A DNA stretch of 64,000 nucleotides from Oxalicibacterium flavum (GTDB lineage Bacteria > Pseudomonadota > Gammaproteobacteria > Burkholderiales > Burkholderiaceae_D): NCBI RefSeq assembly GCF_014635065.1, contig NZ_BMCG01000001.1, forward strand, positions 62,001-126,000. The letters are read 5' to 3'. Positions 1-64,000 of this stretch are shown here, in pieces. Below the pieces are notes generated by a model. That model ran no database searches, was not told where the DNA came from, and worked only from the letters and a program-made list of their open reading frames with translations. Each line of letters begins with the position of its first letter. Within the stretch, counting starts at the first letter, position 1. A program made the translations under genes and the position numbers.

Positions 1-497
1 TCGTCTGCGCCAAGGGCCTGACCAACGGCGCCGTGCCGATGGGCGCGGTGCTACTGCGCGCCGGCATCCACGATGCCTTCATGGATGCCGCGCCTGCCGA
101 CAGCATCGAGTTCGCGCACGGCTACACCTACTCGGGCCATCCGCTGGCGGCAGCCGCCGCGCTCGCCACGCTGCAGGTCTATCGCGAGGAAAAGCTGTTC
201 GAACGCGCGCACGACCTGGCGCCTTACTTCGAAACCGCCGCCCACAGCCTGAAAGACCTGCCGCTGGTCAAGGACATCCGCAACCTCGGCCTCGTCTGCG
301 GCATCGAACTCGAAAGCCGGCCGGGCAAGGTCGGCGCGCGTGCCTACGACGTGTTCCAACGCGCCTTCCACGAGAAAGGCCTGCTGCTGCGCGTCACCGG
401 CGACATCATCGCGCTGTCGCCGCCGCTTGTCATCGAACGCGCGCAGATCGACGAGTTGTTCAACGGCATCAGCGAGCTGATCAAGGCACTGGACTAG
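1..497 (+). CDS. class III (omega-amino acid:pyruvate type) aminotransferase, C-terminal part
   Basis: This is the 3' end of a gene that begins before the window; about 164 residues are visible, read in frame from base 3. PLP-dependent class III aminotransferases move an amino group from an amine or omega-amino acid to a keto acid. The first visible residues, VCAKGLTNGAVPMGAV, are the family's active-site segment, and the lysine encoded at 12-14 should be the Schiff-base lysine. A later HGYTYSGHPLAAAAAL segment is also typical. The form most resembles beta-alanine/omega-amino acid:pyruvate transaminases, but the N-terminal substrate-binding half is missing, so the substrate is open. It converges on typA across a strong terminator. 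Confidence 0.85.
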   Translation, partial: VCAKGLTNGAVPMGAVLLRAGIHDAFMDAAPADSIEFAHGYTYSGHPLAAAAALATLQVYREEKLFERAHDLAPYFETAAHSLKDLPLVKDIRNLGLVCGIELESRPGKVGARAYDVFQRAFHEKGLLLRVTGDIIALSPPLVIERAQIDELFNGISELIKALD

Positions 498-521
498 TCC
501 GCTCGTCGCGGCCTGCAAACA

Positions 522-550
522 AAAACGCCGCTCGAATCGAGCGGCGTTTT
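522..550. terminator. bidirectional intrinsic terminator between the aminotransferase gene and typA
   Basis: A perfect inverted repeat with 14-base arms around one central base. The stem core is CGCCGCTCGA/TCGAGCGGCG, flanked by A4 on one side and T4 on the other, so it works on both strands. It sits in the 85-bp space between two convergent genes. Confidence 0.9.
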
Positions 551-582
551 GCATGGCTGGCGACGAATGCATCGCCAACGCC

Positions 583-2421
583 TTACGCGGATTCGCGGCT
601 GGCCTTCTTGCGCTCGTGTTCCTTCAGGAAGCGCTTGCGCAGACGGATGCTCTTCGGCGTGACTTCAACCAGTTCGTCGTCGTCGATGAACTCGACCGCG
701 TATTCGAGCGACAGCTCGATCGGCGGTACCAGGCGCACCGCTTCGTCGGTACCGGAAGCGCGCACGTTGGTCAGCTGCTTGCCCTTGATCGGGTTGACGA
801 CCAGATCGTTCTCGCGCGAGTGGATGCCGATGATCATGCCTTCATAGACCGGATCGTTGTGGTTGACGAACATGCGGCCGCGATCCTGCAGCTTCCAGAT
901 CGCGTAGGCAACGGCAGCACCATCGTCCTGCGAGATCAGCACGCCGTTGCGACGGCTGCCCAGGTCACCCTTGGAAGCGTCAACCGGTGCATAGTCGTCG
1001 AACACGTGACTCATCAGGCCGGTGCCACGCGTCAGCGTCATGAATTCGCCCTGGAAGCCGATCAGGCCGCGTGCCGGGATGTGGTATTCGAGACGCACGC
1101 GTCCCTTGCCGTCCGGTTCCATGTTCTGCAGATCGCCGCGACGGCGACCCAGCTCTTCCATGATGCCGCCCTGATGGCTTTCCTCGACATCGACCGTCAG
1201 GTTTTCGTAGGGTTCGTGACGTACGCCATCCACCATCTTGAACACCACCTGCGGACGCGAGACGGCCAGCTCGAAACCTTCGCGGCGCATGTTCTCGATC
1301 AGGATCGTCAGATGCAGCTCGCCGCGGCCCGACACTTCGTAGGTCGAATCGTCGTCTTCCGACTGCTTGACGCGCAGCGCCATGTTGGATTTCAGTTCGC
1401 GCTCGAGACGGTCGCGGATCTGGCGCGTCGTCACGAACTTGCCTTCGCGGCCGGCCAGCGGCGAGGTGTTGACCATGAAGTTCATCGACAGCGTCGGCTC
1501 ATCGACCTTCAGCATCGGCAGGCCGTTCGGCGCATCGACCGCGCAAACGGTCGAACCGATGTCGAGGTCCTCGATGCCGTTGATCAGCACGATGTCGCCG
1601 GCCAGCGCCTCGTCAACCAGCACGCGCTCGAGGCCCTTGAACTTCAGCACCTGGTTGACGCGCGCCTTGGTCGGCTTGTCTTCCGGACCGTTCATCCAGA
1701 CCACGTCCTGACCGCCCTTGATGCGGCCCGACAGGATGCGGCCGACGCCGATCTTGCCGACGTAGGACGAGTATTCGAGCGAGGTGATCTGCAGCTGCAG
1801 CGGTGCATCGGGATCGTCCTCGCGCGCGGGAACGTGCTCCAGGATCGCGTCGAACAGCGGTTCCATCGTGCCGCCGCGCGCTTCCACATCGAGACTTGCA
1901 TAACCGTTCAGGCCGGATGCATAGATGACCGGGAAATCGAGTTGTTCTTCCGTCGCGCCCAGCTTGTCGAACAGTTCGAAGGTGGCGTTGATCGCCCATT
2001 CCGGACGCGCACCCGGACGGTCGATCTTGTTCAGCACCACGATCGGTTTCAGGCCCAGGCCGAGCGCCTTGCGCGTGACGAAACGCGTCTGCGGCATCGG
2101 ACCTTCCTGCGCATCAACCAGCAGCAGCACGCTGTCGACCATCGACAGCACGCGCTCGACTTCGCCGCCGAAGTCGGCGTGGCCCGGCGTATCGACGATG
2201 TTGATGTGGGTGCCCTTGTACTCGACCGCGCAGTTCTTCGAGAGAATCGTGATGCCACGTTCCTTCTCGATGTCGTTCGAATCCATCACGCGCGTATCGA
2301 CCTGCTGGTTTTCTCGGAAAGTACCGGATTGACGCAATAACTGGTCAACCAGCGTGGTTTTGCCATGATCGACGTGGGCGATGATGGCAATGTTGCGAAT
2401 GGCGCGTTTTGAATTTGACAT
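583..2421 (-). CDS. typA: ribosome-associated translational GTPase TypA/BipA
   Basis: TypA/BipA is an EF-G-like GTPase that binds 70S ribosomes and helps 50S assembly and growth under stress or cold. The protein is 612 aa, the usual length. G1 AHVDHGKT is at residues 15-22, followed by DTPGHADF (G3) and NKID (G4), then EF-G-like domains and the C-terminal TypA-specific region. The frame stays open further upstream, to 2595, but the family N-terminus [20 protein letters not shown] begins at 2421, so I chose that start. It is the last gene of the minus-strand run after truB and has its own candidate -10 at 2462-2467. Confidence 0.97.
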
Positions 2422-2461
2422 GGTGTGTGCGGTCGCTGAGGCGGATTTTGAAAAGCCTGCG

Positions 2462-2467
2462 ATTATA
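2462..2467 (-). promoter_or_regulatory. candidate -10 element upstream of typA
   Basis: The minus strand reads TATAAT about 41 bases before the typA start, in the truB-typA gap. No good -35 hexamer lies 16-18 bases upstream, so the call rests on the -10 alone. It would let typA be transcribed apart from truB. Confidence 0.35.
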
Positions 2468-2616
2468 GCACACCATGCCTGGCCGAAATCCGGAAAAGCT
2501 TGATGATTCAAGGGCTTGCCGTCCATTTTGGTGCACGGAAAACCACGTTTGCGCTTCCACCAACATGTCGGCCGCCGCGCTATTCCTGCGCGCAAACCCC
2601 GATCTGTTTGATTTCC

Positions 2617-3558
2617 TCAGGACGAGACCGGCGCCGCAGCGATCAGGCGCTCCGGCGCCAGAATGCCGTATTCCTGCAGCAAGCCGGTGCCGAGCAGCGC
2701 ACCATCCGCGTCGCGATAGACGCGCACGCGACCTTGCTGCGGGGGAAACTCCACCGCTTCCTTGCCCAGCGCCAGACGCTGCCCGTGCAGGAAACGCGCC
2801 GCCAGTTCGGCCGTCAGCCGTACCTGCGGGAACGATTGCAGCAGTGCATCGACCGGTGCCAGCAAGGCGGGTCGCTGGCGGTCGTCGGTGGCCGCCAGTT
2901 GCTCGAGCGTCAAGGCGTCCTCCAGGCGCAGATCGCCGACGGCCGTGCGTCGCAGCAGCTTCAGATGCGCGCCGCAGCCGAGTGCCGCACCGATATCCTC
3001 GCCGAGCACGCGGATGTAGGTGCCCTTGCTGCAACACACGCGCAGCCGCAGGAAAGGCGCTTCGTAATCCAGCACTTCGAGCAGGTGGATGACGACCTGT
3101 CGCGCCTCGCGTTCCAGCGTGATGCCGGCGCGCGCATATTCGTACAGCGGCTTGCCGTCGCGCTTGAGTGCCGAATGCATGGGCGGCACCTGTTCGATCG
3201 CGCCGCGAAACCGCTGCAGCACTGCCTCGATCTGTTCGCGCGTCGCATCGACCGTATGCGTGCCGGTCACCTCTCCCTCGGTGTCGCCTGTACTGGTAGT
3301 CACGCCCAGATGCACGACGGTTTCATAGGTCTTGTCGGCGTCGAGCAGGTCCTGCGCGAACTTCGTCGCCTCGCCGAAGCACAGCGGCAACAGGCCGGTG
3401 GCGAAAGGATCGAGCGTGCCGGTATGCCCTGCCTTGGCCGCATTCAGCAGCCACTTGGCCTTGCCGAGCGCATCGTTGCTGGAAAGGCCTGCGGGCTTGT
3501 CGAGCAGCAGGACGCCGTGCACGGGCACGCGTTTTTTCTTGGGCGTATGGTTGGCCAT
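2617..3558 (-). CDS. truB: tRNA pseudouridine(55) synthase TruB
   Basis: TruB isomerises U55 in the T-loop of nearly all tRNAs. The 313-aa product has the family's N-terminal VHGVLLLDKPAGLSSN and the catalytic motif GHTGTLDPFATG, with the nucleophile Asp50. A YEYARAG segment and SKGTYIRVLGEDIG follow, and the C-terminus has a PUA-like part. It starts 58 bases downstream of the rbfA stop, as in the conserved nusA-infB-rbfA-truB order, and is probably co-transcribed with it. Confidence 0.97.
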   Translation of the reverse strand: MANHTPKKKRVPVHGVLLLDKPAGLSSNDALGKAKWLLNAAKAGHTGTLDPFATGLLPLCFGEATKFAQDLLDADKTYETVVHLGVTTSTGDTEGEVTGTHTVDATREQIEAVLQRFRGAIEQVPPMHSALKRDGKPLYEYARAGITLEREARQVVIHLLEVLDYEAPFLRLRVCCSKGTYIRVLGEDIGAALGCGAHLKLLRRTAVGDLRLEDALTLEQLAATDDRQRPALLAPVDALLQSFPQVRLTAELAARFLHGQRLALGKEAVEFPPQQGRVRVYRDADGALLGTGLLQEYGILAPERLIAAAPVSS

Positions 3559-3616
3559 GAAGGATGATGCAATCGATGCGGCGTGCGCATCGGGATGATG
3601 AAGATCGGCGTGAGGA

Positions 3617-4003
3617 TCAGTCCTCGGCGTCGGCGGCGCGCGTGGCGTTCGCCTCGTCGATCAGCTTGGACATTTCCATGCCGCGCGCGGTCGAGTTGTC
3701 ATGCACGAAGTGCAGTTCAGGCAGCGTATGGATGGTCACGCGGCGGCCGAGCTCGCGCCGGATGTAGCCGGCGGCGGCACGCAAACCTTCGGTCGTGTTG
3801 CGGATGTCGTCCGGCTTGTCGCTCAGCATGGTGAAGAACACCTTGGCGTGCGCGTAGTCGGGCGTCACCTGCACCTCGGTGATGGTGACCATGCCGACGC
3901 GCGGGTCCTTGAGTTCGAAGGCGATGATTTCCGCCAGATCGCGCTGGATCTGGTCGGCCACCCGGACGCCGCGGCCCGGGATGGATTTGCTGTGTCTTGC
4001 CAT
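3617..4003 (-). CDS. rbfA: 30S ribosome-binding factor A
   Basis: RbfA binds pre-30S particles and helps 16S rRNA 5'-end maturation and cold adaptation. The 128-aa protein shows the usual features: an N-terminal [14 protein letters not shown] helix, the [17 protein letters not shown] strand region and the single KH-type fold ending ELHFVHDNS. It lies between infB and truB. The 120-bp gap to infB contains two GC-rich inverted repeats (about 4043-4073 and 4084-4106) without T-tracts, which may process or stabilise the mRNA. Confidence 0.96.
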
Positions 4004-4123
4004 GATGTGCTCCCGCTCCGTGCATGGAGCAAAAGTGAATTCGCACCGGCGGGCGGACTGCCGGCCAGTGCGAACATGAATGCTGACCTGCCCGAAAAAC
4101 AGGTCACCGGCACAAAGGCCTTG

Positions 4124-6916
4124 TTACAGGGTACGGGCGACTTCCTGAACTTCGAAGACTTCCAGCTGATCGCCTTCCTTGATGTCGTTGTAGTTCTTCA
4201 GCGTCAGACCGCATTCGAAGCCGGACTTGACTTCCTTGACGTCATCCTTGAAGCGCTTCAGCGAATCGAGCTCGCCGGTCCATACCACCACGTTGTTGCG
4301 CAGCAGGCGAACCGAAGCACCGCGACGCACCAGGCCTTCGAGCACGTAGCAGCCGGCGATCGCGCCGACCTTGCTGACCATGATGACCTGACGAATCTCG
4401 ACCAGACCCAGTTCCTGCTCGCGCTTCTCCGGCGCCAGCATGCCCGACATTGCCGCCTTGATCTCATCGACCGCATCGTAAATGATGTTGTAGTAGCGGA
4501 TATCGACACCGTTGGCTTCGGCCAGCTTGCGTGCCGACGCATCGGCGCGCGTGTTGAAGCCGATGATGACGGCCTTGGAAGCAACCGCAAGGTTGACGTC
4601 CGATTCGGAAATGCCGCCGACCGCCGCATGCACGACCTGCACGCGCACTTCGCTGGTCGAGAGCTTCTGCAGCGAACCGACCAGCGCTTCCTGCGAACCC
4701 TGCACGTCGGTCTTGATGATCATCGGCAGGTTTTTGACCTCGCCTTCGCCCATGTTCTCGAACATGTTTTCCAGCTTGGCCGCCTGCTGCTTGGCCAGCT
4801 TGACGTCGCGGAACTTGCCCTGACGGAACAGGCCGATCTCGCGCGCCTTGCGCTCGTCGGTCATGACGACCGCTTCTTCGCCGGCATTCGGCACTTCGGT
4901 CAGGCCCTGGATCTCGACCGGAATCGATGGACCCGCTTCGCTGATCGGCTTGCCGTTCTCGTCGAACATGGCACGCACGCGGCCATACGACGAACCTGCC
5001 AGCACGACGTCGCCGCGCTTCAGGGTACCGGCCTGCACCAGGATCGTCGCGACCGGACCGCGGCCCTTGTCGAGCTTGGCTTCGACCACCAGACCGCGCG
5101 CCTGCGCATCAACCGGCGCTTTCAGTTCCAGCACTTCGGCCTGCAGCAGCACCTGCTCGAGCAGGTTGTCGATGCCCTGGCCGGTCTTGGCCGATACCGG
5201 CACGAACGGCGAATCGCCGCCGTATTCTTCCGGCACCACCTGTTCGGCGATCAGTTCCTGCGACACGCGATCCGGGTTGGCACCCTGCTTGTCGATCTTG
5301 TTGATCGCCACGACCAGCGGCACACCGGCGGCTTTCGCGTGAGCGATCGCTTCCTTGGTCTGCGGCATGACGCCGTCGTCGGCTGCCACCACCAGGATGA
5401 CGATATCGGTCGCCTTGGCGCCGCGTGCACGCATCGCGGTAAACGCTTCGTGGCCCGGCGTATCGAGGAAGGTGATCATGCCGCGCGGCGTCTCGACGTG
5501 ATAGGCGCCGATGTGCTGCGTGATGCCACCGGCCTCGCCCGACGCAACCTTGGCGCGACGGATGTAGTCGAGCAGCGAGGTCTTGCCGTGGTCAACGTGA
5601 CCCATGACGGTGACCACCGGTGCACGCGGCAGTTGTTCCGCGTCGGCGTGGTCCGAACCCTCTTCGATGAAGGCTTCCGGATCGTCGAGCTTGGCTGCAT
5701 GCGCGACGTGGCCCATTTCCTCCACCAGGATCATCGCGGTTTCCTGATCCAGCACCTGGTTGATGGTGACCATCTGGCCCAGCTTCATCAACTGCTTGAT
5801 GACCTCGGATGCCTTGACCGCCATCTTGTGCGCCAGTTCGGCCACGGTGATGGTCTCGGGCACGTGGATGTCCTTGACGATGGCTTCGGTCGGCGCCTGG
5901 AAGTTGCTTTCGCGCTCTTCGTGATGCGACTGGCGGCGTCCTTTCGGACCCGCGCGCCAGCCGTCGCGACCACCGCCGGTGTTGCCGCGTGTCTTGATGC
6001 CTGCGCCGCGTTTCTTGGCGTCGTCCTGCCAGGTCGAGGAGACATTGGCCGACTTGATCGACTTCTTGTCGGCCGCGCCTTTCTTGTCGTCCTTCTTCTC
6101 GGCAGGTTTCTTGTCGGCCGGACGATGCAGCGTGCCTTCGGCTGCCTTGGCAGCGGGCGCCGGCGTCGGCTCGGGGGCCTTCATCACGCGGCGCGGTGCA
6201 TTCATCATGGCCTTGATCTGTGCCACTTCATCGGCCACGGCACGGCGTGCGGCCTCGGCGGCAGCAGCACGCTCATTGGCTTCGCGCGCGGCGTCCTGCG
6301 CCAGCTGCGCGGCTTTCTTCTTGGCCTCGTCGGCGACGGCGCGTTGCTGCTCGTCTGCTTCGGACTCGTTCTTTTCCTCGGCTGCACTCTTCTCGGCTGC
6401 ACGAGCAGCCTCGATCTCGGCCTGCTTCTGCGCTTCCGCCTGGGCTTCCTTCTCGGCTTCCAGTGCAGCCAGACGCTCCTGCTTCTCGCGCAATTCGGCT
6501 TCCTGGCGCGCAATCAGTTCGGCCTGACGGCGCGATTCTTCGGCACGGCGTTCCTGCTCCGCTTCGTCGATGACCGGCGCTGCGGACTTGGCCGGCGCTT
6601 CTTCAACCGGATCGTCACGCTTGACGAAGGTGCGCTTCTTGCGCACTTCGACCTGGATCGTGCGGGACTTGCCCGACGAATCGGCCTGTTTGATCTCGGT
6701 GGTTTCCTTGCGGGTCAGCGTGATCTTGCGCTTCTCGCCTTCGGGGGCGACACCATGCGCGCGGCGCAGATGTTCAAGGAGCTTGTCCTTGTCGGCCTTG
6801 GATAATTCATCGGACGCCGAGCTTTTCTGGACGCCTGCATCCCGCAGTTGTGTGAGCAGCACATCCGCTGGCATTTTGAGCTCGGTGGCAAATTGGGCTA
6901 CGTTGTTACTCGCCAT
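4124..6916 (-). CDS. infB: translation initiation factor IF-2
   Basis: IF-2 is the GTPase that brings fMet-tRNA to the 30S P site and drives subunit joining. The 930-aa protein has an IF2_N domain at residues 1-55 and a long charged Ala/Glu/Lys coiled-coil linker at about 115-235. A second IF2_N domain is at about 345-400. The G domain has GHVDHGKT (439-446), DTPGHEAF (485-492) and NKID (539-542), and domains II-IV fill the C-terminus. The gene follows nusA by 43 bases in the conserved rimP-nusA-infB operon. The long linker is typical of proteobacterial IF-2 alpha, and no break is seen. Confidence 0.98.
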
Positions 6917-6959
6917 TCAGTCCTCTTTTCTATGTGACTCGTTGATGAAATCGCCGGGA

Positions 6960-9001
<2,042 letters not shown>

Positions 9002-9060
9002 GACATGTTCTCCGAGAGATTCCCGACGAAAACAACGGGAAAGGCCTGTATAAATTGCTT

Positions 9061-9098
9061 AACAAAAAAAAAAATGGGCATGTGCCCATCTTTTTTAT
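9061..9098 (-). terminator. intrinsic terminator in the rimP-nusA-infB leader
   Basis: On the minus strand a GATGGGCA/TGCCCAT stem is followed by about eleven T residues. The stem bases are 9074-9080 and 9083-9089, and the T-tract is 9063-9073. It lies between the candidate operon promoter (9168-9196) and the rimP start, as well as downstream of rluB. It can therefore both end rluB transcripts and attenuate the rimP operon. An A/T run on the other side also makes it bidirectional in form. Confidence 0.85.
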
Positions 9099-9167
9099 CA
9101 TTCCGACCATCGAATTCAATGCCAAAGATGCAATATCCCGGCACGATGATCCTAGTTAACTGGCGGT

Positions 9168-9196
9168 ATTATAAAGGAAAGCCGCAGCTGCCGCAA
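9168..9196 (-). promoter_or_regulatory. sigma70-type promoter for the rimP-nusA-infB operon
   Basis: The minus strand reads TTGCGG, 17 bases, TATAAT (-10 at 9168-9173, -35 at 9191-9196). Transcription should start near 9160, some 160 bases before the rimP start. The leader would then contain the intrinsic terminator at 9061-9098. Confidence 0.65.
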
Positions 9197-9271
9197 GGTT
9201 GACGCGCCCGCCAAGCGAGCGCACCGAAACACCACAGAACTGCCTTGCTGCCCAGAGCGGCGCAGCAGTCA

Positions 9272-10852
9272 TCAAATCTTGGAGCGACGACGCGGCCCGT
9301 TGCCACGCGGCTGTCCGGGATTGACGCGATTACCGCCACCACCGGCGCGGCGCGGCTGCCCCATGCCAGGAAAACCCAAGGCGGTCTGCAGTGGATCCGG
9401 CTGCCGGCTGCGCGCCTGTCCTTGCCCGCCGCGTCCCGCACCCGCCTTGTTGCCGCCAGCACCCGGCGACCTGCCCTGGCCGATATGCTGCCATTGGCTG
9501 GGACTCGGGCCGCGCCCGGAATTACCTTCTTCGAAGCGCGGCTGGCGATTGCCATTGCTGCCCCGGCCCGCATTTCCACCTTTGCCCTTGCCTTGAGGAG
9601 CTTCACCATTGCCGGTTTTGAGACCGCTCAGCGCCAACAGGCTGCGCACCGCATGCTCGTCCATTTCTTCCCAGCGACCTCGCTTGAGCCCGTGCGGCAG
9701 CGTCAGGGAACCATAGCGCGTGCGAATCAGGCGAGAAACGGTCAGTCCCACCGCCTCGAACATGCGGCGCACCTCACGGTTACGGCCTTCGCCGATGGTC
9801 ACGCGATACCATTTGTTGACACCCTCACCGCCGCCATCGGCAATTTTCGAAAATTGCGCCGGGCCGTCGTCGAGTTCGACTCCGGCCAGCAGTTTCTGGC
9901 GCATGCCTTCCTCGAGCTCACCCAGGGTACGCACCGCGTACTCGCGGTCGATGCCATAACGCGGATGCATGAGACGGTTGGCCAGGTCGCCGGAGGTCGT
10001 AAACAGCAACAGACCCTCGGTATTGAAATCCAGACGGCCCACGGCCAGCCATTTGGCTGCCTTCATGGTCGGCAACCGGTCGAAAACCGAGGGGCGACCT
10101 TCCGGGTCATTCGTGCTGACGATCTCGCCGGCCGGTTTATGGTAAATCAACACGCGTGGCGGCTTCTTGCTGACCTTGCGCTGGATGAGCTTGCCGTTGA
10201 TGCGAACCTGATCGGTCGGCAGAATGCGCTGGCCGATATGGGCCGGCTCGCCGTTGACGGATACGCGACCGGCGATGATGAGTTCTTCCATGTCGCGGCG
10301 CGAACCCAGCCCGGCTTCCGCCAGCACCTTGTGCAATTTGGGCGCATCGTCCTCGGCGGTCAGATCGCGCCGCACGCTTTTCTGCGGCTGACGACGCTTG
10401 CCATCGGCCTGCTCATCCGCACCGGCCCAGGCATCGAACGCATCGGAAGTGACAAAGGAAAACACATCGTCCGCGTCGTTGCCCCGGCCTTGCGGCTTCG
10501 GCTTGGCTCCCTTGGCGGAACGTGGCCTGGCCGCGCCTTTTTCGCCCGGCTTCTGCTGCTGACGACCGTCGCGCACGGGACGCTTCGCCGCGCCTTCGCT
10601 ATCCTTTGCAGGACGGGCCGACTCACCGCTCACATCACCCTGCGCCGCATCATCGCTGCGCGCCTGACCGGCACGCAAGGCACGTGCACGACGCATGTTG
10701 CGTGGACCGCGCAAGCCGCGCTTTGCCGGCTTGCCCGCGCCCTCCCCGTCGTCAGACGGCGATGACGCATCGCCTGCACGCGTACCATCTGCCGAAGACA
10801 CGGCGTCTATCGGCGCAAGGGCCGGATCATCATTCTTTGGGTGATTCATCAT
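9272..10852 (-). CDS. rluB: 23S rRNA pseudouridine(2605) synthase RluB, with long disordered tails
   Basis: RluB forms pseudouridine 2605 in 23S rRNA. In this 526-aa protein an S4 RNA-binding domain (about 171-220, [20 protein letters not shown]) precedes the RsuA-family catalytic domain. That domain has [13 protein letters not shown] with the nucleophile Asp275, and then [15 protein letters not shown]. coli RluB is about 290 aa. The extra length is a charged N-terminal extension (1-165) and a Gly/Arg/Asn-rich C-terminal tail (about 425-526), both probably disordered and RNA-binding. Its start overlaps the end of scpB by 23 bases, so the two form an operon. Confidence 0.93.
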
Positions 10853-11681
10853 TCACTTCTGTGTTGGGCTGCGCGGAGATGTCCGCGGTCGTATCGTTTG
10901 ACTGCCGGGCGGCGATCTCCGCCACGGCATCTTCTTCCTGCGGCGCACCATCTGCAGACTGCACATCCTGCGACGGCATGTCCTGCTCATCGGAAAGCGC
11001 AGCGACGATTTCCTCGTCCACCTGCGTTTCTGTCGTTATGCTCGTCGCCTCCGATGCGTCGGCTTGCGCGTCATCAATGTCGAGGCGATCCTGCAATTGG
11101 GCTTCGAGGCCCTGGATTTCAAGAAGAGCATCGCCCTGCATGTCGCCGCGCTCCACATCCTGCAACGGCGGCAACTGGTCGAGCGAGGTCAGGCCAAGGT
11201 CGTCGAGAAACTGCTTGGTCGTCGCAAACAGCGAAGGACGGCCCGGCACGTCGCGATGACCGATGCTTTCGATCCAGCCACGGTCTTCCAGCATCTTGAT
11301 CGTCTGCGAATTGACCGTCACGCCGCGAATCTCCTCGATGTCGCCGCGGGTGACCGGCTGGCGATAGGCAATGATGGCCAGCGTTTCCAGCGTGGCGCGC
11401 GAGTATTTGGGCGGCTTCTCCGGGTTCAGACGCTCCAAATAGATTTTCATCTCGGGACGACTCTGGAACCGCCAGCCGGTCGACAGGCTGACGACTTCGA
11501 TCCCCTTGTCCGCCCAGTCTTCCTTGAGTTCATCGAGCATCTGCCGGATTGCCTCGGCACCGATCACTTCTTCCTCTTCGCCGGTTTCGACGTAGAGCTT
11601 CTTGATGTCATTGATGGATAGCGGTTCGTGTGCGCACAACAGCGCCGTCTCGAGGACTTTCTTGGCCTCAGCAGTATTCAT
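10830..11681 (-). CDS. scpB: segregation and condensation protein B
   Basis: ScpB is the winged-helix kite subunit of the SMC-ScpAB condensin that compacts and segregates chromosomes. The 283-aa product has the N-terminal wHTH ([19 protein letters not shown]) and the second wHTH with [23 protein letters not shown], a family signature. [18 protein letters not shown] follows. An acidic Glu/Asp/Gln-rich tail of about 100 residues lies beyond the conserved part, as often seen in betaproteobacterial ScpB. The 3' end overlaps rluB by 23 bases. The upstream region towards the tRNA (11682-11844) shows no convincing promoter. Confidence 0.95.
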
Positions 11682-11844
11682 TGACTGTTTGTTTAAGACT
11701 GTATGGTTGCAATCTACGCAGAGCTTTATTCAACGACATCCATCTCGGGATGGTGTCTGGCTAAAGAACCTGTTGATACTGCTTTTCCGGCGCCCGCTGG
11801 AGGAAGAAGATTTGCGGGCGGGGATGACAAAGACTTGTGAGACT

Positions 11845-11921
<77 letters not shown>

Positions 11922-11934
11922 TCTGAAGATATGA

Positions 11935-11963
11935 AGTATATCCGAGTTCGTGGATCAGTGCAA
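11935..11963 (-). promoter_or_regulatory. sigma70 promoter of the initiator tRNA
   Basis: The minus strand reads TTGCAC (11958-11963), a 17-base spacer, then TATACT (11935-11940). The mature tRNA 5' end lies 14 bases further on, leaving a short leader for RNase P to remove. Confidence 0.75.
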
Positions 11964-12102
11964 TGCCAATCTCGATTTCTTTGCCCGGTGATACACTCCA
12001 CTCGCATGCAATGAAATGCTACGCGCATCGCGACCCGCTCTTTTCGCGATCCGCGCCGTCCCGTTCAACCGACCGATCAACGACTTACCGATTCTGCACT
12101 TC

Positions 12103-12693
12103 ATGAATTTCTGTTCCGAATGCGCGCACCCCGTCTCGCTGGCGATCCCGACCGGCGACAACCGCCCTCGCTACGTCTGCAATCATTGCGGCACGATTCA
12201 CTATCAGAATCCGAAGATGGTGCTGGGCACGATCCCGGTATGGGACGAGGACGGCGACATGCGCATCATGCTGTGCAAGCGTGCCATCGAACCGCGCCAC
12301 GGACTGTGGACGTTGCCGGCCGGGTTCATGGAGAACAACGAGACGACCGCAGAAGCGGCGATGCGCGAGACCGTGGAAGAAGCCGGCGCCAACATCGAGG
12401 TGCATGAACTGTTCTCGCTGCTGAACGTGCCGCACGTGCACCAAGTCCACATGTTCTACCGTGCCACGCTGCTCGACCTCGACTATGCGGCCGGCATCGA
12501 GACGCTGGAAGTGGAGATGTTCGCCGCCGACGAGATCCCCTGGGAACAGATCGCCTTCCAGACCGTAAGTCACACGCTGCGGTTCTTTCTCGAGGATCAC
12601 GCCGCGCGCAGCAATGGCAATGGTGGCTACGGCTTTCATACGATGGATATTCTCAAACCCCGGCCGGCACTCGTTGCCGCCGATGCGGGTTGA
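12103..12693 (+). CDS. zinc-ribbon Nudix hydrolase
   Basis: A 196-aa Nudix pyrophosphohydrolase. Four cysteines (C4, C7, C26, C29) form an N-terminal zinc ribbon. The Nudix box spans residues 74-96 and keeps all key positions (G74, E80, R88-E89, E92-E93, G95), so it should be a Mg-dependent enzyme that cleaves nucleoside-diphosphate-linked substrates. A YQNPK motif after the ribbon is seen in the NudC-like and ADP-ribose pyrophosphatase-like COG1051 group. The frame is open from 12016, but the Cys-rich family start is the ATG at 12103. The exact substrate (NADH, ADP-ribose or other) cannot be read from the sequence. Confidence 0.9.
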   Translation: MNFCSECAHPVSLAIPTGDNRPRYVCNHCGTIHYQNPKMVLGTIPVWDEDGDMRIMLCKRAIEPRHGLWTLPAGFMENNETTAEAAMRETVEEAGANIEVHELFSLLNVPHVHQVHMFYRATLLDLDYAAGIETLEVEMFAADEIPWEQIAFQTVSHTLRFFLEDHAARSNGNGGYGFHTMDILKPRPALVAADAG

Positions 12694-12819
12694 GCAAAGA
12701 GCCCATTTCGTATCCGGCATTCATCCGACGCTCTTCCGTCCCATGGTCATCGACAGCATCGCATTCGACAAACCTGCAGCCGCGTCGCCCCACCATTCCG
12801 CATCGCACGGAGCCTGCGC

Positions 12820-13542
12820 ATGATCCCCTGGCTCGAAGCAGGCGATCCGTTTCCCGATGTCTCGACCGCGCTGACCGAAGCGGATGGCGCGGGCGGGCTG
12901 CTGGCAGCCGGCGCCGACCTGTCGCCGGCGCGCCTGCTGATGGCGTACCGGCAAGGCATCTTTCCGTGGTTTTCGGACGGCCAGCCCATCCTGTGGTGGA
13001 GCACCGATCCGCGCATGGTGCTGTTCCCCGAGCATTTCCACATGTCGGCCAGCCTGCGCAAGACACTGAAAAAGGTCGAACGCAGCCGGATCGAAGGCGG
13101 CGCCTGGAATATCCGCTTCGACAGCGCCTTCGAGGACGTCATGCGTGCCTGCGCCGCACCGCGCAAGGGGGAAGCCGGCACCTGGATTTCGGATGAGATC
13201 ATTGCCGGCTACACCGGCCTGCATCGCGACGGACACGCGCACTCGGCCGAAGTCTGGCATGACGGCCGGCTCGTCGGCGGCGCCTACGGCGTCTGCATCG
13301 GCCGCATGTTCTACGGCGAATCGATGTTCTCGCGCGTCAGCGACGCGTCCAAGATCGCACTGGCCTATCTGGTGGCGTTTCTCAAGACGCGGGGTGTTTC
13401 GATGATAGACTGCCAGCAGCAGACCGGACATCTGGCCTCGCTGGGCGCCATTCCGATGCCGCGGCAGGAATTCATCTCGCGGTTGCGGTTGGCGATCGAT
13501 GCACCGCAGATTGCGGACTGGCAACCGGTTCCGCCCGTCTGA
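12820..13542 (+). CDS. aat: leucyl/phenylalanyl-tRNA--protein transferase
   Basis: Aat adds Leu or Phe from aminoacyl-tRNA to N-terminal Arg/Lys, making a primary N-degron for ClpS-ClpAP. The 240-aa protein shows the family hallmarks: [26 protein letters not shown] near the N-terminus, [33 protein letters not shown], and [21 protein letters not shown]. It lies 55 bases before bpt, which makes the complementary N-degron type. clpS-clpA are 2.3 kb further on, facing this run. Confidence 0.97.
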
Positions 13543-13597
13543 ACATCGGCCACCTCGCTGGCCGTCCTCGTCGTCACATTTGTCCCGCAGAGCAACC

Positions 13598-14329
13598 ATG
13601 ACGCATCCAAAGGAATTACCGTTCTCGACGCTGCAGTTCTATGCCACGGCACCCTATCCATGCAGCTATCTGGAAGACCGCCAGGCGCGTTCGCAAGTTG
13701 CCACGCCCTCGCACCTGATTAATGCGGCCGTCTATGCGGAACTGGTCAAGAATGGCTTCCGCCGCAGCGGCATCTTCACCTATCGACCATACTGCGACGG
13801 CTGCCATGCCTGCACGCCGGTCAGGGTCAAGGTCAATGAATTCCATCCCAATCGCAGTCAGCGCCGGGCTGCCGCACGGCATGCCGAATTGCGGACCTCG
13901 GTCACCAAACTCAGCTACCTGTCCGAACATTACGACCTGTATCTGCGTTATCAGGCCCGACGTCATGCAGGTGGCGGCATGGACCAGGACAGCCGCGACC
14001 AGTACGCGCAATTCCTGCTGCAGAGCAAGGTCAACACGCGCCTGGTCGAGTTTCGCGATCCCGACCAGACGCTGCGCATGGTCAGCATCATCGACGTGCT
14101 GGAAGACGGCCTGTCCTCCGTCTATACCTTCTACGATCCCGATCAGCCGAATGCCTCCTACGGCACCTACAACGTGCTGTGGCAGATCGAACAGGCGCGC
14201 CAGCTCGACATGCCGTTCGTCTATCTCGGCTACTGGATCAGGGAGAGCCCCAAGATGTCGTACAAGACCAATTTCCAGCCGCTGGAAGGACTGCTCAACG
14301 GCGAGTGGGCACTTCTCTCCGTGCCCTGA
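13598..14329 (+). CDS. bpt: aspartate/glutamate leucyltransferase (Bpt)
   Basis: Bpt transfers Leu from Leu-tRNA to proteins with N-terminal Asp or Glu, creating ClpS-recognised degrons. The 243-aa product has the ATE-type cysteine cluster [16 protein letters not shown] near residues 60-75. It also has DYAQFL-like [18 protein letters not shown] and the terminal VYLGYWI-x(6)-YK pattern typical of the family. An upstream in-frame extension to 13499 has no family similarity, so the ATG at 13598 (MTHPKELPF) was chosen. It follows aat. Confidence 0.96.
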
Positions 14330-14426
14330 CGAGCGGCTGTCACTGGTCATTCCAGCGCGTTAAAATAGCGCTTCTCTCCTGTCGCGGCGGCAGTCCGTGC
14401 CGACCGTCGCTCAACCAGATTTCATC

Positions 14427-15467
14427 GTGTCCGAAAAACTTCTCTACAGCCTTGCGCGCCCCTTCCTGTTCGCCATCGATCCCGAGGCGGCACACAACCT
14501 CACGCTGCCGGCCCTGCGTTGCGCCAGCAAATGGGGCCTGACCTCATCCTTCGTCAAGCCGGACGACGATCCGCGCAGCGTGATGGGCATCACCTTTCCC
14601 AATCCGGTCGGACTCGCGGCCGGGCTCGACAAGGATGGCGCCTACATCGATGGTTTGGCAACGCTCGGCTTCGGCTTCATCGAGGTCGGTACCGTCACGC
14701 CGCGCGCCCAGCCCGGCAATCCGATGCCGCGCATGTTCCGCCTGCCGCAGGCGCAAGCCATCATCAACCGCATGGGATTCAACAACCGCGGCGTCGATGC
14801 CTTCGTCGCCAATGTGCAGGCGTCGCGCTTCTACCAGAACAAGGAAGGCGTACTGGGTCTGAACATCGGCAAGAATGCCGACACGCCGATCGAACGTGCC
14901 GTTGATGATTATCTGATCTGCCTGAAGAAGGTCTATCCGTACGCCAGCTACGTCACCGTCAACATCTCGTCGCCCAACACCAAGAACCTGCGCCAGTTAC
15001 AGGGCGCATCCGAACTCGACGCCCTGCTCTCGCAGTTGAAGGATGCGCAGCAACGGCTGGCGGACGAACACCAGCGCTACGTGCCGATCGCGCTCAAGAT
15101 CGCGCCCGACATGGATAGCGAGCAGATCAGCGCGGTCGCCCAGGCGCTGCTGCGCCACCGCATCGACGGCGTGATCGCCACCAACACCACCATCAGCCGC
15201 GAGGCCGTGAAGAACCTCAAGCATGCCGAGGAAGCCGGCGGCCTGTCCGGTGCGCCGGTATTCGAGGCATCGAACGCGGTCATCCGCGCACTGAAGAACG
15301 AACTGGGCGATGCCATTCCCATCATCGGCGTCGGCGGCATCCTGTCGGCTGCCGATGCGCAGGCCAAGATCGATGCCGGCGCCTCGCTGGTGCAGCTCTA
15401 CACCGGCCTGATCTACCAGGGGCCGGCGCTGGTGCGCGAGTGCGCCGCGGCGCTGCACCGGAAATAG
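14427..15467 (+). CDS. pyrD: class 2 dihydroorotate dehydrogenase (quinone)
   Basis: PyrD oxidises dihydroorotate to orotate at the inner membrane, passing electrons through FMN to ubiquinone. The 346-aa form has the N-terminal membrane-associating helices ([16 protein letters not shown]), [31 protein letters not shown] and [19 protein letters not shown] carries the catalytic serine of class 2 enzymes, and [15 protein letters not shown] binds FMN phosphate. I chose GTG at 14427 because [12 protein letters not shown] matches the family N-terminus; GTG at 14397 would add 10 residues. A TAAAAT at about 14360 is a possible -10. It ends at a shared terminator facing clpA. Confidence 0.96.
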
Positions 15468-15503
15468 CCACCTAGCCCCCAGCTCTTTTTCAAACGTCCA
15501 AAC

Positions 15504-15534
15504 AAAAAGCCCAAACCGAAGTTTGGGCTTTTTT
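15504..15534. terminator. bidirectional intrinsic terminator between pyrD and clpA
   Basis: Stem AAAGCCCAAAC/GTTTGGGCTTT with a four-base CGAA loop, preceded by an A-run and followed by six T residues. It ends both the pyrD and the convergent clpA transcripts. Confidence 0.92.
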
Positions 15535-15554
15535 CATTGTGCCGACGGCACCGA

Positions 15555-17854
<2,300 letters not shown>

Positions 17855-17858
<4 letters not shown>

Positions 17859-18163
17859 ACTTCCTCCATCACGCACTGCAGGGGATGCCCTGCTTTTCTG
17901 GCGTGGTTCAATACCAGTTCAACCTTCGTGGACGCTATATCCTTGGGATACACGCCACACACACCCTTGCCGTCGCGGTGAACCATGAGCATGATTTGCG
18001 TCGCATTCTCACGATCTTTACTGAAGTATTCCTGAAGAATCATCACGACGAATTCCATCGGCGTGTAGTCATCGTTCAGCAATAACACCTGATACATCGA
18101 CGGCGGCTTGAGCTTCTGCTCTTGCCGCATAAGGACCGTACCATCGTCATGCTTAATTGCCAT
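17855..18163 (-). CDS. clpS: ClpA adaptor protein ClpS
   Basis: ClpS recognises N-terminal Leu, Phe, Trp or Tyr and hands substrates to ClpAP. The 102-aa protein has a flexible N-terminal arm (about 1-20), the [16 protein letters not shown] segment whose Asn-Asp-Asp binds the substrate alpha-amino group, and [15 protein letters not shown] with the conserved His. Coupled to clpA by an ATGA overlap. The adjacent aat/bpt genes produce the N-degrons it reads. Confidence 0.97.
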
Positions 18164-18343
18164 AGTTCTATTCTAAACCGTTCGTGGAGCGCACAACATG
18201 CCCGGTCGAACGGCTGAATCAAATGATCCCATCTTACGCGTTTTCTTACAGGGATGCAGATGACGCTGATCACCCCAAAATCAAGGGAGCGGACCCCGAT
18301 TTTCGAAGGTCGCCAAACCTTGCAAAAAACGCCATCAAATTCC
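18164..18343. other. clpS to cold-shock gene intergenic region
   Basis: This divergent non-coding space upstream of both clpS and the cold-shock gene shows no ORF with a ribosome-binding site. A TAGAAT on the minus strand sits too close to the clpS start to serve as a normal -10. A promoter for clpSA should lie here but I cannot place it. Confidence 0.5.
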
Positions 18344-18372
18344 TTGACTTTTATTTTTTTTACGTAAAGAAT
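18344..18372 (+). promoter_or_regulatory. candidate promoter of the cold-shock gene
   Basis: TTGACT (18344-18349), 17 bases, AAGAAT (18367-18372). The spacer is T-rich. A start near 18379 would give a leader of about 125 bases, as expected for major cold-shock genes. Confidence 0.55.
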
Positions 18373-18381
18373 GAATCTTAT

Positions 18382-18392
18382 TGACATACGTA
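18382..18392 (+). promoter_or_regulatory. cold-box-like element in the cold-shock mRNA leader
   Basis: TGACATACGTA matches the E. coli cspA cold box (TGACGTACAGA) at 8 of 11 positions. It lies right after the predicted transcription start, where the cold box sits in E. coli. The functional role here is inferred. Confidence 0.4.
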
Positions 18393-18504
18393 ACTAAATC
18401 AATTTGTCAATATGGAGTGAGCAGTTTTTAGGAGGGGCAGCGTTAGGCGAGGCTTCTTTCTTTTGCGGCTCGTGTGATTAAGTCTAAATTAGAAAGACGC
18501 TTTT

Positions 18505-18708
18505 ATGGCAACAGGTACCGTCAAGTGGTTCAACGACTCCAAGGGCTTCGGTTTCATCACCCCGGATGACGGCGGCGAGGATTTGTTCGCACACTTCTCC
18601 GCGATCCAGATGAACGGCTTCAAGACTCTCAAAGAAGGTCAAAAAGTCTCGTTCGAAGTCACGCAAGGTCCGAAAGGCAAGCAAGCTTCCAACATTCAGG
18701 CACCTTGA
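18505..18708 (+). CDS. cspA: cold-shock domain RNA chaperone (CspA family)
   Basis: A single cold-shock domain of 67 aa. It has the N-terminal [15 protein letters not shown] with RNP1 (KGFGFI), the RNP2-like LFAHFSAI, and the five-strand OB-fold ending NIQAP. Such proteins bind and melt single-stranded RNA and help translation in the cold or in stationary phase. The monocistronic gene has a long leader with a cold-box-like element and a strong terminator right after it. Which of the genome's csp paralogues it is cannot be told from the window. Confidence 0.95.
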
Positions 18709-18726
18709 TTCGTTGAAGGCTTTTCG

Positions 18727-18752
18727 AAAAACCCGCCCAGGCGGGTTTTTTT
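18727..18752 (+). terminator. intrinsic terminator of the cold-shock gene
   Basis: Stem AAACCCGCC/GGCGGGTTT with a two-base centre, flanked by A and T runs, 19 bases after the stop codon. Confidence 0.92.
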
Positions 18753-18849
18753 ACGTCTGCCGCAATCTCTCGAGCGGCTTTTTATTCCATCTGCCGGCTC
18801 CCATCCCTTATCATCCACGCTGACTCATTCGCAGCATAACGCTCTCCCC

Positions 18850-19416
18850 ATGCCGCTCATCCTGTTCAACAAACCGTTCCAGGTCATGTGCCAGTTTTCG
18901 GCCCATGCGACCCGACCGACCCTGGCCGATCATCTGGACATTCCCGGCATCTATCCTGCCGGACGGCTCGACGCCGACAGCGAAGGCCTGTTGCTGCTGA
19001 CCGATGACGGTGCATTGCAGCATGCGATCAGCCATCCGGATCACAAGCAGCCCAAGACCTACCTGGTACAAGTGGAAGGCGTACCCGACACTGCCGCGCT
19101 GGAACGACTGCGCGCGCCGCTCGATCTTGGCGACTTCATCACGTCTCCTTGCGATGCCAAACGGGTACAGGAACCGGACTGGCTCTGGCCGCGCAATCCG
19201 CCGATCCGCGAACGTCAGCATGTGCCGACCAGTTGGCTGACGATTACCCTGACCGAAGGCAAGAATCGGCAGGTCAGGCGCATGACGGGCAAGGTTGGCT
19301 TTCCTACCCTGCGCCTGGTCCGCATCGCGATCGGTCCCGTTTCGCTGCAGACACATCCGCTGTGGCCAGGCGAATGGCGCGAACTGTCCATCGCCGATCT
19401 TGGCCTGGCAAAATAG
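18850..19416 (+). CDS. rluE: 23S rRNA pseudouridine(2457) synthase RluE
   Basis: A 188-aa RsuA/RluE-family pseudouridine synthase without an S4 domain, as in RluE. The catalytic motif GRLDADSEGLLLLT has the nucleophile Asp41. ILFNKPFQVMCQF at the start and EGKNRQVRRMTGKVG near residue 145 are the family's other signatures. It is expected to modify U2457 in 23S rRNA helix 89. The RluE assignment rests on the short S4-less form and the FNKPF opening. It lies 80 bases before a DUF192 gene on the same strand. Confidence 0.9.
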   Translation: MPLILFNKPFQVMCQFSAHATRPTLADHLDIPGIYPAGRLDADSEGLLLLTDDGALQHAISHPDHKQPKTYLVQVEGVPDTAALERLRAPLDLGDFITSPCDAKRVQEPDWLWPRNPPIRERQHVPTSWLTITLTEGKNRQVRRMTGKVGFPTLRLVRIAIGPVSLQTHPLWPGEWRELSIADLGLAK

Positions 19417-19495
19417 CTGCGCCTTCCCGCAGGCAACCGTCCCTGCCCTTTTCCTTTACACTCGCTGCTTGTCTGTTTTCTTGCAAATCGAATCC

Positions 19496-19942
19496 ATGAA
19501 CAAGTTTCTGGCCACCTGCGCCGGCGCCATTGCCGCACTGTCTTCCTGCCTCGCATGGGCCGCCGAACCGGCGCGTCTGCCCGTCATTTCGCTGACGGCG
19601 GGGATGCATGTCATCAAGGCGGAAGTGGCCGCCACCGACGCGCAGCGCAATCAGGGCCTGATGTTCCGGGAAAGCCTGGGACCGAACGAAGGGATGGTGT
19701 TCCTGTTCCATGCGCCGGCCGGCGTCTGCATGTGGATGAAGAATACGCTGCTGCCGCTGTCGGTCGCCTTCATCGGCCGCGATGGGCGCATCGTCAATAT
19801 CGAGGACATGAAGCCGCAAAGCCTGGATTCGCATTGCGCCAAGGAACCCGTGTATTACGCGCTGGAAATGGAAAAAGGCTGGTTCAAGCAGCGCAACATC
19901 AAACCGGGCACGCGCATCGGCGGCCTGCCTGAGTCGAAATAA
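19496..19942 (+). CDS. exported DUF192 family protein
   Basis: A 148-aa protein with a signal peptide (MNKFLATCAGAIAALSSCLAWA, cleavage near AWA-AEP), followed by the DUF192 core. The core shows AATDAQRNQGLMFRESL, GMVFLF, CMWMKNTLLPLSVAFIGRDGRIV and the terminal ALEMEKGWFKQRNIKPGTRI. The family is a small beta-rich fold, usually secreted or periplasmic, with no settled function. The ATG at 19496 was preferred because it starts the signal peptide; the frame is open from 19295 inside rluE. A terminator follows, shared with the convergent rpsT. Confidence 0.9.
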   Translation: MNKFLATCAGAIAALSSCLAWAAEPARLPVISLTAGMHVIKAEVAATDAQRNQGLMFRESLGPNEGMVFLFHAPAGVCMWMKNTLLPLSVAFIGRDGRIVNIEDMKPQSLDSHCAKEPVYYALEMEKGWFKQRNIKPGTRIGGLPESK

Positions 19943-19975
19943 TGGCGGAATAACGGAAGCTTCCGCCGAAAACAA

Positions 19976-20006
19976 AAAAACCCGCATGAGAACATGCGGG
20001 TTTTTA
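19976..20006. terminator. intrinsic terminator between the DUF192 gene and rpsT
   Basis: Stem CCCGCATG/CATGCGGG with an AGAA loop, an A7 run before and T5 after. It serves both convergent genes. Confidence 0.92.
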
Positions 20007-20044
20007 TTGTTCTGCGACCATGCCGGCCGCAGGAAATCCGAAGA

Positions 20045-20308
20045 TCAGGCCAGCGCCTTAAGGGCGGCTGCCAGACGGCTCTTGTGACGAGCTGCCTTGT
20101 TCTTGTGGATGATTTTCTTGTCAGCGATGCTGTCGATCGTCGAAACCGAAGCCAGGAAGGTCTTGGCAGCAACATCCTTGTCGCCAGCTGCGATTGCCTT
20201 GCGAACAGCCTTGACTGCGGTACGGAAAGCCGAACGCTGTGCGGAGTTGTGAGCGTTTTGCTTGACTGCTTGACGAGCGCGCTTGCGTGCTTGTGCGGTA
20301 TTTGCCAT
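20045..20308 (-). CDS. rpsT: 30S ribosomal protein S20
   Basis: The 87-aa, lysine- and alanine-rich, all-helical S20 binds 16S rRNA at the base of the body. The sequence has the usual [14 protein letters not shown] start, [14 protein letters not shown] and the [14 protein letters not shown] end. An AGGAAA ribosome-binding site precedes the ATG. It is monocistronic and divergent from murJ, an arrangement common in Betaproteobacteria. Confidence 0.98.
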
Positions 20309-20385
20309 GAAAGTAATTTCCTAAGACTTGGTCAACGCGCATTCGCAAACGCGCAGTGGTGAGACAGAATTCTGTGAAGCATCGG

Positions 20386-20414
20386 ATTATAGCCACATTT
20401 TGCCGTTCGGGCAA
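20386..20414 (-). promoter_or_regulatory. sigma70 promoter of rpsT
   Basis: The minus strand reads TTGCCC (20409-20414), a 17-base spacer and TATAAT (20386-20391), about 78 bases before the rpsT start. Confidence 0.75.
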
Positions 20415-20556
20415 ATCGATCCGTTCTTTTTCATCCCGGTTTGTTGCGGCCATGCAGAAAAAAGGATTTCCGCCCAAGAAAAAATGATCAATTGAATAAT
20501 ATTTTTTGGCACTCTCGCCTCCCGACCAACTGCTGCCACCGTTATAATGCCGCTCC

Positions 20557-22107
20557 ATGAATCTGCATAAAACGCTGGCGGCGGTCTCCGGCATGACAAT
20601 GGTTTCGCGTGTCACGGGACTGGTCCGCGAGATTCTGTTTGCACGCGCGTTCGGTGCGTCGGCCTATACCGATGCCTTCAACATCGCCTTTCGCATTCCC
20701 AATCTGCTGCGTCGCCTGTTTGCCGAGGGCGCCTTTTCCCAGGCCTTCGTGCCGATCCTGGCCGAATACAAGAGCCAGAAAGGCGAGGAAGCGACCAAGA
20801 GCCTGATCGACCATGCCGCCACGGTCCTGATGTGGACCATGCTGCTGACCTGCGTGCTCGGCATCATTGGCGCGCCGCTGATCATCTTCGGCATCGCCAC
20901 CGGTCTCAAGGCCGATCCGACCGCCTTCGACGCCTCGGTCTGGATGACGCGACTGATGTTTCCGTACATCGGCTTCATGGCCTTCGTCGCGCTCAGCGGC
21001 GGCATTCTCAATACCTGGCGCGAGTTCAAGATTCCGGCCTTCACGCCTGTCCTGCTGAACCTGTCGTTCATCTTCGCCGCGCTGCTGGTCGCGCCGCAGC
21101 TCAAGCAACCCATCTATGCAATGGCGTTCGCCGTGCTGTTCGGCGGCCTGCTGCAGGCCGCGATCCAGATCCCGGCGCTGATGAAGATCGGCATGCTGCC
21201 ACGGCTCGCGATGAATCCCTTTCGCGCCCTCGGTGACGCCGGCGTACGCAAGATATTGAGCAAGATGGGGCCGGCCGTATTCGCCGTGTCGGCCGCGCAG
21301 ATCAGCCTGATGATCAATACCAACATCGCCTCGCGCCTGCAAAGCGGCAGCGTGTCGTGGCTGTCCTACGCCGACCGCCTGATGGAGTTTCCGACCGCCC
21401 TGCTGGGCGTGGCGCTCGGGACGATTCTTTTGCCAAGCCTGTCGAAGGCGAACTTCGACGGCGATACGGCCGAATATTCGGCGCTGCTCGACTGGGGCCT
21501 GCGCCTGACCTTCCTGCTGGCGCTGCCCTGCGCGGTCGGACTCGCCACGCTGTCGGAACCGCTGACGGCAACCCTTTTCCATTACGGCAAGTTCGACGCC
21601 GCCTCCGTTTCCATGACCGCCAAGGCGCTGGTGGCCTATGGCGTCGGCCTGATCGGACTGATCCTGGTCAAGATTCTGGCGCCCGGATTCTATGCACAGC
21701 AGAACATCAAGACGCCGGTCCGGATCGCGGTCGGCGTACTGATCGCCACACAGTTGATGAACCTGCTGTTCGTGCCGAAGTTCGCACATGCCGGGCTGGC
21801 ACTGTCGATCGGACTCGGCGCCTGCATCAATGCCGCGCTGCTCTACTGGGGGCTGCGCCATCGCGGCATCTACACGGCGCTGCCGGGCTGGAGCATGTTC
21901 TTCGTCCGTCTGGCCGGCGCGCTGTGCCTGATGGGCGGGGTGGCGCTGTGGGTGGCAAGCCACTTCGACTGGGTGGCGCTCGGTGCCGCTCCGTTCCAGC
22001 GTGTGGTGGCACTGCTAGCGGTATTGGCTGCGTGCGGCGTTGCCTACTTCGGCGCGCTGCTGGCGATGGGATTCCGCTTCCGCGACTTCAAGCGCATTGC
22101 ACGCTGA
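20557..22107 (+). CDS. murJ: lipid II flippase MurJ (MviN)
   Basis: MurJ moves lipid II across the inner membrane for peptidoglycan synthesis. The 516-aa MOP-superfamily protein has about 14 hydrophobic segments. The N-terminal SGMTMVSRVTGLVREILFAR and FRIPNLLRRLFAEGAFSQAF are its signature, and its conserved arginines line the central cavity. TATAAT ends 8 bases before the ATG, so the mRNA could be leaderless or nearly so, but no good -35 accompanies it. The essential gene sits divergently from rpsT. Confidence 0.97.
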   Translation: MNLHKTLAAVSGMTMVSRVTGLVREILFARAFGASAYTDAFNIAFRIPNLLRRLFAEGAFSQAFVPILAEYKSQKGEEATKSLIDHAATVLMWTMLLTCVLGIIGAPLIIFGIATGLKADPTAFDASVWMTRLMFPYIGFMAFVALSGGILNTWREFKIPAFTPVLLNLSFIFAALLVAPQLKQPIYAMAFAVLFGGLLQAAIQIPALMKIGMLPRLAMNPFRALGDAGVRKILSKMGPAVFAVSAAQISLMINTNIASRLQSGSVSWLSYADRLMEFPTALLGVALGTILLPSLSKANFDGDTAEYSALLDWGLRLTFLLALPCAVGLATLSEPLTATLFHYGKFDAASVSMTAKALVAYGVGLIGLILVKILAPGFYAQQNIKTPVRIAVGVLIATQLMNLLFVPKFAHAGLALSIGLGACINAALLYWGLRHRGIYTALPGWSMFFVRLAGALCLMGGVALWVASHFDWVALGAAPFQRVVALLAVLAACGVAYFGALLAMGFRFRDFKRIAR

Positions 22108-22160
22108 TCCGCCGCACAATTCCACCTGCACGATGAAGCCATCCTCGTTATGATGGAGGC

Positions 22161-23000
22161 ATGGCGAATCCCTCTCTCGATTATTTCGCGGCACTGGTAC
22201 AGGAAGACGACATCATTCCCCTGTTCGAGGCCGCAGCAGCGATTGCCCAGGATGTGGAGCCGGAACTCGATCTGGTGGCAGTTCAACTGGAACTCGATGC
22301 CTTCGCCGCCCGCCTGAAGCAACGCCTGCCGGACGATGCCTCGCATCTGCAGAAGCTGCGGATGCTGAATCATTATTTCTACAACGATCTGGGATTCAGC
22401 GGCAACGTCAACGACTACTACAATCCGGACAACAGCTATCTGCATCGCGTCATGAGTTCGCGGCGCGGCATTCCGATCTCGCTGGCGGTGATCTACATGG
22501 AGCTGGCACAGCAGGTCGGACTGCACGTGCAGGGCATTTCCTTCCCCGGTCATTTCCTGATGAAGCTCACCATTCCCGCCGGCCAGGTCGTGCTCGACCC
22601 GTTCAACGGCACCAGCCTGTCGCGCGAGGAGCTCGAAGAGCGCGTGCAGCCCTACATCATGCAGCAGGATTTTCCGGACGACTTTCAGTTGAACGCCTAT
22701 CTGGCAGCAGCCAGCTCGCGCGACATCCTGGTACGCATGCTGCGCAACCTCAAGGCACTGTTCATGCAAAAGGAAAGCTGGCAGCGACTGCTGCAGGTGC
22801 AGGAACGGCTGGTGGTCCTGCTGCCGCGCGACATCACCGAACGACGCGATCGCGGGCTGGCATTCGCGCATCTCGATTGTCCGCAGGCAGCGCTGCAGGA
22901 CCTCGAGGCCTACATCGAACAACGGCCGTATGCGATGGACACCGCCGCACTGCGCGCCCGCCTGCCCGAACTGCGCGAAGCCGGCCGACGGCTGAACTGA
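22161..23000 (+). CDS. SirB1 family protein (transglutaminase-like plus TPR)
   Basis: A 279-aa soluble protein. Residues about 75-160 hold the transglutaminase-like SirB1 core, with NDYYNPDNSYLHRVM, SRRGIPISLAVIYMELA and GISFPGHFLMKL. Residues about 185-275 form TPR-like helices (RNLKALFMQKESWQRLL, RDRGLAFAHLDCPQAAL). The family is widespread in Proteobacteria, often near housekeeping genes, and its biochemical role is not settled. A GGAGG ribosome-binding site precedes the ATG. It lies 53 bases after murJ on the same strand, so co-transcription is possible. Confidence 0.88.
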   Translation: MANPSLDYFAALVQEDDIIPLFEAAAAIAQDVEPELDLVAVQLELDAFAARLKQRLPDDASHLQKLRMLNHYFYNDLGFSGNVNDYYNPDNSYLHRVMSSRRGIPISLAVIYMELAQQVGLHVQGISFPGHFLMKLTIPAGQVVLDPFNGTSLSREELEERVQPYIMQQDFPDDFQLNAYLAAASSRDILVRMLRNLKALFMQKESWQRLLQVQERLVVLLPRDITERRDRGLAFAHLDCPQAALQDLEAYIEQRPYAMDTAALRARLPELREAGRRLN

Positions 23001-23036
23001 TTCACCGCAGCAGCGACCGATACGGCGGCGCCGGCA

Positions 23037-24956
23037 TCAAGCGTTGGCACGCGCCTCGATCGCCTCCCACTTCTCGAGCGCTTCCAGCAGCAGGCCGTCG
23101 ATTTCCTCGAAACGCCGGTTGAGTTTTTTTACTTCGTCCGGCTGCTGCGCATACAGAGTCGGATCGGCAAGCCTGTCGGTGATCGTCTTCTGTTCTTCTT
23201 CCAGTTGCGCAATCAATGCGGGCAGCGTTTCCAATTCGCGCTGCTCCTTGTAGCTGAGCTTTTTCTTCGGCACCGCCGGGGGCGCTGCCGGAGCCGGCAC
23301 CTCTTTCGTCTCAGCCCTGGTATCTGCCTTGGCTGCGGGCTTCTGCGCCGTTGCCGTCGCGCTCGGACGGGTGCGCTCCCAGTCGCTGTAGCCGCCCACA
23401 TACTCGCGCCACAGGCCGTCACCTTCGGCCGCGATGACCTGCGTCACGACATTGTCGAGGAAGGTGCGGTCGTGACTGACCAGGAAGACCGTGCCCGTGT
23501 AATCCTCGAGCAGTTCTTCCAACAGCTCCAGCGTATCGATGTCGAGATCGTTGGTCGGCTCGTCGAGCACCAGCACGTTGGCGGGCTTGGCGAACAGCCG
23601 CGCCAGCAACAAGCGGTTGCGTTCGCCACCCGACAGCGACTTGACCGGCGAACGCGCGCGTTCCGGCGCGAACAGGAAATCGCCGAGGTAGGACATCACA
23701 TGCTTGCGCTGGCCGTTGACCTCGACCCAGTCGCTGCCGGGCGCGATGGTATCGGCCAAGCTCGCCTCCTCGTTCAGTTGCGCGCGCATCTGGTCAAAGT
23801 AGGCGATCTGCAGCTTGGTACCCTGCTTGACGGTGCCGCTGTCCGGCGTCTCCTCGCCGAGGATCATTTTCAGCAAGGTGGTCTTGCCGGCACCGTTGGG
23901 CCCGATCAGGCCGATCTTGTCGCCGCGCAGAATGGTCGCAGTGAATCTGTCCACGATGCGCTTGTCGCCATACGACTTGCTGACGTTTTCCAGATCGGCG
24001 ACGATCTTGCCCGAACGTTCGCCCGCGCCGACCTCCAGCTTGACCTGGCCTTGCTGCTCGCGACGCGCGCTGCGCTCGAGCCGCAATGCCTCCAGACGGC
24101 GCACCCGGCCTTCGTCGCGCGTGCGGCGCGCCTGCACGCCCTTGCGGATCCATACTTCTTCCTGCGCGAGAAACTTGTCGAACTTGGCGTTCTCGACTTC
24201 CTCGTTTTCCAGCAGTTCGGCCTTGCGCGTCTGGTAGGTGCTGAAATTGCCGGGAAAGGACAGCAGGCGGCCGCGGTCGAGTTCGATGATGCGCGTGGCC
24301 ACGTTGTCGAGAAAGCGGCGGTCGTGGGTGATGAACAGCACGCTGCCCTTGAAGTCGCGCAGCAGACCTTCCAGCCAGAGAATCGAGGAAAAATCCAGAT
24401 GGTTGGTCGGTTCGTCGAGCAGCAGCACATCCGGCGCGCTGACCAGCCCGCATGCCAGCGCCACGCGCTTCTGCATGCCGCCCGACAGTTGCTTCATTAG
24501 GGCGTCACCCGTCAGGTTCAGCCGGTCGAGCGTGGCTTCCACCTTGTTCTTGAGATTCCACGCATCGGCCGCATCGAGCCGCGTCTGGATTTCGTGCATG
24601 CGCTCCATGAGCGCTTCGTCATCGTCGCCGCCGAACTGGCCGGTCAATGCATCGTATTCGTTCAGCAGCGACTGCATGTCGCCCATGCCGGACGCCACGG
24701 CATCGAACACCGACATCTCTGGCGAAAACTGCGGCTCCTGCTCCACATACGCGATCTTGATGCCTTGCTGCATCACCAGCAGACCGTCGTCCAGACGCGA
24801 GCGTCCCGCGATGATCTTCAGCAGCGACGACTTGCCGGTACCGTTGCGGCCGATCAGGCCGACGCGCTCTCCGGATTCGAGCGAGAACTCCGCATGATCG
24901 AGCAAGGGAACGTGACCGAACGCGAGCTGCGCGTCCGAAAGGGAAATGACTGCCAT
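23037..24956 (-). CDS. uup: ABC-F ATPase Uup
   Basis: A 639-aa cytosolic ABC-F protein with two ATPase cassettes and no membrane segment. The first cassette has GRNGTGKSS, LSGGMQKR and LLLDEPTNHLDF. The second has GPNGAGKTT, LSGGERNR and VLDEPTNDLD. The charged coiled-coil C-terminal domain (about 555-639) distinguishes Uup from EttA and other ABC-Fs; in E. coli it binds DNA and ribosomes, and mutants raise precise excision of transposons. The frame is open to 25082, but MAVISLSDAQLAFG at 24956 is the family start. It converges on the SirB1 gene. Confidence 0.94.
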   Translation of the reverse strand: MAVISLSDAQLAFGHVPLLDHAEFSLESGERVGLIGRNGTGKSSLLKIIAGRSRLDDGLLVMQQGIKIAYVEQEPQFSPEMSVFDAVASGMGDMQSLLNEYDALTGQFGGDDDEALMERMHEIQTRLDAADAWNLKNKVEATLDRLNLTGDALMKQLSGGMQKRVALACGLVSAPDVLLLDEPTNHLDFSSILWLEGLLRDFKGSVLFITHDRRFLDNVATRIIELDRGRLLSFPGNFSTYQTRKAELLENEEVENAKFDKFLAQEEVWIRKGVQARRTRDEGRVRRLEALRLERSARREQQGQVKLEVGAGERSGKIVADLENVSKSYGDKRIVDRFTATILRGDKIGLIGPNGAGKTTLLKMILGEETPDSGTVKQGTKLQIAYFDQMRAQLNEEASLADTIAPGSDWVEVNGQRKHVMSYLGDFLFAPERARSPVKSLSGGERNRLLLARLFAKPANVLVLDEPTNDLDIDTLELLEELLEDYTGTVFLVSHDRTFLDNVVTQVIAAEGDGLWREYVGGYSDWERTRPSATATAQKPAAKADTRAETKEVPAPAAPPAVPKKKLSYKEQRELETLPALIAQLEEEQKTITDRLADPTLYAQQPDEVKKLNRRFEEIDGLLLEALEKWEAIEARANA

Positions 24957-25101
24957 AAAACCGAACCTGTCAGGCCCGCGTGCCGAAATGCAGGGGCCAC
25001 ATAAGAATGTGATCAATGAAAAACGCGGCCGGTCGCCGCGCCAGAACCCGCATTGTACCGACTGCCCGCATCTTCCTGTCATGCGGCAATGCGGCGTCGG
25101 C

Positions 25102-25107
25102 TATAAT
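25102..25107 (+). promoter_or_regulatory. candidate -10 of the tRNA-Arg gene
   Basis: TATAAT located 40 bases before the mature tRNA 5' end. The -35 at 17 bases is poor, so confidence is limited. Confidence 0.45.
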
Positions 25108-25147
25108 CTCGTTCGGAAACAGGCCCACACGGCTGTTCTTCGCGCGT

Positions 25148-25222
25148 CTCGCCGTAGTTCAATGGATAGAACGAGCGCCTCCTAAGCGCTAGATACAGGT
25201 TCGATTCCTGTCGGCGGGACCA
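25148..25222 (+). tRNA. tRNA-Arg (CCT)
   Basis: A 75-nt cloverleaf with encoded CCA (25220-25222). The acceptor arms CTCGCCG and CGGCGGG pair with one T-G. The anticodon arm is AGCGC CTCCTAA GCGCT with anticodon CCT at 25181-25183, reading AGG. The T-arm ACAGG TTCGATT CCTGT is standard. A terminator follows within 35 bases. This tRNA marks the change from core genes to the envelope cluster. Confidence 0.95.
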
Positions 25223-25253
25223 TCAAGCGATCCACGCACTTCCAAAATCATCT

Positions 25254-25298
25254 AAAAACCCGCGTTATTCCTAGAGAATTCGCGGTTTTTTTATTTTT
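25254..25298 (+). terminator. intrinsic terminator after tRNA-Arg
   Basis: An AAAAACC-CGCG arm pairs with CGCGGTTTTT across a short loop, with one C bulged, followed by a T-rich tract (TTTTTTTATTTTTT). Confidence 0.75.
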
Positions 25299-25846
25299 TA
25301 GTCCCCTGCAGCGCACGGCGAAAGCCACTTGCCCCGCGCATACCTTCTGGCATGAGTCTCCGCCGCATTGCATTGCCGCGCTCGCCGGCCTGCCGGCAGC
25401 AAGGCTGGCAGCGACATGACAAGGGGAAGAAACAAGTCTGCAAGGTGGGCACACCATTCCGAAAGCTCGCATGGTGGCACCGCAATATGACCACCCTGTT
25501 ACATCGGCATGCCCGTGCCTAGCAACTATCCGGATTGACCGCGCCTCTGTGTCGGGGCCATGAAAATCACGCTCGGATACTCAGGCTGCGCTTTCGCACT
25601 TGTCCAGGCACCCGATTACAGAATCGAATCAAGCCATGCTCCTGGACATCAATGTCATCCGCCACGACCTGCCGGGCATGCCTGTGGATGTGCCGTCGGG
25701 ACGCTGCATGGCAGCCATTCCTGCCGAGGGTCCGCATGAAGCGCGGCACGACCTGCCGACTTTTGCGACGGTATGCCTAAAACATTGCGGTCCGGGGCGT
25801 CGTCAAACGTCTTATTCATGGAACCCGTTTTCAAGGAGCAAAGGCC
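25299..25846. other. long stretch without a recognisable gene
   Basis: About 550 bases between the tRNA-Arg terminator and the next gene. Short frames exist, for example 25352-25522 (56 codons) and 25535-25780, but none has a ribosome-binding site or a recognisable product. Composition is less GC-biased than the flanking genes. It may hold decayed coding sequence or the upstream region of the gene at 25847. I see no clear promoter, repeat or structured RNA. Confidence 0.5.
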
Positions 25847-26512
25847 ATGCAAAAACGCAATCGGAGAGATGTCAGCCTACCGGCTGATGTGCCGCTCCTG
25901 AAAATCTTTTTCGGCCTGGCCGCCATCCTCCTGCGCCAGGCCAGCACCCGCACCGTGGACTTCGTACTCGACAATTCCTGCCTATCACGCCCCCCTGTAT
26001 CGGGGCGCGCGGCGCAGTGGCGCTCGCCGTGGCATCTTCGCCAACTGCTGTCGTGGTTCATCGGCACCGCCAGCGCACCGACCTTCCTGCTGGTCGGCGC
26101 GCTGCTGGCGATCGATCCGCACAGCGACCATCCGCTGTTCTGGTGGTCGCTTCCAGCCATCGTCGCTATCGGCCATGCGGTCGCGATCCTGCGGATCAAC
26201 CAATTGCACCACCGCAAGCCGTTCACCGAGCGCCGCGTCTTGGCGCGCCACCATGTCGCTATTGATGCCGGTGTAATCAGTGCGCTGTTTCTGCTAGCCG
26301 GCATGGTTTCCGGTTTTCTGCCGGATGTCGCGATTCCGATGGCAAAGACGGTCGACGGCACGCTGTCGCCGCTGGCCTTGACAGGATGGAGCGCGCTCAT
26401 GGCACTGACGTTCGCCATGCTATCGTGCGCGCACGCCGGCGCATTGCATGCGCAGCTCTGTTTCGAAGAGGGAATGGACTCGGCGCGTGACGGACAGCGC
26501 ATGGGTTCCTAA
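25847..26512 (+). CDS. unknown four-helix membrane protein
   Basis: A 221-aa protein I do not recognise. The basic N-terminus (MQKRNRRDV) precedes a moderately hydrophobic patch (LLKIFFGLAAILL, about 18-30). Four likely membrane helices follow, at about 68-88, 97-117, 138-160 and 176-200. A good AAGGAG ribosome-binding site 8 bases before the ATG supports a real gene. It is the only plus-strand gene between tRNA-Arg and the end of the window, and converges on the HtrA lipoprotein gene with a 20-base gap. Any tie to the secretion cluster is guesswork. Confidence 0.6.
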   Translation: MQKRNRRDVSLPADVPLLKIFFGLAAILLRQASTRTVDFVLDNSCLSRPPVSGRAAQWRSPWHLRQLLSWFIGTASAPTFLLVGALLAIDPHSDHPLFWWSLPAIVAIGHAVAILRINQLHHRKPFTERRVLARHHVAIDAGVISALFLLAGMVSGFLPDVAIPMAKTVDGTLSPLALTGWSALMALTFAMLSCAHAGALHAQLCFEEGMDSARDGQRMGS

Positions 26513-26532
26513 GGCAGGCGATGCGCCGGCTT

Positions 26533-27957
26533 CTACTCGGCGACGTCGCCGTCGGACTGCGGCAGCTCGATCGGAATGAACAGGCGCGCGGAACCGCGCT
26601 GCACCAGTAGCGCCACCGCGCCCTCTGCGTTCCCGACCTCTTCCAGCAGTGCTGGAATACCGGCCACCGGATGCCCGTTAACCGCCAGCACGATATCGCC
26701 GACCTTGACGCCAGCCCGGGACACGGCCGCACTGACCCGCTGCACCAGCAGGCCGCCGTCGATGCGTAGCACCTGCTGTTCCTGCACCAGCAGCGGCCGC
26801 ACCACCAGCCCCAGCGGCCCGGGCATTTCCGACCGCGCCTGACGGGCCGGCAATGAAGGCAGATCGAAGCGGTCCGGCACTACCTGAAGCACCTGCTGCG
26901 TGCGGTCGCGCCAAATCAGGAACGGCGCCGGCTGGCCCGGCGTCAGGCCCGCGATATGGATCAGCGCATCGGCCGACTGCACCACGTCGCGGGTGCCGAT
27001 TCTCATGATGACATCGCCCGAACGGATGCCGGCCCGGTCGGCGGCGCCTCCCTTCTCGACATAGCCGATCAACGCCCCCTGCGGTCGTGGCAACTGGAAC
27101 GACTGCGCCAGCGCCTGTCCCACTTCCTGCACGGAGATGCCGATCCTTCCACGCGTCACCATGCCCTTCGTCTGAAGTTGCCGCTTGATGTCCATCGCGA
27201 CGTCGATCGGAATCGCGAATGACAATCCCTGATAGCCACCGCTGTTGCTGTAGATGCGTGCATTGATGCCGATCACCTCGCCGTTCAGGTTGAACAGCGG
27301 TCCGCCCGAGTTGCCGGGATTGACAGGCACGTCCGTCTGCAAGAACGGCATGTATTCCGCGCCAGGCAGAATCCGACGCTTGGCGCTGACGATGCCCGCC
27401 GTCGCCGAATTGCTGAAGCCGTAGGGCGAGCCGATCGCCAGTGCCCAGTCACCCACTTCTGTGCGTTCCGGATCGCCGATGCGCACCGTCGGCAGGCCGC
27501 GGGCCTCGATCTTGAGCAACGCCACATCGGCCACGCTGTCCGTGCCGATCAATTGTGCCCTGAACTCACGCCGGTCCGTCAGCTTGACGATGATCTGGCT
27601 GCCGCGCGCGACCACGTGCGCATTGGTCAGGATGAACCCGTCCTCGCTGACGATGAATCCCGAACCGAGGCTGCCGTCGTCGGTGCCGCCCTGCGGCGGG
27701 AAGCCGTGCGGTCGCGTTGCCGATGCCTCGCGCGCAACGCCGATATTGACAACCGCCGGACCGTAGGTACGCGCCATCGCAGAAAAATCCGGTACGCTCC
27801 ACAGCACGCCGCGCTGGGTCGCAGCGCATCCCGTCACACCCACTGCCATACTCGCCATGGTCAGTGCCAACAGGCCGCAAACCAGAACCCGGCGACCTGC
27901 GCCGTTCCGCGCAGCCGCATGCCGTGCCGGTACAGACAGCGGACGTTTCATCGTCAT
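26533..27957 (-). CDS. HtrA/DegP-type serine protease, probable lipoprotein
   Basis: A 474-aa member of the HtrA family. A signal peptide ends in a lipobox (VTGC, Cys44), so it is likely tethered to a membrane in the periplasm. The trypsin-like domain has the triad His114 (TNAHVV), Asp144 (ADVALLKI) and Ser217 (GNSGGP). Two PDZ-like regions follow (about 265-355 and 385-465). HtrA proteins degrade or chaperone unfolded envelope proteins; in Bordetella DegP acts as a chaperone for the filamentous haemagglutinin during export. The gene is last in a run after the giant exoprotein, the second protease and a TonB-C-like gene, so a dedicated role for the exoprotein is plausible but inferred. Confidence 0.88.
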   Translation of the reverse strand: MTMKRPLSVPARHAAARNGAGRRVLVCGLLALTMASMAVGVTGCAATQRGVLWSVPDFSAMARTYGPAVVNIGVAREASATRPHGFPPQGGTDDGSLGSGFIVSEDGFILTNAHVVARGSQIIVKLTDRREFRAQLIGTDSVADVALLKIEARGLPTVRIGDPERTEVGDWALAIGSPYGFSNSATAGIVSAKRRILPGAEYMPFLQTDVPVNPGNSGGPLFNLNGEVIGINARIYSNSGGYQGLSFAIPIDVAMDIKRQLQTKGMVTRGRIGISVQEVGQALAQSFQLPRPQGALIGYVEKGGAADRAGIRSGDVIMRIGTRDVVQSADALIHIAGLTPGQPAPFLIWRDRTQQVLQVVPDRFDLPSLPARQARSEMPGPLGLVVRPLLVQEQQVLRIDGGLLVQRVSAAVSRAGVKVGDIVLAVNGHPVAGIPALLEEVGNAEGAVALLVQRGSARLFIPIELPQSDGDVAE

Positions 27958-27973
27958 CGGCGAAGTGCGTGCA

Positions 27974-28465
27974 TCACGACGATGTCACCATCTTCAGCGA
28001 CAGTTGCAGCACCATCGGCAGGCGCATGTCGGGCGGCGGAGGTTCGGATAGTGGCTGCGCAGTCATGATGCTGCGCAGATCGGCATCGGCCTGGTTCTGT
28101 CCCAAGGACGCGAACTCCATTCGCCCCACGCGGCCGTTCGGCTCGACCCAGACTCGCACCACCAGCGAGGTCGGCACCGGCGGCCCATCCTGAAGCAGAC
28201 GTTCCTGCATCCACGCATGCAGGCGCTGAACCGACTCGTCATCCGGGTTGCCGAGCCACGCTTCGAACTGATTGCTCGCCATCTGCGCGTAACTGATCCA
28301 GTGCTGCGGCACCGGTTGCGCGGCAGGCGCCTGTGCCTGTGCCGGCGAAGAGGAAACACTCAGGCCGAGGCCGACGATCCCCAGCATCCGGAGGGCGCGA
28401 TTGCCCAGGCGCCTGGTCCAGGAGAGCGGTGCGGCAGTGGAAGGGTTTTCATTGTTTTTGCGCAT
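27974..28465 (-). CDS. exported TonB C-terminal-like protein without TonB anchor
   Basis: A 163-aa exported protein with a signal peptide ending near AQA-Q (residue 45). The C-terminal half (VVRVWVEPNGRVGRMEF, DADLRSIM) resembles the TonB C-terminal fold, which contacts TonB boxes or periplasmic signalling domains. There is no proline-rich spanning region, so it cannot act as a normal energy transducer. A larger frame overlaps upstream to 29095, but the ATG at 28465 begins the signal peptide. It lies 56 bases after the trypsin-like protease and 16 before the HtrA lipoprotein. The role is unknown; the TonB-C call rests on pattern only. Confidence 0.65.
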   Translation of the reverse strand: MRKNNENPSTAAPLSWTRRLGNRALRMLGIVGLGLSVSSSPAQAQAPAAQPVPQHWISYAQMASNQFEAWLGNPDDESVQRLHAWMQERLLQDGPPVPTSLVVRVWVEPNGRVGRMEFASLGQNQADADLRSIMTAQPLSEPPPPDMRLPMVLQLSLKMVTSS

Positions 28466-28521
28466 GGAATGTCCGTCACGATAGGGATTAAGTCTGTTGA
28501 TCGAGTCGCCAGGAAACAAGG

Positions 28522-29307
28522 TCAGCCGCACACGATGCCAGCCGATAGCGTGGCTGCGCGGCTTGCCGGGGATTGATGCGGTCCGAGCTGGGGCTGGTCG
28601 CTGACCGCAAAGGGAATCGCATACGCATCGAGAAACTGCCGGATCTGCGCCACGCCGACCGCACGCACCGCGGTCGAGCCTGCGGCACCGAGCTTCGTGG
28701 TGCTCTTGCTCAAGGTCGTGATCGGCGCGTTGTAGCCCGTAAGCCCGACCGGCACGCGCTCCACCACCATGCCCAGCAACAGTCCTGCGCTGCCCAGCAC
28801 GCCGCTGCCGCTTGCGCCCTGCCTGGCGCCGGACAGCAATTGCAAGCCATCCCGCCCCGCAATGGTGACGGCATTGCTCAGCAGCGCGTGCCGTTCCGAC
28901 AAACGCTGCAGCACGGCATGGGCCTCGGCAAAGACCGTCTGGCCGCCATGCGTGGCCGGGTCCGTCAGGGGCAGCGTGGCGCTCAGATACGGTTTTAGCG
29001 TGGTGGACAAGACCGCCAGGTCCAGGCTGGCGTCGATGGCACGCACGCTTGCCTGCACCACCTGGCCATCCTTGAGGACGTACACCGTCCCGCATCGCTC
29101 GACCGCATGCGCGGCCGTCAGCACGTCGCCCTGCCGATTGAGAAACACGCCGCTGGCATGGGCATCGATCGCCAATGCCCTTGCAGAAGATACATTCGCC
29201 TGCGCGCTCGCCGGCGACACATCAGCCATCAACATGCAGGCCATCAGCATGCCTGTCGTCATGCATGCCTTGTCCGCATACCGGCCGTACCGACCGATTC
29301 TTTCCAC
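28522..29307 (-). CDS. exported trypsin-like serine protease
   Basis: A 261-aa protein with an N-terminal signal (residues about 16-36, cleavage near ASA-Q). It has a compact trypsin-like domain without PDZ: His67 (LTAAHAV), Asp96 (DASLDLAVL) and probable nucleophile Ser166 (GASGSG). Such S1-type proteases cut periplasmic or surface proteins. Its promoter region (29374-29422) carries the composite ECF-sigma/Pho-like element seen also before tpsB, so it is probably co-regulated with the secretion system. Candidate substrates are the adjacent giant exoproteins or the FecR-type anti-sigma factor; neither is shown. Confidence 0.78.
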   Translation of the reverse strand: MERIGRYGRYADKACMTTGMLMACMLMADVSPASAQANVSSARALAIDAHASGVFLNRQGDVLTAAHAVERCGTVYVLKDGQVVQASVRAIDASLDLAVLSTTLKPYLSATLPLTDPATHGGQTVFAEAHAVLQRLSERHALLSNAVTIAGRDGLQLLSGARQGASGSGVLGSAGLLLGMVVERVPVGLTGYNAPITTLSKSTTKLGAAGSTAVRAVGVAQIRQFLDAYAIPFAVSDQPQLGPHQSPASRAATLSAGIVCG

Positions 29308-29373
29308 TTTTCCGCTCCCTTGTTCCTTCGTGTCATGGTCGTTCCGACGCCCGCGCAGAAACGGCCATGACTA

Positions 29374-29422
29374 CTAGACGGAATAGAAGCGGCAAAACCG
29401 CAATTTGTCATCAAACCGTCAT
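29374..29422 (-). promoter_or_regulatory. composite ECF-sigma and Pho-box-like promoter before the protease operon
   Basis: On the minus strand CGGTT (29400-29396), 15 bases, CGTCTAG (29380-29374) look like ECF -35 and -10 elements, 67 bases before the protease start. Just upstream on the plus strand are two Pho-box-like repeats, TTGTCAT (29405-29411) and CCGTCAT (29416-29422), separated by CAAA, with the 11-base spacing of a Pho box. The same parts at the same spacing occur at 52313-52361. The repeats run opposite to the direction of transcription, which is unusual for a Pho box. Confidence 0.65.
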
Positions 29423-29443
29423 TAAATATCCTGCTGCCTCACC

Positions 29444-32400
29444 TCACTTCTTCATGTTCTCGCGCTCGGTCGCGGTCAGCCTTGCCATCCGGGACGGCGG
29501 CAGGTCGCCCTGCCCCAGCACCTGGAACGCGCTGCCGCTGTCATAGCCGGCGCCACGTTCCGGCGTCGGCCGCGCCGCGCCTTCCTCCGGCTCGCTGCCG
29601 AAGCCGAGCACGCGCACCGTGAAGATCGACGGCAGGTTCTGGCGCGCCGTGTTACGGTCGCGCTGCAACATGTCCTGCGCCGCCGTGGCAGCGGAGCTGG
29701 CCGCCGCGCTGGCATCGGTCAGTGCGCCAACGTTGACCGACGCCACCACCGGCAGGCCGGTGGCCTCGCCCTGCACTTCGATGTTGGCCGCATTGAGCAC
29801 CTGCAGCGCGGCGACGTTGAAGTTGCCTGCCACCCGCACGCCGGCGTCGCCGAAGTTGACGGTGCCTTCCGGCGCCACCAGATCGACGTCGCCCTCGCCC
29901 ACCGTGCCGATGCCGCTGCCGCTCATGTCCGAACGTTCCAGGATCAGCGTGTTGCCGTCCTCGTCGGTGACGACGTCCGGCGACGACGGTACCCGCACCG
30001 TCTTGGCGCCACGGCCAGCGTCGATGTCGCCCTGGCTCGACCAGACGATCTGGTCGCTGCCCTGGCGCGCGGCCTCGGGCACGAAGGACAGCACGCGCGA
30101 GCGGTTGACCGTCACGTCGTCATGGGCGAAGAGATTGATGTGGCCGGAAGCCAGCGTCACCAGACCCGCGCCTTCCAGAACGGTGGCGCCCAGCGCGGCC
30201 ACCTGCAGTCCGCCGCCCGGCGTCAGCACCTGGATATCGCCGCCGGCCTGGGTACGCAGCCACAGGCTGGTGGCCATCACGTCGCCCTTCCAGCCGTCGC
30301 CCGGGAACAGGGTGTCGATGGCCGCATAGCCGCGGTTGTAGCCGCCGTTGCGCGGCAGACCATCCTGGCCCGGATAGTTCTGGTCGCGGCCGGCATCGCG
30401 CAGCTCCTGCAGGAACACGCGGCGCACGAACTGCTGCCGCGTCAGTTCCGGCAAGCGGTTGAAGCGTTCCCAGGCCGCCAGCGGCGCCAGCGTCTCGCCG
30501 GTGATCTCCGCCACGTAGGAGACCAGGCCTCGGCGCACGGTCTTCTCGAAGTCGTCGCGGCGGGTTTCGGTGGCATCGGTCAGATAGGCAGGCAGCAGCG
30601 CGCCATCCACCGTCGATTGCAGATAGTCCGGCATCGCTGCCACATTGGCCGGGTCGAGATAGGCCCTGGCGAAGGCATCGTAGGCCACGTCCCGATTGAG
30701 GCCGGCCATGATCGTGATGGCGGCGCCCTGCGTGGACAGCCCCGAAATCTGCGAGTCCGGCACCGGCCGGTTGTTGCTGTCGTATTCCTGATGACCGAGC
30801 GTCTGCACCATCATTTCGTTGGCGTAAACGTCGCGGCCGGCCGTCATCAGCATCAGGCCCGGACCTTCGACCCGCACCAGCGACGGCGAGCTGCGGAACT
30901 GCTGCAGTGGCATCAGCATGGTGACGATGTCGCTGCCGGCATCCATCCAGGTCGTGTCGCCAGACCGCAGGTTGCGCGCCTCGACACTGAAGTTGCGGAT
31001 ATCGCGTCCGGCCCGCATCCAGGTCTGCTTGGCGGCGTATAGCTTCAGCTCCGTGATCGAACCTTGCGCCGCGTACAGGCGCGCCGGCTCGAAATCGTCC
31101 ACCAGCGGCAGCGTGGCCGGATCATCCGTGTAGGAGTAGTACGGCGGCAGGTGACGCAACAGGCTGTTCAGGGTGCCGTAATCGGTATACCGCGGCCGGT
31201 AAGGCGTGGGAACGGCATCGGGCCTGACGCGCGCCATCACGATCTCGGGTACATAAGTGGAGTAATTCGACAGGATATTCTGCAACACGACGCTGTCCCG
31301 ATCCACGAAACGCAGATCCTGCTGTGCCAGTACGGCAAGTTCTTGGCGTTCACCCGGCATGACAAACATCGGGCCTTGGATTCCCACCGAACCGCTCAGT
31401 GCAACGACGCGCGAGCGAGCAGGATAAAGATTGCCGCCAGCCCCGGCAAGATTGTCGACCTCGGTAGTCCAGCTTTGCAAGGCGACGTCGCGGAATACGA
31501 ATTCGCCCTGGTTAACCAGCGTCACGTCACCGCTGACGGAGGACAATGCCAGCGCCGTACGGGCGGTGTAACCGCTCATGTGCGCACCCAGATTCTGCAG
31601 CGGGTCGGTCCACGTGCCGCGACCGTCCCAACCGTTGCGCACCAGAAGCGGGTCGATCAGGGTCTGTACCTTCAAGTCGCCTGCAGTGCGCACGCGCAGT
31701 TGGGCGTCGCCGACGGCAAGTACAGGAGCAATGTCGAATTCCTTTCTGATCACATCCTTCGTCACCAGCACGCGATGGCCGATGTCGGTGCGGTCGGCGC
31801 TGATGCGGCCCTCGCCGCGCGCCACGTAGTACTGGCCGCCGAGAATCGCGCCGCCCGCATCCACCGTCATGACGCCGCCGTTGCGCACTTCCATGCGCAT
31901 GGCTTCGGTGGCGCTGCGTCCGCCGCGCATGCGCATGTTCGTCGGCTGCACCACCACCAGATTGTCGAGGTCGCCGCCGGCGCTGATCGTCACGTTGCCG
32001 CCACCCAGCGCGCCCACGCCCTGCTCGAAGCCGCCGTGGTTCACCCACCAGCTCGACTGCTCGGGATCTTCATAGACGATCTCGTAGAACGGCGGTTCGG
32101 GGATATTGCGGATACGGCCGCCGTCGTAGGGACCGAAGTAGCCGTCCGCACCGACATTGCCCTGCCGCTTGAGCCATTCCACGAAACGCTGACCGGCAGG
32201 CCGCGCACGGATGCTGCCTTGCGCGGCGATATCCAGATGACCGCCGTTCACGGCATAGACCGCATCGGGCGCAGCCGTGCTGAAGTCACTCCAGGTCGTG
32301 GTATCGTGTCGCCCGGCCGTGTAGATGACCGACTCCTTGTGCGCCAGATCGAGGTCGCGTCCGGCACGCACGACGAGGTCGCCGGTGCCGGTGCGCACCA

Positions 32401-35400
32401 GATAACCGGCACCATCGCCGGCGCCTTCGCTGCTGTCGGCCGTACCCACGGTAATCGTGCCCTGATCCGCCGCCAGCAACGCCTGCGGCCGCAGCGCCAG
32501 CGCGTCGGCCGCCCCCAGGTCGGCGCCGGCGACCAGCCGCAGTCCCCACGAATCTCCGGTCTGCAGCAGGCCGCTGCGGTCCGCCGCGTCGAAGCCGTCG
32601 CTCAGATGGCCGAGCAGCTTCAGATTGCCGGCCGCGCGCAGCGTCAGGCTGCCGGCCCGCGCGCCACTGAAATCGGTCCACAGGTTCCAGTCCGATGCCA
32701 TGTCCAGGTCGCCGCTGCTGCGAATCTCGATGCCCGGCGCCACCGTCCAGCCGCTCCCCACGCGGGCGGCAATGGCCACAGCACGGTTCGCGAAATCCTG
32801 GCCTTCGGACACGACCTGCGCCTTGATCGCATCGACCGAGGCGCTGTCGTAGGTGCGCGTGCCTTCCAGCACCGCCAGACGCGCACCGCGCACCTGCACG
32901 CCGAGCGGGTCGGCGGCCACGTCGCTGTTGGCGGCATTGCGCTGCGCACGCAGGCGCACCACGCCCTGCTCGCCGCCGCCGACATCGATCAGTCCGGCGG
33001 CAGCTTCCAGCCTGCCGCCCACGGCGTCCAGCGTGACCCGGCCGCTGCCCAGTTCGCCGGTGCTGCCGGCCAGCAGTTGGGCCTGCGCGCCGACGGCGAT
33101 ACCGTTGCCGCCGCTGATGCGTATCGAACCGCCATACGGCGCGCGCGCATCCACCACGCCCTGCACGGTAACCTTGCCGTGATCGGCCATCAGGACGAAG
33201 TCCTGCGCCGCGGTCGCGCCGTCGAGTACCACGTTCCCCTGGCGCACGCGGAAGTGACGCGCGCGCGTAAAGCCGGCCTCGTCCAGACGGGCCGCCAGGA
33301 CACCGAAGTCGGATAAGGCATCGATGTCCAGATTGAAGGCGCCTGCCAGTCCGCCCTTGCCGGCCTGCGCGTGGATGACGCCGTCCAGCGTCACCGCGCC
33401 GCCGTCTTCGGCGGTAACCGACAATTGCCCGGCATCGCCGCCGCCGGCCTGCGCCGCCAGATCGATCACACTGCCGTTCTGCAGGCGCACGTCGCCGCCG
33501 AGGGAGGAAAGATCGACGCGCCCCGCATCAGCGTATTCAATCTGGTCGAACATCGCGCGCGCGAGACCACCGACGTCGATGCGGGCCGCATCCGTCAGCA
33601 CCAGATCGCCGGCCGTGGCCGTCAGCGACACGGTACCGCCCTGCATCGCCGCATGACCGCCGAAGACGACGCTGCCGCCGCTCAGTGCCAGGCTGGAACC
33701 CAGGCTGTCGGCCGATACCGGTGTCTGGACACCGGCGTCCGACAACACCTGCAACGCGCCTTGCGTGCCCAGCGACTGGCTGGCGCCGCCGCGGCCAGTC
33801 AGCAACGGCGTGTTCAGCGTCACAGCACTGCTGCCGGCATCGAGTGCGCCGCGTCCTTCGCCAACGATCTGCCGCGCGCCTTGCAGCATCACGGCGGCAA
33901 AACCGGCGATCGCCTTGTCGCCCTCGCCGAGTACCAGTTCGTCGGCGTTCAGCGCCAGCGTGCCGCTGCCTGCGGCCACGATTGCGCCGGTGGCCGTGGC
34001 CGCAGTATTGCGCAATACCACGGTGCTGCCGTCGATCCGTACGTCATGCCCGCCATGTCCGACCAGACGCGCGCCGTCCAGCACCACCGTGTGCAGCCCC
34101 GCGCCGGTCAGGTCCACCGAGCGATGGAAGTCGAAGTCGGAATAGCTGCGCAGCGTCAACTGGCGCGAACGCGACAGTTGCGTCAGCGTTGCCTGATCCA
34201 GCACCATGCCGTCGCTGCCGCCGCCAAAACCGATGCGTCCCGATGACACCGACAGGTCCGTGCCCGACAGCACGGCCGAAGCCGCCAGATCGGTGGTGCG
34301 CGTGGCATCGATCAGCAGCGCCGCACCGCCCTCGATCCGGGCATTCGCCCCCACGCTGACGCGCCCGCCCAGCGTCGTGTCCACGCCCTGGCGCACCACG
34401 CGCGAAGCCGCCGCGTTGGACACGCGCAGCAAGGCGCCCCAGTCGGCGGCCGGCGCCGTCAGCACGTCGTCGGCAGCGTCCTTCTCGTCGATCACGCCGT
34501 CCCAGTTGTCATCGAGGTTCCCGTCGGGGTCGGTATAGACCGCCTGCCGCTGCGGCGCGACCACCAGATCGCCCTGGCTGGCGCCGCTGCCTTCGCGCAC
34601 GGCAATGCGACTGTCGGCATCAACGATCAATTCATCGGCCGCGGCCAGGATGATTTCGGCTCCGCTCAACACCGAATCCGCATCGTTGCGCACCACGATA
34701 TGCGTGGCCGTCACGTCCACCCGCATGCCCAGCGGATCGCCCGAACGCGTGCCGCCCACCAGCAGGCTGCCGGCGCCGAAGCCCGTCAGGCTGCCCGCGT
34801 CCACCACCAGGTAGCCGTCGGCACGGAGGGCGTCGGCCTCGAGGCCCGCGCCCACGATGGCGATCTTCTCGCCGGCGATGTCCACCAGCCCGCCCAGACC
34901 GCCCGACGCGGCCTGCGAATGCAGACTGCCGTCCAGCACCAGCCGCTCGCCGGCCTTGAACACCACGGCGCCGCCGTCGCGCGGCAGGCGCGGCGTGACC
35001 GGCATCTGGCCGATGTAGCGGGACTGCGTCAGCTTGAAGACCTCGGACGAGAAGAAGGCGTTTGCGCCTGCCTCGTTGTATTCGGTGTAGCCGCGCACCA
35101 CGCTGCCCGGCATCACGCGCCATGACGAACCGAACGCCTGCTGCGAACCGTCGACCGCATTGCGCTCCCGGCCATGCATGGACAGCGAACCGTCGGTGTA
35201 GCGTACGCTGTCGGTACCGCCGGGGGCGGAAACGTGCAATTGTCCCCGTCCCGTATCCTGCACCGCATACGCGCCCGGCAACAGCGCGTACTGTGCCGGC
35301 AGCAGCGTGTACCAGCCCGATGCCAGACCGTCGCCGCCGGACAGCCAGACCTGGCGCCCCGCATCCACGCCCGCCACCGGCGATACGCCCGCGTAACCCG

Positions 35401-38400
35401 GCAGGACGGCGTGCATGCCCGGCAATGCCAGCACATCGTGCGAGCCGCCGGGGCCCGGCACGAATTCGCTCGCATACAGATCGCCGCCACCGGAAATATC
35501 CACCTGCGCACCTTCGGCCAGCACCACTTCCGGCGACTCCATGACGATGCGCTTCTCCGGCGGTGCGGCCAGCCGGTAGTCGGCCGGATTGATGCCCTGC
35601 ATCTGGTATTGCGTCGGGTCCAGCCAGTATTCGCCGTTGCTCAACGCGCCATAAGGCACGGTATGGGAACCGCCCGCCACCGACGTCACCGAGCCGGCTT
35701 CCAGGATCAGACTGTGCGAAGCGGCCAGCGTGATCTGGCCGAAAGGCGCGCGCAGCACGCCGGCCTGCACGATCTCCGGCGCGGCCAGCACCAGCGTGCC
35801 GCCTGCGGACAACGGCGCGACCGCGTCGCCGAGACGCTCGGTGCGCAGCGTCGTCGCGGCGCGTACCGTCGCCTGCACCGCCGTTCCCGGATAGATCTGC
35901 CCGGCACGCAATGTCAGGGCACCGTCCACATCCACGCTGACACGCTCGCCCGGCAGGGTACCCAGACGAATGTCGCGCGCCTGCATCAGCGTCTCGGCGT
36001 AACCGCTGATACGCGCGCCGTGCGCCTTGCCGAACGCCAGTCCTTCGATGTCGATCAGTTCGGCTTCCAGCGACAGGCTGCCTGCCAGCCCGTCGGCCAC
36101 CGGCTGTTCGGCCATGCTGCCGGACAGCCTGATGACGGGCGCGCGCAATGTGACCGCGCCCTCGCCGGTGGAGGCAATGCGCCCGTCCAGTGAAATCGAG
36201 CGGCCCATGACGAGGGAGGCCGGATCGATCCGTATCGGCATGTCCTCCGTCGAACGCAGCGTCAGGTCGGCGAAGCCGCCGCGCGCGAATGCCGAGGCGC
36301 GCACGATCAGGCTGGCATCGTGCGGCGGAACGAACACGTCGCGCATGATGTCCGAACCAAAATAGTTGTCACGGAACAGGTCCAGCACGGCATCGCTCAA
36401 GCCGTAGTTGCCGGGATTCAGCGGTCCCGTCCCTGCAGCAGGCAGCGGATGGCTGTCGGAAAGCACGAACTGCGACGTGCTGCCGCCCGCCGCTGCGGCA
36501 ACCACCAGATCGACAAACTCCCGCGACAGGACGATCGGCGTTCCCCAGTAGAACACCGCGTCGATATCCCAGCCGACCGCCTTGTAGGGATCGGTCATGG
36601 TGCAGTTGGCCCAGTCGCCCAGGCCATTGCAGTCCGGGTCCAGGAATTTGAGGAAATCCAGAATCTGGGATGCCGAATTCCCGCCGCCGACAGGCGCAGA
36701 CGAGGTATAACCGAACAGAAGGCTGCCGCCCATGGCCCCCGGCCCGCCCGCGGCAGCCAGCAGGGTGCTCTCGACGATGCCATTGCCCTTGATCTCGATA
36801 CGGCCGCCATTGCTGTCGACCCGTACCGCCTGCAGATCGCCGCGGGCAAACAGGCCGCCGGACGGCACGTCGATCCAGCCGCTGCTGCCCGACACATCCA
36901 CCAGCGCACCGCGCGCCAGATTCAGGCTCTCGGCCTGCAGCACGATCTGTCCGCCGGCCAGCACGCGCCCCTGACGGCCGCGCGCGCCGGTGTCGTCGAT
37001 CATGGACTCGCCGCGCGCCAGCAGGCTGGCCCCCGAGTGCAGCGACAACGACTGGCTTTCGATGTCGATACGGCCGGCAGGTGCCTCCAGCGTGCCGCGC
37101 ACGTTGACCTCTCCATGCATTCCACCGGCAGGCGATCCCGCCATCTTCAGCGTACCGCCCAGATCCGTGGCCAGCGTCGCGCCGGCCGCCACGTCGATCT
37201 GCTGCCCGTACAGCCACAACCCGCCCGTTGCACGCGCCAGCCGTTCGTCGGAAGGCGCGTGACCGATGCTGCCCAGTTCCGCCAGCGACGTGCCGGTGGA
37301 TGCCTGCACATAGTCTTCCGGCGTCAGATTGACGACGTGCGCCTGCTGTCTCGCCGTCACGCCTTCCGGCACGATGATGTCGTGTCCCTGCGCCTCCACC
37401 GTCAACGAACGGAAACCGCGTTCGCCGTACAGGCCGGCCGGCAGCAACAGGGTATCCGTGCCATCCTGCGCCAGTGCGCCGCCGATCTGCACATTGCTGT
37501 TTACCGTCAGTTCCAGTGCGCCGCCCGATCCTGCCGCATATGCGTGCAGGCTCACATTCTCCAGACCGCTCTCGTCGCTCACGCCCCACAACATCACGCG
37601 GCCTGCATCGCCGACGCTCAGCACGGGCCGCCCGTTCTTGCCGTAGACCTGCCCGCCACCCGACACATCGATGGCGCTGCCGGCTTCGGCCCGCAGTTCG
37701 CCGGCAAGTATCTGTGCCTGACCGCCGTCCGCTGCCAGGGCACGTGCCGGCAAACCGTCCTGGAGACCGTTGCGCCATTCGCCGGCAACGTCGACACGGC
37801 CGGTGGCGGCCAGCGTCACGCGGCCATCGGTACCCACGCCGATCACGCCGCCCGGGGCGCGCAGCACGCCGGCCACCAGAATGTCCGGCCCTGCGCCTTC
37901 CACCTGTCCCAGCGTAAACGACGCGCCGGGCGACAGCTCCAGCCGGGTGCCGGCCTCGATCGCGGAAGCGTCGGTCACGTAGAAATTGAATTCGCCCAGC
38001 CCCGATGCACCGAGCATCGCGTCCGACAGCCAGGTCTGCTTGATGCGTCCGTCGCGGTCGCCCGTCTCCGTCCCGGACAAATAGCGGAACCAGTCCGCCA
38101 GTTCCGGCGAGTCGAATGCAAAGTCTTTCGGCAGCAGCCGGGGCGCCGCGCTGATGAACAGCCGGCCCAGCGACCATGTGAAATCCTGCGACATGCTGCC
38201 GCCTATGGTCAGGCTGCCGCCCGTATGTGGCACCTCCTGCGCAGCCTGCCGGTCGCCCGTCGTCACGCCGCCCCACAGATCGCCTTCCAGTATCAGGTTG
38301 CGGCCGGCCTTGATCACGATGTCGCCGGCATCGCGCCCCTCGGTATAGCCAGACTCGTAGCGCTTGCCCGCCATCAGCGGAGAAGCGTAACGCTCGGTCA

Positions 38401-40633
38401 CGCCCCAGCGCGCGTTTTCCAGCACGTACTGCCCGGCCAGGCCGACATAGATTTCATTCTCGGGCGCCGAACCGATGTTGTAGATGCGTCCGCTCGCCGT
38501 GCGCAGCATGGTGCTGGTATCGTAGCCGCCCGTATAACGCACCGACCCGCCCGACACATCCAGCAGGGCGCCGGAACGCGTGATGACGTCGCCGTTCCTG
38601 GTGACCAGCGAGATGCTGCCACCCTGCGTGGACAGCTCCTGCAGGTCGGTCTTGCCCACGCCGAGCCAGCCGGTCATGTCGCCCAGACGCGTGCCCACCC
38701 AGGCGCCCTCTTCCCCGTCCACCCATTTCACGCCGGCCATCGGACCGTCGGTGAACATGCCTGCCTTGCGCCGATCCACCACCACCTTCTGACCGCGCAG
38801 CCAGCCCTCTCGATTCAGCAGCGAGTCGCGCAGTTCGTTGATGCGAAACTCGGCCTGGATGAAGTTGCGTTCGGTCGGCACCGGCACATCCCGCAAACCG
38901 CCCACGCTCAGGAAGGCGCCGCTGTCCAGGTAGATGCGGTTGCCGTCGGATTTGGGCGTCACGTCGGCAGAACGGTTTTGCTGCATCACGATGGGAATAC
39001 TGGCCGTATGCACGTCGATGTCTCCGGCCGGCGCCCACACGCCGGCATCGCGCTGCACGTTCACGACCTTGCCGTACAACGACACGCGGCTGCGATCGTA
39101 GCGTGCGTTCAGCGCCGCCAGTTCGATCTCGCCGGTGTCGCCCGCGTCCGGCAGAATGCGCACCACGCTGCCCGATTCCAGCGTCACCGTTCCCGCATCC
39201 CAGCCCAGCAGATGACGTATGTCGCTGCCTTCCGAATAGGCGTAGAAGCCCTGTCCCCAGCCGCGCAAGGTGATCGAACCGTTGCGATTGTTCAGCGCCG
39301 TCGTCGCTTCCAGCAGACCGCCCTGACGCACGCTGTGCGACTGCAGCGTGATGTTGCCGCGCTCGGCACTGATCACGCCGCGATTGCTGGCCTCGTAACC
39401 GACCGTCTCGGCACGCTGGCGCATCATGTCCATCGTTTCCTGAATCACCAGCTGGCCGGCGATCCGGTTGAACAACTGCGCGTCGACTTGGTAATAACCG
39501 AAGGTGCGCGAAGCCGGTGCCGACACCGCCACGTCCAATCCGCGCACGGCATTCTCCTCGTTGTCGTTCGGCGCCTTCAGATAGACGTTCTCGCCCGCGC
39601 CCAGGATCACCTGCCCGTCAGGCGCCGAGATCGTGCCCGCATTGCCGACCTTGGGGGCGAACAGCATGATCTTGCCCGCACCATGCGCTTCCAGTTCCGC
39701 GCCGGCCTCTACCGCGACATTGCCCGGCACCGGTCCCGGATCGTGCGCATTGCCGGTATTGGTGTTTCTTTCGTCCGGAAATTCGCCGAACTGCGGAATG
39801 ATGATGTCGTTACCGCCGGCCACCTCAAACCGTTGCGGATTGGCGATGCCGCGCATGAACTGCTCGTCGGTCAGCTTGAGCGAGGCCGCCACCAGATTGC
39901 GCACGTTGACCTGGCTGGAACCGGTGAAGACGATGCCGTTGCGATTGATGAGGTAGACCGAACCGTCTGCCTTGATCCGGCCCTGGATCTCCGATGGTCG
40001 CGCCTTGGGATCGTTTACACGGTTCAGCGCGATCCATTGGTTGCGACCACTGCTCACATCGGTACCGGCGCGCTGATCGAAGTTCACCGTCGTGTTCTTG
40101 CCAACGTTGAACGTCTCCCAATTCAGGATTGCTTTCTCGGCGGTCTGTTCGATATTGATGGTGGTCCTGCCATCCTTGGCAGTCTGCATCGGCGCCTCGG
40201 CGTTGAGCCAGCCCGCCGTGAGCGAGTTGGTGTCGATCTTGAGACCACCTTCGGTCAGACCGTCAGGAACTGACGATGCTTTTGCCAACGCAGCAGCGCG
40301 TGCGGCCGCCTGCTGAGCGGCAATGGCGCGCGCGGCGATGCCAAGGTTGCCCAGCGATTGCGTGAGCCGGGCATCGGCCGCCTGCTTCTGCGCCGACGAA
40401 CCGGCAAGGTTTGAGACCGGCATACCGTTTGGTAGCTTACCCGTGGCAGTTGCATTACCCTGTACCGCCCCCTTCGCAGCGAACCATGCAGGACTGAATG
40501 CCTGCTGCGCATGCACATTGCCGGCCAATGCGCCGGTGGCAATCAGCAGGCCGATCGCATGCGAAAGCGGCCTGCGTCTGCCGATACGATTGAAGTTAAG
40601 GGAAGACTTGCTGGCGGCACAGATGGATGGCAT
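29444..40633 (-). CDS. giant filamentous-haemagglutinin-like exoprotein (TpsA1)
   Basis: A 3729-aa two-partner-secretion exoprotein. The signal peptide ends near HA-QQA (residue 42). The TPS domain (about 125-330) has NWETFNVGKNTTVNF and an INRNGIVF motif, where NRNG replaces the usual NPNG. The body is a long run of GG-spaced beta-helix repeats. The last 120 residues form the DUF3739-like end, with VASVNVGALTDASAAA and FTVRVLGFG, which is also found in TpsA2. It should fold on the cell surface as an adhesin or toxin-carrying fibre, as proposed for PdtA in P. aeruginosa. No separate toxin domain follows the DUF3739 region. Odd inserts are a Cys pair (about 36590-36645) and an Asp-rich calcium-binding-like loop (34467-34535). 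Confidence 0.93.
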   Translation of the reverse strand: MPSICAASKSSLNFNRIGRRRPLSHAIGLLIATGALAGNVHAQQAFSPAWFAAKGAVQGNATATGKLPNGMPVSNLAGSSAQKQAADARLTQSLGNLGIAARAIAAQQAAARAAALAKASSVPDGLTEGGLKIDTNSLTAGWLNAEAPMQTAKDGRTTINIEQTAEKAILNWETFNVGKNTTVNFDQRAGTDVSSGRNQWIALNRVNDPKARPSEIQGRIKADGSVYLINRNGIVFTGSSQVNVRNLVAASLKLTDEQFMRGIANPQRFEVAGGNDIIIPQFGEFPDERNTNTGNAHDPGPVPGNVAVEAGAELEAHGAGKIMLFAPKVGNAGTISAPDGQVILGAGENVYLKAPNDNEENAVRGLDVAVSAPASRTFGYYQVDAQLFNRIAGQLVIQETMDMMRQRAETVGYEASNRGVISAERGNITLQSHSVRQGGLLEATTALNNRNGSITLRGWGQGFYAYSEGSDIRHLLGWDAGTVTLESGSVVRILPDAGDTGEIELAALNARYDRSRVSLYGKVVNVQRDAGVWAPAGDIDVHTASIPIVMQQNRSADVTPKSDGNRIYLDSGAFLSVGGLRDVPVPTERNFIQAEFRINELRDSLLNREGWLRGQKVVVDRRKAGMFTDGPMAGVKWVDGEEGAWVGTRLGDMTGWLGVGKTDLQELSTQGGSISLVTRNGDVITRSGALLDVSGGSVRYTGGYDTSTMLRTASGRIYNIGSAPENEIYVGLAGQYVLENARWGVTERYASPLMAGKRYESGYTEGRDAGDIVIKAGRNLILEGDLWGGVTTGDRQAAQEVPHTGGSLTIGGSMSQDFTWSLGRLFISAAPRLLPKDFAFDSPELADWFRYLSGTETGDRDGRIKQTWLSDAMLGASGLGEFNFYVTDASAIEAGTRLELSPGASFTLGQVEGAGPDILVAGVLRAPGGVIGVGTDGRVTLAATGRVDVAGEWRNGLQDGLPARALAADGGQAQILAGELRAEAGSAIDVSGGGQVYGKNGRPVLSVGDAGRVMLWGVSDESGLENVSLHAYAAGSGGALELTVNSNVQIGGALAQDGTDTLLLPAGLYGERGFRSLTVEAQGHDIIVPEGVTARQQAHVVNLTPEDYVQASTGTSLAELGSIGHAPSDERLARATGGLWLYGQQIDVAAGATLATDLGGTLKMAGSPAGGMHGEVNVRGTLEAPAGRIDIESQSLSLHSGASLLARGESMIDDTGARGRQGRVLAGGQIVLQAESLNLARGALVDVSGSSGWIDVPSGGLFARGDLQAVRVDSNGGRIEIKGNGIVESTLLAAAGGPGAMGGSLLFGYTSSAPVGGGNSASQILDFLKFLDPDCNGLGDWANCTMTDPYKAVGWDIDAVFYWGTPIVLSREFVDLVVAAAAGGSTSQFVLSDSHPLPAAGTGPLNPGNYGLSDAVLDLFRDNYFGSDIMRDVFVPPHDASLIVRASAFARGGFADLTLRSTEDMPIRIDPASLVMGRSISLDGRIASTGEGAVTLRAPVIRLSGSMAEQPVADGLAGSLSLEAELIDIEGLAFGKAHGARISGYAETLMQARDIRLGTLPGERVSVDVDGALTLRAGQIYPGTAVQATVRAATTLRTERLGDAVAPLSAGGTLVLAAPEIVQAGVLRAPFGQITLAASHSLILEAGSVTSVAGGSHTVPYGALSNGEYWLDPTQYQMQGINPADYRLAAPPEKRIVMESPEVVLAEGAQVDISGGGDLYASEFVPGPGGSHDVLALPGMHAVLPGYAGVSPVAGVDAGRQVWLSGGDGLASGWYTLLPAQYALLPGAYAVQDTGRGQLHVSAPGGTDSVRYTDGSLSMHGRERNAVDGSQQAFGSSWRVMPGSVVRGYTEYNEAGANAFFSSEVFKLTQSRYIGQMPVTPRLPRDGGAVVFKAGERLVLDGSLHSQAASGGLGGLVDIAGEKIAIVGAGLEADALRADGYLVVDAGSLTGFGAGSLLVGGTRSGDPLGMRVDVTATHIVVRNDADSVLSGAEIILAAADELIVDADSRIAVREGSGASQGDLVVAPQRQAVYTDPDGNLDDNWDGVIDEKDAADDVLTAPAADWGALLRVSNAAASRVVRQGVDTTLGGRVSVGANARIEGGAALLIDATRTTDLAASAVLSGTDLSVSSGRIGFGGGSDGMVLDQATLTQLSRSRQLTLRSYSDFDFHRSVDLTGAGLHTVVLDGARLVGHGGHDVRIDGSTVVLRNTAATATGAIVAAGSGTLALNADELVLGEGDKAIAGFAAVMLQGARQIVGEGRGALDAGSSAVTLNTPLLTGRGGASQSLGTQGALQVLSDAGVQTPVSADSLGSSLALSGGSVVFGGHAAMQGGTVSLTATAGDLVLTDAARIDVGGLARAMFDQIEYADAGRVDLSSLGGDVRLQNGSVIDLAAQAGGGDAGQLSVTAEDGGAVTLDGVIHAQAGKGGLAGAFNLDIDALSDFGVLAARLDEAGFTRARHFRVRQGNVVLDGATAAQDFVLMADHGKVTVQGVVDARAPYGGSIRISGGNGIAVGAQAQLLAGSTGELGSGRVTLDAVGGRLEAAAGLIDVGGGEQGVVRLRAQRNAANSDVAADPLGVQVRGARLAVLEGTRTYDSASVDAIKAQVVSEGQDFANRAVAIAARVGSGWTVAPGIEIRSSGDLDMASDWNLWTDFSGARAGSLTLRAAGNLKLLGHLSDGFDAADRSGLLQTGDSWGLRLVAGADLGAADALALRPQALLAADQGTITVGTADSSEGAGDGAGYLVRTGTGDLVVRAGRDLDLAHKESVIYTAGRHDTTTWSDFSTAAPDAVYAVNGGHLDIAAQGSIRARPAGQRFVEWLKRQGNVGADGYFGPYDGGRIRNIPEPPFYEIVYEDPEQSSWWVNHGGFEQGVGALGGGNVTISAGGDLDNLVVVQPTNMRMRGGRSATEAMRMEVRNGGVMTVDAGGAILGGQYYVARGEGRISADRTDIGHRVLVTKDVIRKEFDIAPVLAVGDAQLRVRTAGDLKVQTLIDPLLVRNGWDGRGTWTDPLQNLGAHMSGYTARTALALSSVSGDVTLVNQGEFVFRDVALQSWTTEVDNLAGAGGNLYPARSRVVALSGSVGIQGPMFVMPGERQELAVLAQQDLRFVDRDSVVLQNILSNYSTYVPEIVMARVRPDAVPTPYRPRYTDYGTLNSLLRHLPPYYSYTDDPATLPLVDDFEPARLYAAQGSITELKLYAAKQTWMRAGRDIRNFSVEARNLRSGDTTWMDAGSDIVTMLMPLQQFRSSPSLVRVEGPGLMLMTAGRDVYANEMMVQTLGHQEYDSNNRPVPDSQISGLSTQGAAITIMAGLNRDVAYDAFARAYLDPANVAAMPDYLQSTVDGALLPAYLTDATETRRDDFEKTVRRGLVSYVAEITGETLAPLAAWERFNRLPELTRQQFVRRVFLQELRDAGRDQNYPGQDGLPRNGGYNRGYAAIDTLFPGDGWKGDVMATSLWLRTQAGGDIQVLTPGGGLQVAALGATVLEGAGLVTLASGHINLFAHDDVTVNRSRVLSFVPEAARQGSDQIVWSSQGDIDAGRGAKTVRVPSSPDVVTDEDGNTLILERSDMSGSGIGTVGEGDVDLVAPEGTVNFGDAGVRVAGNFNVAALQVLNAANIEVQGEATGLPVVASVNVGALTDASAAASSAATAAQDMLQRDRNTARQNLPSIFTVRVLGFGSEPEEGAARPTPERGAGYDSGSAFQVLGQGDLPPSRMARLTATERENMKK

Positions 40634-40697
40634 GACGGTTCTCTTCGATGACGATATGTGGGAGATGAATGCGGCCGGCGTGCCGGCTTTCTTTCTC

Positions 40698-40724
40698 TTA
40701 GACGAATATCGATGAAGGAAGCTG
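40698..40724 (-). promoter_or_regulatory. possible weak ECF promoter before tpsA1
   Basis: The minus strand has CGTCTAA (40704-40698), the same core as the -10 of the two composite promoters, 65 bases before the tpsA1 start. With the same 15-base spacer the -35 is CAGCT against CGGTT, and no Pho-box repeats lie upstream. Chance is quite possible. Confidence 0.3.
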
Positions 40725-40796
40725 TACAGCGATTGTGCAAATCAGTGTCGCCTTTCTCTGTGCCGAGTCTGCAGCACTGGCGTCACCTGAAGAAAA

Positions 40797-41768
40797 TCAG
40801 CGCAGCAGCACGATGCCGCCCGGCAGGTTTTTGACATCGAGATGAAACAATCGCTGGATCTGTGCAATCGCGCCGTCCAGATCGCGTATCTGGAAACGGC
40901 CGCTGACCGGCTTGTCACGCACCGCGCCTGCCAACAGCACGACGCGTCCCGGGCGGTAACGGTTGATCTCGGCGATGACTTCCTCCAGCGCCGTCTTGCT
41001 GAAGGTGAGAATGCCGCTACCCCATGTCGAAACCTGCTCCGCCTGAAGGGTTCGGATCGGCTGCATGCCATTGCTGTCATAGACGACCTGCTGATTTGCA
41101 TGCAGCACTAGTTGCATGCCCGCGACGGTCACGCGCAGACTACCTGCAGTGCAGGTGACGCACTCGCCAGATTCGCGGACGCGGACTTCAAAACTGGCTT
41201 GGTCGGCCTGCAGCCGACCCAGCCCGGTGGCGACGACAAACGGCCTGCCCGGCCTTTCCATTTGTACTGCGACCTCGCCTTCGAGCAGCCGGATGCCGTC
41301 GACCTCACCCATCCCTGCGCGTTGTACCGCGATGCTGCTGCGCGTGTTCATGTTGACGATCACGTCGGACGTCAGGCTGATGCTGCGCTGCTCGCCGGTT
41401 GCCGTACGGTAATCGGCCTGCCAGGCACTCGTTATTGACGGCAGCAGGTCCATGGGCGAATAGAGCAGGACCACGCCGGTCGCCGCGGAGGCAGCCAGCA
41501 CACCGCCCAGGAACAGACGACGACCTGCGTCCATCTGATTCCTGCGGTTGCGACCGGCGCGCAGCATGGCCAGTTCGGAATCATCGATGCCAGCCAGCGC
41601 GGCTGCCGGCAGCAGATCGTTCCATTTTTGCTGTGCTGCGCGAAACGCCTCCTCATGCGCCGTGCTGATGGCGCACCAGCGTGCCAGCGCCCGCGCGTCG
41701 CGGGGACGAAGCGCGCCTGAACGCATACGGCGTACCCATGCGTGCGCCTGTTTCTCCAACTCATTCAT
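40797..41768 (-). CDS. FecR-type anti-sigma factor (VreR-like)
   Basis: A 323-aa inner-membrane regulator. The cytosolic N-terminal DUF4880-like part (5-50, with WVRRMRSGAL and ARALARWCAISTAHEEAFR) holds the sigma factor. One membrane helix is at about 84-104. The periplasmic FecR domain (about 115-215) follows, then an STN-like end (about 255-323, TFSKTALEEVIAEINRYRPGRV). In such systems a receptor's signalling domain binds this end and triggers stepwise proteolysis that frees the sigma factor. It lies 139 bases after the ECF sigma gene and before tpsA1, the order expected for a cell-surface signalling unit. P. aeruginosa VreR is the closest functional parallel I know. Confidence 0.9.
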   Translation of the reverse strand: MNELEKQAHAWVRRMRSGALRPRDARALARWCAISTAHEEAFRAAQQKWNDLLPAAALAGIDDSELAMLRAGRNRRNQMDAGRRLFLGGVLAASAATGVVLLYSPMDLLPSITSAWQADYRTATGEQRSISLTSDVIVNMNTRSSIAVQRAGMGEVDGIRLLEGEVAVQMERPGRPFVVATGLGRLQADQASFEVRVRESGECVTCTAGSLRVTVAGMQLVLHANQQVVYDSNGMQPIRTLQAEQVSTWGSGILTFSKTALEEVIAEINRYRPGRVVLLAGAVRDKPVSGRFQIRDLDGAIAQIQRLFHLDVKNLPGGIVLLR

Positions 41769-41907
41769 GGTCTGTTCTAAGGCGTCGAGAAAGCGTCATA
41801 TCGGATGATTGGTGCGGCTGTCAGCAAGCAAGGCCGTCATCCACTGCAGGTATGCCATATCCATAAGACGATTCTCGTACGCTGAAACTGTATGTTTTTT
41901 TTACTTT

Positions 41908-42414
41908 TCATCGCATCTGCTCGACCAGATACTCATGCGCCCGCTTGAGTTCGCGGTCGACCAGGCTGAGGGAAATGCCAAGCCGCTCGGCGACGTCCTG
42001 TCGCGACCATTCGTCGACCCGGACGAGGATCAGAATGTGGCGTCGGCGTGCCGGCATTTTCTCAATCAGGGCCGCCAGCCGGTCGGCTTCGTATCTCGCC
42101 TCGACCGTGGCGGCCGGACCGGGAATCGGATCCACCAAGCCGAGCAGTACCTGATCGACCTCCTCGCCACTCATATACCGACGCTCGGCACGAATGCGAT
42201 CAAGTGCGGTATTGATCGCCATGCGCATCAAGTAACTGAGCGGGTATTTGACGGGCTCCGTGGGCTCCTTTCCGCTTTCCAGCCGCAGCCATGTTTCCTG
42301 CAGAGCTTCGTTCGCCAAATCGGCACTTCCCAAATGAAGGGTGAGTCGATGCCGCAACTCGTCGTAACGTCCGACCAGGAACTCGCGCAACGTGGTGACA
42401 ATCGAATCGCTCAT
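41908..42414 (-). CDS. ECF sigma factor (FecI/VreI-like)
   Basis: A 168-aa group IV sigma factor with only regions 2 and 4. Region 2 spans about 20-80 (LANEALQETWLRLES, YLMRMAINTALDRIRAERR). Region 4 spans about 112-165 (RRRHILILVRVDEWSRQDVAERLGIS, the last part being the -35-binding helix-turn-helix). It starts 6 bases after the stop of the STN-domain gene and is followed by the FecR gene, so the three form a receptor-sigma-anti-sigma unit. The composite promoters at 52313-52361 and 29374-29422 are the best candidates for its targets. Confidence 0.93.
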   Translation of the reverse strand: MSDSIVTTLREFLVGRYDELRHRLTLHLGSADLANEALQETWLRLESGKEPTEPVKYPLSYLMRMAINTALDRIRAERRYMSGEEVDQVLLGLVDPIPGPAATVEARYEADRLAALIEKMPARRRHILILVRVDEWSRQDVAERLGISLSLVDRELKRAHEYLVEQMR

Positions 42415-42420
42415 GCATGT

Positions 42421-43107
42421 TCACTCTGACTGGCAACCATCCAAGCTCCCCGACTGCGGCAGCAGCAATATGAAGAAGGGTCGCTGCGTATCGGCCGGCA
42501 CCTCGGCTAGGTGCGTGCCACGCAGGGCAGCGACGATAGCCTGATCTCGCCTGGCATCCCCTGTGGTATCGAGCAGATCGACGCGATGGATGCGTCCCTG
42601 CGTATTGACATAAAGACGTATTGCCGCGCGAAAGTCCCTGACAGCCAAAAAGGGATCGCCACAGAACGCATCGCGAATCCCGCGTTGCAGGACAGCGTCG
42701 TACCCCAGCACCCTGGTATCCGTAGCAGCCCCATCGAAATCCGATTGTTCGAGAACGAAAGCGTTGGCTGCGGTAAAGTGCGCGCGCAGACCGGTTCCCA
42801 GCAACAAGATTCGCAATGCCTGGCTTGGCGTGTACCAACCCGACAGCGGTGTCGACCACAGATTGTTCGTGGTGCTGGACAGATAAAGCCCCGACCACCC
42901 GGTGCGCGCGCCAAACATATCAAGTGCCTGTTGCAATGGCAGCGCGGGAATGACGAGGTGAACGCTTCCGGTGGCAGATAACTCATCCTCCACGCCGCTG
43001 GACACGGGTGCCATAGCGGTTGCGGTGCAGGGAAACGAGTGGGAAGCGAGCAATAGCATGCCAATCACTGAAACGAATGCACGGATGAGCGGCCCAGCTC
43101 GTGCCAT
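42421..43107 (-). CDS. STN-domain receptor-like protein fused to a TonB-C-like domain (VreA-like)
   Basis: A 228-aa exported protein: signal peptide (1-33), STN signalling domain (about 50-120, LVIPALPLQQALDMFGARTGW, TPSQALRILLLGTGL), then a TonB-C-like domain (about 155-222, AAIRLYVNTQGRIHRVDL). There is no beta-barrel, so it is not a normal TonB-dependent receptor. This matches the plan of P. aeruginosa VreA, the unusual PUMA3 receptor-like protein that lacks a barrel. It would pass an envelope signal to the FecR protein encoded downstream. The frame extends to 43188; I chose the ATG at 43107 because it begins the signal peptide, with no strong ribosome-binding site for any start. Confidence 0.82.
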   Translation of the reverse strand: MARAGPLIRAFVSVIGMLLLASHSFPCTATAMAPVSSGVEDELSATGSVHLVIPALPLQQALDMFGARTGWSGLYLSSTTNNLWSTPLSGWYTPSQALRILLLGTGLRAHFTAANAFVLEQSDFDGAATDTRVLGYDAVLQRGIRDAFCGDPFLAVRDFRAAIRLYVNTQGRIHRVDLLDTTGDARRDQAIVAALRGTHLAEVPADTQRPFFILLLPQSGSLDGCQSE

Positions 43108-43245
43108 GAGATGAATCGGAGTCAAACAGAAAGGAAGGCGCGGGCAGGAATGCATCCGGCCAAGTCTTGCGTCATCGTAAGTACCCAATGTGACGACGCT
43201 GTGACAGTCGACCTGCCCGTTGCATTGCGGCTTCTGCAGGCGGAT

Positions 43246-43545
43246 TCAGGAAGTGGCGGGATCGTCGTTTCCTTCATCCTCGTTTTCATGAGCAACGGCA
43301 CATGCCCGGTAGATACTGCGTATGTCCTCGTCCGAGATATCGAATTCCAGCATCGTCTCGACGATCACCTGCAACAGCAGGATACGTTGCCGATCGCGCA
43401 CGGCTTGGGCCCGTCTACTGCGCTTTATCTGCCTCGTCAGCCCGTGGGAAAACGACGAGATGGGAGAAGACGTTCTCTGCTCGCCTCCAGTCATGGCGAG
43501 CGAAAAACGACCGCCCATGAGGGGGCCGTTTCTGCCGTCGCTCAT
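43246..43545 (-). CDS. small protein of unknown function, coupled to the YbjN-like gene
   Basis: A 99-aa basic-to-acidic protein that I do not recognise. A central helical part (RQIKRSRRAQAVRDRQRILLLQVIVETMLEF) precedes DISDEDIRSIYRACAVAHENEDEGND. Its ATG overlaps the stop of the YbjN-like gene as TAATG, a sign of translational coupling and hence of a real gene. There is no signal peptide or membrane helix. Position between the secretion operon and the signalling unit suggests a part in one of them. Confidence 0.65.
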   Translation of the reverse strand: MSDGRNGPLMGGRFSLAMTGGEQRTSSPISSFSHGLTRQIKRSRRAQAVRDRQRILLLQVIVETMLEFDISDEDIRSIYRACAVAHENEDEGNDDPATS

Positions 43546-44054
43546 TAGTTCGCGGCCTCGGCCGTCTTCGTTTCGGCTTCAGACGGAACGGCGTCCTTGG
43601 CGTTCTGATCTTCGGCCTTGTAGTTACGCAGATAGAGGAAGAACTGTCCCATCATCTGGGTCCACAACTGCATGGAAAGCTGCAGGTGCGCGACACTGAC
43701 TCCACCAACTGCTACCACGTCCATTTCCAGAACAATGAAATCGCCATGCTTCACCACACGCGCAAAACGCTTGGTGCGGTGCCAGTCGTTGAGAATGCCG
43801 TCCGGCAGACTGCCGCCCTGCACGCGCAACGGGCAGCTCAGCGTCAGGTCTGCGAACCGGCCTTCGCCGACCAGGTTGCCCCACAGTACCTGGAAGCCGA
43901 TACCGTGACTGGCACTGTGCAGCCAGGTCACGCCATCCTTTTCCGTTGTGTGGACCGCGCAGCCTGCGTTCCGAATGGCATCGGCCACCTGTTGCGGAGT
44001 GACTGCCTGCAGCAATTCATCTGCCTTGTCTGCGGAGTTTTCGTTCTTGCTCAT
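43545..44054 (-). CDS. YbjN-like domain protein
   Basis: A 169-aa soluble protein. The central region (TPQQVADAIRNAGCAVHTT, GFQVLWGNL, NDWHRTKRFARVV, FIVLEMDVVAVGGVSVAHLQLSMQLW) fits the YbjN (sensory transduction regulator-like) fold, which resembles type III secretion chaperones. An acidic tail follows. The frame opens at 44078, but AGGAAA sits 6 bases before the ATG at 44054, so that start is preferred. It lies in the TPS operon between the PPIase and the small coupled gene. A chaperone-like role for an exported partner is an inference. Confidence 0.75.
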   Translation of the reverse strand: MSKNENSADKADELLQAVTPQQVADAIRNAGCAVHTTEKDGVTWLHSASHGIGFQVLWGNLVGEGRFADLTLSCPLRVQGGSLPDGILNDWHRTKRFARVVKHGDFIVLEMDVVAVGGVSVAHLQLSMQLWTQMMGQFFLYLRNYKAEDQNAKDAVPSEAETKTAEAAN

Positions 44055-44102
44055 AACGTTTCCTATGGTTTGGTGCAAAAAAAGATGGATCGCCGGAGGC
44101 GT

Positions 44103-45020
44103 TTATTTCTGTAGCGCGGCGTCGAGTGCGGTACTGTCGATCTTCAGCCCTTCGGCCGGGATCAGTTTGGCCAGATATTCCTGAGCCAGCTGTTGGCGGC
44201 GCTGCTCGCGCAGCGCCGCCTGCAGGCGAGGCCTGACCTCTTCAAAGGTGGCAGTCCGTTCAGGCTGCGTTTCCAGCAACTTGACGATGTGATAGCCGCT
44301 TTCCGAACGTACCGGCTCGCCTACGTCTCCCACCTTCATCTTGGCGACGACATCGCGCACCTCCGGCAGCAACTGTGCCAGCGGCAACAGGCCGACATCA
44401 CCGCCACGTTCCGCCGTACGCTTATCCTGCGAATGGGACTTCGCCAGTGCGGCGAAATCTCCGCGACGCGCCTGTGTCGACAGCTTCTTCGCTTCGTCGC
44501 GCTGCCTGTCGGCGGAAGACGAGCCGTCATGCGCCAGGTAAATTTGCGCAACGCGATACATAACGGGCAGCTTGAAGTTGCCCTTGGCCTTCTCGTACGC
44601 GTCCTTCAGTTCCGCCTCGGAAGGATAATCGGCAGGAACCTGGGAAACGGATTCGATATAGGTGGTCGTGATCACCCGCTCAGTCACGTCCTTGACGGCC
44701 AGGTCGATACGTTCCCTGATTTCGGGACGGTTTGACCAGCCGTTCTTCTTCGCCTCGTTCAGCAGGACTTCCGCTGCGAGACGCTGGCGCAACCAGTTCT
44801 CGACTCCCGCGCGATTGCCGCGGATCGCCGCACGTTCTGCGTCCGGCATGCCTTGCAGCATACGCGCGATCTCGTTTTGTCCGATCGATGCGCTGCCCAG
44901 CGTGGCTACGGGCTTGTCACCGGCAACGGTCTGTGCGGTGCTGATGCCAATGGCCGATAACATGACGACGCCTGCCAGGGAACGGATCAGCGGCATCAAC
45001 GTTCTGTTCTTGTATTTCAA
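44103..45020 (-). CDS. periplasmic parvulin-type peptidyl-prolyl isomerase
   Basis: A 305-aa exported PPIase. Signal peptide (cleavage near STA-Q, residue 29), a helical SurA/PrsA-like N-domain (about 38-135) and a parvulin domain (about 150-260, MYRVAQIYLA, GDFAALAKSHSQDKRTAERGGDVG, GDVGEPVRSESGYHIVKLL). A C-terminal helix closes the chaperone fold. I chose the TTG at 45020 because GTAGGAG lies 6 bases before it; ATG at 44996 is the alternative. In Bordetella the parvulin Par27 helps FHA through the periplasm, and the P. aeruginosa pdt locus also has a PpiC-type gene, so a dedicated TpsA chaperone is likely. Confidence 0.9.
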   Translation of the reverse strand: MKYKNRTLMPLIRSLAGVVMLSAIGISTAQTVAGDKPVATLGSASIGQNEIARMLQGMPDAERAAIRGNRAGVENWLRQRLAAEVLLNEAKKNGWSNRPEIRERIDLAVKDVTERVITTTYIESVSQVPADYPSEAELKDAYEKAKGNFKLPVMYRVAQIYLAHDGSSSADRQRDEAKKLSTQARRGDFAALAKSHSQDKRTAERGGDVGLLPLAQLLPEVRDVVAKMKVGDVGEPVRSESGYHIVKLLETQPERTATFEEVRPRLQAALREQRRQQLAQEYLAKLIPAEGLKIDSTALDAALQK

Positions 45021-45103
45021 TTTCGACTCCTACGGGATTCAATGCGTTTCGATATACGCAGACATGGCTCGGGAATATCGCAGCAGCGCCTGCCGCCGGG
45101 AAA

Positions 45104-45805
45104 TCATTGTCCCGCCGGGGCAGATACTGGAACCGCTACAGCACGAACGTCGAATTTTCCTTCGTACAGCTTGTCACCGTACTCCTGAGCGATCTGTTCA
45201 AGCTTGACGCGGCTTTCGTCCGCAAACGGCTGTCGTCCGCGCAACAGAGTGCTGGCATCCATTGTTTCGTATGCCCGCAGTATGTCCTGGCTGACCGAAT
45301 AAAGACGCGCATTCTTTTCCTCGCACTGCGCAACGGCAGCGATTCTTGCGGCTTCTTCACGCGACAGCCTTTGACGTTCTGCCTCGGAGGAACGCGCCAG
45401 CTTCACCAACTCGTCATGGGCATGCTTGTACTGGGCCAACTGCTCGTTGGCCTTGGTCAGCTCGGTGCGTTGGCGTTCGCCGCTTGCCTTCGCATGACGC
45501 TCGGCAGCCTGGCTGCGCGCAAGTTCCTTCTTGAGCTTTTCCGTGTCACCGGCCGGCGCAGTCGGTGCTGCGCCCACGCCGGCAACAGCCGAACCTCCGC
45601 CCTTCAGAACTGCCAGTTCGTTCTGCGCCTGCTGCAACTGGCTTGTCGTGATGCGCAACTGCGCGCGCAGACGGTCTTCCATGGTCTGTCCCTGCTGCGC
45701 ATGCGCGGAGAAAGCCGTCATCGCGACCAGCCCACCCGCCAGCAACACAGTCTTGCCACCCGTCCGGGCGGCAATCTTTTTCATCTGTGGAAAAAACGTA
45801 TTCAT
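45104..45805 (-). CDS. exported coiled-coil protein
   Basis: A 233-aa protein with a signal peptide (cleavage near AHA-Q, residue 36) and a long predicted coiled coil. The coil spans about 40-70 (MEDRLRAQLRITTSQLQQAQNELAVL) and about 88-170 (KKELARSQAAERHAKASGER, QRLSREEAARIAAVAQCEEKN). A Gly/Ala/Pro linker lies between the two parts. No enzyme motif is visible. It lies 12 bases after the putative porin gene, whose own N-terminus is also helical, so the two may interact in the periplasm. Function unknown. Confidence 0.75.
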   Translation of the reverse strand: MNTFFPQMKKIAARTGGKTVLLAGGLVAMTAFSAHAQQGQTMEDRLRAQLRITTSQLQQAQNELAVLKGGGSAVAGVGAAPTAPAGDTEKLKKELARSQAAERHAKASGERQRTELTKANEQLAQYKHAHDELVKLARSSEAERQRLSREEAARIAAVAQCEEKNARLYSVSQDILRAYETMDASTLLRGRQPFADESRVKLEQIAQEYGDKLYEGKFDVRAVAVPVSAPAGQ

Positions 45806-45817
45806 CGTGTTCCCCGA

Positions 45818-47599
45818 TCAGAAGCGTGTGTTGAGTTCGAGTTGCAGCAGATCGATCGCATAAGGCTGGCCGTGTACTTCCTTGCTGGACATCCAGCGAC
45901 CGCTCAGCGTTGTATTCTTGTCGAACGCATAGGTGGTTCCCAGCGTATAGCCGCGTGCATTTGTGCCGCCGAGATGGAACGAAGAATCGTTGTAACCATC
46001 CGGCATGGAATCGGCCTCGATGTACTTGTAACTGGCCATCATGTTCCATTCCCCCTTTTCGCTGGGCGCAGGTTTGCCGAACGTCGCCTGCAGCATGTAC
46101 GCATTGCCGCCGCTGCGGAACGCAGATCGATCGGTGCCGCCGGAACCGTCGAAGTTGTTGACGATACCGCCGTTTGCGCGCGCAAACATCTCGTCCGCAT
46201 CGTAGTCTAGGTTACGAATATAATTCGCATCCAGTCGCAATGGATAACCATTCATGATCCTGGTCTCCCAGCGCGCATTGAGATCCAGCAGGCGGAATTT
46301 GGAAGCGAGTCCGAGATACTGCGGCTGCGCCGTGCTGGCAGGGTCTAGCGGATTCAATGCGATATTGCGCAACAGCATCAGGGTATTGCCGCGTTGCATG
46401 AAAGCCGGACGCGTCCAATCCGTGCTGCACGCAGTGTCCTGTCCCGAATACAGATAGCAAGGGTCGGATAACTTGCCCGCTACATTCTTGAACTCGTAGT
46501 AGGCGGCAGCGCCTCTGAACGAATTGGTCTGGTCCAGTTTCCAGTTGGCTCCAACCTGCGCGCCAAGAAGCCACTTGGTTTCACTGGACATCTTGTCACC
46601 CTTGTTTCCAGGGAACTTGTCGGACGAGTACTCAAGAGGGATCACGCCGATCGTTCCGAACAGCGAAACACGCTCGTTACTCAGCTTGCGGTTGAACTGA
46701 GCCGCCAAGCCGTCAAAGTTGAGATCGTTCGAGAACAGGATGTCGGTCGAATAGAACGGATTGCCGAACCGGCCGCCGGTGATCTTCAGCCAGTCGGCAG
46801 GCTGGTGCGAAAACCATGCCTGGTCGAGCCAGACGCTCTTCTTCTCGAGACCGCCGCCCAGCGTCTGCGTGGTGGATACGGGGCTGTCGTCGTTGCCGGT
46901 CGCCAGACGCACGCCGGCCGAAGTCTGTTCCGTGATGTCGGCGATGACACCTAACCTTGCGCGCGCCTTCCATTGGTTTTTGCGATCCTGACGCGTGTTG
47001 AGCTGCGGTGGCAGCACTGTGTTGCTGTTTGGATTGATGTCGTAGGCGTTGCCATTGTTGATCGCGGCCCAGTCGACCATGCCAAGATTGTCGTTACTGT
47101 CAGAATAGAAACGCGATTCATTGCGCAGACGAACATCGCCTTCGACCCGGATACGCTTGGTCCACTCCGGCGTTTCATTCGGCGCAGCCCATCCTTCACT
47201 GCGCGCCTGCGCCATGATTTGCCCCTTCACCTCGTCGCGAATCTTGTCGCGTACCGCCTGCGAGACGTAGGGCACACGCACATCTCCCGGCTCGACCTTC
47301 GGCTGAGCCGACGCCACAGGTGCGGCTGCCTGGCGTAAAGCCTGCTGGGCAGCAATGTGTTCCGTCTGAGCCTGAGCCAGCAGCGCCTCGCCAACATCCT
47401 TCTTCAGCGCGCCGCTGTCGATCAGACCACGAATGAGCTTGACCATGGCGCTTTCGGTTGCGACATCTGCCTGCGCATGAGCCGAGCCGCCAGCCGCCAT
47501 GAATGCAATCGCCGAAGCGACAGCGATCGCCTGCACATTGCGGAGCAGAGGCTTCCGTTCACACGTGGCAGACTGTTGAGATGAGATTGAGCGTTTCAT
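45818..47599 (-). CDS. putative outer-membrane porin
   Basis: A 593-aa protein: signal peptide (cleavage near AHA-QAD), a helical N-terminal region (about 45-130, IRGLIDSGALKKDVGEALLAQAQ) that may bind peptidoglycan or form a coiled coil, then a beta-barrel. The barrel shows WTKRIRVEGDVRLRNESRF and alternating strands, and ends in aromatic ELNTRF, the C-terminal Phe signal for BAM insertion. This fits the putative-porin (Porin_5-like) family. A GTG at 47611 would add 4 residues; I prefer ATG at 47599. It sits next to tonB-exbD, so it might be a channel energised or gated with them, or help surface fixation of TpsA. Confidence 0.82.
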   Translation of the reverse strand: MKRSISSQQSATCERKPLLRNVQAIAVASAIAFMAAGGSAHAQADVATESAMVKLIRGLIDSGALKKDVGEALLAQAQTEHIAAQQALRQAAAPVASAQPKVEPGDVRVPYVSQAVRDKIRDEVKGQIMAQARSEGWAAPNETPEWTKRIRVEGDVRLRNESRFYSDSNDNLGMVDWAAINNGNAYDINPNSNTVLPPQLNTRQDRKNQWKARARLGVIADITEQTSAGVRLATGNDDSPVSTTQTLGGGLEKKSVWLDQAWFSHQPADWLKITGGRFGNPFYSTDILFSNDLNFDGLAAQFNRKLSNERVSLFGTIGVIPLEYSSDKFPGNKGDKMSSETKWLLGAQVGANWKLDQTNSFRGAAAYYEFKNVAGKLSDPCYLYSGQDTACSTDWTRPAFMQRGNTLMLLRNIALNPLDPASTAQPQYLGLASKFRLLDLNARWETRIMNGYPLRLDANYIRNLDYDADEMFARANGGIVNNFDGSGGTDRSAFRSGGNAYMLQATFGKPAPSEKGEWNMMASYKYIEADSMPDGYNDSSFHLGGTNARGYTLGTTYAFDKNTTLSGRWMSSKEVHGQPYAIDLLQLELNTRF

Positions 47600-47640
47600 A
47601 CTTTCTTTCACAAATGGGATTGAACTTGCCGGTGAACCGA

Positions 47641-48330
47641 TTAGCCGGGACGACGTCCCTTGCTGGAAATGCGGACCGGGAATTTCTGCGTGGTCGATGG
47701 CGGAGCGCCGCTGTCGAACTCACCAATGACAGCCAGTACCGCTTCGTCGATGGCGGGATTGCCACTGCTTTTGACGAGTTCAACGCGCACTGTCCTGCCT
47801 TGCGCATCGAGCCAGACGTTGTAGCGAATGTCCTCAAAAGCCAGTTTCCTGGTACGAGCGTCACGTTGAAGGGCATTCTGGAATCCATGCGCCAGGAAAC
47901 TGGAGTAAGAACCCATGCCGCCGCCACTGCCGGTCATGCCACCACCGCGGCCGGCTGCGATGCCAAACGAGTCCGTACCAGCCTGCGCCTCACCGTCGAT
48001 GGTCACTGCCTCGCCCGGTTCAGGCGCTGGCGGTGCATCATCCGGCGTATCGACAGGACTCGGCTCTGGTTCCGGCACCACTTCCGGCTCCGGTTCCGGC
48101 TCGGGTTCCGGCACCTTTTCAGGCTCTGGCGGTGGAGGCGGCGGAGGCGGCAGCATCAGCATTGGCGGCGTAGCGACTTCACGTCGGGTACTGGCGGTAT
48201 CCGACAGCAAGTACCATGTCAGTGCGGCCAACACGATCAGTACCGCCGCACCGATCGCATATCCTCCCCAGCGGCGCCAGAAGCTTCTGGCCTTCGATGG
48301 CGGGAATGAAGTTGAATCACGACGAATCAC
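47641..48330 (-). CDS. tonB: TonB family energy transducer
   Basis: A 229-aa TonB: a short basic N-terminus, one membrane helix (about 21-42), a Pro/Glu-rich spacer (about 55-105, PPPPPPPPEPEKVPEPEPEP) and a C-terminal TonB domain (about 145-225, IRYNVWLDAQGRTVRVELV). It should couple proton flow through the adjacent ExbB-like and ExbD proteins to an outer-membrane partner. The start is GTG at 48330 with an AGGGGAG ribosome-binding site. It lies 10 bases after exbD. The partner may be the putative porin, TpsB or the VreA-like protein; no TonB-dependent receptor gene is present in the window. Confidence 0.9.
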   Translation of the reverse strand: MIRRDSTSFPPSKARSFWRRWGGYAIGAAVLIVLAALTWYLLSDTASTRREVATPPMLMLPPPPPPPPEPEKVPEPEPEPEPEVVPEPEPSPVDTPDDAPPAPEPGEAVTIDGEAQAGTDSFGIAAGRGGGMTGSGGGMGSYSSFLAHGFQNALQRDARTRKLAFEDIRYNVWLDAQGRTVRVELVKSSGNPAIDEAVLAVIGEFDSGAPPSTTQKFPVRISSKGRRPG

Positions 48331-48340
48331 ATCACTCCCC

Positions 48341-48751
48341 TCAAGTTGCCTTGCCCGTCACCAGACCAACCTGATTCAGGTCGATACGACGCAGCAGATC
48401 CAGAACTTCCACCACCTTGGCGTACTGGACCGAGGCATCCCCGCGCACGATGACGGGGAAATCCGGTGTCAGCGCCTTTTCCGTGCGCAGCCGTTCTTCG
48501 AGCTCCGGCAGCGTCACCGGGTAAGCGTCGAGAAATACCTGTCCCGCGTTATCCACCGTGATTGCCTTGGTCTTCGGCTTTTCCAGCGCAACCGATGAGC
48601 TTGCCTTGGGCAGATCGACCTGTATGCCCGGGATGCTGGCATTACTGGTGAGGATGAAGATAACCAGTACCACCAGCAGCACGTCCACGAACGGAGTGAT
48701 ATTGATCCCGCCAGAGCGCTTCTTGATGCCGAACTTCGCTGCGTTTGCCAT
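48341..48751 (-). CDS. exbD: ExbD family proton channel subunit
   Basis: A 136-aa ExbD/TolR protein: a cytosolic N-terminus, one membrane helix (about 21-40) carrying Asp23 (TPFVDVLLVVLVIF), the proton-carrying residue of the family, and a periplasmic domain (about 45-136). Start at the ATG at 48751, although the frame is open further upstream in the ExbB gene. It lies 13 bases after the ExbB fusion and 10 before tonB. Confidence 0.93.
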   Translation of the reverse strand: MANAAKFGIKKRSGGINITPFVDVLLVVLVIFILTSNASIPGIQVDLPKASSSVALEKPKTKAITVDNAGQVFLDAYPVTLPELEERLRTEKALTPDFPVIVRGDASVQYAKVVEVLDLLRRIDLNQVGLVTGKAT

Positions 48752-48764
48752 GATCGTGTGCTCC

Positions 48765-50540
48765 TCAGGCGCGTTGCGCCACGGAGCGGAGCTGACGGCC
48801 TTCGCCCTGCTCTTCCGCCAGGCGGGTAGCGAACTCGTCCACGAACACGGCCATGTCAGCGCTGATAGCTTCCGCACGCGCCGCCAGCCAGTTGTAGCCG
48901 AACAGCGCCGGGATCGCGACACCGAGGCCCGCCGCAGTACACAGCAGTGCCGCGGCCATGCCTGGCGCAACCGAATTGATATCCACGGCGCCCGCCATCG
49001 CAGCCACCACGAACACCAGCATGATGCCAATGACGGTACCGAACAGACCGACATACGGCGCGCCCTCAATTGCGGTAGAGAGCCAGTTCATGCGGTTTGC
49101 CATGCGTTCGTTCTCACGCACCATCACGCCATCCATCGCCGCGCGAATGGCACCGATGGTCGTTTCCGAGACGGCGTTCATGTCATAGCCACGTTCATGG
49201 CGGCGGTTCATCTCGTTGATGGCAACCGCATACAGGCGCCACAGCGACGAATCACGCTTGATGTCTGCGCCAAGCCGTCCGGCTACTGCAAGCTGTTCAA
49301 GCGGTGCACCGGCAGTCTGGTGGAAGTGCTCCATGAACTCCGCATTGGCACGAGAGATCGCGCCATACGTACGGCTCTTGTTGATCATGATGGCCCAAGA
49401 AGCGGCCATCATCAGCCCCAGCACGATGACCACCAGCCAGGCGTCAAGCGGCATGGCCGAGAGGATGAAGCCGAAGTGGCTCTTGCCGGCCTGCTGCTCG
49501 TCCACGCCAAACGTCGTCAGGCGCGATTCCGAGCCTTGCGACACGGCGTCGGCCATCACCAGTCCTTCGGGGCGCGCCACCTTGGACAGGCGCAACTCGT
49601 CAATGGCGCCAGTGAACTGACGGAATTCGCCCGAGGCGCTTTCTACATCGTCGCCCACAGCAGCAACGGTATTCATAGCCGGCAGCGCTACAGGGAGCGA
49701 CACGCTGGGACGTCCACCGACATACATGACGACGTTGGCAGCATCGGCGGTCACGGCAATGTGCGACCACTGCTCTGCACGGACCGGCTGACCAGGCGCA
49801 GTACGCTGGCCGTTCACCTGGACGAACGGAATACCCGAGTCGATACCGATCAACAAGGAGTTGGCGCCGTCGCGACGCGCGTAGAGAAGTTGCTGCGGAC
49901 CGAGCTGGTCCGGACGCACCCATGCCGAGAAAGAGAACGGCGCACCCGCCTCCTGCTTGAGCGATGGCGAAGCCGGAAGCATCAGAGGCGCGGCGCCGAG
50001 CTGCACACCCTTGCCGATCACGGTGCCGTCGATGACGGGAACGGTGGTCTGCGCGTTGTTGCCATAGGCAGTGGTATCTCTTGCGGGAACGTTCGCTTCG
50101 CCGAAGTGATAGATCAGTGTGTAGTCCGGATCAAAGGTACGCTGGCCATTGCCCGATGCCGGCGCCTTGGCATTGCCGTAGTACATCCACAACGGTTGCG
50201 GTGCGGCCGCCGAGACCGCCGGCATATCAACCCAGATCAGTGCGATGCCGAGCAGCGGATCGAATTGTTCGATCTGGTGATTGAGCACGACCTTGTCGTC
50301 GCTGGTAACAAAGCGAATGTCCGCACCGGTCTCGCTGGCATCGGCAAACGAGAAGTTGCCCGTATGCAGACGCACCAGTACCGGCGTACGTCCTGCATCC
50401 GCACCGAGCGCGGCACCCTGCGGGCCGGCATCGATGGTCACTTGTTTACGATATGCCCAGTCGGGCTGCCACCAGGCATGGGCCAGGTTAGGAACGATTG
50501 TGCTCATCAATGTCAGCACAAGAAAAAGAATGCGTCGCAT
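48765..50540 (-). CDS. DUF2341-LamG-ExbB fusion protein
   Basis: A 591-aa fusion. After a signal peptide (1-22) comes a DUF2341 domain (about 25-130, with VLVRLHTGNF, PLWMYYGNAKA). A LamG/concanavalin-like domain follows (about 140-330, FSFSAWVRPDQ, WSHIAVTADA, GAIDELRLSK). The ExbB/TolQ/MotA proton channel part (about 360-591) has three membrane helices (LVVIVLGLMMAASWAIM, YVGLFGTVIGIMLVFVV and LCTAAGLGVAIPALFGYN). It puts a sugar-binding-like module in the periplasm on a TonB-motor stator. GGAG precedes the ATG at 50540; an in-frame start at 50588 would spoil the signal peptide. ExbD and TonB follow, so the three form one motor. Confidence 0.88.
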   Translation of the reverse strand: MRRILFLVLTLMSTIVPNLAHAWWQPDWAYRKQVTIDAGPQGAALGADAGRTPVLVRLHTGNFSFADASETGADIRFVTSDDKVVLNHQIEQFDPLLGIALIWVDMPAVSAAAPQPLWMYYGNAKAPASGNGQRTFDPDYTLIYHFGEANVPARDTTAYGNNAQTTVPVIDGTVIGKGVQLGAAPLMLPASPSLKQEAGAPFSFSAWVRPDQLGPQQLLYARRDGANSLLIGIDSGIPFVQVNGQRTAPGQPVRAEQWSHIAVTADAANVVMYVGGRPSVSLPVALPAMNTVAAVGDDVESASGEFRQFTGAIDELRLSKVARPEGLVMADAVSQGSESRLTTFGVDEQQAGKSHFGFILSAMPLDAWLVVIVLGLMMAASWAIMINKSRTYGAISRANAEFMEHFHQTAGAPLEQLAVAGRLGADIKRDSSLWRLYAVAINEMNRRHERGYDMNAVSETTIGAIRAAMDGVMVRENERMANRMNWLSTAIEGAPYVGLFGTVIGIMLVFVVAAMAGAVDINSVAPGMAAALLCTAAGLGVAIPALFGYNWLAARAEAISADMAVFVDEFATRLAEEQGEGRQLRSVAQRA

Positions 50541-50584
50541 GGGTTGGTTCTCCGAGAACTGATGTGGAATGTCTACAAAAGGGT

Positions 50585-52219
50585 TCAATAAGTGGCGTTG
50601 AGGCTGAAGTTCACGCTCGAGTCGTGACGTTCCGTGCGTGGACCGGTCTTGAGGGGATAACCGACATCGATGCGCCCGCTCACGTGTTCACCGAGGCGGA
50701 AGCTGGTACCGAGACCGAGCGATGCCAGCGAAAATGTATGCTCCTGATCCGGCAACGGGTCGCGCAATTTCAGCCTGCCCGCGTCGGCAAAGGCATAGAC
50801 ACGCCAGTTGTCCACCCATGGCGCCAGAATGGTCAACGGTTTGCTGCGCATCTCGATCGAACCGACCGTACCGTAGTCTCCGGTGGCTTCGGCCGACAGG
50901 TAACCGCGCACCGAATTCATCCCGCCGGCGGCAATCTGCTCGCCCGAGACCAACGGCGAATCCGTCATCTGCACCGACAGACGGAAACCGAACTGAGCAT
51001 CGTTGGCAAAGTTATAGGCGCCGTTCAGGTCGCCCTTGACGAGCGTAAAACTGGGTTTGGCGAAGGCGCGCTTGTAGTGGAAATCGGCCTCGTCGCTGCT
51101 GTAGCCAAACAGGCTGCGGGTGCCGGTTGTCACCGAAAGACCAACGCTGTAGTAGCTCTTTTCGTTCTGCACGAAGCCGGCATAGCCCAGCGTAATAGGC
51201 GCATAACGCAATGGCACCTCATCGCTGCTCCCACCAAGCTGCAGGGCTTCGTCGTTCTGTTTGAAGTCCACGCCCAAACTGATCGCATGCCACCAATTGC
51301 CGGTGTCGGGAACCGTATAGGTTGCCTTTACGCCAACCGCATGGCCCTTACCCAGCACAGTCGTGCCGCCTACCGTGGACACCGTGCTGTCGGACTTGTA
51401 ACCCGAGCCTTCAATGCTCCAGTTGGTACCGCGCAGAGGGGCAGTGTAGGAAGCCGACCAGACCTTGGTCTGGTCCAGATCCTGGGGCGTGCCGAAGAAA
51501 CTGAGCGACGCGCTATGGCCGAGCTGCCACAGGTTGTCGTGTCCGATCGACAGCGTGGCGCGCAAACGTTCGGTATCGGCGCTGTAATCGTTGTTCAGGC
51601 CAGCGCTGGCACGCCACGGACTGCTGTCCTCCACCTTGAGATCGACGTCCATGGTGCCCGGCAGCGCACCTTGCTTGACCAGCGGCAGCACCTGTCGCTT
51701 GCCGGTGCGATTGAGCGCGGTCAGTTCGGCCTGAGCCTTCGTGAAGTCCGGTACCGATCCTTCCTTCAGCGAAGGTACCTGATCACGCACCTCGACCGGC
51801 GAGTTGTACCGGGAACCGACTACACGCACACGGCCGACACGTGTTTCATTTACCGCCAGATAGACCACCCCGCCCGTTACCTGTTGCTCGGGCAGATCGA
51901 CATAGACGGATTGGTAGCCGCGTGCCGCATAAGCCGACAGCAAGGCCTCGCGCGCACTCTCTACATCCTTGAGCGTGCGGTCGGGTCCAAGGTAGGGCTC
52001 CAATGCCAGCTCGATGGTTTTCGCATCGAGCACTGTATTACCGCGAACGATGTATTCGTTGATCTCTACCCGCTTCTCGACTACCGCCTCTCCGCTCGGA
52101 GCGTCAGTCGGTGATTCCTGGGCATTCGCCGTCACCACCGCACAGAGGGCCAATGCCGCCATCGAAATCGCCTTCAGTTTGAACCGCCGGTTGTCAAACC
52201 CATTTTTTACTTCGCGCAT
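50585..52219 (-). CDS. two-partner secretion outer-membrane transporter TpsB (FhaC/ShlB family)
   Basis: A 544-aa Omp85-type transporter. Signal peptide (cleavage near ANA-Q, residue 34), two POTRA domains (about 50-125 and 130-200) and a 16-strand beta-barrel. The conserved VRGY of motif 3, at the tip of the loop that enters the pore, is at 437-440. The protein ends in an aromatic Tyr. It should move the adjacent TpsA exoproteins over the outer membrane after recognising their TPS domains. Its promoter region holds the composite ECF/Pho-like element. It lies downstream of tpsA2 across a terminator and 44 bases before the DUF2341-ExbB gene, so it starts the operon. Confidence 0.93.
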   Translation of the reverse strand: MREVKNGFDNRRFKLKAISMAALALCAVVTANAQESPTDAPSGEAVVEKRVEINEYIVRGNTVLDAKTIELALEPYLGPDRTLKDVESAREALLSAYAARGYQSVYVDLPEQQVTGGVVYLAVNETRVGRVRVVGSRYNSPVEVRDQVPSLKEGSVPDFTKAQAELTALNRTGKRQVLPLVKQGALPGTMDVDLKVEDSSPWRASAGLNNDYSADTERLRATLSIGHDNLWQLGHSASLSFFGTPQDLDQTKVWSASYTAPLRGTNWSIEGSGYKSDSTVSTVGGTTVLGKGHAVGVKATYTVPDTGNWWHAISLGVDFKQNDEALQLGGSSDEVPLRYAPITLGYAGFVQNEKSYYSVGLSVTTGTRSLFGYSSDEADFHYKRAFAKPSFTLVKGDLNGAYNFANDAQFGFRLSVQMTDSPLVSGEQIAAGGMNSVRGYLSAEATGDYGTVGSIEMRSKPLTILAPWVDNWRVYAFADAGRLKLRDPLPDQEHTFSLASLGLGTSFRLGEHVSGRIDVGYPLKTGPRTERHDSSVNFSLNATY

Positions 52220-52312
52220 GAATTGAACTCATCTCAAGGAATCAAAATCCGTCTTCGCAACTCGAACTTCACCTGCTTGGCCAGTTGATCGTTCAATGTT
52301 GCGTACAGATTC

Positions 52313-52361
52313 CTAGACGTTTTGAATGGGCAACAACCGTCATTTGTCATCAAACTTTCAT
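52313..52361 (-). promoter_or_regulatory. composite ECF-sigma and Pho-box-like promoter before tpsB
   Basis: On the minus strand CGGTT (52339-52335), 15 bases, CGTCTAG (52319-52313) fit ECF -35 and -10 elements, 94 bases before tpsB. Plus-strand repeats TTGTCAT (52344-52350) and CTTTCAT (52355-52361), separated by CAAA, fit a Pho box. Every part has the same spacing as at 29374-29422, and a 14-base block (ATTTGTCATCAAAC) is identical. It would drive the operon from tpsB to at least the small coupled gene at 43246. Confidence 0.65.
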
Positions 52362-52397
52362 ATTTCTTTTTTCTGCATATGGCCCGCGTCATGTTCA

Positions 52398-52434
52398 ATA
52401 AAAAAACCGGACTCGGCTTTCACCAGAGTCCGGT
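52398..52434 (-). terminator. intrinsic terminator of tpsA2
   Basis: On the minus strand an ACCGGACTC/GAGTCCGGT stem with an 11-base loop is followed by seven T residues. It lies 65 bases after the tpsA2 stop and separates it from the tpsB promoter. Confidence 0.85.
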
Positions 52435-52498
52435 CCATTGGCATGAGCTTTTTGCATTCGTGACAAGTCGCCACCTGCAGCGTCCCAAGCTCCCTTTG

Positions 52499-55400
52499 TC
52501 AGCGTAACAATCGTTCACGTTCCGCTGGTGTCAGGGCCTGTACGTCCGACGGCTTTAGCGCACCGGCACCGATCACCTGCACCACGCCGCGTCGTTCATG
52601 GGCAGGCGCACTCGAGCTCGGTTCTCGGCTCGAGGAATCCTCGCCAAATCCAAGCACGCGCACCGTGAAGACAGACGGCAGGTTCTGACGCGCCGCATCG
52701 CGACCACGCTGCAGCATGTCTTGCGCCGCCATCGCCGCGGAACCGGCTGCTGCACTTGCATCCGTTAGTGCGCCGATATTGACCGACGCCACCATCGGAA
52801 TGCCCTTGCTTTCACCCTGCACCTTGATGTTCTCGGCATTGACCACCCGCAACGCTGCCAGGTTGACGTTGCCGGAAACCCGGATACCGGCCTCGCCCGC
52901 ATCGATCGTTCCCAGCGGCGCGATCAGGTCGATGTCGCCCGGCAGAATCTCTGGAATCGGGTTCAGCGTGGCGATGCCGGCGCCGGTGTTGGGCGTGTTG
53001 GGAGACAGCGTCACGTTGCCGATGTCGTCGTAGACGCGCCGCTGCGGCGTGTACACCACGGTGGTCTTGCTGCCGCGGCCGGCGTTGATGTCGCCTGCCG
53101 CCGACCAGCCGAGGATATTGCCGCCGAAGGTGGTGAAGATGCGGCTCTGGCCCATCAGGATGTCGCCGCGGGCATAGATGTTGATGTCGCCTTCGCCCTG
53201 GGTCATCACGCCCGAACCGCCGCCCGGATTGAAGCCGCCGTCGATGCCGACCAGCGTGCGCCCGCCCGGCGTGAGGATGCTGATGTCGCCGCCGAAGTTG
53301 GTGTGGATGCCGGCATCCAGCACGTCGTAGAACGACACGTTGTAACCGGGCGAACCCAGCGCTTCCCACTCGGCCTTGGTGATGTACTCCACGCCCGGCT
53401 TCGGACGTGCCTGACCGACAGTGTTGTTCACGTAGTCGGCGTTGTAGTACAGCGCGCTGCTGAACATGGTCAGGTCGCCTTCGTAGCTCAGCTTGTTGCC
53501 CTGTGCATCCTGCTCGGGGAACAAGGTGGCGATCGCCTCGCGGCCGCGCAGGTAGCTGCCGAACCGCTTGCCGTCCGCATCGTTGTACTCGCGGCCGGAT
53601 GCCTTGAGTTCGGCATGATAGACATTGCGCAGGTAGGCGCGCTGCTGTTCCTGCGGCAGCGCGTCGAAGAAGGCGCGCGCGTCCATCGCTGCCGCATCGA
53701 AATGCAGTCCCAGACCATTGCGGGCACCGAAGCGCTCGCTCAGCCAGTTGACCAGATGCAGCTGGCTTTCCAGCCGGTACTCGCGCGCCAGCGAACGGTT
53801 GGAGGCGTTACGGCCTTCGGCCAGCGCGGCACTGCGCGCCGCATCCAGTTCCGCCTGCTTCCGCGCGAGGAAGGTTTCAGCCGCGGCCTCGTCGCCTTCG
53901 TAGCCGAACTCGCGCTGCAGCCATTGCGCCATCGTCAGCGCGCCGCTGTAGATGGTCAAGGCCTTGCCCGGCTGGTCGGCGAACGGCAGCGCCGCATCGG
54001 CCTGATTGTCCGGGTCCAGGTAGCGCTCGGCGAACGCATCCCAATGCGCACCCTTGCCCATGCCGGCCGACACCGAGATGCCGGCACCGCCGTTGCGATC
54101 GCCCGACGCCGCGTTGGCGCCGATCGGGCCCAGGCTCTTGATCTCGCCCTTGTTGCCCAGATAGACGTGACGGCCGGCAGAGACGTCGAGCAGCCCCGGT
54201 CCAAGGACGTAGAAGCTGCTGTTGCGCAGATCACGGCCGGCTTCCACCACCGAGATGTCGTCGGCATAGGCATGCGCGATCAGATTGCCGCGGGTCGAAG
54301 CGGTCGAGGACAGGGCTCCCGCCGTCGGGTCCTTCTGGCCCAGCGGCGTGCCGGAATCGGTGATGTCGCGGCCGGCGCGTATCGCCACCGGCCCCGATGC
54401 CTCGTAGCGCGACCCTGCCGAACCGGCCGGATAGCCGAGCAGTACTTCCTGCCCGACGCGCAGGCCGACGATATCGCCTTCCACCGCGTAGTAACGCGAC
54501 GGTTCCCGTCCGACCACCGCATCGGCGACGCTCGCCGTACTGCCGAAGGTGAACAACGCGGCGGTATTCGAGCGCCCGATGATGTCGTACTCCGTCAGCC
54601 AGCCGTGATAGCGCACTGCTTCGGATGCCGTGTTATGCACCAGCAACGGACTGTTGCCATACTGACCGCCGCCGGTATCGGCCACCCTGCCGACAAAGCC
54701 GGGACGGAACGGACTGGCCATCGCCAGCGGGTCGGCGGTGGAAGTCGAGAACACATAACCTGCGCCGAGAATCGAATCCTGCGCCAGCAACTGCAACTCG
54801 CCCTTGCCGGTGACGTTGACGAACTGCTCGCCGACCGGCGAAGGCGCCAGCACCGTGCCATGCGCATAGCGCGTGATGCCGACGCCGCTGATACTTGCAT
54901 TGCTGGCGCTGGCACCATAGTACAGGCTGCCATTGGCGGCCGCCGCACGCAGAACGGACGGATAGAAGTAGCCGTCGCCGCCGGCCGACTGGTTGCGGCC
55001 CCTGCCGCCGCCGCGCACGGTCTCGTTGGCATCTCGTTCGTCCCAGGTCGTGGTCGGCGTCAGGTTGCCGCCCGCGCTGAGCAGGTCGATGGCGGTTGCC
55101 GGCGTCCACAGCGAGAACCAGGTCCAGCCGTTGCCGTCGTAATGCGTGCCCTGGTAGGTAAAGGGCGTCGCATTGAGCAGCAGCGTGCGGCCCGGATCGG
55201 CGGTGCCGCCCAGCACCAGATCGCCGCGCGTCTCGATGCGGACGGCGGAATCGCCCAGCACCAGGATCGGCCCGCCGGTAGCGGTGCCGCCGCCGGCTAC
55301 ATAGACGTCGCCACGGCGCGAATCCATCTGGTCCAGGCCGCCATAACCCTGCCTGATGCCGCCGATGGCGCCGGCGTCGATGGCGGTGGCGCCGCGCAGG

Positions 55401-58400
55401 TTGACGAAGGTGCTGTTGAGGTCGTGCTCGTTGACCCGCAGCTGCGGATTCGGATTCAGGGCGCCGCCCAGGCGCAGATCGAGATCGCCGCCGCCGGTCT
55501 GCACCAGCTTGCCATCCGACGTGATGCGGCCGGTGCCGGCCACGGCCAGATGCAGGCCCTGACTGCGCGGCGTATGGATGGTCTGGTTCCAGCTCGCCTG
55601 CATGCCGCGCGCATCGATCATGCCGGCATCGCCGCCGGCTTCCACCGTCAGGTTGCCGCCGCCCAGGGTGCCGATGCCGGTGAAGCCGACCAGGAAGGGA
55701 TCGTTGCTGAACAAGCGCTGCCCGTAAGGATCGAGAGTGCCGGTGGCATCGCCGGCGACATAGGTGCCGAAGTTGATCCACCATGCCGTCGGCACCGCGT
55801 CCGCGCCGCTCTCGACACTGCCGGTGCCCTGCCGCCACAGCCAGTTGCCGACCGCGGCGGTCGCGATCTGCTGGCGCGTGTTGTAGAAGGTATAGCCGCT
55901 GCTATCGCTGCGATTCTCGTTGTTGCCGACCAGATCGCCCTTCAGGTCGCCGCCCGCGCGCAGCAGCACGTTGCCGCCCTGCTCGGGGTACCAGGCCGCA
56001 TACAGGCTGTCGGCGCCGCCATCGACCAGCTTTTCGAAGGCCGCACCTTCCGGCCGCAGCACCGTGCCGTCGGTCAGGCGGCCGCGCGCCTGATCGTAAC
56101 CGGTGCCCAACGACGCCGAAGACGTGCCGGCGGTGTAGACGCCGTAAAGCGAGGTCATCTCGAAATCGCCGCCGGAGATCAGGTCCAGATCGCCGGTACC
56201 GGTACGCAGGACGCTGAACAGTTGCTGACGCGCCGGGTGCCAGGTCGTGACCATCTCGGGCGGCCCGCCGGCCGAATCGACCATGTCTCCCATGCCGAAG
56301 CCGTTGAGCTCGTCGGGGCTCACCCCGATCATTCCCCACATCATCAACTCGTCGATCTGCGTCTGTGTCACGGGTTCGCCGGACACCGGCGTGAAAGTGA
56401 GGAGATCGGTCAATCCCATCATGTCCATCAAGGTCGTGTACTGGCTCAGGTCGCCCCACACGAAACCTGCCTTGGCGACATTGACCATGTCTCCCATGCC
56501 AAAGCCGTTGAGTTCATCCGGACTCGCCCCGATCATCCCCCACATCATCAACTCGTCGATTTGCGCCTGCGTCACGGGCTCGCCGGACACCGGCGTGAAG
56601 CTGAGGAGATCGGTCAATCCCATCATGTCCATCAAGGCCTTGTACTGGCTCAGGTCGCCCCACACGAAACCCGTACCGGAACCCGGTGCGGCGGCGATCT
56701 TGGCGCCCATGCCGAAGTGCGTATCGGACAGGCGCAGGCGCGCCGTACTGTGCACTTGCGTCAGGCGCGGGTCTGCCGCCTCGAGATCCGCGCCGGCCAC
56801 CAAACGAATGTCCCATGACTGCGCCCCCGGTGCCAGCATCGGCGCCAGCGCCAGAGTGCGGCCCTGGGTGCCGTCGGTTCCGACCGGCCGCAGATCGACC
56901 ATCTCGGCGCCGCCCGGCAACACCACGTCGGTTTCCGACGGCACGATGGCGCCCTTGGCCAGCGTCAGCGGCTGCGACAGCGTCATCACCACCGGCAGCG
57001 CGGCCCCCCTGGGCCACGAGGTGGCCGCGATCTGCGCCTGCTGCATCAGACGGAAACCGGCGCCGAGCTGCATGCCGGCATCGAGCGTCAGCGGTGCCTG
57101 CAACACGGTGCCGGCCGCATGTATCACGTTGCCGCCGGCATCGAGTACCGCGGCACCCAGCACGCTGCCGGCAGGCAGCGTCAGGCTCTGCGCCAGCGGC
57201 ATGGCAGCAGGCAGTACCGTACCGGCAGGCAACGTCAGCCCCGCGACCGGCAGGTCGTAGTTCAAGGTGCGGCCGATGGCGAATCTGGTGCCGGCATCCA
57301 GCGTCGCCACGCCGCCGTGCGGAATGACGAGGTCGCCGCCGAATGGCATGCGGCCGGCGGGCAGTACCCAACCCGTGTCGTCGACGGTCACGCCGAGCTT
57401 CGAGGTATCGAAACCGTCCGTGATGCTGCCGAAGATCGTCAGATCGCCCTGTGCGCGCAACACCAGCGCGCCGGCTTCGCCGGAACCGTATGCGCCGGTT
57501 TTCTGCGTATGCGGGTTGACGCTGGCGTAGCGATAGCCGGACAGGTCGATGTCGCCGTCCACATGCAGGTCGCCGTCGGGATTGATCGCCGCATTGCTGA
57601 CGATCTCCACGCCCGGACGCAGATGGAACTGCTCGGCGTAGGCGCGCAAGCCCTTGAGCTTGCCGTTCATCAGCGTGCCGTTGGCGAGTGCATTGCCGAT
57701 GAAGATTTCGCTGTCGTCGTGCTTCCGGTTCAGGTACTCCTGATCGATGGTCTGGTAGCTGCGGCCGTCGACCGTGGCGTCGGTGCCGGCAGCGGCATCG
57801 TCGTAGGTGTGGAAGGCATTGACGGCGATCGATTTGGCACCAGTGATCGTCACCTTGCCGCCGGCATCGATATCGACGTCGTTGCCGGTGGCGCCGCCCA
57901 GGCGCGGCGCATTGAGCGCCACCGTGCCGAAATTCCTGCCGGTTCCCGCCACCTCGAGCTTCATGGTGGCGCCATCGGCCAATGTCAGGCGGCTCTTGCC
58001 CGAATCGATCTCGATGACGGCGCGGTTGGGCGCATCGATGATCTGGCCGTAGCTGTCGCGGCGCAGCACGCTGGCGCTGGCGTCGAGCACGGCACCACTG
58101 CCGAGGATGACGCCGGCATTGGCGGCAAGGCGGATGCTGCCGGCCTGTTCGCCGCCGGCATCGATGGTGCCGTTGACGGTCAGGCTGCCCTTGTCCACCG
58201 AGACGTTGATTTCGCGCGCCTTCAATTCGTCGCCGATGACGAGATCGCCTTCCTTCAACTGGAAGCTGCGACCGCCGAACACTTCGCCCTCGGTCAGGCG
58301 CGCGTTCAGGCCGGCGAAGTCGGCGATGCGCCGACCGCGCACGTCGAAGTAACCGGAAGCGAACGGCACCTGCGTGCCGCCTGCATCGTAGTGTCCGCTG

Positions 58401-61400
58401 CTGCCGCCCTCGATGCCGCCGCGCAGGTCCGCCGTGCCTGCCAGTGCCAGCACCGTCAGCTTGCCGCCGCGATTGTTGGCAGCGGAGAGATCGATCGACG
58501 ATGCCGCATGCTGCACGACATTTCCCTGCCGGCTGTCGAGCGTCACGTTGCCGCCCCAGCTGTATTTGCTGACGTCGAAGAAGGTGATCCTGCGGCCGGC
58601 CAGATCGAGTTGCGCGCCGTCCTCCAGCGTGACGTCGTTCTGCGCCGACAGCGTCAGCTTGCCGCTGGGCAGCAGCACCGCGGTATCCAGCGTCAGGCTT
58701 CGGCCGGCGTCGAGCGACAGTTCCGCGCCGAGCGCATCGGCCAGCGTCGCATTGTCCGGCAGCGGCGAGCGCGCTCCTTGCGGTGCGATCACCGCAATGG
58801 TGCCGCCCGCCTTGATGCCGTTCACCGAACCGGCCTGCCCGGTCAGCAGCGGCGTGCTGATGTTCAGGTCGCCGCCGCTGTAGGTCCATGTTTTGGCGGC
58901 GGCATCCCAGCCGCCGCGCGACTCATACACCGCCAGCGAACCCTTGTGATTGGCAGTGATGCGTTCGCTCGCATGGAGATCGACGCCGGCAAACCCGAGT
59001 GCCAGGCGATCATGGGTACCGACGCTATCGGGCTGGCTCTTGGGCCCGTAGCCGAATTCGATCTGGCGCGCATCGATCTGCAGACGGCCGCTGCCGGTAC
59101 CGGCGCCGTCGGCGATGACGCTGGCCGCCGGCGTGGTGGCGCCATTCCAGACCAGGACGTCGGTTTCGATACGGGCGACGTCGCCCGCATCGCCGTGACC
59201 GTAGATGGCCGGCGTGCCGAGCACCAGGCGTTCCAGCGGCGACTTGCCGGTGACCGGATCGAGCGTGCTCAGGTTGACGCTGCCGTAGAAGTTGACCGAA
59301 TCGCTGGCGGTCAGCATCAGGTTCTCCAGCGCCGGCGCGCCGGTGCTGGTGTCGCCGCGCAGCAGGCGGTCGAGCACGGTCTGGTTCAGCGTCAGGCCGA
59401 CGGGCAGGATGCCCGCGGCTTCGGCCTGCGCCAGTTCCGCGGCGCTGCCGACATTGATGCCGCCCACCGCCAGCACCAGATTGCGGGTGCCGTAACGCAC
59501 CGACTGGCCCAGCTCGAACGACTTGTTGGTGGCGGCGGTGATCGTGCCTTCCGAATACAGCACGCTTTCGCCCGTGCAGCTCGCGCCGGCCGCGCAGGTG
59601 CCGATGTGCAGATAACCCGAACCGCGCTTGCCATCCGCGTCGTCGGCGGAAGGCGAGGTCACGTCGAGCCAGCCGTTGGTCACGGCCAGCACGCCGGCCT
59701 GCCCCGGCTGCAGCACATAGCCGTCGGTCGCATCCCAGGGCGCCTTGCCCTGCCCCAGGGTATCGATGCCCGCCCCGCGTTCTATCGTCACGCCGCGCGT
59801 CTTGTCGTTCGTCGACAGAAACACCGATGCCGCTTCCAGCACGGCGCCCTGACGCAGGACGATCTCGCTGGTCGTGCTGCCCAGACCGACCCGCCACGCA
59901 TTCTGGGTCGACCAGCCGCCGCTGGCTTCCTGCACGAACGAAGACGTCGGCGCACCGCCGATGCTGATGCCGGCCGCACCGAGTCCGTTGAGCGTGCCGG
60001 CATGCACCGAAGTGCCGTCGAAGCCGACAGTCGGCGCCGCGCCGTCGGCAAGGATTTCGATGCGGTCGCCGTTCAGCACCACGATGCCGCCGCGGCCGCC
60101 TTCGGCAGGCGCGAAGTTCGCGGTGCCAGCCGCGATGTCGAGGCGGCTGCCTGGCGACAGGTTCAGTTGACGCGCGTCGCGCTCGAGCTGCGGCCTTGGC
60201 ACGTTGTCGCGCAGCGCCCAGTCGAGACCGAACTGCGCATAACCGGTCTCGTTGTATTGCGAGTAGCGACGCAACGTGTCGGCCGAAGTCAGCACCGCCT
60301 GCATGGTCTGCACGTCGGCGATGCCGGTATTGGCGATACCGAGCCGCGCGGCGGTCGTCCAGGAACCGTTGCGCATGGCGGTACTGCTGCCGAAGGCGGC
60401 CGCGCTGGCAGCCAGCCCGTTGAGTTCCACGCGGAAGGCGCCCGGCAGCAGGGCATAAGAGGAAGGCAGCAGCGTATAGGTGCCCTGGGCCAGTCCCGGC
60501 ACGCCGTCGCCGATCGTGATCTGGCGGCCGATCATCGGATCGCCGGCGCCCTTCTCGGCCGCAATCGGCGTCACGCCGGCCTGCACACCGGGAACGATGG
60601 CATAGACCGGATTGGTCGCCAGTTCCGGCAGCACGAAGCCGCTGTCGGCGGCCATCTGCACCAGCGGATGCAGGCGCGCATCGGTGGAGCCGCCGCGGCC
60701 GGTCAGAAAACCGGCGCCGGTCAGCTTGCCGCCGCCGGACAGGTCGATCAGCGCATCCTTCTGTACGTCGATGCTGTCCGCTGTCAATTGCACGCGACCC
60801 ATGCCGCCGCCCAGCCCCTGAAACATCACTTCCGTTCCGGCATGGTTGTAGGTCAAGCCGTCGACGGTGCCGCCATACGGCATGACCAGGCCGGCTGCGC
60901 TGACGGAAGTGATGCTGCCCGGACGCAGCACGATCGCGCCCGGTTCCTGGGTGTTGGTGGCGGGCACGCCGAACTCCAGCGTGCCAAGCGGCGCACGGAT
61001 CACGCCGCCCTGGTCGATGCTGGCCGACAGCAGGCGCAAGGTGCCGAACACGGAATACGGCAGTGGCGGCACGGCCCCCTCGCCGCTGCGCTCGATGCGC
61101 AGCACGCGCTCGGGGTCGTAGCTGACCAGATGGTTACCCCACTGGTCGGTTGTTTGCTTGCGGCCCGCGATCACTTCGGCCAGCGCGCCGGTAGCCGGAT
61201 AGATCTGGCTGCCGGCCAGTAGCAGATCGCCTTCGGTAGTCAGGGAAGTGCGGTCGCCGACCGTATGCCCGAGGAAGCGCAGATCGTTGCGGCTGCGCAG
61301 TTCCACCTGCTCGAAACCATGGCGCGAAACCAGGACATTGCCGCTCTGCATCGAGCGCCCGTAGGCGCCGAACGCCACCTTGTTGAGCACGTCCAGCACG

Positions 61401-64000
61401 CCAGCCTCGACGCGCAGTTGCGCGTCTTCCTGCAAGGCGACCATGCCGCCTTCGGCGCTGCCGGGCACTTTCAGGGCCGGCGTGGTGTATCTGTCCTTGC
61501 CCACGCGGGACGTGCCCGCCAGCCGCACGTAAGGCGCAGCCAGGTTCACGTCGGCACCGACTGGCGCGCCTTCCGCAAGTGCGATGACAGGCGATGCCAG
61601 ATGCAGGCTCTGACCCAACGCGAGATCGACGCCATCGCCAATCGACAGCACGCCGTTGACCAGCAGCGACAGGCTGTCGAACGCGCCGGCCTCGATGCGA
61701 TCCACACCGATGCGCCCATGCCCGTAGACCAGTCCCGCATCGGCCTGCCCCGGACGCAGATCGTCCGCCAGGTTTTCCGGCGCCTGTTTCTGCAGCAACT
61801 GCAACTCGCGGTGCGCCAGTACCCGGTCGCCCGGCTTGCCTGCGTCGCGGTAGGCCGGCGACTCGAGCACCAGCGACAAGGTGCCGCCGGCAGCATTGAC
61901 GCCACCGGCCGCCGCATGCATGTCGCCATCGAGATAGAGGCCATTGAAGCTGGCCAGATGAATCACGCCGCCATCGGAAGCCAGCGTGGTGGCGCCGAGT
62001 CCCGGCAGGTCCAGCGTCGCGGCGGTGCCCGATGCCTCGAGGCGCGCGCCGGGACGGATGACGATGAAGTTGTCGATCGCGCCGGCGATGGTGGCAAACG
62101 TCTTGTACTCGCCGCCGATCTCGATGCGGCCGCCGTCCAGCACCGTGCCGTAGCGACGGCCCTGCGCATCGAGCGCGGTGCGGGCCAGGCCCGACGCGTC
62201 GAGCACGGCCTTCTCGCCTATCCATACCGAACCGTCGTGGCCCTGCAGGCGACCGGCATCCTCGGTACCGAAACCCAGCCCGAATACGCCGATACGGCCG
62301 CCGGCCGCATGCAGTTCGCCGTCGATGTTGATCTGGCCATTGCCCTGCAACACGATGCGGCGTCCCGCATCCACCTCGATACGCGCGCCCTCGCCGATGG
62401 CAAGCGTCGGCGTTTCGCCGCCTTCGACCTTGCTGCGCTCGGTACCGGCCGTCAGAACTAGATCGGCGCCGCCGCGCTGCGTCAGCCTGCCCTTCTTCGC
62501 ATCCTCGGCGAACAGCGGCAGCAGTTTTTCCGTCAGCACCTCCTGCGGATCGGCGCCGGTCGCCACGTCGCGCGCAACGGACAGGTCCGCCTGCAGGATC
62601 GGCATCGTCGCCTGCAATTGCGCGCCCTCGGCCACCGCCAGACCATTGCCGCCGATCACTTCATAGCGCGAGAAACCTTGCTGGAAGCGCGCCGTATCCA
62701 GATGCAGCATCGGCGCGACCGCCACCGTCTGCGGCAGGCTCGCACCGGCACGGACCAGGGTGCCGACGGCATAGGTCACGTCGCTGGGGGCGACCGCGCC
62801 GGCCTTGATCACGGCGGTCGTCGGTGCGATCGACATGCCGTTCGGGAGGATGGCGGCATCCACCACATAATTGGTGGGGAAGTTCGCCGGATTGACGATC
62901 GAGGTGATGACGGTACCGGCCGGCAGCGTCGGCGCCGTACTCCAGCTATAGCCGTCGACCGTCAGGTACTGGCCGTTGGACAGCGTCACGCTGTAGCTGA
63001 GGTATTCGCCGGACGCCTTCGGCAGCGTCCAGGATGCGCCCAGAGTCAGCCAGCTCGACGTATCGCCGGCAACCACGCGCGGCGCGCCGCCGACCGCCTC
63101 GCCCGGGTGGGCGTGCGTGCGCATGTACCGATAGTCGAGCGGCAGCACCGCGCCCTCGGCCACGGTAAACGCCTCGGCGGTCAGCAGATCGACGGCCGAG
63201 GTCTGGCCCTGATGCAATTGACCGTCGCTGCCCGCGACCTGGCCGCCGATGACCACCACGTCACCGGTCTGCAGATGCAGAGTGCCGCCGCCCTTGACGC
63301 CATGACCGCGCAACTCGCCTTCCAGCTTCAATGCTCCCTTGGTGCCTGCGCTGCCTGCAGCGGAAAAACCGTCGGCCACCAGCGTGATGCTGCCGCCCTT
63401 GCCGCCGCGCAGACTGTCGTCGGCCATCAGGGCTGCACCCGATGAAACGTCGAGCAGGGCGCCCTTGCCCACTGTCACGTCGCCGCTGCTGCGCACGGCA
63501 ATGCTGCCGCCGTTGACATGCGGCAGCCCGCCGATCTCGGCACCGTCCAGGGTCAGATTGCTCCAGAGGCCGCGCGCATCCAGCGTCACGTTCTCGCCGA
63601 TGGTCGTGGCGGCCTCGTAGCCGGCCGGTGCCGAAGCCGCGACCGGACTGCTCTGCCAGCCGGTGCTGGAACCGGTGTGCCTGTCGACCAGATTGCCGAG
63701 CGCGATGGCGCCGCCCCGTGCCGTCAGATCGGCATGCACGTCCACCTGCGTCGCATGCAGTGCGATGGTGCCGCCCGGCGCAACCGACAGCGCGCCGTCC
63801 ACCGTGATGCCGCCGCTGGCGTAGGCACGCAACGCGCCCAGTTCGAGTCCGTTCAGCCAGGCCGCATCGAGCGCGATGCCGTTGACCGCGGTCGACGCAT
63901 CGCCGATGGCGACCTGCTCCACCACCGCACCGGGGCTGTAGCGCAGATTCTTCGAGTCACTGTCGTACACCGGCGTCCAGGTACCGACGATCAGTTCGGC
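52499..64000 (-). CDS. giant filamentous-haemagglutinin-like exoprotein (TpsA2), N-terminus outside the window
   Basis: The last 3833 residues of a second TpsA-type exoprotein. The frame stays open to the window edge, so the signal peptide and TPS domain lie beyond it. The visible part is a chain of GG-spaced beta-helix repeats and ends in the same DUF3739-like module as TpsA1 (NIGALTDASAAAGS, FTVRVLGFG). Inserts include a 68-residue Met-rich tandem repeat (DNA 56280-56672), a low-complexity LPAGT-type run (about 56900-57260) and one Cys pair near 59560-59610. It is an expected client of the TpsB encoded next. A strong terminator ends its transcript. A GTG at 63970 exists, but nothing favours it as a start because homologous sequence continues upstream. 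Confidence 0.9.
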   Translation of the reverse strand, partial: AELIVGTWTPVYDSDSKNLRYSPGAVVEQVAIGDASTAVNGIALDAAWLNGLELGALRAYASGGITVDGALSVAPGGTIALHATQVDVHADLTARGGAIALGNLVDRHTGSSTGWQSSPVAASAPAGYEAATTIGENVTLDARGLWSNLTLDGAEIGGLPHVNGGSIAVRSSGDVTVGKGALLDVSSGAALMADDSLRGGKGGSITLVADGFSAAGSAGTKGALKLEGELRGHGVKGGGTLHLQTGDVVVIGGQVAGSDGQLHQGQTSAVDLLTAEAFTVAEGAVLPLDYRYMRTHAHPGEAVGGAPRVVAGDTSSWLTLGASWTLPKASGEYLSYSVTLSNGQYLTVDGYSWSTAPTLPAGTVITSIVNPANFPTNYVVDAAILPNGMSIAPTTAVIKAGAVAPSDVTYAVGTLVRAGASLPQTVAVAPMLHLDTARFQQGFSRYEVIGGNGLAVAEGAQLQATMPILQADLSVARDVATGADPQEVLTEKLLPLFAEDAKKGRLTQRGGADLVLTAGTERSKVEGGETPTLAIGEGARIEVDAGRRIVLQGNGQINIDGELHAAGGRIGVFGLGFGTEDAGRLQGHDGSVWIGEKAVLDASGLARTALDAQGRRYGTVLDGGRIEIGGEYKTFATIAGAIDNFIVIRPGARLEASGTAATLDLPGLGATTLASDGGVIHLASFNGLYLDGDMHAAAGGVNAAGGTLSLVLESPAYRDAGKPGDRVLAHRELQLLQKQAPENLADDLRPGQADAGLVYGHGRIGVDRIEAGAFDSLSLLVNGVLSIGDGVDLALGQSLHLASPVIALAEGAPVGADVNLAAPYVRLAGTSRVGKDRYTTPALKVPGSAEGGMVALQEDAQLRVEAGVLDVLNKVAFGAYGRSMQSGNVLVSRHGFEQVELRSRNDLRFLGHTVGDRTSLTTEGDLLLAGSQIYPATGALAEVIAGRKQTTDQWGNHLVSYDPERVLRIERSGEGAVPPLPYSVFGTLRLLSASIDQGGVIRAPLGTLEFGVPATNTQEPGAIVLRPGSITSVSAAGLVMPYGGTVDGLTYNHAGTEVMFQGLGGGMGRVQLTADSIDVQKDALIDLSGGGKLTGAGFLTGRGGSTDARLHPLVQMAADSGFVLPELATNPVYAIVPGVQAGVTPIAAEKGAGDPMIGRQITIGDGVPGLAQGTYTLLPSSYALLPGAFRVELNGLAASAAAFGSSTAMRNGSWTTAARLGIANTGIADVQTMQAVLTSADTLRRYSQYNETGYAQFGLDWALRDNVPRPQLERDARQLNLSPGSRLDIAAGTANFAPAEGGRGGIVVLNGDRIEILADGAAPTVGFDGTSVHAGTLNGLGAAGISIGGAPTSSFVQEASGGWSTQNAWRVGLGSTTSEIVLRQGAVLEAASVFLSTNDKTRGVTIERGAGIDTLGQGKAPWDATDGYVLQPGQAGVLAVTNGWLDVTSPSADDADGKRGSGYLHIGTCAAGASCTGESVLYSEGTITAATNKSFELGQSVRYGTRNLVLAVGGINVGSAAELAQAEAAGILPVGLTLNQTVLDRLLRGDTSTGAPALENLMLTASDSVNFYGSVNLSTLDPVTGKSPLERLVLGTPAIYGHGDAGDVARIETDVLVWNGATTPAASVIADGAGTGSGRLQIDARQIEFGYGPKSQPDSVGTHDRLALGFAGVDLHASERITANHKGSLAVYESRGGWDAAAKTWTYSGGDLNISTPLLTGQAGSVNGIKAGGTIAVIAPQGARSPLPDNATLADALGAELSLDAGRSLTLDTAVLLPSGKLTLSAQNDVTLEDGAQLDLAGRRITFFDVSKYSWGGNVTLDSRQGNVVQHAASSIDLSAANNRGGKLTVLALAGTADLRGGIEGGSSGHYDAGGTQVPFASGYFDVRGRRIADFAGLNARLTEGEVFGGRSFQLKEGDLVIGDELKAREINVSVDKGSLTVNGTIDAGGEQAGSIRLAANAGVILGSGAVLDASASVLRRDSYGQIIDAPNRAVIEIDSGKSRLTLADGATMKLEVAGTGRNFGTVALNAPRLGGATGNDVDIDAGGKVTITGAKSIAVNAFHTYDDAAAGTDATVDGRSYQTIDQEYLNRKHDDSEIFIGNALANGTLMNGKLKGLRAYAEQFHLRPGVEIVSNAAINPDGDLHVDGDIDLSGYRYASVNPHTQKTGAYGSGEAGALVLRAQGDLTIFGSITDGFDTSKLGVTVDDTGWVLPAGRMPFGGDLVIPHGGVATLDAGTRFAIGRTLNYDLPVAGLTLPAGTVLPAAMPLAQSLTLPAGSVLGAAVLDAGGNVIHAAGTVLQAPLTLDAGMQLGAGFRLMQQAQIAATSWPRGAALPVVMTLSQPLTLAKGAIVPSETDVVLPGGAEMVDLRPVGTDGTQGRTLALAPMLAPGAQSWDIRLVAGADLEAADPRLTQVHSTARLRLSDTHFGMGAKIAAAPGSGTGFVWGDLSQYKALMDMMGLTDLLSFTPVSGEPVTQAQIDELMMWGMIGASPDELNGFGMGDMVNVAKAGFVWGDLSQYTTLMDMMGLTDLLTFTPVSGEPVTQTQIDELMMWGMIGVSPDELNGFGMGDMVDSAGGPPEMVTTWHPARQQLFSVLRTGTGDLDLISGGDFEMTSLYGVYTAGTSSASLGTGYDQARGRLTDGTVLRPEGAAFEKLVDGGADSLYAAWYPEQGGNVLLRAGGDLKGDLVGNNENRSDSSGYTFYNTRQQIATAAVGNWLWRQGTGSVESGADAVPTAWWINFGTYVAGDATGTLDPYGQRLFSNDPFLVGFTGIGTLGGGNLTVEAGGDAGMIDARGMQASWNQTIHTPRSQGLHLAVAGTGRITSDGKLVQTGGGDLDLRLGGALNPNPQLRVNEHDLNSTFVNLRGATAIDAGAIGGIRQGYGGLDQMDSRRGDVYVAGGGTATGGPILVLGDSAVRIETRGDLVLGGTADPGRTLLLNATPFTYQGTHYDGNGWTWFSLWTPATAIDLLSAGGNLTPTTTWDERDANETVRGGGRGRNQSAGGDGYFYPSVLRAAAANGSLYYGASASNASISGVGITRYAHGTVLAPSPVGEQFVNVTGKGELQLLAQDSILGAGYVFSTSTADPLAMASPFRPGFVGRVADTGGGQYGNSPLLVHNTASEAVRYHGWLTEYDIIGRSNTAALFTFGSTASVADAVVGREPSRYYAVEGDIVGLRVGQEVLLGYPAGSAGSRYEASGPVAIRAGRDITDSGTPLGQKDPTAGALSSTASTRGNLIAHAYADDISVVEAGRDLRNSSFYVLGPGLLDVSAGRHVYLGNKGEIKSLGPIGANAASGDRNGGAGISVSAGMGKGAHWDAFAERYLDPDNQADAALPFADQPGKALTIYSGALTMAQWLQREFGYEGDEAAAETFLARKQAELDAARSAALAEGRNASNRSLAREYRLESQLHLVNWLSERFGARNGLGLHFDAAAMDARAFFDALPQEQQRAYLRNVYHAELKASGREYNDADGKRFGSYLRGREAIATLFPEQDAQGNKLSYEGDLTMFSSALYYNADYVNNTVGQARPKPGVEYITKAEWEALGSPGYNVSFYDVLDAGIHTNFGGDISILTPGGRTLVGIDGGFNPGGGSGVMTQGEGDINIYARGDILMGQSRIFTTFGGNILGWSAAGDINAGRGSKTTVVYTPQRRVYDDIGNVTLSPNTPNTGAGIATLNPIPEILPGDIDLIAPLGTIDAGEAGIRVSGNVNLAALRVVNAENIKVQGESKGIPMVASVNIGALTDASAAAGSAAMAAQDMLQRGRDAARQNLPSVFTVRVLGFGEDSSSREPSSSAPAHERRGVVQVIGAGALKPSDVQALTPAERERLLR
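56280..56672. repeat. two-copy 204-bp tandem repeat in tpsA2 (Met-rich 68-residue unit)
   Basis: Two nearly identical copies, one starting at 56280 and the next at 56484 (period 204 bases). Each encodes about 64 conserved residues containing FVWGDLSQY, LMDMMGLTDLL, IDELMMWGMIG and DELNGFGMGDM. The period is a multiple of three, so the frame is kept. The unit looks helical and is unlike the beta-helix repeats around it. The copies differ at a few third positions and residues, so the duplication is not brand new. Confidence 0.92.

Follow-up and report, generated by a model that had tools for sequence, protein, structure and literature searches.

The best-studied counterparts of the promoters described here belong to the PUMA3 system of Pseudomonas aeruginosa, whose pdtA and phdA genes depend on the extracytoplasmic function (ECF) sigma factor sigma-VreI together with the response regulator PhoB. 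For strain PAO1, the start sites of pdtA and phdA have been mapped, PhoB has been found to bind both promoters, and it has been proposed that PhoB recruits sigma-VreI; at pdtA, both PhoB repeats, the –35 and the –10 element are all required, and loss of the repeats abolishes activity (PMC4971064, Quesada et al. 2016). An earlier note on the DNA studied here had stated that sigma-VreI of P. aeruginosa needs PhoB at its promoters, in agreement with that work. PUMA3-like clusters in Janthinobacterium, R. palustris and B. vietnamiensis were noted in 2009 (Llamas et al., PMC2729926) and, like the locus analyzed here, combine repeated PUMA3-tpsA modules with a single tpsB-exbBD cluster; their promoters are not discussed in the portions of that paper available to us. 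As to the direction of the PhoB-binding repeats (Pho box), the accessible part of PMC4415409 describes head-to-tail binding only and that of PMC7035377 makes no mention of box orientation. The literature searched contained no description of a class-wide reversal of the box set against forward boxes with sigma-70-like elements within one circuit.

The 64-kb window (the whole stretch of DNA analyzed here) holds a locus whose genes lie on the minus strand in the order tpsA1, tpsB, ExbB, ExbD, a TonB-like gene, a Porin_5 protein, a PPIase, a VreA-like protein with an STN domain, an ECF sigma factor, a FecR-type anti-sigma factor, tpsA2 and a three-gene protease operon. VreA-, VreI- and VreR-like genes are thus linked at the locus, as in PUMA3. 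The first tpsA gene runs off the window end and carries the DUF3739 of filamentous hemagglutinins; tpsA2 combines a TPS domain with DUF3739. The transporter gene tpsB (ShlB/POTRA type, 50585–52219, minus strand) is followed by the ExbB, ExbD and TonB-like genes (47641–50588, minus). The ExbB homolog (48765–50588) is a fusion protein with DUF2341 and laminin-G/lectin-like domains at its N terminus, and it lies beside tpsB in relatives as well; a search with PF10102 also gave matches in two of 14 control genomes, both archaea. The regulatory genes, all on the minus strand, comprise the VreA-like gene (42421–43188; true start uncertain), the VreI-type sigma factor (41908–42414) and the VreR-like, FecR-type anti-sigma factor (40797–41768). 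The protease operon (26533–29307, minus) encodes a trypsin-like protein (28522–29307), a middle gene ending at 27974 that has no Pfam match, and a DegP-like protein with PDZ domains (26533–27957). Just beyond the window, ahead of tpsA1, lies a second VreA-sigma-FecR module (stretch L100, 2539–4777; genome C1:128.4–130.7 kb) with its sigma gene at C1:129498–129989; the stretches examined from the relative G150 contain three modules of this kind.

Two composite elements stand out in this locus. Site 1 (52313–52361, minus strand) is flanked by the tpsA1 stop (52499) and the tpsB start (52219), downstream of an intrinsic terminator that follows tpsA1 (52395–52442, minus; –23.3 kcal/mol, z –4.87, seven-U run). 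Site 2 (29374–29422, minus) starts 21 bases past the tpsA2 stop codon, ahead of the protease operon. Their letters in the direction of transcription are ATGAAAGTTTGATGACAAATGACGGTTGTTGCCCATTCAAAACGTCTAG for site 1 (52361 to 52313) and ATGACGGTTTGATGACAAATTGCGGTTTTGCCGCTTCTATTCCGTCTAG for site 2 (29422 to 29374). In each, two ATGAC-like repeats with an 11-base period are followed after four bases, counted from the second 7-mer, by a –35 element CGGTT (52335–52339 and 29396–29400, minus) and, 15 bases on, by a –10 element CGTCTAG (52313–52319 and 29374–29380, minus). Between-genus conservation supports the –35 and –10 elements of site 1; those of site 2 were read from the sequence. Because ATGAC is GTCAT on the opposite strand, the Pho boxes of both sites oppose transcription: read in their own direction, on the plus strand, they are TTGTCAT-CAAA-CTTTCAT at site 1 (52344–52361; 7-mers at 52344–52350 and 52355–52361) and TTGTCAT-CAAA-CCGTCAT at site 2 (29405–29422). 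Using a register taken from alignment with pdtA, transcription is predicted to start near 52307 at site 1; the corresponding prediction for site 2 is a start near 29368.

A 49-base pattern derived from the two sites themselves, searched in the window with up to three mismatches, returned just these two matches, each with no mismatch, and none in 100 dinucleotide-preserving shuffles of the window. In Pho-box scoring of both window strands, the two sites ranked at the top (10.9 each; next best, 10.2). The search and the gene positions thus bear out the earlier note, which had described two 49-bp elements with the same parts at the same distances, one before tpsB and the other before the protease operon.

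The sequence of P. aeruginosa PA7 allowed a direct comparison with PUMA3. Its locus is orthologous, with linked VreA, sigma, FecR, tpsA, tpsB, exbB, exbD, tonB and Porin_5 genes, and its pdtA and phdA promoters each show two reversed TGTCAT-like repeats with an 11-base period, a CGG –35 element and, 15 bases on, a CGTC –10 element. Both window sites likewise have two Pho-type repeats of this period just upstream of the –35 and share the –35 to –10 spacing (CGGTT-N15-CGTCTAG); they differ in having four rather than five bases between box and –35. The published PAO1 numbering fits PA7 pdtA in a single register, with an A at +1, GC at –30/–29, repeats at –56 to –50 and –45 to –40, and GTCTTCC as the essential –11 to –5 stretch, the +1 falling 59 bases before the assumed ATG as against the published 53 (PMC4971064). 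Since the available text of that paper gives no promoter letters, the box orientation in PAO1 is read here from PA7. Two further differences from the P. aeruginosa system concern gene content: more than one tpsA module is among the candidate targets here, as is the protease operon, and tpsA2 directly follows fecR, with no Hxc-type genes between.

We then asked how far the element is conserved. A TpsB search of 294 family genomes gave 144 matches at E ≤ 1e-40, and the best 30 of these 144 loci were examined: 26 close orthologs with a complete upstream region (our own and 25 relatives), one locus cut by a contig end (G289) and three distant ones (34–39% identity). The element was present before tpsB, gap-free and with identical spacing, in all 26 complete loci; in G289 the contig ends inside the element and its remaining second half agrees, while the three distant loci among these best 30 are without it. 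Across 63 between-genus pairs, drawn from 14 of the 26 loci and three genera, the box was kept at an identity of 0.92, the –10 at 0.83, the –35 at 0.64 and the spacer at 0.38, against 0.28–0.29 (chance) in the flanks; the ten bases immediately preceding the box reached 0.52 and the ten that follow the –10 reached 0.41. About ten bases after the –10 of the tpsB sites, near the expected start, lies a modestly conserved (0.41) GCATCWGTA-like patch, whose CATCAG is also present in PA7 pdtA. In two relatives (G163 and G257; stretches L014 and L015), two composite promoters stand in tandem before tpsB, separated by 141 and 149 bp.

The element also travels with the sigma gene. With up to three mismatches allowed, the 49-base pattern occurs in 26 of the 294 family genomes and, reversed as a control, in none of them; all 26 fall among the 32 genomes whose sigma match reaches E ≤ 1e-12. 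Of the remaining six, G289 is the genome with the contig-cut locus, and the sigma matches of the other five are weak (E 1.6e-14 to 4.9e-13).

The earlier note had proposed scanning the whole genome with a matrix built from both sites. This was run with a profile of 19 sites, trained without Pseudomonas, over 27 genomes, the best 150 first-look candidates being scored in each. In our own 3.2-Mb genome (best 150 of 1500 candidates), three sites reached E ≤ 1, all at this locus: sites 1 and 2 and a further one before tpsA1, outside the window (C1:128408). The own sites were part of the training set and their recovery is therefore by construction; the absence of further sites is not. A matrix trained without the own-genome sites still ranked the two window sites first (48.8 and 33.4; next, –1.0) and placed the tpsA1 site first in L100 (19.3; next, –0.4). 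Within the candidates scored, the motif is thus confined to the locus rather than scattered, and the earlier count of two elements holds for the window, with a third to be added for the genome.

Across the 27 genomes (best 150 candidates each), the profile gave 31 matches below E 1e-5. One that was absent from training, in G251 (C33:53850, E 1.3e-7), precedes the same protease operon; other matches outside the training set lie between fecR and a tpsA in G146 and G157. The profile also gave a second match in G251, at C40:207 (E 1.6e-7), and weaker ones, e.g., at C48:6502 (E 0.01). In seven relatives that lack a sigma match (G022, G114, G172, G026, G059, G072 and G201), the best 150 candidates gave no matches or partial ones, with E > 0.1. 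PA7, likewise outside training, yielded two full-length matches at E ≤ 1 (E 0.145 and 0.251, each weak singly), one just upstream of tpsA (pdtA) and one between tpsA and tpsB (by position phdA, between pdtA and pdtB). P. protegens had no match at E ≤ 1 among its best 150 candidates, its tpsA site being only a looser match.

Weight-matrix and geometric scans of the fetched stretches gave further sites. Sites before tpsA1 occur in our own genome, G048, G168 and G163, with a weaker one in G150, and sites before the protease operon in G150 and G127, with a weaker one in G168. These scans detected no site upstream of the protease operon of G224 and G163, of tpsA1 in G224, G257 and G215, or of the third tpsA of G150. 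Relatives also vary from CGGTT/CGTC, with CAGTY as –35 and TGTC or GGTC as –10. The –10 reads CGTCTAG before tpsB, the protease operon and tpsA2 and is CGTCATA-like before tpsA1; an attempt to match these –10 types to the window sigma and the second sigma gave no assignment, as GTCTAG at tpsB persists in genomes that have no close relative of the first sigma.

A contrasting arrangement precedes tpsA2, where a sigma core (CAGCTT-N14-CGTCTA; 40699–40724, minus strand) has no adjacent Pho box. The same box-free core (GTAYAGSTT, N14, CGTCTA) was present in seven of seven modules examined (the window, L102, L104, L106, L108, L111 and L235), and tpsA2 is possibly a phosphate-independent target of the same sigma factor. 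This core is preceded in G150 and G127 by a forward Pho box, TGTCATCTGATTGTCAT, whose end lies 78 bp upstream of it (L104 1700–1960 and L111 11480–11760), suggesting stacked promoters.

Conservation at tpsB, confinement to the locus and the matches at PA7 pdtA and phdA, taken together, make it very probable that sites 1 and 2 are PUMA3-kind promoters used by a VreI-type ECF sigma factor together with PhoB. The earlier note had named them as targets of the local sigma factor and PhoB. The unscattered motif, its co-occurrence with the sigma gene in the 294 genomes and the PA7 architecture support the pairing of a VreI-type sigma with PhoB, but which sigma is meant by "local" is ambiguous, because the second VreA-sigma-FecR module adjoins the window.

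The orientation of the box sets these promoters apart from canonical sigma-70/PhoB promoters, with which they share the 7 + 4 repeat unit. In the canonical layout a forward box takes the place of the –35 and is followed, ten bases on, by TAnnnT; sites 1 and 2 instead carry a reversed box and then a –35 of their own. A bare Pho-box pattern with three mismatches was uninformative genome-wide (242 matches versus 204 in a reversed control), and we kept the 23 matches with zero to two mismatches, i.e., sites 1 and 2 and 21 others. From these 21, pstS, ppk and ppx were picked by eye, and Pfam agrees with the picks (PBP_like_2, PP_kinase and Ppx-GppA); all three have forward boxes with TAnnnT ten bases on. 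About 4 kb from pstS lies a PhoB gene that scores exactly at the family cut-off (296.2).

The vreA gene, whose promoter was reportedly the subject of a study by Faure et al. in 2013, follows the canonical pattern. Its forward box in the window (43174–43207, minus strand; CTGTCAC-AGCG-TCGTCAC, ten bases, TACGAT) scores 9.6, equal to the 99% level for random stretches of 450 bp; 11 of the 18 vreA boxes compared exceed that level. In 16 of the 18 modules the forward box outscores every reverse box (exceptions, G215 and P. protegens), and TAnnnT follows at exactly ten bases in 14 of 18 (exceptions, the first module of G224, G215, PA7 and P. protegens). Upstream of tpsB, the reverse box scores best in all 26 sites (from the best 30 of the 144 loci), as it is reversed at both window sites and at PA7 pdtA and phdA. 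Judged from these sequences, a forward box accompanies sigma-70-like elements and a reverse box accompanies VreI-type elements. The earlier note was right that the repeats point away from transcription, but what it called an odd geometry is, on the same sequences, the rule for the sigma-VreI/PhoB class.

One lineage departs from this picture. A genome that we take, from its repeat type, to be Stenotrophomonas-like has an orthologous locus in which a forward box abuts CGGTT-N15-CGTCCTG before tpsB; this arrangement is kept in 34 of the 91 genomes of its genus, and the genome gave no profile match at E ≤ 1 among its best 150 candidates. If this element is a VreI-type promoter, box direction is not universal. 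The vre locus of this genome (L132 and L133) also contains two DING/PstS-like genes.

Several other accounts of the two sites deserve consideration. As the box reads forward on the plus strand, in the manner of the boxes at pstS, ppk, ppx and vreA, it could serve an opposite-strand sigma-70/PhoB promoter, antisense to the tpsA 3′ end, with CGGTT and CGTCTAG unrelated to it, and on that side the ten bases next to the box do show some conservation (0.52). Yet TAnnnT follows at ten bases in none of the 26 tpsB sites (from the best 30 of 144) and is absent at site 2, as against 14 of 18 vreA boxes and our own ppk, pstS and ppx, and the flank past those ten bases falls to 0.22–0.30 identity while the –35 and –10 on the tpsB side are conserved; we regard an antisense promoter as very improbable. 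Still less credible is that the likeness of the sites merely reflects a recent duplication of tpsA 3′ ends. Each site does follow a tpsA paralog, but the element is kept where between-genus flanks are at chance identity, the tpsA1 sites sit at the other end of that gene, and the PA7 pdtA site lies upstream of its tpsA.

It is unlikely, though less so than either of these, that the repeats bind another regulator of the OmpR/PhoB family, or that PhoB represses from them, the sigma core alone making the promoter. The genome is rich in response-regulator genes (the PhoB model matches 56 at E ≤ 0.001, of which one is at the cut-off), and the core before tpsA2 manages without a box. The repeat is CTGTCAT-like, however, as at pstS and ppk, and the PAO1 pdtA repeats bind PhoB, their loss abolishing activity rather than raising it (PMC4971064).

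If sites 1 and 2 are indeed promoters of the VreI-type sigma and PhoB, the circuit may work as follows. When phosphate is low, PhoB on the forward vreA box, acting with the sigma-70-like –10, would first switch on the vreA-sigma-fecR operon, in what would amount to a feed-forward loop. A signal would then free the VreI-type sigma from its FecR-type anti-sigma factor, and the freed sigma would read the –35 (CRGTY) and –10 (CGTCTAG) elements, at these promoters only with phosphorylated PhoB on the box just upstream. Such dependence on an occupied box would make output require low phosphate and the release signal together, opening tpsB-exbB-exbD-tonB, the protease operon and also tpsA1, which lies beyond the window. 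With the box reversed and ending 4 bp above the –35, PhoB would be turned round, and its distance to the –10 would exceed that in a sigma-70 Pho promoter by about 14 bp. In PAO1, control of the vre operon by PhoB has been reported, as has the double requirement (PMC4971064); for the present organism we infer PhoB and sigma binding, the start sites and the AND logic from the DNA.

The two orientations also raise a more tentative idea, which we hold to be possible though on balance somewhat doubtful: that the sigma factor is chosen by the direction of the Pho box. Sigma-70 polymerase would be recruited where a forward box takes the position of the –35 (vreA, pst, ppk), and VreI-type polymerase where a reversed box lies 4–5 bp above the –35. 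The PA7 sequences indicate that such a direction code would already be present in the P. aeruginosa promoters that have been studied. Were it true, PhoB would touch region 4 of the ECF sigma via a face other than the one used with sigma-70, and a single activator would serve the two layers of the circuit with no cross-firing between them.

Sites 1 and 2 are very probably additions to the known class of sigma-VreI/PhoB promoters. With them, an architecture studied in Pseudomonas is extended to three genera in the family to which the window belongs, and a protease operon joins the candidate targets of the class. These promoters carry the PhoB site in reverse, while it points forward with the sigma-70-like elements of the same loci, so that how one response regulator recruits two sigma factors becomes directly testable. 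For the organism, the locus appears to be a candidate switch by which a secretion system for giant proteins, along with a protease operon, would be turned on only when phosphate is scarce and the dedicated sigma factor is free.
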